This document shows, piece by piece, positions 1-42,976 of a stretch of 42,976 nt of DNA. The number at the start of each line of letters is the position of its first letter. Within the stretch, counting starts at the first letter, position 1. Under the pieces are notes generated by a model that worked only from the letters and a program-made list of their open reading frames with translations, searched no databases and had not been told where the DNA came from. The stretch is from an uncultured Lachnoclostridium sp. (GTDB lineage: Bacteria; Bacillota; Clostridia; Lachnospirales; Lachnospiraceae). The DNA is taken from the NCBI GenBank assembly GCA_944376715.1, contig CALWDO010000020.1:1-42976 (forward strand), read 5' to 3'. Both the position numbers and the translations under genes were made by a program.

Positions 1-557
<557 letters not shown>

Positions 558-601
558 CTATCGAAAACCGCGTCCGCGGCTGACATACTCACATGTTGAT
601 A

Positions 602-630
602 ATGATAGCACACGTTCGGGGCGACCGCAA
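602..630 (-). promoter_or_regulatory. Candidate vegetative promoter of alaS
   Basis: On the minus strand, TTGCGG (625-630) and TATCAT (602-607) are 17 bases apart, about 55 bases before the alaS start. The -35 match is weak (3 of 6), so this is only a candidate. Confidence 0.4.
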
Positions 631-644
631 GATGAAAATACGCC

Positions 645-2192
645 TTATGCCCTTTCGATCCTGCAAGTATGACGCTTCGTTTTCTTATCATAGTTAATAC
701 CCACAAGTAGTATTTCGTTGCAGCTATTTACCCTTTGTATATAATTCTTTTCCCTAATCTGTTTGATTGCATCTTCACTGGATGTTCCATATTTCAATTC
801 AAGAATAATCGCGGGAAGAGATCTGGTCTTAGGAATAAAGATATAGTCACAATATCCTTTTCCACTCCTTGCCTCCCGCTCTATCTTATAATCTTTTCTG
901 GCATATAAGTAACATAATGTGATCACACAAGACATGGAATTTTCGTCGTTATACTCTAAAAACGGAATCTCTCTGTCATGAATCTGTTCTAAGTACCCCG
1001 CCACCTTTCTTTCATTCATGGATATGGTTGCATCCAGCATTTCTTTTGACCGGTCCACAATTTCCTTCACTTCCCCCATGCTGTTCCTGGATAATACTTT
1101 CTGATATTTCTCCATAAGTTCAAGATTTGGAATCGAAAGTTTTCCATCGTGATATGCAAGGAATCCGTACACAACCATAGCGGAGAGTATCTCATCTCTG
1201 GAATCCAACTGAAGTTCCGCCGCACTGTAGCCGCTCAGTTCCACTTCAACCGGGATTCCGGCCACCATTTTTACAATATCTTCTCTTACTTCATCCACAT
1301 TATTCTCTATACAATCGGCGATTTCATTCATGGGGCCGGTTTCTGTCCAGTAATTCAGGCACACACCCCTTAACAATGCTTTATTCACAGAGCGCGGATT
1401 AAACAGGCTCTGCCCGTTGCCAAGATAATATCCGTCATACCATTCTTTCAGTTCTTCGAATGGAACCGTTCCTTTTTTTTCACATAATTCCTGTACCTCT
1501 TTCTCGCTGAATCCAAAATACCGGTCAAACACGTTATCATTCATGAAGTTATATTCGTCGAACATATTCAGTTCCGATCCGCTGGAGTATTTTGCGATTG
1601 GCAGTACCCCCGTCATATAGGCCAACTCCACATATGGTTTATCTTTCAGCAGCCCTTTCAGCCATTTCAAAAAATGAATCTTGTCTTCTTTTTTCATGAA
1701 TTCCTCATAAAATACAGAATCCCATTCATCAAGGATAAAAACGAAAGTCTCCTGTGTATCAGAAAACATACGGCTAATCTGAGTATATGTTTTTCCTTCC
1801 AGATAAGGATACGCCTGCAGCAAATCCGCTTTCAGATTTTCAATAATATTTGTTATATAATCCCGATAATTTTCGCAAAAATCCGGCTGCATGCTAAAAT
1901 CGATATGAATCACATTGCATTGGTTCTGTCTTTTGCCATAAACAGAAGAACCTTTTATTTTTAATTTATCAAAAACAGGCATACTATCGTATCCTTTAGT
2001 AAAATACGCCGTCAGCATGTTCGCGTTCATAGTTTTACCAAACCGCCTCGGCCGGGTAATACATATATATTGTCCTGACAGCTCCATTTTCTCTGATACT
2101 GCTTTTATCAGCATACTTTTATCCACATACAGTTCACTTCTGCTGTCTCTTTCAAAAAGTTTAATCGGTTCTAAAGAATTCAGATAGTTCAT
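645..2192 (-). CDS. AAA-ATPase-like / PD-(D/E)XK nuclease family protein (DUF1703 type)
   Basis: Protein of 515 aa in the AAA-ATPase_like plus PDDEXK_9 family, common in multiple copies in gut Clostridia and Bacteroidetes; no firm cellular role is established. The N-terminal ATPase domain has a Walker-A-like RPRRFGKT near residue 48 and Walker B ILDEWD near residue 155. The C-terminus has a nuclease-type core, CDYIFIPK followed by ILELKYG (the E-x-K near residue 465). The start is the ATG at 2192, with GGAGG seven bases upstream; an upstream ATG in frame has no such site. The gene looks more AT-rich than its neighbours, which with the patchy spread of the family suggests acquisition by transfer (inference). 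It stands alone between alaS and a divergent lipoprotein gene. Confidence 0.8.
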   Translation of the reverse strand: MNYLNSLEPIKLFERDSRSELYVDKSMLIKAVSEKMELSGQYICITRPRRFGKTMNANMLTAYFTKGYDSMPVFDKLKIKGSSVYGKRQNQCNVIHIDFSMQPDFCENYRDYITNIIENLKADLLQAYPYLEGKTYTQISRMFSDTQETFVFILDEWDSVFYEEFMKKEDKIHFLKWLKGLLKDKPYVELAYMTGVLPIAKYSSGSELNMFDEYNFMNDNVFDRYFGFSEKEVQELCEKKGTVPFEELKEWYDGYYLGNGQSLFNPRSVNKALLRGVCLNYWTETGPMNEIADCIENNVDEVREDIVKMVAGIPVEVELSGYSAAELQLDSRDEILSAMVVYGFLAYHDGKLSIPNLELMEKYQKVLSRNSMGEVKEIVDRSKEMLDATISMNERKVAGYLEQIHDREIPFLEYNDENSMSCVITLCYLYARKDYKIEREARSGKGYCDYIFIPKTRSLPAIILELKYGTSSEDAIKQIREKNYIQRVNSCNEILLVGINYDKKTKRHTCRIERA

Positions 2193-2233
2193 GCAGCACC
2201 TCCGGGAACATATTTTACATATCATTACATTTA

Positions 2234-2262
2234 AGTATAGATGAAATTTTTTGCTTTATCAA
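2234..2262 (-). promoter_or_regulatory. Candidate sigma-A promoter of the AAA/PD-(D/E)XK gene
   Basis: Minus strand: TTGATA (2257-2262), 17-base spacer, TATACT (2234-2239), about 40 bases before the chosen start. Good match in sequence and spacing. Confidence 0.6.
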
Positions 2263-2352
2263 TCAATTTTACCCGTAAATCTCCTTTACGTACACAATCT
2301 TAATAAACTCTTCCATATCTCTTAATACTACTGTAAACACTTCCAATCCCGT

Positions 2353-2382
2353 CCATGTTATGATGATTTTAATTCATACACA
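2353..2382 (+). promoter_or_regulatory. Candidate sigma-E-type (mother cell) promoter of the deacetylase
   Basis: Plus strand: CCATGTT (2353-2359), 15-base spacer, CATACACA (2375-2382). The Bacillus sigma-E consensus is roughly KMATATT-N14/15-CATACAMT; the match is 5 of 7 and 7 of 8. No convincing sigma-A promoter was found in the 213-base divergent gap. Pattern match only. Confidence 0.35.
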
Positions 2383-2405
2383 GCATGATTACGGGAGGGA
2401 TTCCT

Positions 2406-3677
2406 ATGAGCAATATATATAAAATCTGTTGGATATTTTTCTTTAGTCTCACAGCTCTGTCCGGCTGTTCCTTTGGAACGGTAAAGGCTCCCGAGGCGGT
2501 CCGGATCGAACCTCAGTACACAGAAGAAGAATTGGCCGCCATGCGCCGGGAGGAGGAACTGGTCCCCCTTCTTGACGAGGCTGCCGGACTGGCGAAAGGA
2601 TATTATTATGATGAAGCGCTCGCCTGCCTGTCCCGCGTTCCGGAAGAATTTTCAGAAGATCCGGCGGTTACAGAAGCAGCCGCCTCCTATACTGCCGCCA
2701 AAGACGCTTTTGTCCCCTACGAACAGCCTGTGCGTCACATCTTCTTTCATTCTCTGATCGTGGATACAAATCTGGCGTTCGACGGAGATTACATGGAAAA
2801 CGGATATAATTACTGGATGACGACCGTAGATGAATTCCGGGCCATACTGGAAGAACTGTATGCCAATCAGTACATTCTGATCGACATTCATGACCTGAAT
2901 GAGGTGCAGACTGCAAAAGACGGCACCGTTACTCTGATTCCGTCCGCTCCCATGGTGCCGGAGGGAAAGATTCCGCTGGTGCTGTCCGTAGACGATGTGA
3001 ATTATTACGACTATATGAAAACCGACGGATTCGCCAGAAATCTGATGCTGGATGAAGAGGGAAACGTAAAGAATCTCTACATAGATGAAAACGGTCAGGA
3101 AATGGTCGGCGACTATGATGTGGTTCCGATCCTGGACGAATTTGTAGAAGAGCATCCGGATTTTTCTCTGCGCGGAGCCAAAGGGCTGCTGGCGCTGACC
3201 GGTTATGAAGGAGCTCTGGGATACCGTACCAACGACCCGGAGAACCCCGATCTGGAACAGGATAAAGAGACCGTCCGCTCTGTCGCCGCGCGTCTTAAGG
3301 AGACCGGATGGCAGTTTGCCTGCCACGGGTACGGTCACAAGCATACGGCACAGATCTCTTATGACACTCTGGCAGCCGATACTTCCCGGTGGAGAGAAGA
3401 AGTCGGCAGCCTGGTAGGAGATACGGATGTATATATCTATCCCTACGGAGAAGAGATCGAATATCCCAGCGACAAACTGACGCTTCTCCAGTCCGAAGGC
3501 TTCCGCTACTTCTGCGGCGTATGGTCTACCCAGGCCTTCGTGTCCGTAAAAGATACCTATGTGCGTCAGACCCGCTGCAACCTGGACGGATTCACCATGA
3601 AAACCCGCCCGGAAGCAGTGGCCGATCTTATCGACGTCTCGAAGGTGCTGGATCCGGCGCGTCCGGAATTAAAGTGA
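2406..3677 (+). CDS. Lipoprotein polysaccharide deacetylase (NodB fold)
   Basis: Protein of 423 aa. It starts with a lipoprotein signal: hydrophobic IFFFSLTALSG then Cys21 (LSGC lipobox), so it should be anchored on the outer face of the membrane. A helical, TPR-like stretch follows (about 45-95), then a NodB-type carbohydrate esterase domain with LVLSVDD near residue 195 (metal/catalytic Asp pair) and CHGYGHKHT near residue 307, the usual His motif 2. The probable role is deacetylation of peptidoglycan or another glycan. The ATG at 2406 is chosen because GGGAGGG lies six bases upstream and it places the signal peptide correctly; an ATG seven codons earlier lacks a site. It overlaps rnhA tail to tail by 9 bases. 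Confidence 0.8.
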   Translation: MSNIYKICWIFFFSLTALSGCSFGTVKAPEAVRIEPQYTEEELAAMRREEELVPLLDEAAGLAKGYYYDEALACLSRVPEEFSEDPAVTEAAASYTAAKDAFVPYEQPVRHIFFHSLIVDTNLAFDGDYMENGYNYWMTTVDEFRAILEELYANQYILIDIHDLNEVQTAKDGTVTLIPSAPMVPEGKIPLVLSVDDVNYYDYMKTDGFARNLMLDEEGNVKNLYIDENGQEMVGDYDVVPILDEFVEEHPDFSLRGAKGLLALTGYEGALGYRTNDPENPDLEQDKETVRSVAARLKETGWQFACHGYGHKHTAQISYDTLAADTSRWREEVGSLVGDTDVYIYPYGEEIEYPSDKLTLLQSEGFRYFCGVWSTQAFVSVKDTYVRQTRCNLDGFTMKTRPEAVADLIDVSKVLDPARPELK

Positions 3678-4145
3678 TACCACGTCGTCGATCAGGTCGT
3701 CTCCGTCTGCCGCCGAAGTGGCCAGTTTATCGCAGCGTTCATTTTGGACATGACCGTCATGGCCCTTGACCCAGATAAAAGTTACCTGATGCGGTTCCAT
3801 TGCTTTCAGCAGGCGTTTCCACAGATCAGGATTCTTCACCGGCTTTTTCTGGCTGTTGACCCAGTTCTTCTTCACCCAGGAGTCAATCCAGTGCTGATTG
3901 AAAGCATCCACCAGATATTTAGAATCTGAATATAATTCCACCTGGCAGGGGCGCGTAAGCGCCTCCAGCCCGGCGATGGCCGCCATCAGTTCCATGCGGT
4001 TGTTCGTTGTCTTTTTATATCCCTGGGATAATTCCCGGATATGTTCTTCTCCTTTGCTGTCGGTACAGGACAGGATCGTCCCGTACCCTCCCGGTCCGTC
4101 GGGATTGCCCCGCGCCGACCCGTCCGTATAAATCTTCACTAACAT
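3669..4145 (-). CDS. rnhA: Ribonuclease HI
   Basis: Cytoplasmic endonuclease of 158 aa that cuts the RNA strand of RNA-DNA hybrids. The full DEDD catalytic set is visible: Asp8 (YTDGSARGNP), Glu52 (RMELMAAI), Asp74 (YSDSKYLVD) and Asp139 (NERCDKLA), plus His129 in KGHDGH. Length matches E. coli RNase HI, and there is no N-terminal hybrid-binding domain. The start is ATG at 4145 with AGGAG eight bases upstream; a GTG three codons earlier is too close to that site. The ATG overlaps the stop of the upstream MBL gene (ATGTTAG), so the two are probably translationally coupled. Confidence 0.93.
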   Translation of the reverse strand: MLVKIYTDGSARGNPDGPGGYGTILSCTDSKGEEHIRELSQGYKKTTNNRMELMAAIAGLEALTRPCQVELYSDSKYLVDAFNQHWIDSWVKKNWVNSQKKPVKNPDLWKRLLKAMEPHQVTFIWVKGHDGHVQNERCDKLATSAADGDDLIDDVVSL

Positions 4146-4834
4146 AATATCCACTCCTGTCCCGGATATGCCACATCCCGGAAAGGTCCGAGCATACCTT
4201 TCATTTCATCCAGTTCTCTGATTTTCCGGCATACCGAATAATCTCCCCAACAGTGCATGGGGAATACCGCCTTCGCATGAGCATGCTCCAGGAAATACTT
4301 CATCCCCCAATAATATGCGTCTCCCAGCCGGGGATCCAGCGGCACAAAAGCCGCATCCAGTTCTGCCCCTTCCAGCTTGTCCACTTCCCGCTTGTAGTTG
4401 GCGGCCATATTGTTGTTCCATGCCTTGTCCTCACCGTCCCAGTGCCACCAGTTCAGGTCGCCCGCATGATAGATCATTTTTCCATCCGCCCGGACCACAT
4501 ATGCCACGCCCATGTCCGTGGAACGCAAGGTACGCACTGCCAGGCCGCCGAACTCATACTCTTCTCTTGCCCTTACGCTGTGAATCCATTCCTTCCGCTC
4601 CTCCGGCCGGAAACGGATATCCCTTGACAGGATATACTCCGCATTGGAAAACGTCTCTTTTAATTCCAGGATCTTTCTCTGAAAATGATCATGATGGGCA
4701 TGGCTGTTCAGAAACCACACCTTTTTCCCCTCCGGGATACGCGGCAGGTCTCCTTCCCCGTAATAATCGAAAATCAGAACATTTTCCTCCAGTTCCACGG
4801 CAAAACTGCTGTGAAATATATATGTAACTTTCAT
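4139..4834 (-). CDS. MBL-fold metallo-hydrolase
   Basis: Soluble 231-aa metallo-beta-lactamase-fold protein. The metal-binding motif is SHAHHDHF (His45, His47, Asp49, His50), followed by YHAGDLNWWHW (bridging Asp) and a late PMHCWGDY (His). The spacing resembles the YtnP/UlaG-like branch of small MBL hydrolases; the substrate cannot be read from sequence. The start is ATG at 4834 with AGGAG just upstream; the 46 extra codons of the open frame before it are the untranslated leader, which carries its own promoter and a hairpin. It forms an operon with rnhA, its stop overlapping the rnhA start. Confidence 0.85.
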   Translation of the reverse strand: MKVTYIFHSSFAVELEENVLIFDYYGEGDLPRIPEGKKVWFLNSHAHHDHFQRKILELKETFSNAEYILSRDIRFRPEERKEWIHSVRAREEYEFGGLAVRTLRSTDMGVAYVVRADGKMIYHAGDLNWWHWDGEDKAWNNNMAANYKREVDKLEGAELDAAFVPLDPRLGDAYYWGMKYFLEHAHAKAVFPMHCWGDYSVCRKIRELDEMKGMLGPFRDVAYPGQEWILC

Positions 4835-4855
4835 CTTTTGGCTCCTTTTATTCCT

Positions 4856-4895
4856 GCGCGGATCTACAGCGGGCGAAATTCCCGCAGATCCGCGC
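4856..4895 (-). promoter_or_regulatory. 5'-terminal mRNA hairpin of the MBL-rnhA operon
   Basis: GCGCGGATCT (4856-4865) pairs perfectly with 4886-4895. After a three-base bulge, GCGGG (4869-4873) pairs with CCCGC (4881-4885) around a seven-base loop. The predicted transcript start is near 4897, so the hairpin would sit at the very 5' end of the mRNA and end about eight bases before the ribosome binding site. No T-run follows, so it is not a terminator. Possible roles are mRNA stabilisation or control of initiation (inference). Confidence 0.55.
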
Positions 4896-4903
4896 TCTCT
4901 ATT

Positions 4904-4932
4904 AATATACCTTACTGGCCTCGCGAAGTCAA
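4904..4932 (-). promoter_or_regulatory. Sigma-A promoter of MBL-rnhA
   Basis: Minus strand: TTGACT (4927-4932), 17-base spacer, TATATT (4904-4909). Near-consensus in sequence and spacing, in the gap after spoIVA. Confidence 0.75.
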
Positions 4933-4956
4933 ACACCCCGTACCGGCCGGCATCCG

Positions 4957-6447
4957 TCAGATAATGATACACACCAGGCCGCCGTTAGAATCGTTCACGA
5001 TCTTCTTCATAGTGTCCTGCAGCTTTTCCTGGCTTTCTTCCCCGATCTGGTACAGCTTGCTCCGTATACCGTCCTCCACCAGCTCTTCCACCGTCTTTCC
5101 AAAGATATTGATTTTCCAGATTCCTTCGTCCTGGGCACGGCCCTCCTGGATATAACGGATCAGATCTTTTGCCTGTTCCTCGCTGCCCACGATAGGCGCG
5201 ATCTCTGTCTCGATATCTGCCCGGATCATGTGTACTGACGGCGAAAATGCCCGAAGTTTTACGCCGTATTTACCTCCCTGATGGATCAGTACCGGGTCCT
5301 CGATAGTTATCTCATCCCGTTCCGGCAGTACCATGCCATAACCTTTCTGGCGTACTGCGTCCATGGCCCTGATCACCTTTCCATACTGCCGCTGCATGGC
5401 GGACAAATCTTTGAGCTGCCCGATCAGGTCGTATTCGTCCCGCAGCTCCATGCCGGTCAGTTCACTGAGCATCTGATAATATCCTGTTTCTTCCATTGTA
5501 ACTGTATAGATCACTACCCCGCGGCTAAGCGCTACCTGCTCCAGTTTGATCTTACTGATAGCAGGTCCTTCACAGTCGGTTTTCACGCTTCCCACATCCC
5601 GGAGCACGCGAAATTCTCCCATCATCTCTTTTCCCTTGCGGATCACTTCCTGCTTCACAGGATGTTCCACAGGAAGCATCTCCACCCAGCTGGGCATATG
5701 AAATTCCACTTCCGTCAGAGGAAATTCCAGCAGAATCTGTTCCAGGATCATGGAGATATCTTCCTTCTTCAGTTGTTCGCAGTTGACCGGAAGTACCGGA
5801 ACCTGATACTTTGTAAATTTTTCTTCCGCCGTCTTGCGGACGCTGTCGCTGAAAGGCCTCGTGGTGTTAAGCAGAATCACGAACGGTTTTCCCAGTTTTT
5901 TCAGTTCTTCCACAGTCCGTTCTTCCGCCGGCTGATAATTTGCAACCGGGATATCTCCAAAACTGCCGTCGCAGGTGACGACGATCCCGATGGTGGAGTG
6001 GTCATGAATCACCTTATGCGTCCCGATCTCTGCCGCCTTTGTAAAAGGGATCTCCTCCTGGGACCAGGGCGTTTTCACTTTCCGTTCTACATCGTTTTCC
6101 AGATGCCCTGCCGCTCCCTCCACCATATAGCCCACGCAGTCGATCAGGCGGATCTTCACCGGGATCTCTCCTCCCACCTTGATCTCCACCGCTTCCTTTG
6201 GCACAAATTTAGGCTCCGTGGTCATGATCGTCTTGCCGCCCGCCGACTGGGGCAGTTCGTCTGTAGCGCGCTCCCTTTCATGTACATCTTCCATATTCGG
6301 AAGCACCAGAAGGTCCATGAATCTTTTGATGAATGTGGATTTTCCGGTCCGTACAGGGCCGACCACTCCTATGTAAATCTCGCCCCCTGTACGCTCTTTA
6401 ATATCCTGATACAGGTAAAATTCTTTCTTGTCCTGAACTGATTCCAT
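4957..6447 (-). CDS. spoIVA: Stage IV sporulation protein A, spore-coat morphogenetic ATPase
   Basis: SpoIVA hydrolyses ATP and polymerises on the outer forespore membrane to make the platform for coat assembly. The 496-aa product has nearly the same length as B. subtilis SpoIVA. The N-terminal P-loop is GVVGPVRTGKST (Gly30-Thr38), preceded by the typical YLYQDIKERTGGEIYIG. LLNTTRPF and HMPSWVEMLPVEHP further along are also family features, and it ends in a hydrophobic CIII as expected for the membrane-binding tail. The start is ATG at 6447 with GGGAGGG seven bases upstream. It is monocistronic in appearance, with a candidate sigma-E promoter and a hairpin over its ribosome binding site. Confidence 0.96.
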   Translation of the reverse strand: MESVQDKKEFYLYQDIKERTGGEIYIGVVGPVRTGKSTFIKRFMDLLVLPNMEDVHERERATDELPQSAGGKTIMTTEPKFVPKEAVEIKVGGEIPVKIRLIDCVGYMVEGAAGHLENDVERKVKTPWSQEEIPFTKAAEIGTHKVIHDHSTIGIVVTCDGSFGDIPVANYQPAEERTVEELKKLGKPFVILLNTTRPFSDSVRKTAEEKFTKYQVPVLPVNCEQLKKEDISMILEQILLEFPLTEVEFHMPSWVEMLPVEHPVKQEVIRKGKEMMGEFRVLRDVGSVKTDCEGPAISKIKLEQVALSRGVVIYTVTMEETGYYQMLSELTGMELRDEYDLIGQLKDLSAMQRQYGKVIRAMDAVRQKGYGMVLPERDEITIEDPVLIHQGGKYGVKLRAFSPSVHMIRADIETEIAPIVGSEEQAKDLIRYIQEGRAQDEGIWKINIFGKTVEELVEDGIRSKLYQIGEESQEKLQDTMKKIVNDSNGGLVCIII

Positions 6448-6454
6448 AAAAATA

Positions 6455-6487
6455 CCCTCCCACATTTGTTCTAAATATATGGGAGGG
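6455..6487 (-). promoter_or_regulatory. Hairpin masking the spoIVA ribosome binding site on read-through RNA
   Basis: CCCTCCCA (minus strand, 6480-6487) is perfectly complementary to TGGGAGGG (6455-6462), which contains the spoIVA ribosome binding site; the loop is 17 bases and TATTTTT follows. RNA coming from icd upstream would fold and hide the site, and might terminate. RNA started at the candidate sigma-E promoter would lack the left arm. The pairing is seen directly; its effect is inferred. Confidence 0.5.
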
Positions 6488-6502
6488 ATTCTCGTTTTAT
6501 GA
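6474..6502 (-). promoter_or_regulatory. Candidate sigma-E promoter of spoIVA
   Basis: Minus strand: TCATAAA (6496-6502), 14-base spacer, CATATATT (6474-6481), against KMATATT-N14/15-CATACAMT. spoIVA is sigma-E dependent in Bacillus, so the position is as expected. Confidence 0.55.
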
Positions 6503-6521
6503 TGTCAGCCGGAAAATTTTA

Positions 6522-7736
6522 TTATGCGTCCAGCATTTTCTCCATCTCTGCGCGCACCGCGCGGATGAAATCCTGAGAATTAAGCACCGTTACATCCTCA
6601 AGCTCCGTGATCAGGGCCAGATCCTTCGTCATCTTGCCGGATTCGATCGTATGAATGGAAGCCTGCTCCAGCACGTCCGCGAAATGCACCAGTTCCAGGA
6701 GCTGATCCAGTTCTCCTCTCTTGCGGAGAGCTCCGCTCCAGGCGAAGATCGTCGCCATAGAGTTCGTGGAGGTCTCTTCCCCTTTCAGATGCTTGTAGTA
6801 ATGTCTCTGCACCGTCCCGTGAGCCGCTTCATATTCGTAATATCCGTGAGGAGACACCAGTACGGAAGTCATCATGGCCAGGGAACCGAAGGCCGTCGCC
6901 ACCAGATCGCTCATTACATCGCCGTCATAGTTCTTGCATGCCCAGATAAAACCGCCTTCAGACTTGATCACTCTCGCCACCGCGTCGTCGATCAGAGTAT
7001 AGAAATAAGTGATGCCCGCTTCCTGGAATTTTTCCTTGTACTCTTTCTCGTAGGTTTCCTGGAAAATATCCTTGAAATGATGGTCATATTTCTTGGAGAT
7101 GGTATCTTTTGTAGCAAACCACAGATCCTGCTTCGTATCCAGGGCATACTGGAAGCAACTCTTCGCAAAACTCTCGATGGAATCATCCAGATTGTGCACG
7201 CCCTGTACGATGCCCGGTCCCTTGAATTCATGGACGGTCACAGACTCCTGATTCCCTTCCGTATCCGTATATACCATCTCTACTTTGCCCGGTCCCGGAA
7301 CAGACATCTCTACACCTTTATAGATGTCGCCATAAGCATGACGGGCCAGCGTGATCGGCTTCTTCCAGGTCTTTACATAGGGTTCGATCCCTTTGACAAT
7401 AATCGGAGCGCGGAACACGGTGCCGTCCAGGATGGCGCGGATCGTGCCGTTGGGGCTCTTCCACATTTCTTTCAGGCCGTATTCCTCCACTCGTGCCGCG
7501 TTGGGAGTGATGGTGGCACATTTTACCGCCACGCCGTATTTCTTGGTAGCCTCTGCGGAATCTACCGTCACCTGGTCGTTGGTGCGATCCCGGTTCTTAA
7601 GCCCCAGATCATAATACTCTGTCTTCAGGTCCACAAACGGGAGCAGAAGCTCCTCTTTGATCATCTGCCAGAGAATTCTGGTCATCTCGTCGCCGTCCAT
7701 CTCTACCAGAGGCGTCGTCATCTTGATCTTTTCCAT
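6522..7736 (-). CDS. icd: Isocitrate dehydrogenase (NADP+), eukaryote-like homodimeric type
   Basis: Oxidatively decarboxylates isocitrate to 2-oxoglutarate with NADP+. The 404-aa sequence belongs to the IDH1-like subfamily: [14 protein letters not shown] at the N-terminus, [16 protein letters not shown] (substrate-binding SPNGT), [10 protein letters not shown], the metal-binding region [12 protein letters not shown], and [14 protein letters not shown] in the NADP site. The start at 7736 has AAGGAG eight bases upstream. It follows the GntR gene by 33 bases on the same strand, third in an operon with the Re-citrate synthase-like gene, so two of the three steps from oxaloacetate to 2-oxoglutarate are encoded together. 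Confidence 0.95.
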
Positions 7737-7769
7737 CTGTCTGTTCTCCTTACCTTGATATTATAATAG

Positions 7770-8450
7770 TTATAAAATATTATCCAGTCCGTACATCTGG
7801 ATACTTTCTATCGTCCGGCTGATATGCTGTCTGGCAAGTTCCTCTGCCAGATCCGGCTGTCTGTCCCGAATCGCCTCAAAGATCGCCCGGTGTTCCTGAG
7901 TGGATTTGACTGACCGGTTCTGAGAAGCGATCGTCGCTTTCCGCACTCTTTTTACATAATCATGCAGATCCGAAAGTACATGCTGCAAAATGCGGCTGTT
8001 GGACGCTTCATAAAGCTGTTCATGAAACAAATTATCCAGTTCATGGAGTTTTTCATAATTGGCCTTTTCCGTATGATACTCCGTCAGACAAATTATCTCC
8101 TCCATACTGTCCAGCTGTTCTTTTGTCACTTGTTCCGCCGCCCATCTGGCGCAGAGTCCTTCCAATGTGGACCGGATATTGTAGATATCCTTTACATCTT
8201 TTGCCGTGATGGCATTCACATACGCGCCCCGGTTGGGAATGATCGTCACCAGCCCCTCCAGCTCCAGCTGACGAAGCGCCTCCCGGACCGGAGTCCGGCT
8301 CACTCCCAGTTCTGTGCCGATTGCTGTCTCTTTTAGTTCCATATTCTGTTCATATTTCCCGTTCAGGATATCTTCCCGTATGCTCTCGTATACTCTCCCC
8401 CTCAGAGAATATTTATCCCGGTTCTCTTTGGGGTCGTGCATCTCATTCAT
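7770..8450 (-). CDS. GntR-family transcriptional regulator, FCD (FadR) subfamily
   Basis: DNA-binding regulator of 226 aa. The N-terminal winged helix has RVYESIREDILNGKY and TELGVSRTPVREALRQLELEGLV (about residues 18-75), the canonical GntR signature. The C-terminal all-helical FCD domain (about 90-215) has the metal/ligand-binding type residues in HELDNLFHEQLY and EHRAIFEAI. The likely ligand is a carboxylic acid, such as citrate or 2-oxoglutarate, given the neighbours (inference). Its ATG overlaps the stop of the upstream gene (ATGA), so it is translationally coupled. It probably binds the TTGTATACAA palindrome at the operon promoter and autoregulates. Confidence 0.9.
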   Translation of the reverse strand: MNEMHDPKENRDKYSLRGRVYESIREDILNGKYEQNMELKETAIGTELGVSRTPVREALRQLELEGLVTIIPNRGAYVNAITAKDVKDIYNIRSTLEGLCARWAAEQVTKEQLDSMEEIICLTEYHTEKANYEKLHELDNLFHEQLYEASNSRILQHVLSDLHDYVKRVRKATIASQNRSVKSTQEHRAIFEAIRDRQPDLAEELARQHISRTIESIQMYGLDNIL

Positions 8451-9862
8451 GATTCTGGTGTACCTCCCTGCTCCAGTGTGATGCCCAGCTTACCGCAGGC
8501 GTCCTGGATCACGGCAAGCAGTTCCTCATCGGTCAGTACCGTTACTCTGCCGCTCTCATATTCATTGTCCACCCATGCTTTTACCATATGTACCAGTTCC
8601 GTATTTTTATCGATAGCCTGATCGCCCTTCAGGCGGAACCAGGTATTGATCCAGTGCGCGATACCTGCCAGTCCGGAGGTGTTGGACACCGCCACCACCG
8701 GAGGCCGTTTCAAAAATTTTTCTGTGTCAAAAATATTATAGATCTCTTCATTTTTCAGGAGACCATCCGCATGGATACCGGCTCTTGTCACATTGAAACT
8801 GCGGCCTACAAACGGAGTCCTGGGCGGAATCTGATAACCGATCTCGTTTTCGTAATACTCCGCCAGATCCGTGATCACCGTCGTATCCATTCCGTCCAGC
8901 GTGCCTCTGAGCTGCGCGTATTCAAACACCATGGCCTCCAGCGGAGTATTCCCGGTACGTTCTCCGATTCCGAACAGAGAGCAGTTTACGCCGGAAGCTC
9001 CGTAAAGCCACGCTGTGGTAGAATTACTGACCGCCTTATAAAAATCATTGTGGCCGTGCCACTCAATCAGCTCGGACGGGAATCCCGCATGCACCTGTAT
9101 TCCATAGATAATGCCCGGTACAGATCTGGGAATCACCGCTCCCGGATAATTCACCCCGTATCCCATCGTATCACAGCACCGCACTTTGATCGGGATCTGA
9201 TAGAAATCCATCAGCTTTTTTAACTCCAGACAGAACGGGATCACATATCCGTAAATATCCGCCCTTGTAATATCTTCCAGGTGACATCTGGGGCTTACGC
9301 CGATCTCCAGGCAGTCCCGGATGATGTCCAGATAATGCTGCATAGCCTCCCGGCGGGTCATCTTCATCTTATAAAATATATGATAATCAGAACAGCTGAC
9401 CAGGATTCCTGTCTCCTTCAGCCCCAGATCTCTTACCAGTTTAAAGTCATCGTGATTGGCACGGATCCAGCTGGTGACCTCCGGAAACTTGTATCCCCGT
9501 TCCAGGCACTTATATACCGCGTCCCTGTCCTTTTTGCTGTACAGGAAAAATTCCGACTGCCGGACAATACCTCTCGGACCTCCCAGCTTATGCAGATAAT
9601 CAAAGATCGTCACGATCTGTTCCGTGGTATAAGGCGCCCTGGACTGCTGTCCGTCCCGGAACGTAGTATCCGTGATCCAGATCTCATCCGGCATATGATG
9701 AGGCACGATACGGTCGTTAAAAGCAATCTTCGGGATCTCTGTATAAGGGAACAGGTTCCGGAATGTATTCGGATATTCCACATCAACCAGCGGATACATA
9801 TGTTCTTCCAGCTGAAGCAGGTTAGTATGTCTGTCAAAATGAACGGCTCTGTTGTGATCCAT
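8447..9862 (-). CDS. Re-citrate synthase-like enzyme (2-isopropylmalate/homocitrate synthase family)
   Basis: DRE-TIM metallolyase of 471 aa that condenses acetyl-CoA with a 2-oxo acid. Signatures: ITDTTFRDGQQSR near residue 65 and the HMGL C-terminal motif WHGHNDFY near residue 270, with NVTRAGIHADG later. Classical LeuA carries a C-terminal regulatory domain and is longer; here the C-terminus is short, as in Re-citrate synthase of Clostridium kluyveri, which was also first annotated as isopropylmalate synthase. The operon with NADP-isocitrate dehydrogenase argues for citrate formation from oxaloacetate rather than leucine synthesis. No leuB/leuCD is nearby. The start at 9862 has AAAGGAGAG upstream. 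Function is inferred from family and context; 2-isopropylmalate or homocitrate synthase remain possible. Confidence 0.75.
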   Translation of the reverse strand: MDHNRAVHFDRHTNLLQLEEHMYPLVDVEYPNTFRNLFPYTEIPKIAFNDRIVPHHMPDEIWITDTTFRDGQQSRAPYTTEQIVTIFDYLHKLGGPRGIVRQSEFFLYSKKDRDAVYKCLERGYKFPEVTSWIRANHDDFKLVRDLGLKETGILVSCSDYHIFYKMKMTRREAMQHYLDIIRDCLEIGVSPRCHLEDITRADIYGYVIPFCLELKKLMDFYQIPIKVRCCDTMGYGVNYPGAVIPRSVPGIIYGIQVHAGFPSELIEWHGHNDFYKAVSNSTTAWLYGASGVNCSLFGIGERTGNTPLEAMVFEYAQLRGTLDGMDTTVITDLAEYYENEIGYQIPPRTPFVGRSFNVTRAGIHADGLLKNEEIYNIFDTEKFLKRPPVVAVSNTSGLAGIAHWINTWFRLKGDQAIDKNTELVHMVKAWVDNEYESGRVTVLTDEELLAVIQDACGKLGITLEQGGTPES

Positions 9863-9883
9863 GGTCTTCTCTCCTTTGTATTC

Positions 9884-9893
9884 TTGTATACAA
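9884..9893. promoter_or_regulatory. Palindromic operator, probable GntR site
   Basis: TTGTATACAA is a perfect 10-base palindrome lying about +7 to +16 relative to the predicted transcript start. A half-site-like TTGTATTC lies beside it towards the gene. FadR/FCD-type regulators often bind short palindromes with a central GTATAC-like core, and one is encoded in this operon. Confidence 0.55.
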
Positions 9894-9906
9894 TCTTAAC
9901 GTAACC

Positions 9907-9934
9907 ATTGTATCATGTTTCTTATGGTTGTCAA
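9907..9934 (-). promoter_or_regulatory. Sigma-A promoter of the Re-citrate synthase operon
   Basis: Minus strand: perfect TTGACA (9929-9934), 16-base spacer, TACAAT (9907-9912). The -35 box overlaps the stop codon of the upstream subtilase gene. Confidence 0.7.
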
Positions 9935-11628
9935 TCGGTTTTTCCGCTGACCGCCTGGAACCCTCCATACAGATCCAGAAGCCCGTATCCCCAGATACGG
10001 TTAGGATACTCAAATACCGACGGGCGCGCGGCGCCCCGCACCAGATACCTCTGTATTGTGACGCTGTCCATGGTCGGCATATTGCCTCTGACAATCCCCC
10101 ACTCCATCATCAGAGCACAGGCTCCGGCTCCCAGAGCAGCCGCGGCGCTGGTTCCCGTCAGCACCGATGCGTTGCCGCGCCGGTCTACCGCAGAGACTTC
10201 CGCCGCCGGCGCGGCCAGATCCGGCTTCTGCCGCTCATATCTGGTAAGGCCTCTTCCTGAATCCAGCCAGATACTGCCTGTTCTTGCGTCATACCCGGCA
10301 AATGAGATGACGCCCTCCGTATTGGCCGGTTCCGTTATCGTCGTATCCGGAGAAGAACGCAGAAAATAAGTTTCATCGGTGATAAATCCCGTTACCGGAA
10401 GCCAGATATGGAAGCTGCTGTCCAGGTCTCCTCTGGCATATACCCGGAGTCTCCAGATACCAGGAGTCGGATCCCGGAACACCAGCAGCAGCCGTTCATC
10501 TCCGGAAATCACCTCCGCAAGTTCGTACTGAATGTCCAGAACCGTCTCCTCAAAGACAAACTCATATCTCTGGCGTTCCAGGGGACGCGCGAAGATCCGG
10601 GGGATCCGTTCTCCTGCCGGAGAAGTCACCTCTATCGAAAGAAGCCCCGGCGTGTTCCCCCAAAGATTCATCTGAAATCCTGCCTCCCCTTCCCCTACTC
10701 GGAGCTCCACATCCAGATAACCGGTGTCTCCCGGTATCTCTCCAAAAAAGTGATGGCCCCGGTTTCCTTCGTTTCCCGCCGCCACAGCGACCGCCCGGCC
10801 CGCTCTTCTGGCAAATTCATTCAAATATAGTCCCAGAGGCGTAGTACCCGTATGTCCTCCCGAATTGCTTCCCAGGGCCAGGCAAATGACCAGCGGCATC
10901 TCTAATTCCGACGCCAGCATATCCAGATACCGGACCGCCAGCATCATGTCCGCTTCTTCATAGGCCACGGCGTCCTGCGGGATCTGCTGCAGACGCCGGA
11001 TCGACGCTTTCGCCGGCTTCAGTTTCACAAAAGCAATCGACGCCTCCGGAGCCGCGCCGATAAAGTTCAATTCTTCCAGCAGAGATCCTGCTGCGATAGA
11101 CGCCACCTTTGTCCCGTGCCCGTTGTCATCCGCGCCGGGCAGATTTTCCTCACCTTCCTGCAGCATCCGGTCAATCTCTTCCGCAGAATAAGCGGTCCCA
11201 TAGAGCATATCTCCCGGAGGCGCGCCGCTCTGGTCCGTCTGGTCCCACAGACCGATGACCCGGGTGCTTCCGTCCGTGTTGCGAAAAGCCGCATTCTCCA
11301 GCGTGATCCCGGAATCCAGAAATCCCAGGAGCACGCCGCGGCCCCGAAGCTGCAGCGCCGGCTGATTCTGAATGGTAAGGATTCTGGTCTCTTCCAGGCT
11401 CTCCGTGTCCATCTGGGTATGGCAATAGGTAACTGCATAATCGCCGATCAACATCCCGGAGGGATTGCGTATCACTTCCTCCTGGTTCATATAAAATATC
11501 ATCAGCCCGTCTGTCACATATTGCCCGCATATTCCAAGACGTTCCGCCTCTCTTAAAGCCGTCCGGGCATCCACCTTCCAGATATAATCAATATAGTCAT
11601 CGGACAGAATCTCTTCCCTGCAGCCCAT
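9931..11628 (-). CDS. S8 subtilisin-like protease, Csp germination-protease type
   Basis: Subtilase of 565 aa with an intact catalytic triad: Asp105 (GFLDSGI), His171 (DDNGHGTKVAS) and Ser494 (LTGTSAAAA), plus the oxyanion region VAVAAGNEGN. A short prodomain-like segment covers about residues 1-85 and there is no classical signal peptide. The large insert between about residues 290 and 430 forms a jellyroll in Csp proteases of Clostridium perfringens and C. difficile. Those proteases sit in the spore and activate the cortex hydrolase SleC on germination. The start at 11628 has GGGGG a few bases upstream. It lies after the terminator of the sensory operon and has its own candidate late sporulation promoter. 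Confidence 0.8.
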   Translation of the reverse strand: MGCREEILSDDYIDYIWKVDARTALREAERLGICGQYVTDGLMIFYMNQEEVIRNPSGMLIGDYAVTYCHTQMDTESLEETRILTIQNQPALQLRGRGVLLGFLDSGITLENAAFRNTDGSTRVIGLWDQTDQSGAPPGDMLYGTAYSAEEIDRMLQEGEENLPGADDNGHGTKVASIAAGSLLEELNFIGAAPEASIAFVKLKPAKASIRRLQQIPQDAVAYEEADMMLAVRYLDMLASELEMPLVICLALGSNSGGHTGTTPLGLYLNEFARRAGRAVAVAAGNEGNRGHHFFGEIPGDTGYLDVELRVGEGEAGFQMNLWGNTPGLLSIEVTSPAGERIPRIFARPLERQRYEFVFEETVLDIQYELAEVISGDERLLLVFRDPTPGIWRLRVYARGDLDSSFHIWLPVTGFITDETYFLRSSPDTTITEPANTEGVISFAGYDARTGSIWLDSGRGLTRYERQKPDLAAPAAEVSAVDRRGNASVLTGTSAAAALGAGACALMMEWGIVRGNMPTMDSVTIQRYLVRGAARPSVFEYPNRIWGYGLLDLYGGFQAVSGKTD

Positions 11629-11659
11629 ATACAGCCCCCGTTTTTGACCTGTTTTCTTT

Positions 11660-11686
11660 TACAGTATGAAAAAATGCCCCTGCTGT
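11660..11686 (-). promoter_or_regulatory. Candidate sigma-K-type promoter of the Csp-like protease
   Basis: Minus strand: AC (11685-11686), 16 bases, CATACTGTA (11660-11668), matching the Bacillus sigma-K pattern AC-N16/17-CATANNNTA. It overlaps the preceding terminator. Short consensus, so chance is a real alternative. Confidence 0.3.
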
Positions 11687-11699
11687 GACGCAGAGGCAT
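11669..11699 (-). terminator. Intrinsic terminator of the four-gene sensory operon
   Basis: Minus strand: ATGCCTCTGC pairs with GCAGGGGCAT (10-base stem, one G-U) around GTCACA, followed by six T (11669-11674). It lies 13 bases after the stop of the MFS-sensor gene. Confidence 0.85.
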
Positions 11700-11711
11700 A
11701 TAAGTCAATTT

Positions 11712-14705
11712 TCAGGCGGCTGTATCCGTCTTTTTTCTTCCTGTAACCGCAGAAACGATTACGAAAAGAACCAGAAATGCAGCAAATATGCCGCCGACAA
11801 TGGTCATTCCTGTCCTAGCGCCGACCATAAGCACGAAACCGAATATAATAGGGCCACAAGTCGATGAAATATTTTCAACGGTGGTCTCAATACTCATCGC
11901 CTTGCCGTTTCCTAGTCTTTCAACCTCAGGAAGCCCTGAGTAGTAGACAGACTGGGCAGTAAGTCCGATCCCGTCCGCAAATGCGAACATCGCAATTACG
12001 ATAAAGCAGCCCAGGATTGTGGGGCTGATCAGGAAGAGGACCAGCGCGGCGGCATAAATCACTGACGACAAGATCATGGATTTCTTTACCCCCAGTTTCC
12101 TTGCGGCGAGCTCTGCGATCGTAGGACCGACGTAGATAGAAATGACTCCGCTCACCAAAAAAGCAAAGGAGATATGCGTCTCGGTAAGCCCGCTTTCTTC
12201 TCCGAAGATCGGGAAGAAATAGCTGAGGAACGATGCGCAGATCACGTAGGGGAACACGATAAACAAAAAGTAGCTGATGATTCTCGGTGAGAAAAGGAAT
12301 TTGAGAATGCTCATATCCGACTTCTCGTCTGTTTTTCTGGAGGAAACCTGCTTCTCTCCGCTCATACCGCCGATGATAAACAGCAGTGCAGGAATAAGGA
12401 TCGCTGCTGCCGTCAGATAGGGAACCGAGTATCCGAATCTTTCCGCAAGAACAGAACCGATTACGGTACCGCAGTTTACGCCTGCGAGCAATGCAGCATT
12501 GAAACTTACAAAGCCCCTGCTCCGTACTTCCTCTCCCGTGTAAGACGCGATATACGTATTCACGGCAATCGCGAACATTCCTCCCGCGACGCCCGTAACA
12601 CAGCCTGCCGCAGTAAGCATGTAAAGATTGCCCGCATAAGCGGAAAGGATATTTCCTGCAAAAAAGAACATCGCCGACACACAGCAGAGTTTTCTCGAGG
12701 ATACACGGTCGGCTATAAAGCCCGCTGCAAAAGCAGTAATCGCTGCAAACAAGGTCTCAGCTGAAAGAGGAAGGGCCGCCGCCACCTCTACAGGCATAGA
12801 AAAGCTTTCTTCCCAGAGCTGCGTGCCGTAGATGGGTAAATACGCGGTAGAAATATTTGCAGCAAAATATACCAGAAATACTGCCGGACGGATCAGCGTG
12901 GGATCAAGCCGAACTTTTTCCCGCAGACATTTCTTTTTCAGGCGGAGGGCTCCGTTCAGGCTCACCAGTTCATTGATGATCAAAAGCGCCGTGATAACTG
13001 CCATAAACACATAAACTACCAGGTTACGGATCAGAGCATTATTTTCGGCAGTAAACGCATAAAGATCAGCGCCCGTTTCAAGGAGAGCGATCACTTCTCC
13101 ACTATCATTGAAGATCGGGTAAAGCACAAACATATAGCTGCCCGCTGAACTGGAAGAGGAATACGATTCATAAGGCTCTCCCGTTTCGTATATGTGCTGC
13201 TCAATGGAATTTTCATATCCTCCCGACATGGGATAGAAGCCTCCATGGTAGTCAGTACCCGAATATACCTCGGTGACGATGCCGTCGATAACTTTGTACA
13301 TCACGCAGTAAATGCCTGTATCTGCATTGATATCATCGTATATGACATTTTCGATGATATCGTTGATATGATTGTATGCATCGCTCCTGTAAGAGGCGGG
13401 GGAATCGAGCGCTTCCACATCTCCGGCGTCTAAATTCTGCGTGAAGATCAGGCAGATGTTCGACATCTTATTCAAAACTTCATTAAAATAACGTGTATTA
13501 TAATTTGAAAAGATCACAACCGAAGCAAGCGCAGTGACTGCAAAAGCCGTCAGCATAATGAGCAGCGGTATCTTCTGGCCGCTCTGCACCACAGCCGTTT
13601 TCAGCACAAATGCAAATTTTATGATCACAATCACCGTCATCACTGCAAGGGCCGCGATACACAGAAACGCGCACCATGTTCTTATGGTATACAAAAGCGT
13701 CTTTTCCGCATGTCCTCCCTGGAAAAGCAGATTTCCATCCTTGTCGCGGATGACAATATTATAACTATATTCATAATCGGCGAGATCATCGTTGTACGTG
13801 TATTCCGTCGTGATAAAAGACATGCTGTCGTCAGGAGAGATTTCCATCCCATTCAAAAGAGGCAGATGGGAGAGATCCTTTTTCTCCTCGTCATTGGCGG
13901 AATAATCCTGCGCATTAATCACAACGACAGGCTCTCCATTTTCAAAGCTAAAAATATTGCGGCATCCATAATCGTTTATGTAAAGTTTTCCCGTACTGTC
14001 ATATTCCGCTTCATAAGGCAGGCTGAAATACTCTTCTGTCTGGATCTCGGAATCGTCATAGATCAACTGAAGATCTCCTCCTGTGGATTCATAAACATCG
14101 CCCGTGCGCAGGACAAGACAGATCTTTTCTCCGTTCTTGGAATGGTAAACGGAAACATCGGCAATATCGATGCATTCAAAGGGGGTGTCAATGTAATGTT
14201 CCTCCAGGAGCTCACCGTCGGAGTTTATGCTGCAGATTCCCACAGAATGATCGCCGAGAAGCGCAAAGTAGAGTCCCTCATCTGCGATTTCCATGGAATA
14301 GATATCTGCGTCTGCATTTACATAAATATAATCGATAAAAGTTCCGTCGGAAGTATATCTGGAGATACGGGAGCCTTCATCATAGCCGCTCCCGCTTCCG
14401 GGAGCCACATAGTCGAGGATATAGATATACGTTCCGTCGGAAGTCACACCGTCCGCGTAGTAAAACCCTCCTTCAACCATACCTCCGGTGATTTTGAACA
14501 GGTAGTTCATCTGGGGATCGGCAGCGATCACGCTCGTACCGCCATCGGCAATCACATAATGATTCCCCTCCGTCCCCGTTGCGCACAAAGACATGGAGGA
14601 CATTTCAATGTCCGGCTTTAATGCCGATGAATCCAGCGTGTCTGAAACCGAGATAAGCAGGCAGACCAGCCCAAACATCACAATAAAATATACGATTTTT
14701 TTCAT
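11712..14705 (-). CDS. Extracytoplasmic sensor fused to a Major Facilitator Superfamily transporter
   Basis: Predicted 997-aa membrane protein in two halves. The N-terminal half has a membrane anchor (about 1-22), an extracytoplasmic beta-rich region with NHL/propeller-like repeats (about 45-335; recurring SDGTYIYILDY, SRYTSDGTFIDYIY), two membrane helices (about 335-398), a Cache-like extracytoplasmic domain (about 400-550) and another helix (about 555-580). The C-terminal half (about 600-990) is a full MFS transporter with the loop motif GFIADRVSSRK. The cyclase gene 37 bases upstream repeats the sensor layout. The start is ATG at 14705 with GGAAGGAAAG upstream; the 63 earlier codons of open frame overlap the cyclase gene. 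Substrate unknown. A frameshift joining two genes is unlikely because the frame is clean throughout. Confidence 0.8.
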   Translation of the reverse strand: MKKIVYFIVMFGLVCLLISVSDTLDSSALKPDIEMSSMSLCATGTEGNHYVIADGGTSVIAADPQMNYLFKITGGMVEGGFYYADGVTSDGTYIYILDYVAPGSGSGYDEGSRISRYTSDGTFIDYIYVNADADIYSMEIADEGLYFALLGDHSVGICSINSDGELLEEHYIDTPFECIDIADVSVYHSKNGEKICLVLRTGDVYESTGGDLQLIYDDSEIQTEEYFSLPYEAEYDSTGKLYINDYGCRNIFSFENGEPVVVINAQDYSANDEEKKDLSHLPLLNGMEISPDDSMSFITTEYTYNDDLADYEYSYNIVIRDKDGNLLFQGGHAEKTLLYTIRTWCAFLCIAALAVMTVIVIIKFAFVLKTAVVQSGQKIPLLIMLTAFAVTALASVVIFSNYNTRYFNEVLNKMSNICLIFTQNLDAGDVEALDSPASYRSDAYNHINDIIENVIYDDINADTGIYCVMYKVIDGIVTEVYSGTDYHGGFYPMSGGYENSIEQHIYETGEPYESYSSSSSAGSYMFVLYPIFNDSGEVIALLETGADLYAFTAENNALIRNLVVYVFMAVITALLIINELVSLNGALRLKKKCLREKVRLDPTLIRPAVFLVYFAANISTAYLPIYGTQLWEESFSMPVEVAAALPLSAETLFAAITAFAAGFIADRVSSRKLCCVSAMFFFAGNILSAYAGNLYMLTAAGCVTGVAGGMFAIAVNTYIASYTGEEVRSRGFVSFNAALLAGVNCGTVIGSVLAERFGYSVPYLTAAAILIPALLFIIGGMSGEKQVSSRKTDEKSDMSILKFLFSPRIISYFLFIVFPYVICASFLSYFFPIFGEESGLTETHISFAFLVSGVISIYVGPTIAELAARKLGVKKSMILSSVIYAAALVLFLISPTILGCFIVIAMFAFADGIGLTAQSVYYSGLPEVERLGNGKAMSIETTVENISSTCGPIIFGFVLMVGARTGMTIVGGIFAAFLVLFVIVSAVTGRKKTDTAA

Positions 14706-14742
14706 TTTCTTTCCTTCCCGCCGTTTATCGGGCTTTGATGCT

Positions 14743-17520
14743 TCACTTATTCGAGAACCGAAATACATTCTTATCCGTAGTACCGTTTTCCATCTGTTCC
14801 CTGATCTCACTGATATATCTGGAAACGGCGATATCTTCCGGATCGGCTTCCCGCACTCTTTCAAGACACTCGAGAGCCTCTTTTGCTTTGCCAAGATGGT
14901 ATTTCCTTATACCTGATTCAAAGTCTTCCCTGGTCTTGAGACGGGCACTGCACCTTTTGTCGTCAAGCGCGTCAAGCACTTCAAAAAGCGCCTTTACCTC
15001 ATGCACTCCCGCGACCTGTATCATACCCAGGAAGCGCATATTCGGCATAGAGTTTTCATCCATACGGTTCAGGGTATCCTTGGAAATAATCATGCCTGCA
15101 TGATATTGTTTTGTTAAAGATTCCAGTCTGGAGCTCATGTTCACCGTGTCAGAAATAACAGTGCTTGAAAGACGGTTCTCTTCGCCGATGATCCCGACCA
15201 TAGACATACCGGAATGGACACCAATCCCGATATTTATGCTGTCGTCGCCGATCTTCACACTCGTCTCGGGATTCAGCACGATCTCATGGTACAGTTCAAT
15301 CCCGGCGCGTACCGCGTCGTCCGCACTGGTAAACAGCGCCATTACAGCATCCCCTATATATTTATCAACAAAACCGTTGTGCCTTGTGATGATCGGTACC
15401 GCCTTTCCCGCCACCTCGTTCACAAGACGGAAAATATGCTCGGCGGTCATCATCTCGGAATTGAGGGAAAAAGAACGTATATCAAAAAATAAAATCGTCA
15501 TGTCCAGACATTTTGCATCTCCGAGTTTTATTTCCGTAATGCTCTGTCTGCCCAGAAGGTGCATGAACTGGATAGGCACAAACTTAAAATAACAGTCTTT
15601 GAGATTCGCAATATTGGAAAACGATGTGCTGAGATTTTCCGCCATTTTGTTTACGCCCGAACTAATGTCTCCCAGTTCATCCCTCGAAATATATTTCATC
15701 CTCGCGGATAAATCGCCCGATGCGATTCTTTCCACGATCTGGCCTGTCTTTTTCAGATGCATGATCGTGAAGAACGTAATTGCGCATATGGAAATGATGA
15801 TGAAAGGCAAGCCCAGAACCGCTTTCATAATCGTACCGCGCAGGATTTCCCCTGTCTGCACTTCAAGATTCGCCATATCTGCCCCGATTTCATGAATCGC
15901 TACAAGTTCTCCTCCGGAATCAAAAATCGGCATCTGTACATAGAGCCATGTTCCTTCAAAATCAGACACCTGTTCCACAACCGGCTTGCCTTCCAGAAGA
16001 GTCCGTTCATAATCGCTGCCTGCGGCCAAAGGACCATAAAGCATGAAATTTGAATAGGAGTCGTTGCTTATGGTCAAAAGGTAACGGTTTCCGTCGTTTA
16101 CCGCGTAAACGGCGTCATAATAAAGCGCATTCCAGGGATCTTCGTTGTCGTTGATGATCTCCTTCTGGATTCGGCGCAGTTCTTTGAACTCTTCCGTACC
16201 GATGCTGTCAATGCCCGTAAGTGACGCAATCTTGTCACCGTCATAGTATTCTGTCGTGGCGGCGCAGAAAGCTTCCGTCTGTACAGTAATATCATGAATG
16301 ATCGTACTTTCAAGCTGTGAATACATGAAATTTATCATGATAGACATGACTACTGTAATCGTCGGAATAATCAGTGCGATCTGTTTTACAAAAAGAGAAA
16401 TTCTCCTTTCAAAAACCTTCGTGACAAGAATCACCAGACCTGCTGCAAAGGACAATGCCGACACCGCATACAGCAGATATCTCACATATCTTACGGCATA
16501 AACAGAAGGCGCGACTGTAAAAGGCCGGCCAAGGTACTGTCCTGTATTATCCGAAGTATCCACAACAAACGGAACTCCGCCTGAAACTCCCGTAAGCTGT
16601 GTGCCGCTGGCAGAAAGATAGGAAATACCATTTTCAGAGAGCCCGTCGAGAACACGGTCATCCGCAACAACGGAACAGCTCCCGTCGGGCAGTATCTTCA
16701 TAATGCTGCCGCTGCTGTCATCGGCAATATAAAGAGCCTCCGGCGAGCCGCAGATATAGGTCGGCAGCACACCGCCCTCATAGATATCAAAACTGAAATT
16801 ACAGTATTCCGTCTCTTTTCCGTCAGGAGACAGGATCCCCACCTCTCCCGTACGTTTTATATAGGCGCAGCTTCCATCCTCAAAAAAGCAGAACTTGAAA
16901 TAGCTGAAATCCGCCTCTTCGCCGGAATTTCTATAATATTCGGAAACCACGGTACTCTCTGTATCCGCCTTGATAAATCTTATATTTCCATTATCAAAAA
17001 GCGCAAAGTAAAGATCGGTCCCATGGACGGTCATCCCGTTGATCTGGGGATTTCTGTGAGGAACCTGTTCTGCATTTGTATAGTCGGCGCGGAAAAGCTC
17101 CCCGGCAAATCTGCCGTTCCTGTCATATCGGCAGATGGATTCATACCGCGTAGAATAAGAATCAATATCGGTGATGATATACTGAACATAAATATTGCCG
17201 TTGTCGTCCGCGGCCACATCGGCAATATACCCTCCTTCCTCCTGGAACGGAAGCCCGTCAATGCTGTGTGAAACCATACCGTTTTTATCTGAAATAAGCA
17301 CTCTTGAAGAGCCGAAATCGGTTACTGCATATCCGTAATCTCCCATTCTGCAGCAATAGGCCGCATTATCCTCGTTGTATGTACCGGCCGTCCCGAAGCC
17401 GTCGCTGCTCTCTTTCTTCGGAAGAAGAAACGACGCTCCCAGACACACTGCCGCCGTAAGAAACCATACGACAGACACAATAAAAAATTTTCTTTTCATA
17501 ACCTGCGGTCTATTCTCCAA
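14743..17520 (-). CDS. Membrane-bound class III adenylate-cyclase-type sensor
   Basis: Predicted 925-aa receptor cyclase. Layout: anchor helix (9-31), extracytoplasmic beta-rich propeller-like region (32-335), two helices (340-397), Cache-like extracytoplasmic domain (400-555), helix (563-590), HAMP (590-640), cyclase domain (675-850), and a TPR-like tail (860-912). The catalytic set is complete: metal Asp680 (FFDIRSF) and Asp724 (KYIGDAVMA), adenine-specifying Lys720 and Asp791, and Asn794/Arg798 (DTVNMSSRLE). That pattern predicts cAMP rather than cGMP. The start is TTG at 17520 with AAGGAG seven bases upstream; an ATG seven codons later lacks a site. Second-last gene of the operon. Confidence 0.88.
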   Translation of the reverse strand: MENRPQVMKRKFFIVSVVWFLTAAVCLGASFLLPKKESSDGFGTAGTYNEDNAAYCCRMGDYGYAVTDFGSSRVLISDKNGMVSHSIDGLPFQEEGGYIADVAADDNGNIYVQYIITDIDSYSTRYESICRYDRNGRFAGELFRADYTNAEQVPHRNPQINGMTVHGTDLYFALFDNGNIRFIKADTESTVVSEYYRNSGEEADFSYFKFCFFEDGSCAYIKRTGEVGILSPDGKETEYCNFSFDIYEGGVLPTYICGSPEALYIADDSSGSIMKILPDGSCSVVADDRVLDGLSENGISYLSASGTQLTGVSGGVPFVVDTSDNTGQYLGRPFTVAPSVYAVRYVRYLLYAVSALSFAAGLVILVTKVFERRISLFVKQIALIIPTITVVMSIMINFMYSQLESTIIHDITVQTEAFCAATTEYYDGDKIASLTGIDSIGTEEFKELRRIQKEIINDNEDPWNALYYDAVYAVNDGNRYLLTISNDSYSNFMLYGPLAAGSDYERTLLEGKPVVEQVSDFEGTWLYVQMPIFDSGGELVAIHEIGADMANLEVQTGEILRGTIMKAVLGLPFIIISICAITFFTIMHLKKTGQIVERIASGDLSARMKYISRDELGDISSGVNKMAENLSTSFSNIANLKDCYFKFVPIQFMHLLGRQSITEIKLGDAKCLDMTILFFDIRSFSLNSEMMTAEHIFRLVNEVAGKAVPIITRHNGFVDKYIGDAVMALFTSADDAVRAGIELYHEIVLNPETSVKIGDDSINIGIGVHSGMSMVGIIGEENRLSSTVISDTVNMSSRLESLTKQYHAGMIISKDTLNRMDENSMPNMRFLGMIQVAGVHEVKALFEVLDALDDKRCSARLKTREDFESGIRKYHLGKAKEALECLERVREADPEDIAVSRYISEIREQMENGTTDKNVFRFSNK

Positions 17521-17541
17521 GAATAATCTCCTTCCATAAAA

Positions 17542-18426
17542 TCAGCGAAAAGTCAGATCATACTTTTTCAGGATCAGGCAAGGGTGTTCGATCGTTTTTG
17601 CGTATCTCAGCCCGGGAATACCCAGATCCTCTTCACAGTTCAGGTACTTGAACCTGTCCAGCATTTTTTCGGCAATCTTATACTCAAGCACAATACTGAG
17701 GTCGCGGGAACAGGTCCGGTCGGTCTTTTCAAGATTCACATCAAACGTCTCGGAATTCAGCGGAGTCCCGGCGGTATATCCCATCATGACGCCGTCCGCC
17801 TCCAGGATAATGCCCTCCATGCCGAAAAGCCTGAAATTCTCAAAATACTTTTTCACCGCGATCTGTTCATGAACGGCAGATTCGTCCGGCGACGCATTTC
17901 TTTTAAAAAGTTCCTCCGTGAATGAGACGCATTTCTTACAGTCCTCTTCGCTTTCAATCGGCCGGAACACAAATCTTCCTTCAAATTCTCTGCAGAACCG
18001 TCTCCATTGACGTCCCTTGTGACCTCTCAGTTCGGTTTCATCCTTGGTGCTGTAGATATAATCGCTGACATCGTCCAGCGCATCCACCGTAAACGACCCG
18101 CCGTACATTTTCTCCATCAACGGCAGCATTTTTTCCTCACAGGATAAAAGCCTGAGCGGAGCGCCGCAGGAATCGGCATACGCCCTCAGCTGCGCTACCA
18201 CGCCGGAAAGATCGCCCGGTCCCGAAGGGAACAGGAATTCAGGATCTTCCCCTCCAAAGAAACCGACGATATAAAAATCATGATAGAAACATATTTTGAG
18301 ATTGAGCATGCTTTCCCATGCGTAGTTATTGGCAAAGGAAAACTCCGACATCATTTTGTCCGAATACCGGAGCGCTCTGACGGCTCTTTCCATATCCGAC
18401 AATTCAATCTTCCGAAATTCCAACAT
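17542..18426 (-). CDS. DUF2156 protein (MprF C-terminal/GNAT-like transferase fold), copy B
   Basis: Soluble 294-aa protein of the DUF2156 family, whose fold is shared with the catalytic domain of MprF (lysyl-phosphatidylglycerol synthase). It is two tandem GNAT-like halves; the C-terminal half has the family motif YLNCEEDLGIPGLR near residue 263. Related proteins may move an aminoacyl or acyl group, but the substrate of stand-alone members is unknown. It lacks the MprF membrane part. The start at 18426 has only a weak GAGA-type site. It lies 64 bases after a paralogue and 21 bases before the cyclase gene. Confidence 0.8.
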   Translation of the reverse strand: MLEFRKIELSDMERAVRALRYSDKMMSEFSFANNYAWESMLNLKICFYHDFYIVGFFGGEDPEFLFPSGPGDLSGVVAQLRAYADSCGAPLRLLSCEEKMLPLMEKMYGGSFTVDALDDVSDYIYSTKDETELRGHKGRQWRRFCREFEGRFVFRPIESEEDCKKCVSFTEELFKRNASPDESAVHEQIAVKKYFENFRLFGMEGIILEADGVMMGYTAGTPLNSETFDVNLEKTDRTCSRDLSIVLEYKIAEKMLDRFKYLNCEEDLGIPGLRYAKTIEHPCLILKKYDLTFR

Positions 18427-18490
18427 TTTCTACATCATCTCTCATAATTCGTGCATAAATTATACCCTATCGGTTCCGTCTTTTGCAACA

Positions 18491-19408
18491 CTATTCAAAT
18501 ACAGCCGTGTACTTATCCAGCTTGCCGCAGGGACGGAGCGACTGTTTATCTTCAGCGATTCCTGGGATGCCCATATCTTCTTCCAGATTTATGTATTTTA
18601 TCTCCATATGCTGGAATGCGGCCTCCCTGTTGAGCCAATAGGTAAGCCCCCTTTGTTTCACTCCGTTTTTCTGAAAATAGTAGCACATCGTATCCGGGTT
18701 TATTTGTTCGTATGCCAGAAACGACATAGGCGTATTGCCGTCGTATGCGAGAAGAATTTTATGTCGTTCTGGGTCATATATCTCCATGAAGGATCGAAAT
18801 GCCTCTTTTTCGCAGCCATAAAAACAATCCCCGCATTTTCTCTCAGCACACCACGCGTCGAATATCCCGACGCATACGCCGAAAAGGCTGTCGGTGTACG
18901 GAACCGCCCTGATCCCGGGACAGTTCCGCATAAGGAAATTATAACCGCCTCTTTTCGTTTTCGCCGGAGCGCCTTTCATGGATACAAATTTTTTCGTTTC
19001 GTAGATATAGTCGCTGTATTTGTCGTCATAAGAAAAGAATACGTCCCTGCCGCAGGCAGCGGCAGCCTGTCTGTAAAACGGGATCTCAGAACTTGCTACA
19101 TATTCAAAAATAGCCTTTCGCCCTTCATCGCGGCACAGCCCGCATATCTCTGCAACTGCTTCATCAATAGACACAGAATGATTTTTTCTGAGCAAAATAA
19201 AAATTCTTTCGCCGTCTGTATCCACACCTGTTACTGCAAGTACATCCCGATACATTTTATATCTATAAAAAAAACGCTTATGCCAGGAGTACAACATGGC
19301 AAAAGCAGTGTCGGCAAAGGTATTGCAGTATCGATACGGTTCAAAATCCGCGGCGGAATCCTTGTCCATCGGCCTAAAATCTGAAAACTCGTCATTTGTA
19401 TTCGACAT
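18491..19408 (-). CDS. DUF2156 protein (MprF C-terminal/GNAT-like transferase fold), copy A
   Basis: Soluble 305-aa protein, first gene of the operon, paralogous to the next gene: it has the same DYIYETK region near residue 130 and YINLEEDMGIPGI motif near the C-terminus, but otherwise diverges strongly. Several Cys residues lie mid-protein (CAERKCGDCFYGCEKE). Family role is as for copy B; no substrate can be assigned. The start at 19408 has AGGG six bases upstream and lies about 30 bases after a good promoter. Two divergent copies side by side suggest either a heterodimer or two different substrates (inference). Confidence 0.8.
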   Translation of the reverse strand: MSNTNDEFSDFRPMDKDSAADFEPYRYCNTFADTAFAMLYSWHKRFFYRYKMYRDVLAVTGVDTDGERIFILLRKNHSVSIDEAVAEICGLCRDEGRKAIFEYVASSEIPFYRQAAAACGRDVFFSYDDKYSDYIYETKKFVSMKGAPAKTKRGGYNFLMRNCPGIRAVPYTDSLFGVCVGIFDAWCAERKCGDCFYGCEKEAFRSFMEIYDPERHKILLAYDGNTPMSFLAYEQINPDTMCYYFQKNGVKQRGLTYWLNREAAFQHMEIKYINLEEDMGIPGIAEDKQSLRPCGKLDKYTAVFE

Positions 19409-19439
19409 AGGAAACCCTGCTTTCTGTTTTATTCAGTAT

Positions 19440-19468
19440 ATTTTACCAGAAAAACCGAAAAATTGCAA
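19440..19468 (-). promoter_or_regulatory. Sigma-A promoter of the sensory operon
   Basis: Minus strand: TTGCAA (19463-19468), 17-base spacer, TAAAAT (19440-19445), starting transcription about 25 bases before the first DUF2156 gene. The -35 box touches the end of the preceding ABC terminator. Confidence 0.65.
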
Positions 19469-19510
19469 AAAATCTATCCTCATCCCAAAACGGAGCGAGG
19501 ATAGATTTTT
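19467..19510 (-). terminator. Intrinsic terminator of the ABC exporter operon
   Basis: AAAAATCTATCCTC (19468-19481) and GAGGATAGATTTTT (19497-19510) form a perfect 14-base stem with a 15-base loop; six T end the minus-strand side. Its position, 19 bases past the ABC stop, fits. Confidence 0.85.
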
Positions 19511-19528
19511 CTAATTATCTGTAAGCTT

Positions 19529-21424
19529 CTATTCCAGTTCAAATGCGCCGGTATAAAGCTGATAATATTTTCCTTTTTGAGCGATCAGCTCTTCGTGGCT
19601 TCCACGCTCGATGATCCGGCCTTGTTCCAGTACCATGATCACATCCGAGTTCTGCACCGTAGAAAGACGATGCGCGATCACAAATACTGTACGTCCCTTC
19701 ATAAGAGCGTCCATACCTTTCTGTACGATCGATTCCGTACGGGTATCGATAGAAGAAGTCGCCTCATCCATGATCATAACAGGCGGATCTGCCACCGCCG
19801 CTCTGGCAATCGCGATGAGCTGACGCTGTCCCTGTGACAGGTTGGAGCCGTTTGCCGCGATCATAGTATCGTAACCGTTTGGCAGCCTGGTGATAAAATC
19901 GTCGGCTCCTGCCAGTTTTGCCGCCTCGATGCACTCTTCATCCGTGGCGTCCAGTTTGCCATAGCGGATATTGTCCATAACCGTTCCGCTGAAAAGCACC
20001 GTGTCCTGCAGAATAATGCCAAGGGAACGACGCAGGTCGGCCTTCTTGATCTTATTGATATTGATGCCGTCATAACGGATTTTTCCGTCCGCGATATCGT
20101 AAAAACGGTTGATCAGGTTGGTGATCGTTGTTTTGCCCGCTCCGGTAGCTCCTACAAACGCCACCTTCTGGCCCGGCTCCGCGTAAAGCGTAATATTATG
20201 CAGAACCGTCTTCTTGCCGTCATAGCTGAAGTCCACATCGTACATGCGCACATCTCCGGCCAGTTTTGTATAAGTAACCGTACCGTCTGCCTTGTGCGGA
20301 TGTTTCCATGCCCACATACCGGTACGTTCCTGGCACTCCACAATCTCGCCATTCTCTTCTTTTGCGTTCACCAGCGTCACATAGCCGTCGTCTGCTTCCG
20401 GCTGCTCGTCGATCAGATTAAAGATACGCTGCGCGCCGGCCAGACCCATAACGACCGCGTTGACCTGATTGGACACCTGGCCGATATTTCCGCTGAACTG
20501 TCTGGTCATGTTAAGGAAAGGCACGGTAATACTGATGCTCAGAGCCATGCCGGACAGACTGAGATTCGGCACGCGGAAATACAGCAGGGCGCCGCCCACC
20601 AGGGCTACCACCACATAGAGGATATTTCCGATATTCCCCAGAATGGGCATCAGCGTGTTGGCATATTTATTGGCGCGCTCCGCCACACGGAACAGTTCAT
20701 CGTTGATCTTGTCAAAGTCTTCTTTTGTCTGCTCTTCATGGCAGAATACTTTTACGACTTTCTGGCCGTTCATGAGCTCTTCCACAAAACCTTCCGTCTT
20801 TCCCATCTGCTCCTGCTGGCGGATAAAATATCTCGCGGAACCGCCGCCGATTTTTTTCGTCACAAGCGTCATGAGCGCGATTCCAGCAATCACTACCAGA
20901 AACAGCCAGACGCTGTAATAAAGCATGATACACACAACTGTAGTTACAGAGACCAGCGAGATCAGAAGCTGCGGTATACTCTGAGAAATCAGCTGTCTCA
21001 GGGTATCAATATCGTTGGTATAATAACTCATGATATCGCCGTGATTATGCGTGTCAAAATATTTAATAGGCAGATCCTGCATGCCGTTGAACATCTTCTC
21101 ACGCAATTTCATCAGGGATCCCTGCGTAATCACCGCCATAGTTCTGGTATAAGTAAATCCCGCGATCAAAGACAGCACATAAAAGAAGGCAAGCAGTTTC
21201 ACCAGCCCGAACACCTGCCCGGAAACAGACGCCCAATCCCTGGACTGCCAGGTCTGCTCCACGATAGAAATAACATTCTGCTGGAATATTGCCGGCAGAG
21301 AACTGATCAGTGCGTTAAGCAGAATACAGACAATAACCAGAGGCAGCATCACCGGATAAAACTCAAATAACAATTTAATCAGACGCACAGCAGTGCCTTT
21401 TCTCGTTGCAGTCGGTTTACTCAT
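19529..21424 (-). CDS. ABC exporter half-transporter, consensus-site subunit
   Basis: Predicted 631-aa type IV ABC exporter with six membrane helices (about 15-320) and a C-terminal ATPase. Motifs: Walker A GATGAGKTT, signature LSQGQRQ, Walker B VMIMDEATSS with the catalytic Glu, and H-loop IAHRLST. A linker of about 60 residues rich in charged residues (after ADDGYVTLV) sits between the membrane and ATPase domains, typical of the longer partner in heterodimeric pairs. It overlaps the upstream ABC gene by 8 bases. ATG at 21424 is chosen because AGGTG is six bases upstream. Probably a drug, lipid or peptide exporter; substrate unknown. Confidence 0.9.
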   Translation of the reverse strand: MSKPTATRKGTAVRLIKLLFEFYPVMLPLVIVCILLNALISSLPAIFQQNVISIVEQTWQSRDWASVSGQVFGLVKLLAFFYVLSLIAGFTYTRTMAVITQGSLMKLREKMFNGMQDLPIKYFDTHNHGDIMSYYTNDIDTLRQLISQSIPQLLISLVSVTTVVCIMLYYSVWLFLVVIAGIALMTLVTKKIGGGSARYFIRQQEQMGKTEGFVEELMNGQKVVKVFCHEEQTKEDFDKINDELFRVAERANKYANTLMPILGNIGNILYVVVALVGGALLYFRVPNLSLSGMALSISITVPFLNMTRQFSGNIGQVSNQVNAVVMGLAGAQRIFNLIDEQPEADDGYVTLVNAKEENGEIVECQERTGMWAWKHPHKADGTVTYTKLAGDVRMYDVDFSYDGKKTVLHNITLYAEPGQKVAFVGATGAGKTTITNLINRFYDIADGKIRYDGININKIKKADLRRSLGIILQDTVLFSGTVMDNIRYGKLDATDEECIEAAKLAGADDFITRLPNGYDTMIAANGSNLSQGQRQLIAIARAAVADPPVMIMDEATSSIDTRTESIVQKGMDALMKGRTVFVIAHRLSTVQNSDVIMVLEQGRIIERGSHEELIAQKGKYYQLYTGAFELE

Positions 21425-23159
21425 TCTGATCACCTGCCTTATTCTGCGAAGTATATACTTCGCGGTAAATACTGCTGGTCTTCAGCAGTTCTTCATGAGT
21501 TCCAATGTTCTGGATCGTGCCGCCATCCATGACGATAATCCGGTCCGCATCCTGTACGGAAGCAACCCTCTGCGCAATAATGATCTTTGTGGTCTCGGGA
21601 ATATATTCCGCAAACGCCTTACGGATCAGCGCGTCGGTTTTGGTATCCACCGCGCTGGTGGAATCGTCCAGGATCAGGATCTTCGGTTTTTTCAAAAGGG
21701 CGCGGGCAATGCACAGACGCTGCTTCTGTCCGCCGGATACATTAGATCCTCCCTGTTCGATATAAGTATCGTATTTATCCGGGAAACGCTGGATAAACTC
21801 ATCGGCCTGCGCCAAACGGCACGCTTCCTCGATCTCCTCATCCGTAGCGTTCTGGTTCCCCCAGCGCAGGTTTTCTTTGATGGTACCGGAAAACAATACA
21901 TTTTTCTGAAGCACTACTGACACCTGATTCCTCAGGGATTCAAGATCGTACTGTCTCACATCAATACCGCCTACCTTCACACTTCCTTCTGTAACATCAT
22001 ACAGACGGGAAATCAGCTGGATCAGCGAGGATTTGGATGATCCGGTTCCTCCGATAATACCAATGGTTTCACCGGAACGGATATGCAGGTCGATATTGGC
22101 AAGCGCCATCTTTTTTGCCTGCTTAGAATACTTAAAATTCACATGATCAAAGTCAACAGAGCCGTCCGGCACTTCATACACCGGATCCGCCGGATTGTGC
22201 AGAGCAGTTTCCTCTGTCAGCACCTCCACGATACGTCTCGCGGACTCCACAGCCATTGTCACCATAACAAACACCATGGAGAACATCATCAGACTTGAAA
22301 GAATCTGGAAATTGTAAACCAGCATGGCTGAAAACTGTCCCACATCAAGATCCATGCCGCCGCTGGAAATGATGGTATAAGACCCTGCCGTAAGCACGAA
22401 AATCATGACTGAATACAGGCAAAACTGCATCAGAGGATTATTGAACGCCAGAATCTTTTCGGCGCGTGTGAAATCATTGCAAACATCCTCTGCCGCACGC
22501 CCGAATTTTTCTTTTTCGTATTCTTCGCGCACATAGGATTTTACCACTCTCATGCCTTTTACATTTTCCTGTATTGATTCATTCAGGGCGTCGTATTTCT
22601 TAAATACCTTTTTAAACAACGGCATCGCATGGCTGATCACCATAAAAAGACCGAATCCAAGCACCGGAATCGTAAGAAGGAAGACCAGCGCCAGACGGCC
22701 GCCCATGTACAAAGCCATCACAAAAGAAAAAATGATCATCAGAGGACTCCGGAAAGCCAGACGGATCAGCATCATGTATGCCAGCTGCACGTTTGTCACA
22801 TCTGTGGTCATTCTGGTCACCAGAGACGAAGTGGAAAATTTATCAATGTTTTCAAAGGAATATGTCTGAATCCGGTAGAACATATCCTTTCTCAGGTTCT
22901 TGGCAAAACCGCAGGATGCCGTCGCGCAGCTTGCGCCGGCTCCGGCTCCGAACGCCAGGGAAAGTACTGCCAGCACTACCAGTATCAGGCCATATTGACC
23001 GATCACTCCCAGACCTGCCCCGGCCTTGATCTGATTCACAAGCTGAGCCACCACGAACGGTATGATACATTCCATGACGACTTCCAGACCCACCAACACC
23101 GGAGCGAGGATCGAAGGACGCTTATATTCCCGGATCGACTTCATCAGTATTCTTATCAT
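21417..23159 (-). CDS. ABC exporter half-transporter, degenerate-site subunit
   Basis: Predicted 580-aa ABC exporter with six membrane helices and an ATPase domain. Walker A is GGTGSSKSS, the signature VSGGQKQR, and Walker B ILILDDSTSA, where Asp replaces the catalytic Glu. Its partner keeps Glu, so the pair is a heterodimer with one degenerate ATP site, as in TM287/288 and BmrCD. H-loop is IAQRVAS, where Gln takes the place of His, a second sign of degeneracy. The start at 23159 follows AAAGGAGAG. First gene of a two-gene operon with a strong promoter and a leader hairpin. Confidence 0.9.
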   Translation of the reverse strand: MIRILMKSIREYKRPSILAPVLVGLEVVMECIIPFVVAQLVNQIKAGAGLGVIGQYGLILVVLAVLSLAFGAGAGASCATASCGFAKNLRKDMFYRIQTYSFENIDKFSTSSLVTRMTTDVTNVQLAYMMLIRLAFRSPLMIIFSFVMALYMGGRLALVFLLTIPVLGFGLFMVISHAMPLFKKVFKKYDALNESIQENVKGMRVVKSYVREEYEKEKFGRAAEDVCNDFTRAEKILAFNNPLMQFCLYSVMIFVLTAGSYTIISSGGMDLDVGQFSAMLVYNFQILSSLMMFSMVFVMVTMAVESARRIVEVLTEETALHNPADPVYEVPDGSVDFDHVNFKYSKQAKKMALANIDLHIRSGETIGIIGGTGSSKSSLIQLISRLYDVTEGSVKVGGIDVRQYDLESLRNQVSVVLQKNVLFSGTIKENLRWGNQNATDEEIEEACRLAQADEFIQRFPDKYDTYIEQGGSNVSGGQKQRLCIARALLKKPKILILDDSTSAVDTKTDALIRKAFAEYIPETTKIIIAQRVASVQDADRIIVMDGGTIQNIGTHEELLKTSSIYREVYTSQNKAGDQNE

Positions 23160-23199
23160 CGTTCCCTATCTCTCCTTTCAAATATCTCTGTTCAGTATG

Positions 23200-23231
23200 A
23201 AACGAGAGAAAAGTTTCCTTTTCTCCCGTTT
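23200..23231 (-). promoter_or_regulatory. Leader hairpin of the ABC exporter operon
   Basis: 14-base arms (23200-23213 and 23218-23231) pair with one G-U around a GAAA tetraloop on the minus strand. It begins about five bases after the predicted transcript start, 40 bases before the start codon, and has no T-run. It could be an operator in DNA or an mRNA structure. Confidence 0.55.
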
Positions 23232-23242
23232 GTCTCAAACAT

Positions 23243-23271
23243 ATTTTATACAGAAAAAAAATGATTGTCAA
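23243..23271 (-). promoter_or_regulatory. Sigma-A promoter of the ABC exporter operon
   Basis: Minus strand: perfect TTGACA (23266-23271), 17-base T-rich spacer, TAAAAT (23243-23248). Confidence 0.8.
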
Positions 23272-23279
23272 GAAAGATT

Positions 23280-24305
23280 TTACTTGTTCTCCCAGGACTT
23301 CCCGATGACGTATCCTTCTTCTTTCAGCATGTCTCCCAGGGCATAAACCTTATCCTCTTTACAGTCCCCGTATATGGTCAGGCTGTCCAGGGTACTGTCT
23401 ATAAACTGCATGTCTTCCGCCGTAAGTTCGATCTCTGCCGCGCGGATGTTTTCTTTGACAAACCGCATCTCATACATACCCGGTATCGGGACGAGCCTGT
23501 CGTATTTGTGCATCAGGTAAGCAAGGGCGATCTGGGAGTACGTAGCGTTCTTCTCAGACGCAAGCTTGTCGATCATGGTCAGGACCGGCTGATTTCTCTT
23601 CAGGTTCTCATCTGTAAACCAGGTAGAAGTACGGTGGATATCATCGTTCTTATACGTCATGCCCGGTTTGAACTGCCCGCTGAGAAATCCTGAAGCCAGA
23701 GGCATATACGGCGTGAATCCTATGCCGTGCTTTGCGCAGGCCTCCAGCGTGCCGTCCGTAAGCGGAGACCTTTCCATCATGGAAAATTCGTTCTGGATGA
23801 CGCTGACCGGCGCGATCGCGTTGCCCCGTTCGATCTGATCGGCGTCCGCCCTGGACATGGCCCAGCTGCGGATCTTTCCTTTCTTAATAAAACTGGACAT
23901 GGCCTCCGCGGTTTCCTCGATAGGGACGCCCTCCGGAATCCGGTGGCACATATAAATATCCACCACATCCGTATCCAGGCGTCTGAGAGAAGCGTCCAGA
24001 CGCTTTTCGATCTGGTCGGCAAGAGAAGCGTCCGGATCGTTGAGCGGGTCTTTCTCCGGATTAAATTTGGTAAGGATTACCACCTCTGCGCGGATCGGTT
24101 TTAACGCTTCGCCCACCAGTATTTCATTGTGGCCGTTCCCATAGGCGTCCGCCGTATCGTAGAGCGTTACGCCCAGTTCATGCGCCGTACGCATCATTTT
24201 TATACATTCTTCCCGCGGGGCCGGATCGCCGTGGGCATGCGAAAACCCCATGCACCCCATCCCGATGGCGCCGACTTCGATTGTACCAAGCATTCTTTTT
24301 TTCAT
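23280..24305 (-). CDS. Aldo/keto reductase
   Basis: NAD(P)H-dependent oxidoreductase of 341 aa with a TIM-barrel fold. The catalytic tetrad is visible: Asp50 and Tyr55 (YDTADAYGNGHNE), Lys80 (VILTKF) and His121 (YMCHRIPEG). Typical AKR start GTIEVGAIGMGCMG. It resembles the YakC/AKR13 group; the substrate is unknown. The start is ATG at 24305 with GGAGG five bases upstream; the earlier in-frame ATG overlaps that site. It lies 39 bases after the URO-D family gene and probably shares its transcript. Confidence 0.9.
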   Translation of the reverse strand: MKKRMLGTIEVGAIGMGCMGFSHAHGDPAPREECIKMMRTAHELGVTLYDTADAYGNGHNEILVGEALKPIRAEVVILTKFNPEKDPLNDPDASLADQIEKRLDASLRRLDTDVVDIYMCHRIPEGVPIEETAEAMSSFIKKGKIRSWAMSRADADQIERGNAIAPVSVIQNEFSMMERSPLTDGTLEACAKHGIGFTPYMPLASGFLSGQFKPGMTYKNDDIHRTSTWFTDENLKRNQPVLTMIDKLASEKNATYSQIALAYLMHKYDRLVPIPGMYEMRFVKENIRAAEIELTAEDMQFIDSTLDSLTIYGDCKEDKVYALGDMLKEEGYVIGKSWENK

Positions 24306-24344
24306 AACAGCCTCCATTCCGCCGTCTGACAGACGGCATCAGTC

Positions 24345-25484
24345 TCAACAAGGATAATCCATTGCAGCCTGGATCATAGCGTTGACGTTTTCAGGTTTTG
24401 CATTCATCGGGCTGTCGCAGCCGGAACTGATGATCAGCCCTGTTTTTGACCCGCAGTCATCGATCAGGCTGGTGACATAATCATAGACCTGGGTATCTGT
24501 CCCAAACGCGAGCATGTTGGAAGGAACGTCCCCCATCATGGCCATATGATCGCCCAGAATATTTCTTGCCCGCCGCATATCCGTGCTGCCGTCCAGCATC
24601 AGCAGGCAGCTTCTCGGAGGAAGCTCCAGAAGCGTCTCGATCTCGCTGTCCCAGCAGGAGTCAAAATGGAGTATCGGAAGGATGCCCCTTTCCAGAGTCG
24701 CCTCGATAAATTTACGGACATAAGGCCATACAAATTCCATCCACGTATCATGGCTCAACATGGCGGGAGCCCCTCTCCATCCGCCTATCCAGCAGCTGGA
24801 AGGCTTCGCGCCGGCCGCCGCCATGCTGTCCAGGGAACCGGTATAGGTCCGGTAAAGATAATCAAACGCAGAATCCATGGCTTTCTTCACCAGCTCAGGC
24901 TCATCCATGATATCCATAAAGAAATCCACCAGTCCTCTGGCCCCGGCGAACCCTTCGATCGGGCTTGCCGCGTCAGGGCCTTCCTTCATGATGGGGACTC
25001 CTGCCTCCCTGCGGATCCGTTCATAGGTCTTCGGGACAGAGTCAAGAAACGGCTTTATCTTTTCCGCATAATTTCCAAGATATTTTTTAAAATATTCCTC
25101 ACGCCACGCGCCGTATCCCATTTTAATGATGCGTTCGTAGTCCTCCATCTGCATATTATTGTGTTCCACCACCTGCCAGAGTTCGTTGTCCGGCAGTTCC
25201 TCTCCCGGCGTCCTGATCTCGGACAGCCAGAGATTCGCGAGCACAGGCGGATATATCGTAGGTGAATGGATCGCGTCGATTGCGGGATGCTCGTTCAGAA
25301 AATGGATACACACATCCGTGGCCCTGTCAAAATCATGGACAAATTCATTGATCGATATGCCTTCCATGGCCGCCATACAGGCAGGGCCGCTGTAATGGAA
25401 CGGGATCTTATCAACAGGTTTCATACTGACCGCGTTCATGGTTCTTTCCAGACGCTTCTCATAGGTCGTTTCAAATTTTGCCAT
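24345..25484 (-). CDS. URO-D superfamily protein, MtaA/CmuA-like methyltransferase type
   Basis: Protein of 379 aa in the uroporphyrinogen decarboxylase superfamily. True HemE is unlikely: the HemE N-terminal RPPVWMMRQAG motif is absent. Instead ILHFDSCWDSE near residue 272 and ISSGCDSP near residue 359 offer a His/Cys/Cys set like the zinc site of MtaA-type methylcobamide methyltransferases. It may therefore move methyl groups between a corrinoid and a thiol, or demethylate an unknown substrate (inference); no corrinoid protein gene is in the window. Start at 25484 with AAGGAGGG five bases upstream. It is followed by an aldo/keto reductase and preceded by a PucR-type regulator. Confidence 0.75.
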   Translation of the reverse strand: MAKFETTYEKRLERTMNAVSMKPVDKIPFHYSGPACMAAMEGISINEFVHDFDRATDVCIHFLNEHPAIDAIHSPTIYPPVLANLWLSEIRTPGEELPDNELWQVVEHNNMQMEDYERIIKMGYGAWREEYFKKYLGNYAEKIKPFLDSVPKTYERIRREAGVPIMKEGPDAASPIEGFAGARGLVDFFMDIMDEPELVKKAMDSAFDYLYRTYTGSLDSMAAAGAKPSSCWIGGWRGAPAMLSHDTWMEFVWPYVRKFIEATLERGILPILHFDSCWDSEIETLLELPPRSCLLMLDGSTDMRRARNILGDHMAMMGDVPSNMLAFGTDTQVYDYVTSLIDDCGSKTGLIISSGCDSPMNAKPENVNAMIQAAMDYPC

Positions 25485-25520
25485 AATAGCCCTCCTTTGA
25501 TCGGTGCCGCCCAGGTCATG

Positions 25521-25570
25521 ATATAAAAAATAACATCATAACCAGGCCTTTTCCCTCTTGGTTATGATGT
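25521..25570 (-). terminator. Terminator-like hairpin after the PucR-type gene
   Basis: ACATCATAACCA (25533-25544) and TGGTTATGATGT (25559-25570) form a perfect 12-base stem with a 14-base loop; on the minus strand TATTTTTTATAT follows. It lies 90 bases after the regulator stop and 37 before the URO-D start. The same palindrome could act as an operator for the URO-D gene. Confidence 0.65.
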
Positions 25571-25640
25571 CATCATAGAGCAAAACTGCAGCGAATCCTA
25601 TGGCTGCATATGAAAAACGAAAGTTGTCAGAAAAATTCTT

Positions 25641-25659
25641 TTTGTCACAAAGTGACAAA
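25641..25659. repeat. Short palindrome directly after the PucR-type gene
   Basis: TTTGTCAC-AAA-GTGACAAA, 8-base perfect arms, touches the stop codon of the regulator gene. No T-run follows on the minus strand, so it is a poor terminator; it may be a protein site or an mRNA 3' structure. Confidence 0.4.
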
Positions 25660-27114
25660 TCAGAGCAGCCAGTCCGACAGACACAGGTACTGGAGCTCCT
25701 GTTCGTCTTCAAAAGATATCCCTGTAAGCTCCTGGATCCTGGCAATCCGGTATTTTATGGTATTCCGGTGCACATACATCGCTTTTGCCGTATCCAGGAT
25801 GCTGCATTTGTGATTCAGGAATACAGAAAGGCTTTCCCGCAGCAGCGTATGGTGCGTACGGTCATATTCTTCCAGGATCGCAAAAGCCGGATGCCGGAAC
25901 TTCGCGGCGGAAAGCATCTGCGATATCTGTTCTTTAATATAAGGGAACGCGAACGCTTCGCACTTGTGGACTCCCGGCCTGTCCGCAGCCTGTCCCACCG
26001 TAAAGACCGTCTGCTCATAGCGTAGGGGAAGGCTGAAAAAATCTGTCGTGGGCATGGACATGGCCAGGAACAGGCTGTCCGATGGGATCTGCCGGTCGAG
26101 GAACTCGAGGATCTCCGCCTGGCGGGACTCGGGTATCAGAAGCAGGATATCATCCCGGTAAAAGATACACGGAACCTTTGTCTCATTTTTCAGCATGCGC
26201 AGCATGGATTTTGAAAAAATCAGATCCTTGCGGGATATGTGGCGAAGCAGAGCCAGACGCCATTGTCCGTCGCCGACGGATTTCTGCAGCTTTTCCGCCG
26301 CGGATTCGCCTTCCGCTCCGTGTTCCATCCGACAGTCCAGAAATTCCTGCATCAGCTTTTCCGTAGAACGGAGACGGACGTTCCGTTTAAAAAATTCTTC
26401 GGAAAAGATCAGGTATTTGCTGATCTCGCCTGCCAGCTGCATGTCCATCGTGAGAAGGTCTCTGTTGGCAATCAGTATATAGAATACCGCGACCGGTTCC
26501 TCATCCTGAAAAAGGTACATCATGATCAGAGGCGGCTGTCCCTGCTGGACATTCTGCACCAGCTGAGGGATCCGGGACAGTTCCCGGACCGGCGCGCCCT
26601 CGGGCGTGAACCACTGATTCGAAAATATGGCGGGATGCTCCTGGCCATTTTCCTGTTTGTATCTCCAGTACAGGTCGTCCTCCGGGACATCCAGAGAATT
26701 GAGCGCTACAATATTGCCCTCAAGATCCATGACGGTAACCGGATTGTACAAAACTTCATGGGACAGATCCAGGATCTTCTGCAGCGAAAGCCCGAAAGCC
26801 GACGCATGGGCCATCTCGTGTTCCCATGTGCCGTAGAAATCAAATGCGGCGAGCAGCCCGTTCAGCAGGTCCTCGAAATCTGCCTGGAAGAAAAGGATAT
26901 AGTTCTCCCGGTGGACAATAATATACGCCTGGTCGTACCGTTTATCCGAGATATAATCAGACGCCTCCCCCAGGTACATAAAATCCGCATGCATCCGCGG
27001 CATATTCCCGGACAGAAAGCGAAGCCCCTGTATGGACAACGAATCGTTCTGTATGTGCGCTTTCTGCATATAATCCCTCAAATACCACTGGACCATAGAC
27101 ATACTTAATTTCAT
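25660..27114 (-). CDS. PucR/CdaR-type transcriptional regulator
   Basis: Protein of 484 aa. The C-terminal helix-turn-helix is the PucR type (HTH_30): CSILDTAKAMYVHRNTIKYRIARIQELTG near residue 435. The middle carries a weak GGDEF-like PucR region (LRLALLRHIS to MSMPTTDFF) and the N-terminus a sensory region of no clear family. Such proteins usually activate nearby catabolic genes in response to a small molecule. The start is ATG at 27114 with GGAGG six bases upstream; ten earlier in-frame codons lack a site. It lies between the URO-D gene (same strand, downstream) and a divergent COG0523 GTPase, which are probable targets. Confidence 0.82.
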   Translation of the reverse strand: MKLSMSMVQWYLRDYMQKAHIQNDSLSIQGLRFLSGNMPRMHADFMYLGEASDYISDKRYDQAYIIVHRENYILFFQADFEDLLNGLLAAFDFYGTWEHEMAHASAFGLSLQKILDLSHEVLYNPVTVMDLEGNIVALNSLDVPEDDLYWRYKQENGQEHPAIFSNQWFTPEGAPVRELSRIPQLVQNVQQGQPPLIMMYLFQDEEPVAVFYILIANRDLLTMDMQLAGEISKYLIFSEEFFKRNVRLRSTEKLMQEFLDCRMEHGAEGESAAEKLQKSVGDGQWRLALLRHISRKDLIFSKSMLRMLKNETKVPCIFYRDDILLLIPESRQAEILEFLDRQIPSDSLFLAMSMPTTDFFSLPLRYEQTVFTVGQAADRPGVHKCEAFAFPYIKEQISQMLSAAKFRHPAFAILEEYDRTHHTLLRESLSVFLNHKCSILDTAKAMYVHRNTIKYRIARIQELTGISFEDEQELQYLCLSDWLL

Positions 27115-27218
27115 ATTCAACCTCCATTTGGCAGATACAGACAAAGAAACCGCTCCCCGGCAGCCTCCGTTTGTACCGCAGAAACATAGACAGCAGACGG
27201 TATTGCGGCGATAATATT

Positions 27219-27247
27219 ATTATAGGAAACGAGGAAGCGACCCGCAA
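27219..27247 (-). promoter_or_regulatory. Candidate sigma-A promoter of the PucR-type gene
   Basis: Minus strand: TTGCGG (27242-27247), 17-base spacer, perfect TATAAT (27219-27224). The predicted leader is about 95 bases. No equally good plus-strand promoter for the divergent gene was found. Confidence 0.55.
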
Positions 27248-27284
27248 GTTCTTTCTGATGTCAAAAAGGAGGATTGAGGTATAT

Positions 27285-28229
27285 ATGGTAAAATTGGATA
27301 TCTACGGCGGCCTGCTTGGGGCAGGGAAGACGACCCTGATCAGGCAGATGCTTGCGTCCGCCTATGCCGGGCACAAGACGGCGGTGATCGAAAACGAGAT
27401 CGGCAAAGTCAACCTGGACGCGGAACTGCTGAAGGACAGCTCTATCTGCGTGCGGGAGATCACATCGGGCTGTATCTGCTGTACGGTAAAGGGGAATTTT
27501 ACAGAGGCGATCCGGCGTCTGGCAGAACAGGAGCATCCGGAATACATCATCGTAGAGCCGTCCGGCGTGGCCAGCCTGACAGACGTGGTATCCGCCTGCA
27601 CGGACTCCGGCATGGCGGTCCTGAACCGGATCATCATGGTGGCAGATGCCAGGAAACAGCGTAAGCTTCTGAAAGTAATCGGGAAGTTTTATCTGAAACA
27701 GTTTTGCAGCGCGCAGACAGTCTATCTGAATTTTGCGGACCAGATATCCCCGGAAGAACTGGAAGAAGTGAAATCAGCGCTGTGGAAGATCAATCCGGGA
27801 CTCCGTATGGCCGCCGTCCCTCTGGACGCAGTCGGTCCGGACACTTTCCCGGAAGGCCTGGCGCAGGATATGCTCCCCAGAAGAAGCGGCCTGGGAAAAT
27901 TATACGGGACTGTCCGCATGCGCTCCGAAGGAGGACAGACTTTCTCTGTCTGGAACTATGAGTTCCGGCATGATCTCCGGAAAGAGACCCTGCAGCGCCT
28001 GATGGAACTATTCCGCCGCAGGGAATGCGAGAAGATCTGGCGCGTCAAAGGCTATCTGAAAATGGCGGACGGCGGCGTCCAGAAAATCGATATCGCATAC
28101 GGCGACCAGTTCCAGGAAGAGCTGAAAAGCTTTGACGGAAGCAAAACCAACCAGCTCGTAATCATAGGAGAAGAAATAGACCTGTCCTGGCTTCAGAGCC
28201 AGCTGGAAGCGCTGGATCAGGGCGTCTGA
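27285..28229 (+). CDS. COG0523 (CobW/P47K) GTP-binding metallochaperone-like protein
   Basis: G3E-family P-loop GTPase of 314 aa. Walker A GGLLGAGKTT (8-17), the invariant ENEIG (37-40), the metal-binding CxCC motif GCICC (Cys63, Cys65, Cys66) and IIVEPSGVAS are all visible. The C-terminal CobW_C-like part is short. The family delivers Zn, Co or other metals to target enzymes; here a corrinoid- or zinc-dependent URO-D-like protein next door is a possible client (inference). ATG at 27285 is chosen: GAGG lies five bases upstream and AGGAGG slightly further. It overlaps the convergent MFS gene by 13 bases. Confidence 0.88.
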   Translation: MVKLDIYGGLLGAGKTTLIRQMLASAYAGHKTAVIENEIGKVNLDAELLKDSSICVREITSGCICCTVKGNFTEAIRRLAEQEHPEYIIVEPSGVASLTDVVSACTDSGMAVLNRIIMVADARKQRKLLKVIGKFYLKQFCSAQTVYLNFADQISPEELEEVKSALWKINPGLRMAAVPLDAVGPDTFPEGLAQDMLPRRSGLGKLYGTVRMRSEGGQTFSVWNYEFRHDLRKETLQRLMELFRRRECEKIWRVKGYLKMADGGVQKIDIAYGDQFQEELKSFDGSKTNQLVIIGEEIDLSWLQSQLEALDQGV

Positions 28230-29455
28230 GCGCTTCCGATCCGGTCCGCTTTCCGGAACAGGAAAAATCCGATCAAGAATAAAATTGCCAAAAGCCCCAC
28301 GCCTGTCCGGGAGCTGCCGCTTACCTGTGAGGCCACGCCTACCAGCAGCGTCCCCATGAACGCGGCGCCTTTTCCGAAGATATCATAGAAGCCAAAATAC
28401 TCTGCCGCGTTTTCTTTAGGAATGATGCGGGTAAAATACGACCGCGACAGGGCCTGGATGCCTCCCTGGAAGACTGCCACGCAGACCGCCAGAAACCAGA
28501 ATTCCCAGGTCCTGTCAAGCTGCAGGGCAAAGATCACAATACACAGATATCCCAGAATCGACACGGCGATCAGTTTCCCGCTCTCTATTTTCTTCGTCAG
28601 TTTCCCGAACAGGATCGAACAGGGAAACGCCACCACCTGGGTCAGAAGAAGCGCCAGCATCAGGCTGGTATCCGAGATCCCCATGTCCTTGCCATAGGAA
28701 GTGGCCAGATCGATGATCGTATAGACACCATCTATATAGAAGAAAAAGGCAAGTAAAAACCAGAGCACTTTGGGGTTCTGCCGGATCCCGCGCACGGTCC
28801 TGGCGAGGCTGACAAAGCTCCCGTCCTTATTATTGCTGCCTTCTCCGGAACGCTGCCGGTAAGTTTTCAGAAGCGGCAGGGTCATACAGCTCCACCACAC
28901 AGCATTAAGCAAAAATGCCAGCATGGTGGCGCGTACGCTTCCAAGCCCCAGCGTATCCGCATTCAGGATCAGCAGGATGCTCGCCACAAACGGGATGCAG
29001 CTCCCGATATATCCCCAGGCATAACCGTGTGCGGACACCTGATCCATCCTGTCCTCCTCCGTCACATCTCCCAGCATGGAATCATAAAAGATCAGACTGC
29101 TCTGGTATCCTGTCTTGGCAAGCACATAAATGCCCAGAAATGCAAGCCATCCTGCAGGCACTGCCAGAGCTGCGCATCCCAACGCTCCCACGAGCATGCA
29201 TCCGGCAAAAATCTCCTTTTTCCGCCCTTTCCCGTCTGCAACGGTCCCCAGAAGCGGTCCCAGTATCATTACCAGCACAGTTACCAGAGAACTGGCATAA
29301 CTGAAATACGCGGTGGAATTTCCTGCCGACACCCCGGCTCCTTCCGCAAGATTTTTAAAGTAGATGGGAATCACTGTGGAAGTCAGCATCACAAAAGCAG
29401 AATTTCCCACATCGTACAATATCCAGTTTCGTTCCAGTCCCGTCAGCTTTTTCAT
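28217..29455 (-). CDS. MFS transporter, Atg22-like family
   Basis: Predicted 412-aa membrane protein with about 12 helices. It starts with ERNWILYDVGNSAFVML, the signature of the Atg22/vacuole-effluxer-like MFS group, and has the loop GTVADGKGRKK and later GGIQALSRSYFTRIIP. Members are proposed amino-acid or metabolite exporters; the substrate cannot be read here. The start at 29455 follows GAGGAG and overlaps the stop of the upstream phospholipase-like gene (ATGA), so the two are translationally coupled. Confidence 0.88.
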   Translation of the reverse strand: MKKLTGLERNWILYDVGNSAFVMLTSTVIPIYFKNLAEGAGVSAGNSTAYFSYASSLVTVLVMILGPLLGTVADGKGRKKEIFAGCMLVGALGCAALAVPAGWLAFLGIYVLAKTGYQSSLIFYDSMLGDVTEEDRMDQVSAHGYAWGYIGSCIPFVASILLILNADTLGLGSVRATMLAFLLNAVWWSCMTLPLLKTYRQRSGEGSNNKDGSFVSLARTVRGIRQNPKVLWFLLAFFFYIDGVYTIIDLATSYGKDMGISDTSLMLALLLTQVVAFPCSILFGKLTKKIESGKLIAVSILGYLCIVIFALQLDRTWEFWFLAVCVAVFQGGIQALSRSYFTRIIPKENAAEYFGFYDIFGKGAAFMGTLLVGVASQVSGSSRTGVGLLAILFLIGFFLFRKADRIGSAQTP

Positions 29456-30249
29456 ATGGTCTCCTCATAGTCGCGATACAGCCGTATGGACAGGAGGCCT
29501 TTCCCCTCCAGCACCCGGCTGTAATTTACAATCTCCTGTACTGCGGTTTCTACCGAAGCTTCCATCCGTTCTTCCAGAAAGTCATTGCTTTCCCCGCATC
29601 CCGGATGAACAATTCCGTCCATGATTAATCCGCCTAATTCCTTGTCCTGCCCTGTGACACGGGATACTGTCCGCAGTATTCTCCTTTTCACCGGAGACGC
29701 GCAGATAAAAAACGCGATAATCCTGCGGAACATCTTGATACAGGCGTCGATCTGCTTAGGCGTCACATTCTCAAACATGCGCGAGATCTGCTCTCTGGTA
29801 TGCCTGCGGCTGATCAAATGATGGGTCGGCACATAGCAGAGCGGATCATGTCCGCTTTTCTCAAGCAAATACCGTTCAAAATCTGTCTCTATCTCCAGAT
29901 GGCCAAGACCATGCTCTTCCATGTAGCAGCTGATATATGGATGGCATTCGCTGTCCAGTATAAAATGACACAGGAAACCATATAAATATGCTCTCAGCAC
30001 CGGATCATGATCCTTCTCGTATTCTTCTTTCCCTTTCTCGAAAAAACCGGCAGCCAGTTCCCGGTGCATCCGGGTTCCCTGCTGGTTGATCCTGTTCTTC
30101 CCGAACGGACGATAATAAAACAGCAGATCAGGCCCGTGAAGCCCGATCAGAAACGCGTCTTTCCCCTGGCGGACCATCTTTTTCTCCGCTTCCGGAAGCG
30201 CTTTATATACTTTTTTTCCAAACAGATAGTGCGCATAAACCGCTGGCAT
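29452..30249 (-). CDS. Zinc-dependent phospholipase C-like protein
   Basis: Protein of 265 aa in the Zn_dep_PLPC family. Metal ligands expected for the fold are visible: His5 (YAHYLFG), GLHGPDLLFYY near residue 38, HRELAAGFF, LCHFILDSECHPY near residue 95, and ETDFERYLL. There is no signal peptide, so it is probably cytoplasmic, unlike secreted clostridial alpha-toxin; this short clostridial branch has no proven activity. The start is ATG at 30249 with AAAGGAGAG six bases upstream. It is coupled to the MFS gene, and a strong palindrome covers its promoter region. Confidence 0.82.
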   Translation of the reverse strand: MPAVYAHYLFGKKVYKALPEAEKKMVRQGKDAFLIGLHGPDLLFYYRPFGKNRINQQGTRMHRELAAGFFEKGKEEYEKDHDPVLRAYLYGFLCHFILDSECHPYISCYMEEHGLGHLEIETDFERYLLEKSGHDPLCYVPTHHLISRRHTREQISRMFENVTPKQIDACIKMFRRIIAFFICASPVKRRILRTVSRVTGQDKELGGLIMDGIVHPGCGESNDFLEERMEASVETAVQEIVNYSRVLEGKGLLSIRLYRDYEETI

Positions 30250-30271
30250 GATGTTCTCTCCTTTCACCGAT

Positions 30272-30306
30272 CTAAGGAAGTGCTGGTCAAATCAGCGCTT
30301 CCTTAG
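30272..30306. promoter_or_regulatory. Large palindrome at the promoter of the phospholipase-like gene
   Basis: CTAAGGAAGTGCTG (30272-30285) and CAGCGCTTCCTTAG (30293-30306) are 14-base inverted repeats with one mismatch around a seven-base centre. It covers the predicted transcript start, so an operator is more likely than an mRNA hairpin, though either is possible. Confidence 0.5.
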
Positions 30307-30313
30307 TATAACA
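30305..30313 (-). promoter_or_regulatory. Extended -10 promoter of the phospholipase-MFS operon
   Basis: Minus strand TGTTATACT: TATACT preceded by TG one base away, an extended -10. No good -35 lies 17 bases upstream. Confidence 0.45.
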
Positions 30314-30367
30314 CATTTCCGTTATCCTGCATATGATGAAGTGTAAATAGTTTTTGGAGGTTTTCTC

Positions 30368-30658
30368 ATGGGCGATTTATCAAGAAACGGCTGCGGATGC
30401 GGCTGTGACAACGGATGCGGCAACGGTCTGTTCGGAGGCAGCTCCTGCTGCAGCCTGATCTGGATCATCCTGCTGCTCTCCTGCTGCTGCGGCAACGGCA
30501 GCGGATTCTTCGGAAACAGTGGCTGCGGATGCGACAACGGATGCGGCGGCAGCGACAGCTGTCTGTGGATCATCCTGCTTCTGCTCTTCTGCGGAAACGG
30601 GTTTGGCGGAAACTCCTGCGGATGCAACTCCTGCGGATGCAATTCCTGCGGATGCTAA
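30368..30658 (+). CDS. Cys/Gly-rich protein, 'chorion class high-cysteine' type, probable spore-associated
   Basis: Protein of 96 aa with 20 cysteines, many glycines and asparagines. It is an internal duplication: CGCDNGCG, then a hydrophobic stretch (SLIWIILLL, 29-37), then CGCDNGCG again and CLWIILLLL (65-73), ending in three CGCNS-type repeats. Similar clostridial proteins are annotated as chorion-class high-cysteine protein; spore-surface crosslinking is a guess from composition. GGAGG lies seven bases before the ATG. A CATATGATG at 30330-30338 resembles a sporulation -10 box, weakly. A GC-rich hairpin follows the stop. Confidence 0.72.
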   Translation: MGDLSRNGCGCGCDNGCGNGLFGGSSCCSLIWIILLLSCCCGNGSGFFGNSGCGCDNGCGGSDSCLWIILLLLFCGNGFGGNSCGCNSCGCNSCGC

Positions 30659-30668
30659 AATACCACCC

Positions 30669-30691
30669 GGGCCGCCCTTACCGGGCGGCCC
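30669..30691 (+). terminator. GC-rich hairpin after the Cys-rich gene
   Basis: GGGCCGCCC and GGGCGGCCC form a perfect nine-base stem with a five-base loop, 10 bases past the stop. No T-run follows, so termination would be weak or factor-assisted. Confidence 0.5.
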
Positions 30692-30774
30692 GCTATGAAA
30701 AACCGGTACCGGAAACCGCATGATTTTCGGCGGCCGTTCATATATTGAAGAAAGACGCAGGGAGAAGATCTGCC

Positions 30775-31098
30775 ATGACACCTTTTGACCAGGCATTTTG
30801 TCCCAAAGAGCTGCAGGCGCTGAAAATCTTCCTGCCCTTTCTTCCTGCTCCGATGCAGAAACTGATGGCCATCTATATTAAATGGAGCGAACTTCAGTAC
30901 ACCATCGAATACTACAACCGGAATCCGCCTCTGCAGCAGCCGATGGAAACGGGAAAACTGATGAACTGTATAAAGGAATTCCTGCCTCCGGAGGAACAGG
31001 CTCAGATGGAACAATTCGCGGATATGTTTGAAAATATAGACCTGTATCGGGAGATGTTCGAAGGATTCTCCCCCGCTCCCGAACAAAAGGAGGAATGA
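30775..31098 (+). CDS. Small conserved-type protein of unknown function (107 aa)
   Basis: Not recognised. A helical, acidic, cytoplasmic-looking protein with PFDQAFCPKELQALKIFLPFLP at the start and KEFLPPEEQAQMEQF in the middle; no signal peptide or membrane helix. Translation probably starts at ATG 30775, with GGGAG ten bases upstream; a TTG ten codons earlier lacks a site. The next gene begins seven bases after the stop and is of similar size and style, so the two probably form a unit. Chance coding is unlikely because both have ribosome binding sites and normal codon use. Confidence 0.7.
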   Translation: MTPFDQAFCPKELQALKIFLPFLPAPMQKLMAIYIKWSELQYTIEYYNRNPPLQQPMETGKLMNCIKEFLPPEEQAQMEQFADMFENIDLYREMFEGFSPAPEQKEE

Positions 31099-31105
31099 TC
31101 AGAAT

Positions 31106-31399
31106 ATGAAAGTCCCTGAGTGGTTTCACAACGAGCGTATCCAGAACATCGCGCCGGCCAAACTGCAACTCCTTCTGAATCTGGCGGAACAGATCGAAGG
31201 AAAATCGCAGAAAGAAGCCATGCCCGTCATCATGGGCGCCATCGCGTCCGCCAACCGGCAGCGTCTGAATTTCACCAAAGATGAATTTGATCTGATCTTT
31301 CAGATCATGAAAGAAGGCAAAAGCGAAGAAGAGAAACGTCAGATGGATGACGCGCTGGAAAAAGCCCGGAAGATGATGCGGGGCAAAGGCGGCAGATAG
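31106..31399 (+). CDS. Small conserved-type protein of unknown function (97 aa)
   Basis: Not recognised. Helical, charged 97-aa protein: starts VPEWFHNERIQ, has NLAEQIEGKSQKEAMPVIM and FTKDEFDLIFQIMKEG, and ends in a basic tail KMMRGKGGR. No membrane segment. AGGAGG at the end of the previous gene is about 12 bases before the ATG, a little far but the only site. Pairs with the preceding gene; the KEG/KEF-type helix resembles part of that protein, hinting at distant relation (inference). Confidence 0.7.
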   Translation: MKVPEWFHNERIQNIAPAKLQLLLNLAEQIEGKSQKEAMPVIMGAIASANRQRLNFTKDEFDLIFQIMKEGKSEEEKRQMDDALEKARKMMRGKGGR

Positions 31400-31418
31400 G
31401 GGAAACCCAAACGCCGCC
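31388..31418. terminator. Weak hairpin between convergent genes
   Basis: GGCGGC (31388-31393) pairs with GCCGCC (31413-31418), with a small GGG/CCC stem inside. It could end the ClC gene (minus strand, followed by only TTT) or the small protein pair; a poor terminator either way. Confidence 0.3.
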
Positions 31419-31423
31419 CCGGA

Positions 31424-32680
31424 TCATTCTTTTGTCTGCCGGTTGATAAACTGCAGCTTCGTCTTGGAGTACAGGATCTTCTGGCTGTGATACAGACCAA
31501 AATATCCGGATTCCAGATAGCTGATCGATACGGACAGCAAAAAGAACGGCATACACTGGAACCCGAACAGTTCAAAACTCAGGAGCAAAGAAGAAATCGG
31601 ACAGTTTGTAACGCCGCAGAAGACCGCTGCCATACCGCAGGCTGCCGCCAGGGACGGCGCGAGTCCCGTAACCTGTCCGAACAGGCAGCCAAACGTGGCT
31701 CCTACAAACAGCGTGGGGACAATCTCGCCTCCCTTGAACCCGCTTCCCAGTGTCACGGCGGTAAATACCATCTTAATCAGAAAGGCTGCGGCAACTGTCT
31801 CCCCTGCCACTGCCTTTGCCACCACGTCCATCCCGGCCCCCAGGTAATCCGTCGTACCCAGAAGAGCCGTCATCAGGATGACCAGCAGGGCTCCGGAGAC
31901 AATGCGCACCCATTCATTAGGGATCCGCTTCTGATACCAGTGCTCTGTATGATGAAGGATCATGCAAAACAGAATACTGACTGCCGCGCAGAGCACAGCC
32001 AGCACGATTGTCAGGACCACACTCCGGACATCCACAGCAGGGATCTCTGTGATCGTAAACTGTTCTCCATGCGCGCCGACCCATGCGGCCGCGCCCCGGG
32101 CAGCCAGCGAAGCCACCGCGCAGGGAACCAGAGCCGCATATTCCATGATGCCCACGCTGATCACTTCCATGGCAAATACCGTGGCTGTCAGAGGAGTGCC
32201 GAACAACGCGGAGAACGCCGCGCTCATCCCGCACATGATCATGATCTTACGGTCATACTCATCCATCTTCATCCATTTTCCAAAAGTTCCTCCCAGACTG
32301 CCTCCCAGCTGAAGCGCCGCCCCTTCGCGTCCTGCGGAACCGCCAAAAGCATGCGTCAAAACTGTAGATATTACGATCAGCGGAGCCATCCGCAGAGGCA
32401 CATAAGCGCCTGTCTGGATTCCTTTCAGCACCAGATTCGTACTGGAGTGGTAAGGATCCAGCTTATAAAGCGCCACTATGGCCAGTCCGGCCACAGGCAG
32501 AAGATACAGCATCCAGGGGTGATTTCCACGAAATGTCGTCACATTCGCGACTGCCAGATTGAACCAACCCCCGACTACGCCCAGGATCCATCCTGTAAGT
32601 CCGGCGGCAGCAAGCCATCGCAGCAGGATGAATGCTCTTTCGGCACATTTTTTCAGACATTCTTCTATCATCTTTTTCAT
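31424..32680 (-). CDS. ClC-family anion channel/antiporter, atypical
   Basis: Predicted 418-aa ClC-fold membrane protein. The external gating glutamate is present in GGSAGREGAAL (Glu119). Other canonical anion-site motifs are altered: GSGIP is replaced by YHSSTNL, GxFxP by GFKGGEIVP, and the internal proton glutamate position is Val173 (FAMEV). Loss of that Glu is seen in ClC channels, and altered filters are seen in fluoride-specific ClC proteins, so the ion and mechanism are uncertain. No crcB-type fluoride riboswitch was seen. The start is ATG at 32680 with GGGAGAG four bases upstream; the 31 earlier codons of open frame span the upstream terminator. Confidence 0.85.
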   Translation of the reverse strand: MKKMIEECLKKCAERAFILLRWLAAAGLTGWILGVVGGWFNLAVANVTTFRGNHPWMLYLLPVAGLAIVALYKLDPYHSSTNLVLKGIQTGAYVPLRMAPLIVISTVLTHAFGGSAGREGAALQLGGSLGGTFGKWMKMDEYDRKIMIMCGMSAAFSALFGTPLTATVFAMEVISVGIMEYAALVPCAVASLAARGAAAWVGAHGEQFTITEIPAVDVRSVVLTIVLAVLCAAVSILFCMILHHTEHWYQKRIPNEWVRIVSGALLVILMTALLGTTDYLGAGMDVVAKAVAGETVAAAFLIKMVFTAVTLGSGFKGGEIVPTLFVGATFGCLFGQVTGLAPSLAAACGMAAVFCGVTNCPISSLLLSFELFGFQCMPFFLLSVSISYLESGYFGLYHSQKILYSKTKLQFINRQTKE

Positions 32681-32725
32681 CTTTCTCTCCCTCTGCCGGG
32701 ACCTGTATACAATCCGGCATTCCGC

Positions 32726-32766
32726 AAAAAACAGACGGCCTTTGATTTCCAAAAGATACCGTCTGT
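32726..32766 (-). terminator. Intrinsic terminator of the EF-G-like gene
   Basis: ACAGACGG and CCGTCTGT pair perfectly, with an inner CTTTTG/CAAAG extension; six T (32726-32731) follow on the minus strand, 28 bases after the stop. Confidence 0.85.
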
Positions 32767-32793
32767 CTTTCACTATTCTGTCAAACCGACTGT

Positions 32794-34866
32794 CTATGAC
32801 TCAGCAGCTCTTGCCGCCACTTCTTTTTCCTGTACATCCGACGGAGCCTGCTCATAGCGTGCAAACTCATAGGAATAGGTTCCGCTTCCTCCGGTCATGG
32901 AACGAAGATCCGTATTGTATCCGAAGATCTCCATCATCGGAACGTCGGCTACCACTTCCGTCTTCCCTGCTCCGGATGGATTCATACCAAGAACACGCCC
33001 TCTTCTCTTGTTCAGATCCCCCATAACATCTCCGGTATATTTATCCGGAACGACCACAGTCAGTGTCGCGATGGGCTCCAGAAGCACCGGCGACGCTTCC
33101 ATAAAACCTTTTTTGAACGCCTGGAGCGCTGCAGTCTTGAATGCCATCTCTGAGGAATCTACCGGATGATAAGAGCCGTCATACAGTACCGCTTTCACGC
33201 CGACTACCGGATATCCGGCCAGAGGCCCTTTGGTAACTCCTTCCTGGATACCTTTCTCGACTGCCGGGAAATAATTCTTCGGAACCGCTCCTCCTACTAC
33301 CGTCTGTTCAAATACATATGAACTCTCCAGATCTCCGGACGGCTCGAAGGTCATCTTTACGTGACCATACTGGCCGTGACCGCCGGACTGCTTCTTATAC
33401 TTATATTCCACGTCCGCTTTCTTGCGGATCGTCTCACGGAACGCAACCTTCGGCTTTACCAGTTCCACATCGACTTTATATTTATCTGCCAGGATGCTGA
33501 CCGCCACTGACAGGTGCTGGTCTCCCATACCATAGAGCAGCGACTGACGGTTCTCTCCGTCGTTGACTGCCTTGAGCGTCAGGTCCTCGTCCATCATCTT
33601 GGAAAGTGCCTGGGAAACTTTATCTTCATCGCCTTTGTTTTTTGCCTTATAAGCCATATAAGTATATGGTCTGGAGATCTCGGCTTTTCCATACATCACC
33701 GGAACCGCTTTGGTAGAAAGGGTATCCCCCGTATGACAGCCTGCTTTCGCGACGGCGCCGATATCTCCCGCATGAAGCTCCGGTACCTCGATCGGTTTGC
33801 TGCCTCTGAATACATAGAGTTTATTCAGCTTCTCCTCGGTCTCTGTAGAAGCATTATACAGCACATCGTCCGGCTTAAGAACGCCGGAGCAAACCTTCAG
33901 CAGAGAATATTTCCCGATAAACGGATCCGCGATCGTCTTGAATACATATGCGGACTTCGATTTTGAGAAATTATAATCCGCCTGAAAGATCTCATTGGTC
34001 TTCATATTGATACCTGCGCGCTCCATCTTATCCGGAGACGGCAGAAGTTCCACGATATCATTCAGAAGGTTGTGGATGTTTCTTAATTCCGTACTGGACC
34101 CCATGGAAACCGGAACGATGCTTCCGTCATCCACGTTCATCTTCATAGCCGCGCGAATCTCTCCTACAGAGAACTCGTCTCCCGCGAAATACCGCTCCAT
34201 GAATTCTTCACTGGTCTCCGCCACCGCATCCATCATGGCTTCACGGTAAATATCCAGATTCGGACGGCAATAGTCCGGGATCTCACATTCTTCTCTGCTG
34301 CCGATGCCTGTAAAGCGGCGTCCGGCCATCTTCATGACATTGACATACCCCACGAACTTCTCATTCTCACGGATGGGCTGATAGAACGGTGCGATCTTCT
34401 TGCCGTACAGCTCCGTCAGTTTCTCTACCACTCCGCGGAAAGAAGCATGGTCCACATCCATCTCGGAGACAAAGAACATACGCGGCAGCTTATACTTCTC
34501 GCAAAGCTCCCACGCCTTCTCCGTACCCACTTCTACGCCGGCCTTTCCGGATACTACGATGATCGCCGCGTCCGCCGCTGCCACCGCTTCTTCCACTTCC
34601 CCCACAAAGTCGAAATATCCGGGCGTATCCAATACATTGACCTTTACATCTTTCCAGATGATCGGAACCACAGATGTATTGATGGAAAACTTCCTCTTAA
34701 TCTCTTCCTTGTCATAATCACTGATGGTCGTGCCGTCCGTTACTTTCCCCATACGACTGGTAAGGCCGGATACATATGCCATAGCCTCTACCAGACTGGT
34801 CTTTCCGCTCCCGCCATGTCCTAAAAGGACTACGTTGCGGATACTGTCAGTCGTGTAAACGTTCAT
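32794..34866 (-). CDS. EF-G-like translational GTPase (EF-G-2 type paralogue)
   Basis: 690-aa protein with the full EF-G domain order I-V. G1 is GHGGSGKT (16-23), G3 DTPG (80-83). The usual His after DTPG is Tyr84, and the guanine-specifying NKxD is SEMD (134-137). The same DxPGY pattern occurs in Thermus EF-G-2, so this is a paralogue rather than the housekeeping fusA, which normally sits with rpsL/rpsG/tuf. Domain IV tip and SGGHGQYGHV are kept. Its role in translation is unclear. Start ATG 34866 with GGAGGAG six bases upstream. Single-gene unit with clear promoter and terminator. Confidence 0.88.
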   Translation of the reverse strand: MNVYTTDSIRNVVLLGHGGSGKTSLVEAMAYVSGLTSRMGKVTDGTTISDYDKEEIKRKFSINTSVVPIIWKDVKVNVLDTPGYFDFVGEVEEAVAAADAAIIVVSGKAGVEVGTEKAWELCEKYKLPRMFFVSEMDVDHASFRGVVEKLTELYGKKIAPFYQPIRENEKFVGYVNVMKMAGRRFTGIGSREECEIPDYCRPNLDIYREAMMDAVAETSEEFMERYFAGDEFSVGEIRAAMKMNVDDGSIVPVSMGSSTELRNIHNLLNDIVELLPSPDKMERAGINMKTNEIFQADYNFSKSKSAYVFKTIADPFIGKYSLLKVCSGVLKPDDVLYNASTETEEKLNKLYVFRGSKPIEVPELHAGDIGAVAKAGCHTGDTLSTKAVPVMYGKAEISRPYTYMAYKAKNKGDEDKVSQALSKMMDEDLTLKAVNDGENRQSLLYGMGDQHLSVAVSILADKYKVDVELVKPKVAFRETIRKKADVEYKYKKQSGGHGQYGHVKMTFEPSGDLESSYVFEQTVVGGAVPKNYFPAVEKGIQEGVTKGPLAGYPVVGVKAVLYDGSYHPVDSSEMAFKTAALQAFKKGFMEASPVLLEPIATLTVVVPDKYTGDVMGDLNKRRGRVLGMNPSGAGKTEVVADVPMMEIFGYNTDLRSMTGGSGTYSYEFARYEQAPSDVQEKEVAARAAES

Positions 34867-34900
34867 AGAAATCTCCTCCAATACATTTAGTCATGTAAGA

Positions 34901-34929
34901 ATTATACTAAACACCGAAGGAAATAGCAA
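34901..34929 (-). promoter_or_regulatory. Sigma-A promoter of the EF-G-like gene
   Basis: Minus strand: TTGCTA (34924-34929), 17-base spacer, perfect TATAAT (34901-34906). Confidence 0.75.
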
Positions 34930-34946
34930 GGTTTTTTGATGAATAG

Positions 34947-35372
34947 TTACAATTTCCGTGAAATATTGCTCACCGATACAAACCCTTTGGACTGCATACA
35001 GTTTTCCACCTCATAAATGTCCTCCGCATAGATCACCATGATCGGAGTCCCCGTCTCCCGGTTGAAGGAAAGGTAGCTGTAATCTACATTGATATTGCTG
35101 TCGGACAGAGCCAGCAGCACCTTGTGCAGGCTTCCCACTTCATCATCCATCTCGATACCCAGGACGTCGGTCAGGCAGCACAGATATCCTGCTTCCTTCA
35201 CGGCTTTCTCTGCTTTCTCCGGATCAGACACTACCATACGGATAATGCCGAACTCAATCCCGTCATTAGTCATGGATCCTAAAATATTGATCTCATTTTC
35301 CACAAGCAGCCCGGTAATATGCTGCATACGGCCTTGTTTATTCTCCACATAAATGGAAAGCTGTTTTAACAT
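34947..35372 (-). CDS. Tandem ACT-domain protein
   Basis: Protein of 141 aa made of two ACT domains (about 1-65 and 70-141): LKQLSIYVENKQGRMQHITGLL and VGSLHKVLLALSDSNINVDYSYL. ACT domains bind amino acids or similar small ligands; stand-alone tandem ACT proteins of this type have no defined partner. No enzyme domain or signal peptide. The start at 35372 has GGAGGAG six bases upstream, and the promoter is near-perfect. Divergent from the UvrA-like gene. Confidence 0.85.
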   Translation of the reverse strand: MLKQLSIYVENKQGRMQHITGLLVENEINILGSMTNDGIEFGIIRMVVSDPEKAEKAVKEAGYLCCLTDVLGIEMDDEVGSLHKVLLALSDSNINVDYSYLSFNRETGTPIMVIYAEDIYEVENCMQSKGFVSVSNISRKL

Positions 35373-35440
35373 CTCTTACTCCTCCATACAACAGGCCGCC
35401 GTACCGCTCCCGGTCCGGACAAGCCCAAATCTTCGTTAGA

Positions 35441-35469
35441 AGTATAGAAGAATCTGCGTTTTTTGTCAA
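35441..35469 (-). promoter_or_regulatory. Sigma-A promoter of the tandem-ACT gene
   Basis: Minus strand: perfect TTGACA (35464-35469), 17-base spacer, TATACT (35441-35446). Confidence 0.8.
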
Positions 35470-35526
35470 TGTCGGCTGCTGACATAGATCTTTTCACCTG
35501 TCACCGTATTTTTATTTCTGGAACGA

Positions 35527-35555
35527 TTGAACAGACGCCCTGTCTCTGGTACAAT
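35527..35555 (+). promoter_or_regulatory. Sigma-A promoter of the UvrA-like gene
   Basis: Plus strand: TTGAAC (35527-35532), 17-base spacer, TACAAT (35550-35555), 18 bases before the start codon, giving a very short leader. Confidence 0.65.
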
Positions 35556-35573
35556 CGGTAGAAAGGAGAGATA

Positions 35574-38084
35574 ATGAACATGCATGATAAAATATTGATC
35601 CGGGGCGCCCAGGTGCACAATCTGAAAAATATCGATGTAGACGTGCCGCTGAACAAAATCGTAGGCATCGCCGGCGTATCCGGCTCCGGCAAATCGTCCC
35701 TGGCGCTGGGCGTTCTGTACGCGGAAGGCTCACGCAGATATCTGGACGCGCTTTCTACTTATACCAGAAGACGCATGACACAGGCTGCCAAAGCGCAGGT
35801 AGATGAGATCCTGTACGTGCCCGCGGCTCTGGCTCTTCATCAGCGTCCCGGCGTCCCCGGTATCCGGAGTACCTTCGGTACGGGCACGGAACTTCTGAAC
35901 AGTCTGCGCCTGATGTATTCCCGGCTGGCAGAGCACCGCTGTCCAAACGGGCACTATCTGACTCCCACACTGGCGGTCGCCGCCGGTCAGGAACTGATCT
36001 GTCCGGAATGCGGCGCGCATTTCTATGCGCCATCGGCGGAAGAGCTGGCATTCAACAGCCAGGGGGCCTGCCGTACCTGCGGCGGCACAGGCATGGTACA
36101 AACTGTAGACCGCTCCACACTGGTGCCGGACGAATCGCTCACTATTGATGAAGGCGCCGTAGCTCCCTGGAATTCCCTGATGTGGTCGTTGATGACCGAC
36201 GTCTGCCGGGCCATGGGAGTGCGCACGGACGTGCCGTTCCGGGATCTGACAGAAGAAGAGAAAGATATCGTCTATAACGGACCTGCGGAAAAGAAGCATA
36301 TATTCTATAAACCCAAAAATTCCAATCAGGCAGGCGAACTGGATTTCACTTATTTCAACGCAGTATATACAGTGGAAAATGCTCTGGCGAAAGTTAAAGA
36401 CGAAAAGGGCATGAAACGTGTTGAAAAATTTCTGCGCCAGGACACCTGTCCGGACTGCGGCGGCACACGTTTGTCTAACGCTGCAAGAGCTCCAAGACTG
36501 CGGGGCATCTCTCTGGACGAAGCCTGCCGGATGTCCCTGTCCGACCTGGCTGTGTGGGTGGACGGCGTACCGGGTTCTCTTCCGGAAGAGATGCGTCCCA
36601 TGGCGGCCAGTATCTGTGAATCTTTTCAGACGTCAGCCAGAAGACTTCTGGATCTGGGACTGGGCTATCTGGCACTGGACCGCGCTTCTTCCACGCTTTC
36701 CACCGGAGAACGCCAGAGAATGCAGCTCGCCCGCGCCGTCCGCAACCGCACCACCGGCGTATTATATGTACTGGATGAACCGTCCATCGGGCTTCACCCA
36801 TCCAATATCGTCGGTCTTACCGGCGTCATGCACGACCTGATTGACGACGGCAACTCTATCATCCTGGTGGATCATGATACCCAGGTTCTGGCTGAAGCTG
36901 ACTGGATCATCGAGATGGGACCGGGCGCAGGCGCGGAAGGCGGGCAGGTGATCGCGGAAGGTACCGTCTCCGATCTCGCCGGAAATACAGATTCCCGGAT
37001 CGGGCCCTTTCTGTCCGCATGGTCTGTCGGGCAGACCGCAAAGCACACCGGCACAGGAAACGATTCAAAAGAAGAAGCCGAAAAAGAACTGTACCGTGAA
37101 GGAATTATCCGACTCTCCACCGGCCCTATTCACACAGTAAAGCCATTGGAAGTCCGGATTCCCAAAGGAAAACTGACCGTAGTAACCGGAGTGTCCGGTT
37201 CCGGCAAGACAACTTTGATTCTGGAAAGTCTGGTACCCGGTCTGGACGCGCAGATTCAGGGGAAAAAACTTCCGGAGCATGTACTCTTTGTTCAGGCGGA
37301 CGGCATCGAACATGTCAAGCTGATCGACGCCACACCCATCGGCATCAACGTCCGCTCCACGGTGGCCACCTACGCCAATGTACATGACGAACTGCGGAAA
37401 CAATTTGCCCGGACTCCCGACGCAAAAAATACCGGCCTGAAAGCAGGCGATTTCTCCTACAATACCGGGAAACTGCGCTGTCCGGTCTGCGACGGAACCG
37501 GCGTTATCAGTCTCGACGTACAGTTTCTGCCCGACGTGGATATCCCCTGCCCGGAATGCCGGGGATCCCGCTACGCGAAGACAGCAGAATCGATCAAATA
37601 TAAAAACAAAGAGGGAAATATCTATTCCCTGCCGGAGCTGATGTCCATGGACGTACACACGGCTCTGGAAGCCTGCAAAGATCTGAAAACCGTCCGGCAG
37701 AGACTCCAGATACTGGAAGATCTGGGATTAGGATATCTGACTCTGGGCGAAGAAACGCCCGGTCTGTCCGGCGGGGAAGCACAGAGGCTGAAGCTGGCCA
37801 GCGAGATGGGCAGGATACAGTCAGATTCTGTATTCGTCTTCGACGAACCCACCATCGGGCTGCATCCTCTTGATGTAAAGACGCTGCTGGGCGTATTTCG
37901 CACACTGATCAGTCAGGGAGCAACCGTAATCGTCATTGAACATGATCTGGACGTGATCCGCAGCGCGGACTATATCATCGATATGGGACCGGGCGGCGGC
38001 GAAGCAGGGGGCCGTATCGTCGCCGCCGGCACGCCGGATGAGATCAGACATACGCCGGAAAGCGTCACCGGCCGTTATCTGTGA
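35574..38084 (+). CDS. UvrA-like ABC ATPase (UvrA2/class II type)
   Basis: Protein of 836 aa with two ABC ATPase modules and zinc-binding Cys clusters. Walker A GVSGSGKSS near residue 35 and GVSGSGKTT near residue 540; signatures LSTGERQR and LSGGEAQR; Walker B VLYVLDEPSIGLHP and VFVFDEPTIGLHP. Cys pairs include CPNGH-CPECG, CRTCGG, CPDCGG, CPVCDG and CPECRG. It is about 100 residues shorter than housekeeping UvrA, mainly in the region that carries the UvrB-binding domain, as in UvrA2 and drug-resistance homologues such as DrrC. A repair or DNA-drug tolerance role is likely. AGGAGA precedes the ATG. It overlaps rrf2 tail to tail by 20 bases. Confidence 0.88.
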   Translation: MNMHDKILIRGAQVHNLKNIDVDVPLNKIVGIAGVSGSGKSSLALGVLYAEGSRRYLDALSTYTRRRMTQAAKAQVDEILYVPAALALHQRPGVPGIRSTFGTGTELLNSLRLMYSRLAEHRCPNGHYLTPTLAVAAGQELICPECGAHFYAPSAEELAFNSQGACRTCGGTGMVQTVDRSTLVPDESLTIDEGAVAPWNSLMWSLMTDVCRAMGVRTDVPFRDLTEEEKDIVYNGPAEKKHIFYKPKNSNQAGELDFTYFNAVYTVENALAKVKDEKGMKRVEKFLRQDTCPDCGGTRLSNAARAPRLRGISLDEACRMSLSDLAVWVDGVPGSLPEEMRPMAASICESFQTSARRLLDLGLGYLALDRASSTLSTGERQRMQLARAVRNRTTGVLYVLDEPSIGLHPSNIVGLTGVMHDLIDDGNSIILVDHDTQVLAEADWIIEMGPGAGAEGGQVIAEGTVSDLAGNTDSRIGPFLSAWSVGQTAKHTGTGNDSKEEAEKELYREGIIRLSTGPIHTVKPLEVRIPKGKLTVVTGVSGSGKTTLILESLVPGLDAQIQGKKLPEHVLFVQADGIEHVKLIDATPIGINVRSTVATYANVHDELRKQFARTPDAKNTGLKAGDFSYNTGKLRCPVCDGTGVISLDVQFLPDVDIPCPECRGSRYAKTAESIKYKNKEGNIYSLPELMSMDVHTALEACKDLKTVRQRLQILEDLGLGYLTLGEETPGLSGGEAQRLKLASEMGRIQSDSVFVFDEPTIGLHPLDVKTLLGVFRTLISQGATVIVIEHDLDVIRSADYIIDMGPGGGEAGGRIVAAGTPDEIRHTPESVTGRYL

Positions 38085-38505
38085 CAGTTTTCAAATCATC
38101 CATCACTTCTTCCAATGTGATTGCCTTCAGTTCCCGTTCCATGGCTTCCTGTACCCGGACCAGCTTATCATCCAGAATGTTGTGGATATTCTTTCCCACT
38201 GGACAATCCATATTGGGATTTTCATGAAAATGAAACAGAGTGTTGTTCTCGATACACTCCACCGCCCGGTACACGTCCAGAAAGGTGATCTCTTTCAGCG
38301 GTTTTGCCGCCGCCGCGCCGCCGGTGCCTCTTTTCACCTGAACCAGCCCGGCGTCCCGCAGCTGGGACAGAATTCTTCGGATCACTACCGGATTTACATT
38401 AATGCTGTCCGCCAGAAAATCGCTGGTAACTTTATATTCGTCTTTAAATGTCTCCATACAAGCGAGCATATGTATGGCTATGGTAAATCTGCTTGATATC
38501 TGCAT
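38065..38505 (-). CDS. Rrf2-family transcriptional regulator
   Basis: Regulator of 146 aa with the Rrf2 winged helix: MQISSRFTIAIHML at the N-terminus and VNPVVIRRILSQLRDAGLVQVKRGTGG near residue 36, the wing. The three-Cys Fe-S cluster of IscR/NsrR is missing (only scattered Cys, such as MDCPVG), so it belongs with the YwnA-type members and senses by another means. The start at 38505 has AAGGAG ten bases upstream. It is second in an operon with a macrodomain hydrolase and is the natural candidate to bind the two 19-base operators before that operon. Confidence 0.9.
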   Translation of the reverse strand: MQISSRFTIAIHMLACMETFKDEYKVTSDFLADSINVNPVVIRRILSQLRDAGLVQVKRGTGGAAAAKPLKEITFLDVYRAVECIENNTLFHFHENPNMDCPVGKNIHNILDDKLVRVQEAMERELKAITLEEVMDDLKTVTDNGR

Positions 38506-38520
38506 TTTAAGGCTTCTCCT

Positions 38521-39312
38521 TTATTCTCCGAGCAGTTTCTGATAAATCGCCAGATCCCGGTCCGTAAAGACATTAAATATCACCCGGTCAATGGAACTGT
38601 CCGTTTCAAGAAAGCGTCTTACTGTCTCTACCGCGATCTCAGCCGCCCGCTGCTGCGGAAAATGGAATACCCCGGTTGAAATACAGCAAAACGCCACGGA
38701 TCGGATACTATTCTCCGCGGCAAGCTCCAGGCAGGATCGATAGCAGCCAGCCAGCAGATCACAGTCTTCTTCGTGAAGCGGTCCTGAGATAATCGGTCCC
38801 ACTGTATGGAGCACATATTTACATGGGAGGTTATAAGCAGGCGTGATTTTGGCGGTACCGGTCTCTTCTTCGTGACCCTGCGCCTGCATAATCTCATTGC
38901 ATTTGATCCTGAGCTGGACTCCGGAAAGTGTATGAACAATGTTGTCTATACAGGAATGGCAGGGCTGCCAGCATCCCAGGAGCGCACTGTTGGCGGCATT
39001 GACGATGGCATCGCAGCGCAGTGTCGTAATATCCCCCTGCCAGAGCGTGATCCTGGGATCAAGTTTTGATACTGGAAGGCTTTCCGCATCCACGATCCCT
39101 CTGCCGCGGATCAGCTCTGACAGATACTCATCCTGCACCTTCAAAAATTCCTGTGAGGCCGGATACGGAGGACGTACATTGAACAGGGAGCGCAGTAGAT
39201 TCCACTGCTCCTCCTCCGTGACCGGAATCCTGATATCCTGATATTGAGGCATTTCCCTCTGTAATTCCCGGATCAGCCAGATTCTCCGTTCTTCCTGTTT
39301 TTTGTCGCTCAT
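38521..39312 (-). CDS. Zinc-containing macrodomain, protein-ADP-ribose hydrolase type
   Basis: Protein of 263 aa; a helical N-terminus (1-75) precedes a macrodomain that binds ADP-ribose: LWQGDITTLRCDAIVNAANSALLG (from residue 90), ISTGVFHFPQ near residue 215. The motif GCWQPCHSCIDNIVH gives Cys114, His119 and Cys121, the zinc site of the Zn-macrodomains of Staphylococcus and Streptococcus. Those usually sit with SirTM and GcvH-L, and remove ADP-ribose from modified proteins. Neither partner is here. ATG at 39312 is chosen for GGAGGAG seven bases upstream; two earlier ATGs lack a site. Operon with rrf2, 15 bases downstream. Confidence 0.88.
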   Translation of the reverse strand: MSDKKQEERRIWLIRELQREMPQYQDIRIPVTEEEQWNLLRSLFNVRPPYPASQEFLKVQDEYLSELIRGRGIVDAESLPVSKLDPRITLWQGDITTLRCDAIVNAANSALLGCWQPCHSCIDNIVHTLSGVQLRIKCNEIMQAQGHEEETGTAKITPAYNLPCKYVLHTVGPIISGPLHEEDCDLLAGCYRSCLELAAENSIRSVAFCCISTGVFHFPQQRAAEIAVETVRRFLETDSSIDRVIFNVFTDRDLAIYQKLLGE

Positions 39313-39339
39313 GGACTTTCTCCTCCATTTATTCATTTT

Positions 39340-39358
39340 TGTAACAATTACTATTACA
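39340..39358. promoter_or_regulatory. Operator 1: TGTAA-N9-TTACA
   Basis: 19-base inverted repeat covering the -10 box of the macrodomain-rrf2 promoter. Same arms and spacing as operator 2; centres are 28 bases apart. Confidence 0.65.
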
Positions 39359-39378
39359 TCTTTTTGTTGTAATGTCAA
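39351..39378 (-). promoter_or_regulatory. Sigma-A promoter of the macrodomain-rrf2 operon
   Basis: Minus strand: perfect TTGACA (39373-39378), 16-base spacer, TAATAG (39351-39356). Each hexamer lies inside or against one of the two operators. Confidence 0.6.
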
Positions 39379-39386
39379 TGGTTACA
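39368..39386. promoter_or_regulatory. Operator 2: TGTAA-N9-TTACA
   Basis: Second 19-base inverted repeat; its spacer contains the TTGACA box, so binding would block RNA polymerase. Confidence 0.65.
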
Positions 39387-39400
39387 TTTTGAATCCACAT

Positions 39401-39432
39401 AAAAAATGAACGCCGGATTGTTCCAGCGTTCA
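39401..39432 (-). terminator. Intrinsic terminator of the repeat-protein/membrane-protein pair
   Basis: Minus strand: TGAACGCTGG pairs with CCGGCGTTCA (one T-G) around AACAAT, then six T (39401-39406). It lies 28 bases after the membrane-protein stop. Confidence 0.85.
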
Positions 39433-39459
39433 GACAGAAAACAGATATGAGATACGTTT

Positions 39460-39828
39460 TTATTTCAATCCTTTCGTCAAAGGGATCAAACACAGCAAAA
39501 GCACGATGCCGATCAGCCCGATCACGATACCTGCGACCATATTGCTCCACACCATGGTCAGACACATACCCACTCCTAAAAGCAGCGCGCCGACAATCCC
39601 CAGAAGCATGGTACCTATCATCTTTCCGGATACGTGAATCGGGTCTTTATGTTCCATCTTTCTCCATACCAGAACCATAATCAGAAATACGATCAGACCA
39701 ATTACACCCATCACGATTCCCGGGCGGAACGCATTCCACTCCGGAATCATTGCCATACACATACCAAGGGCAAAAAGGATACCCCCGATAATTCCCAGAA
39801 TCATTGCAACAAAATTACTCTTTTTCAT
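39460..39828 (-). CDS. Small four-helix membrane protein with internal duplication
   Basis: 122 aa, four predicted membrane helices, no family recognised. It is a tandem duplication: residues 9-51 and 74-116 align, with GMCMAMI matching GMCLTMV and GIVMGVIGLIVFL matching GIVIGLIGIVLLL, joined by a charged loop (RKMEHKDPIHVSGK). The start ATG shares its A with the stop of the upstream gene (TAATG), so the two are coupled. Function unknown; the pairing with a cytoplasmic 11-residue-repeat protein suggests a membrane-associated complex (inference). Confidence 0.78.
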   Translation of the reverse strand: MKKSNFVAMILGIIGGILFALGMCMAMIPEWNAFRPGIVMGVIGLIVFLIMVLVWRKMEHKDPIHVSGKMIGTMLLGIVGALLLGVGMCLTMVWSNMVAGIVIGLIGIVLLLCLIPLTKGLK

Positions 39829-40064
39829 TATTCCACATCTCCCTTTTTCTCTCTTGTCAGTCTTTCTTTGGCTTCTTCTACGGTTTCTCCGTCCTTTGTG
39901 AGGAACCGGTCTACAAAACCATCCGATATTCTGGTAAATCCGTCAACCGCTCCCTGCTCAATCTTCTTATAGCCTCCAACGACGCCATCTTCGATCTTTT
40001 TGTAGCCGCCGACAACTTTTTCCGCTATCTTTTCATTGGCTTCTACCAGTTTAGACTTTGCCAT
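39828..40064 (-). CDS. Small protein with 11-residue repeats (78 aa)
   Basis: 78 aa, no function known. Residues 16-26, 27-37 and 38-48 repeat with an 11-residue period (KVVGGYKKIED, GVVGGYKKIEQ, GAVDGFTRISD), followed by GFVDRF and an acidic/basic tail ending TVEEAKERLTREKK. An 11-residue period favours an amphipathic helix lying along a membrane or a coiled surface. Similar short proteins are common in Firmicutes as hypotheticals. ATG at 40064 has AAGGAGG nine bases upstream; 16 earlier codons lack a site. Coupled to the downstream membrane protein. Confidence 0.8.
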   Translation of the reverse strand: MAKSKLVEANEKIAEKVVGGYKKIEDGVVGGYKKIEQGAVDGFTRISDGFVDRFLTKDGETVEEAKERLTREKKGDVE

Positions 40065-40094
40065 ATCATCTAACCTCCTTGTTTTCCTTTGATG

Positions 40095-40123
40095 ATATAA
40101 GAATAAGCCCATGTTGTTGGCAA
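40095..40123 (-). promoter_or_regulatory. Candidate sigma-A promoter of the small gene pair
   Basis: Minus strand: TTGCCA (40118-40123), 17-base spacer, TTATAT (40095-40100). Confidence 0.55.
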
Positions 40124-40195
40124 AGCGTTTCTGTTTTGTTTACGAAATGTTAAAATATCCGGCCGGGTCAGCAGTCCGTCCCGACATTTCCCAAC

Positions 40196-40218
40196 CCACA
40201 GCCAAAGAATGGCTGCGG
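40196..40218 (-). terminator. Hairpin after the LysR gene
   Basis: Nine-base stem (40196-40204 with 40210-40218, one wobble) and a five-base loop, 43 bases past the LysR stop. No T-run, so a doubtful terminator. Nothing else was seen in 40141-40260. Confidence 0.3.
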
Positions 40219-40260
40219 ATCTTGCAGGGATCAGGCATTAGCACTCTCGAAATGATATTT

Positions 40261-41157
40261 CTACTCGTATGAAAATCTTTCTTTCAGAGTCTTCAAAAAC
40301 AGCTCCGCCGCGGGGGAAAAGACCTGATATTTTTTCCAGACCACATTCAGACCGGACTCCAGTTCCGGATACAAAGGCCGGAAACACAGCATGCTGTCTT
40401 CGGAGGTATTCGCCAGCTTGTCCAGGGTCAGCGCGTATCCTACCCCGGCCTCTACCAGAATCGCCGCATTATACATAAGGTTATATGTAGCCACAATATT
40501 CACTTTCTCATAATCTGTCCCAAACCACCCGGCAAACTTATTTTCAGGCTGCCGGGCGCCTACCACCTGCCTGGAGCAAAGCAGGGGAACTCCCAGAAGA
40601 TCTTGCTTTTCGATGGATGTCTTTTTCGCCAGCGGACTGTCCTTGCGCATGATGACCCCCCACCGGTCCCTGGCCGGAAGATCCAGATAATCATATTTTG
40701 TAAGATCCGCAGGCTGTATCAGGATACCAAAATCAAGCAGTCCTTTATCCAGCCGGTCAGTTACATCTTCCGCGTTCCCGCTGTGAAGATGATAGTGTAT
40801 ATTCGGATAGATTTCTCTAAGATCCTTGATGATTTCCGCAATCTGACGGATCGCCTGAGTCTCTCCTCCCCCGATATAAATGTTTCCGCTCACCGTATTC
40901 TCTATAGAGGCAAATTCCGCTTCTGTCTTATCTACCATGGCAATAATCTCTTCCGCACGTTTTCTGAGCAGGACTCCCTCCGGCGTCAGTTCAACCCGAT
41001 GGCTTTTACGGATTAAAAGCTGCTGTCCTAATTCCTCCTCAAGATCGTGGATCTGCCTTGACAAAGTAGGCTGTGTCAAATGAAGATAATTTGCCGCGCC
41101 CGTAATATTTCCCTCTCTGGCAACTGCCAGGAAATAACGAAGTACCCGTATCTCCAT
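40261..41157 (-). CDS. LysR-family transcriptional regulator
   Basis: 298 aa with the LysR N-terminal helix-turn-helix (MEIRVLRYFLAVAREGNITGAANYLHLTQPTLSRQIHDLEEEL in shortened form: GAANYLHLTQPTLSRQ, about 20-35) and the usual LysR substrate-binding domain from about residue 90. GVGYALTLDKLAN near residue 235 is typical of that domain. The inducer is unknown. GGGGAG precedes the ATG. Divergent from the small protein/hydrolase pair, with a LysR-type dyad in the 151-base gap, so it probably activates that pair. Confidence 0.93.
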   Translation of the reverse strand: MEIRVLRYFLAVAREGNITGAANYLHLTQPTLSRQIHDLEEELGQQLLIRKSHRVELTPEGVLLRKRAEEIIAMVDKTEAEFASIENTVSGNIYIGGGETQAIRQIAEIIKDLREIYPNIHYHLHSGNAEDVTDRLDKGLLDFGILIQPADLTKYDYLDLPARDRWGVIMRKDSPLAKKTSIEKQDLLGVPLLCSRQVVGARQPENKFAGWFGTDYEKVNIVATYNLMYNAAILVEAGVGYALTLDKLANTSEDSMLCFRPLYPELESGLNVVWKKYQVFSPAAELFLKTLKERFSYE

Positions 41158-41211
41158 ATCTTTACTCCCCTCTTCCTTTTTACTCTATTTACTATATTAT
41201 TGTACATCTTT

Positions 41212-41236
41212 GTCATATACCTGTAAAGCATATCAC
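41212..41236. promoter_or_regulatory. LysR-type binding dyad
   Basis: GTCATAT-N11-ATATCAC (41212-41218, 41230-41236) fits the T-N11-A rule of LysR sites. Its centre is about 66 bases before the predicted start of the hydrolase transcript, the usual activator position. Confidence 0.55.
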
Positions 41237-41254
41237 CATATTAAAAACGGGTAT

Positions 41255-41283
41255 TTGCCATTATTAAAGCATGGATTTATAAT
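41255..41283 (+). promoter_or_regulatory. Sigma-A promoter of the small protein/hydrolase pair
   Basis: Plus strand: TTGCCA (41255-41260), 17-base spacer, perfect TATAAT (41278-41283). Confidence 0.75.
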
Positions 41284-41308
41284 AATACCAACAAGGAGGC
41301 AGACCCAG

Positions 41309-41530
41309 ATGGAAACATTTAAAATACGACGGAATCTGTCGGATGCCGGGTGCGACAAATCCCAGATCGAAGAATTTCTCAACATGGAGCAGAAGAAAGA
41401 CCGTCAGGCACAATACCGGATGCTGTCGCAGCACCGAGTCTCCCTTCTGGAAGAACTGCATCGGGAACAATATAAGATTGACTGTCTGGACTACATGGTT
41501 TACGCCATGCAGAAAGAGGACAAAAATTGA
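41309..41530 (+). CDS. Small helical protein upstream of the hydrolase (73 aa)
   Basis: 73 aa, highly charged and helical, with a coiled-coil-like C-terminal half (QHRVSLLEELHREQYKIDCL). Two Cys (15 and 58). No family recognised. It is real because AAGGAGG lies nine bases before its ATG and it is first behind the pair promoter, ending 16 bases before the hydrolase start. The open frame upstream of 41309 overlaps the promoter and is not coding. Confidence 0.75.
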   Translation: METFKIRRNLSDAGCDKSQIEEFLNMEQKKDRQAQYRMLSQHRVSLLEELHREQYKIDCLDYMVYAMQKEDKN

Positions 41531-41546
41531 AACGGAGGATTTTTAC

Positions 41547-42536
41547 ATGGAAGAAAAACTGACATTAACAAAAGAATGGGACAAAACCTTCCCGCAGAGC
41601 GACAAAGTAAATCACCGCAAGGTGACGTTTCACAACCGCTACGGCATCACGCTGGCTGCAGACCTGTATGAACCGAAGGAAGCGGCAGGAAAACTGGCTG
41701 CCATCGCAGTCTGCGGACCGTTCGGGGCGGTAAAGGAGCAGGCATCCGGACTGTACGCGCAGACCATGGCGGAGAGAGGATTTCTCACCATCGCTTTCGA
41801 TCCCTCCTTTACCGGAGAAAGCGGCGGCACGCCCCGCTATATGGCGTCTCCTGATATCAATACGGAAGATTTCCAGGCGGCGGTAGATTTTCTCTCTGTT
41901 CAGGAAAATGTGGATCCGGAGCGGATCGGCATCATCGGAATCTGCGGCTGGGGCGGCATGGCGCTGAATACGGCGGCGCTGGATACCCGGATCAAAGCGA
42001 CAGTTGCCTCCACGATGTACGATATGACACGGGTAAACGCGAAAGGATATTTTGATTCCGAGGACAGCGAAGAAGCACGCTATGAGAAAAAGAAAGCGCT
42101 GAACGCACAGAGAATCCAGGATTACAAAAACGGCTCTTACGCCCTGGGCGGCGGCGTGGTGGATCCGCTGCCGGAAGACGCACCGTTCTTTGTAAAGGAT
42201 TATTATGACTATTACAAGACCTCCCGCGGCTATCATGCGCGTTCTCTGAACTCCAACGGAGGATGGAACGTGACCGGATGCATGTCCTTTATGAACCAGC
42301 CGATCCTGCAGTACAGCAATGAGATCCGCAGCGCGGTGCTGATTATGCATGGAGCGAAAGCACACTCCTGCTATTTCAGCGAGGATGCTTATGCGAATAT
42401 GATAAAAAATAATCCGTATACGGACAACAAAGAACTGCTTATCATCCCGGGCGCTGTGCACACAGACCTGTATGACCGGACAGACATCATTCCCTTTGAT
42501 AAAATGACGGAATTATTCAAAAAATATCTGCAGTAA
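41547..42536 (+). CDS. Alpha/beta hydrolase, dienelactone-hydrolase-like
   Basis: 329-aa soluble alpha/beta hydrolase. The nucleophile elbow is IIGICGWGGMA, with Cys133 where most esterases have Ser; Cys is normal in dienelactone hydrolases. A late GAVHTDLYD supplies the catalytic His (about 305). FGAVKEQASGLYAQTMAERGF near residue 60 is typical of YcjY-like members. There is no signal peptide. GGAGG lies nine bases before the ATG at 41547. Substrate unknown; the LysR neighbour suggests inducible breakdown or detoxification. A hairpin terminator follows the stop. Confidence 0.85.
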   Translation: MEEKLTLTKEWDKTFPQSDKVNHRKVTFHNRYGITLAADLYEPKEAAGKLAAIAVCGPFGAVKEQASGLYAQTMAERGFLTIAFDPSFTGESGGTPRYMASPDINTEDFQAAVDFLSVQENVDPERIGIIGICGWGGMALNTAALDTRIKATVASTMYDMTRVNAKGYFDSEDSEEARYEKKKALNAQRIQDYKNGSYALGGGVVDPLPEDAPFFVKDYYDYYKTSRGYHARSLNSNGGWNVTGCMSFMNQPILQYSNEIRSAVLIMHGAKAHSCYFSEDAYANMIKNNPYTDNKELLIIPGAVHTDLYDRTDIIPFDKMTELFKKYLQ

Positions 42537-42557
42537 ATAAAAGATATGCTGCACACA

Positions 42558-42596
42558 GGGGAGCTGCCTCACAGATTTATGGGCAGCTCTCCTTTT
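42558..42596 (+). terminator. Terminator of the hydrolase operon
   Basis: GGGGAGCTGCC (42558-42568) pairs with GGCAGCTCTCC (42582-42592), one G-U, 13-base loop, followed by TTTT. Confidence 0.75.
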
Positions 42597-42620
42597 CCAA
42601 TGTATTTCTTCACATACCTT

Positions 42621-42976
42621 TTATTTCACGTCAGATCCTGTCTCCTTGTCCTTTTTCCAGTATCTTTCCAGTTTCTTTTCATCCAGGCTTTCCACAAATC
42701 TTTTTTTGAAGAGCAGAAATTCCTCAATGTCCATCAGAATATGGTACAGCACTGCCCTTGCTTCAAATTCTTCCCTGCTCTCGGGCAGCGGCTCTTTTTT
42801 CATATCAGCGAAAATTTCTTCCAGCCTGGCGATCTGCTCATCCGGAGAATTGACCTCCACCACATAATCCATCATGTACAGGATATAGTCCGCAATCACC
42901 ATAGCCTGTCGAGGCATACTGCGGATCTTTTTCACTTCATAATGCAGGTTATGGAGCATGCCCAGCTGATTTAATC
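42621..42976 (-). CDS. Helical protein of unknown function, C-terminal part (start outside the window)
   Basis: Not recognised. At least 118 codons stay open to the right edge. An ATG at 42959 has no ribosome binding site and the frame continues upstream (LNQLG before it), so the true start is probably outside the window. The visible part is helical and charged: HNLHYEVKKIRSMPRQAM, then DEQIARLEEIFADMKKEP and DEKKLERYWKKDKETGSDVK at the end. Confidence 0.65.
   Translation of the reverse strand, partial: LNQLGMLHNLHYEVKKIRSMPRQAMVIADYILYMMDYVVEVNSPDEQIARLEEIFADMKKEPLPESREEFEARAVLYHILMDIEEFLLFKKRFVESLDEKKLERYWKKDKETGSDVK

Follow-up and report, generated by a model that had tools for sequence, protein, structure and literature searches.

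Two DUF2156 proteins, a receptor adenylate cyclase and a receptor-MFS fusion encoded together in Lachnospiraceae: a possible signalling and export gene set

Four neighbouring genes on the minus strand of contig C20 of a 2.9 Mb assembly encode two DUF2156 proteins, a receptor adenylate cyclase and a receptor fused to a complete MFS transporter. The contig stretch analysed, 42,976 nucleotides in all, is referred to here as the window. Part of the gene set recurs in other genomes, and the receptors of the two membrane proteins have a common origin. The best explanation, to which a probability of about 0.4 is given, is that the genes form a "make, export, sense" cassette whose outputs can be exchanged and whose cargo is a molecule derived from an amino acid. 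In this scheme a small molecule would receive an amino acid from the two DUF2156 proteins and leave the cell through the MFS half of the fusion, whose own propeller-sCache front would gate the transport by outside conditions. A further protein with this front end would report the same outside signal inward, here via cyclic AMP, and in most relatives via a SpoIIE-type phosphatase; an RsbW-like kinase gene is often present too, and its protein may be what the phosphatase acts upon. Feedback and the identity of signal and product are parts of the scheme that we infer.

The recurrence of receptor-MFS and DUF2156 genes suggests a signalling and export system. A wider proposal, put forward tentatively, is a new form of cell-cell signalling in Clostridia, in which an aminoacyl-transferase would make the signal, a receptor-gated MFS protein would export it, and a second receptor would pass it to cyclic AMP, a phosphatase switch or c-di-GMP, the whole being repeatedly built into eCIS (contractile injection) loci. 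If the enzyme-exporter-receptor reading is true, Lachnospiraceae, a major family among gut and rumen bacteria, would have a signalling route that might also control their contractile injection systems. A literature search, covering few subscription journals, found no description of such a route or gene set.

In the direction of transcription the order is DUF2156-A (18491-19408), DUF2156-B (17542-18426), receptor cyclase (14743-17520) and receptor-MFS (11712-14705), and the open reading frame coordinates confirm the intergenic gaps of 64, 21 and 37 bases given in the initial annotation. The genes are bracketed by two strong hairpins with T runs, both on the minus strand. One is an intrinsic terminator 3′ of the receptor-MFS gene (11674-11699; fold −18.0 kcal/mol, z −6.9). 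The other, missing from the initial annotation, separates the operon from the ABC transporter gene upstream (~19467-19511; −24.8 kcal/mol, z −6.8). The initial annotation had the genes bracketed by a promoter and a terminator; the terminator stands on its strong fold, but the candidate promoter (19440-19468, minus strand) is a weak match, with 9 of 12 consensus positions and a TG ahead of the second hexamer. It is not above chance, since positions 11000-20500 contain 17 promoter-like sites versus 14.0 ± 3.8 in shuffled sequences. A candidate internal promoter between the two DUF2156 genes (18459-18488, minus strand) matches at 10 of 12 positions and likewise belongs to a class of sites no commoner than in shuffled sequence. 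A single transcript spanning all four genes is likely. Directly past the terminator, on the same strand, is a subtilase (S8) gene (9931-11628) in which no signal peptide is seen by eye.

Relatives of the receptor-MFS protein were sought in 397 genomes of the family and 245 of the class, and those of the cyclase and both DUF2156 proteins in 200 family genomes, with 17 genomes of the genus searched in addition for the cyclase. At a threshold of E 1e-30, 28 of the 397 family genomes have a receptor-MFS match, 21 of them at full length, the window's own genome included. The class sample gives six matches: the own genome, G180 (already in the family set), G513 and G432 with new full-length proteins, G467 with a protein whose front is unmatched, and G436, with a receptor cyclase-like protein encoded in an eCIS-type locus. 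G320, a genome of the same genus, gives no match to profile A1 of the receptor-MFS protein. Further neighbourhoods were read in named genomes, scanned in a way that favours relatives of the five-row set A2; the names are mostly Lachnospiraceae, with single ones of Clostridiaceae, Clostridiales, Clostridia, Butyrivibrio and Synergistaceae.

Removal of repeats (L052, L061, L069, L070, L071), a 97.7% near-copy (L057, of L053), short or propeller-less proteins (L030-L034, L049; L031 has no propeller) and a receptor-only protein (L072) leaves 34 loci, or 36 with L100 (G513) and L101 (G432). The 34 are not independent (L053/L058 are 85% identical, L038/L056 78% and L063/L064 71%), and the contigs of L055 and L060 end near the fusion and may hide partners. 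Neighbourhoods of weak or short matches in G158, G104, G152 and G076 (contig C143) were read only in brief.

A same-strand DUF2156 gene lies within three genes of the full-length receptor-MFS gene in 21 of the 34 loci (23 of 36); it is absent from 13 of the 36, one of which, L068, has it on the other strand, and this absence counts against the cassette. A SpoIIE-type phosphatase is present within three genes in 23 of 34 loci (24 of 36); the 23 are 22 scripted assignments plus L053, a copy cut by the contig end that is 98.9% identical over 351 amino acids to a full one. Both genes are found within this distance in 14 of 34 loci (15 of 36), and an RsbW-like kinase gene in 10 of 34. L103 (G467; 1191 amino acids, matching from profile position 323 only), with a phosphatase upstream and no DUF2156, was left out; its inclusion would give 23 of 37 for DUF2156 and 25 of 37 for the phosphatase. 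Such neighbours are not expected by chance, because 12 genomes, three of them without receptor-MFS, hold in total only 16 DUF2156 and 23 SpoIIE genes by Pfam. Pfam undercounts DUF2156, however; it gives none in G180, yet a single-sequence search finds L026_5 there.

The closest relative found is L100, which consists of a phosphatase, a DUF2156 protein (46% identical to that of DUF2156-A), a receptor-MFS protein (33% identical to the window's) and a GNAT-like protein with an Acetyltransf_9 match just under the cut-off. Relative to L100, therefore, the window keeps the core of DUF2156-A and receptor-MFS, has DUF2156-B and the cyclase in between, and is without the phosphatase. No SpoIIE or RsbW gene is detected by Pfam among the four window genes; the own assembly (88% complete) has one SpoIIE-family match, on contig C34. 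A cyclase-like protein lies within three genes of receptor-MFS in two of the 34 other loci and is degenerate in both. The cyclase is thus the exceptional member of the set, the usual partner being a SpoIIE-type phosphatase, and in the window a receptor cyclase that seems active takes the phosphatase's place. The expectation that the genes stay together across Clostridia genomes holds for the core, but the exact four-gene operon is not seen in any other neighbourhood read.

The receptor cyclase (P0002; 925 amino acids, TTG start, minus strand) has Pfam HAMP and Guanylate_cyc matches. It displays a transmembrane helix, a propeller (~46-327), two transmembrane helices, an sCache domain (~402-559), a further helix, HAMP (594-631) and a class III cyclase domain (673-841). 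The sCache fold is found between transmembrane helices, ahead of HAMP, and the Pfam sCache_3_2 match is under its cut-off. Amino acids and small acids are known ligands of sCache domains. The propeller matches both NHL and olfactomedin propellers, which differ on blade number. The fusion (997 amino acids, ATG start, minus strand; analysed as P0001, with one extra K in front) has the order transmembrane helix, propeller (~38-330), two transmembrane helices, putative sCache (~425-547), transmembrane helix and 12-helix MFS domain (~598-990). The two proteins are 21% identical over 568 aligned positions (E 4.9e-8), and a profile of ten receptor-MFS proteins retrieves P0002 at E 9.3e-51 over profile positions 6-564. 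By these alignments the two receptors are homologous across the whole front half, from the first helix through propeller, paired helices and sCache to the last helix, so that the common domain order noticed at first reflects real homology. Structure predictions of both receptors, which the initial annotation had proposed, place the elements in the same order, the comparison being of order only. The cyclase model is weak (pLDDT 53.5, the cyclase part mostly below 50), and therefore only the propeller and Cache were taken from it.

It is unusual, and open to test, for one receptor scaffold to end in a cyclase in one protein and in an entire transporter in another. P0002 resembles receptor class III adenylate cyclases with HAMP in its extracellular sensor, its HAMP, its class III domain and the intact catalytic residues; it differs in its front, a propeller plus sCache held in common with a transporter. 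CbrA-type transporter-kinases are transporters fused to signalling parts. They likewise have transport and sensing in one chain, but in the window protein the sensor is extracellular and in front, with the transporter as the end domain.

All six class III catalytic residues are present in P0002: D680, K720, D724, D791, N794 and R798, which we take to be two metal-binding Asp (D680, D724), a Lys/Asp pair for adenine (K720, D791) and an Asn-Arg pair (N794, R798). P0002 probably makes cyclic AMP. Five cNMP-binding matches in the genome could read it. Among 15 aligned receptor cyclase-like proteins the catalytic residues are kept only in P0002 and L035_10, a full-length relative with nearly the same site (Asn at D791) whose lack of DUF2156 or MFS neighbours weighs against the cassette; the other 13 are degenerate. 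In 16 other members of the genus P0002 has no whole-length match, the best covering 251-912 and lying in an eCIS locus. A second class III cyclase match in the genome is on contig C47 (12903-13406, in a frame of 636 amino acids), some 5 kb from a cNMP-binding match (18532-18798).

Most aligned relatives of the window cyclase are pseudo-cyclases of eCIS loci. Eleven of the 13 degenerate proteins are encoded a few genes from PAAR-like genes or the eCIS marker Pvc16_N; for the remaining two, L024_11 and L041_9, the distance to a Pvc16_N match is about 9 and 12 kb, respectively. Of the 200 family genomes 20 have Pvc16_N, and in at least 12 of these a relative of the cyclase lies no more than about 10 kb from it. 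The own genome is one of these: contig C14 (34000-52000; L050) carries an eCIS with a sheath and Pvc16_N (both by Pfam) and a degenerate receptor cyclase of 890 amino acids. L104-L106, from three further genomes of this genus, show a similar order. Pvc16_N is also enriched in genomes with receptor-MFS (11 of 28 versus 27 of 369; Fisher p 9.8e-6, uncorrected for kinship). In L024 a DUF2156 gene, a phosphatase and receptor-MFS stand amid eCIS-type genes, and in L021 the set follows such genes. These associations raise the alternative that the set is an environmental sensor for eCIS, whose receptors would time the making or release of particles while DUF2156 and GNAT-like enzymes modify particle proteins, the window's copy being set away from the eCIS. 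This is doubtful. No Pvc16_N match is present in 17 of the 28 receptor-MFS genomes, the 13 aligned eCIS-locus cyclases are all degenerate whereas that of the window is intact, and no eCIS gene is found among 18 window proteins scanned, the own eCIS being on another contig. In eCIS-type loci, a large protein and then a small one of 170-181 amino acids are encoded shortly ahead of DUF2156 (L021:6246-9041, L065_2-3, L024_2-3); Pfam finds no match in either L021 protein or in the small protein of L024, the pieces searched.

The transporter half of the fusion has the 12-helix MFS fold by Pfam, predicted model and fold search. MFS_1 and Sugar_tr are its Pfam matches, with no other domain in the protein, and GFIADRVSSRK at 662 is presumably MFS motif A. 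NorA, SotB, VMAT and SLC37A4 are among the best fold neighbours; all listed matches cover the MFS half only, and the front shows the element order of the cyclase model. Among solved MFS chains, NorA also scores best with the family profile (1.2e-13). The same profile gives several NHL matches in which no single stretch passes alone; 6d69 and 5wm0 do pass. In L023, L027, L042, L054 and L101, paired peptide-exporter-like ABC genes, which we take to be NHLM or bacteriocin-type exporters by name, adjoin receptor-MFS, and this pairing suggests that in some loci the cargo may be a peptide, a point against the cassette. The NorA, SotB and VMAT matches and these exporter genes are consistent with sensor-gated efflux or self-protection, whereby the MFS half would expel a harmful amine or antimicrobial, DUF2156 and GNAT-like proteins would acylate it and the receptors would sense it. 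Such a function is unlikely, as the fold search scores SLC37A4 and further non-drug transporters equally well, and the phosphatase and RsbW genes and the varied enzymes of other loci fit signalling at least equally. The fold match is equally compatible with export and import, because SLC37A4, MCT1 and OCT1 share NorA's list; the outward direction in the preferred "make, export, sense" scheme is accordingly a presumption.

Both DUF2156 proteins, encoded on the minus strand, match Pfam LPG_synthase_C (DUF2156) above its cut-off: type A (P0004, 305 amino acids) at 1.8e-20 and type B (P0003, 294 amino acids) at 2.2e-25. Neither has a predicted transmembrane segment and both are soluble. The closest solved relative of the two is 2HQY, a DUF2156 structure named "conserved hypothetical protein" (4.6e-34 with P0003). 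A profile of ten DUF2156 proteins retrieves 2HQY at 1.6e-72, whereas no solved-structure chain of MprF reaches even E 1. PF09924 is matched by all ten aligned members. Enzymes of PF09924 that act with aminoacyl-tRNA on small molecules have been published, for example VlmA (PMC9379638), and an aminoacyl transfer by the window proteins would be in keeping with this. The VlmA-type tRNA-dependent transferases of the valanimycin and azodyrecin clusters, as far as that source describes them, likewise represent PF09924 in a gene cluster outside MprF (PMC9379638); the window differs in having a receptor and MFS and no hydroxylase partner seen, the comparison being of the shared Pfam family only.

A DUF2156 tree of 40 rows was rebuilt without the long-branch row L073_5, beside which an earlier tree had placed P0004, and with L100_10 and L101_8 added. 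P0004 is now sister to L100_10 (support 100/100), in a clade with 20 further receptor-MFS neighbours (99/95), of which L068_2 lies on the opposite strand. L023_8 and L054_9, DUF2156 genes directly after a receptor-MFS gene, form a group with P0003 at a support of 94/87, below the 95 mark; the top identity of P0003, 33%, is to a background DUF2156 gene and not to a module neighbour, and it is also related to the common single DUF2156 genes of the family. By tree placement, both window proteins have relatives adjoining other receptor-MFS genes.

MprF has DUF2156 as its synthase domain (PMC11630815), and the initial annotation proposed a split, signal-controlled MprF-like system. In the form considered here, DUF2156 enzymes would aminoacylate a membrane lipid, the MFS half would flip it and the shared receptor would exert control. 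The likeness lies in a DUF2156 domain beside a multi-helix transporter, and the recurrence of the two genes as neighbours (23 of 36 loci) and the homologous ectodomains agree with the proposal. MprF membership nevertheless fails on the flippase domain: the DUF2156 proteins are separate and soluble, without a membrane anchor, they are closest to 2HQY with no MprF chain matched, the transporter is MFS_1/Sugar_tr with MFS fold neighbours and is not the MprF flippase, and receptors and a cyclase are added. The reading is quite improbable. The initial annotation is therefore partly supported, its grouping of the genes being right in the core and its MprF reading one of several and not the best supported.

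That unrelated genes are merely chance neighbours is very improbable: the exact four-gene order is indeed found nowhere else, but the homologous receptors of the two membrane genes speak against it, and for DUF2156 and the phosphatase chance adjacency is rejected by recurrence and copy numbers. For the cyclase gene it is possible, the only ties to the set being the shared receptor and the operon structure.

Exchangeable parts, as the "make, export, sense" cassette would have them, are seen on both the enzyme and the output side. Where DUF2156 is absent, receptor-MFS may stand by a formyltransferase (L043) or by proteins that are GNAT-like by eye (L025, L028, L029); in L025 Pfam gives only a sub-threshold match of another family. 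Short relatives of receptor-MFS that lack DUF2156 adjoin a formyltransferase (L033), an alanine racemase (L049) and a Ddl-type ligase (L030-L032), with an aminomutase-like radical SAM protein as well in L031. Counting against the cassette, a protein family of 373-469 amino acids where whole takes the place of DUF2156 and adjoins receptor-MFS or lies a few genes off in 7 of the 34 loci (L044:6414-7805, L045:9794-11119, L046:6920-8041, L047:6138-7547, L048:6384-7523, L027_8, L042_1), and none of the four members tested (L044, L045, L046, L048) has a Pfam match.

Judged from sequence, the outputs vary behind related inputs: beside the cyclase and the phosphatase there is a third kind, GGDEF, in L072 (9857-13259), where the gene for a receptor-only protein of 567 amino acids overlaps by 8 bases with the GGDEF gene behind it. 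Of 23 phosphatases, 15 match the L021 cyclase-like protein in its front part. Binding-protein lipoproteins (Bmp, ABC_sub_bind) are present in some loci. In L031 (7511-10954) an MFS protein has an ABC_sub_bind-like C-terminus, below the Pfam cut-off, and the two parts are separate neighbouring genes in L032 and L033.
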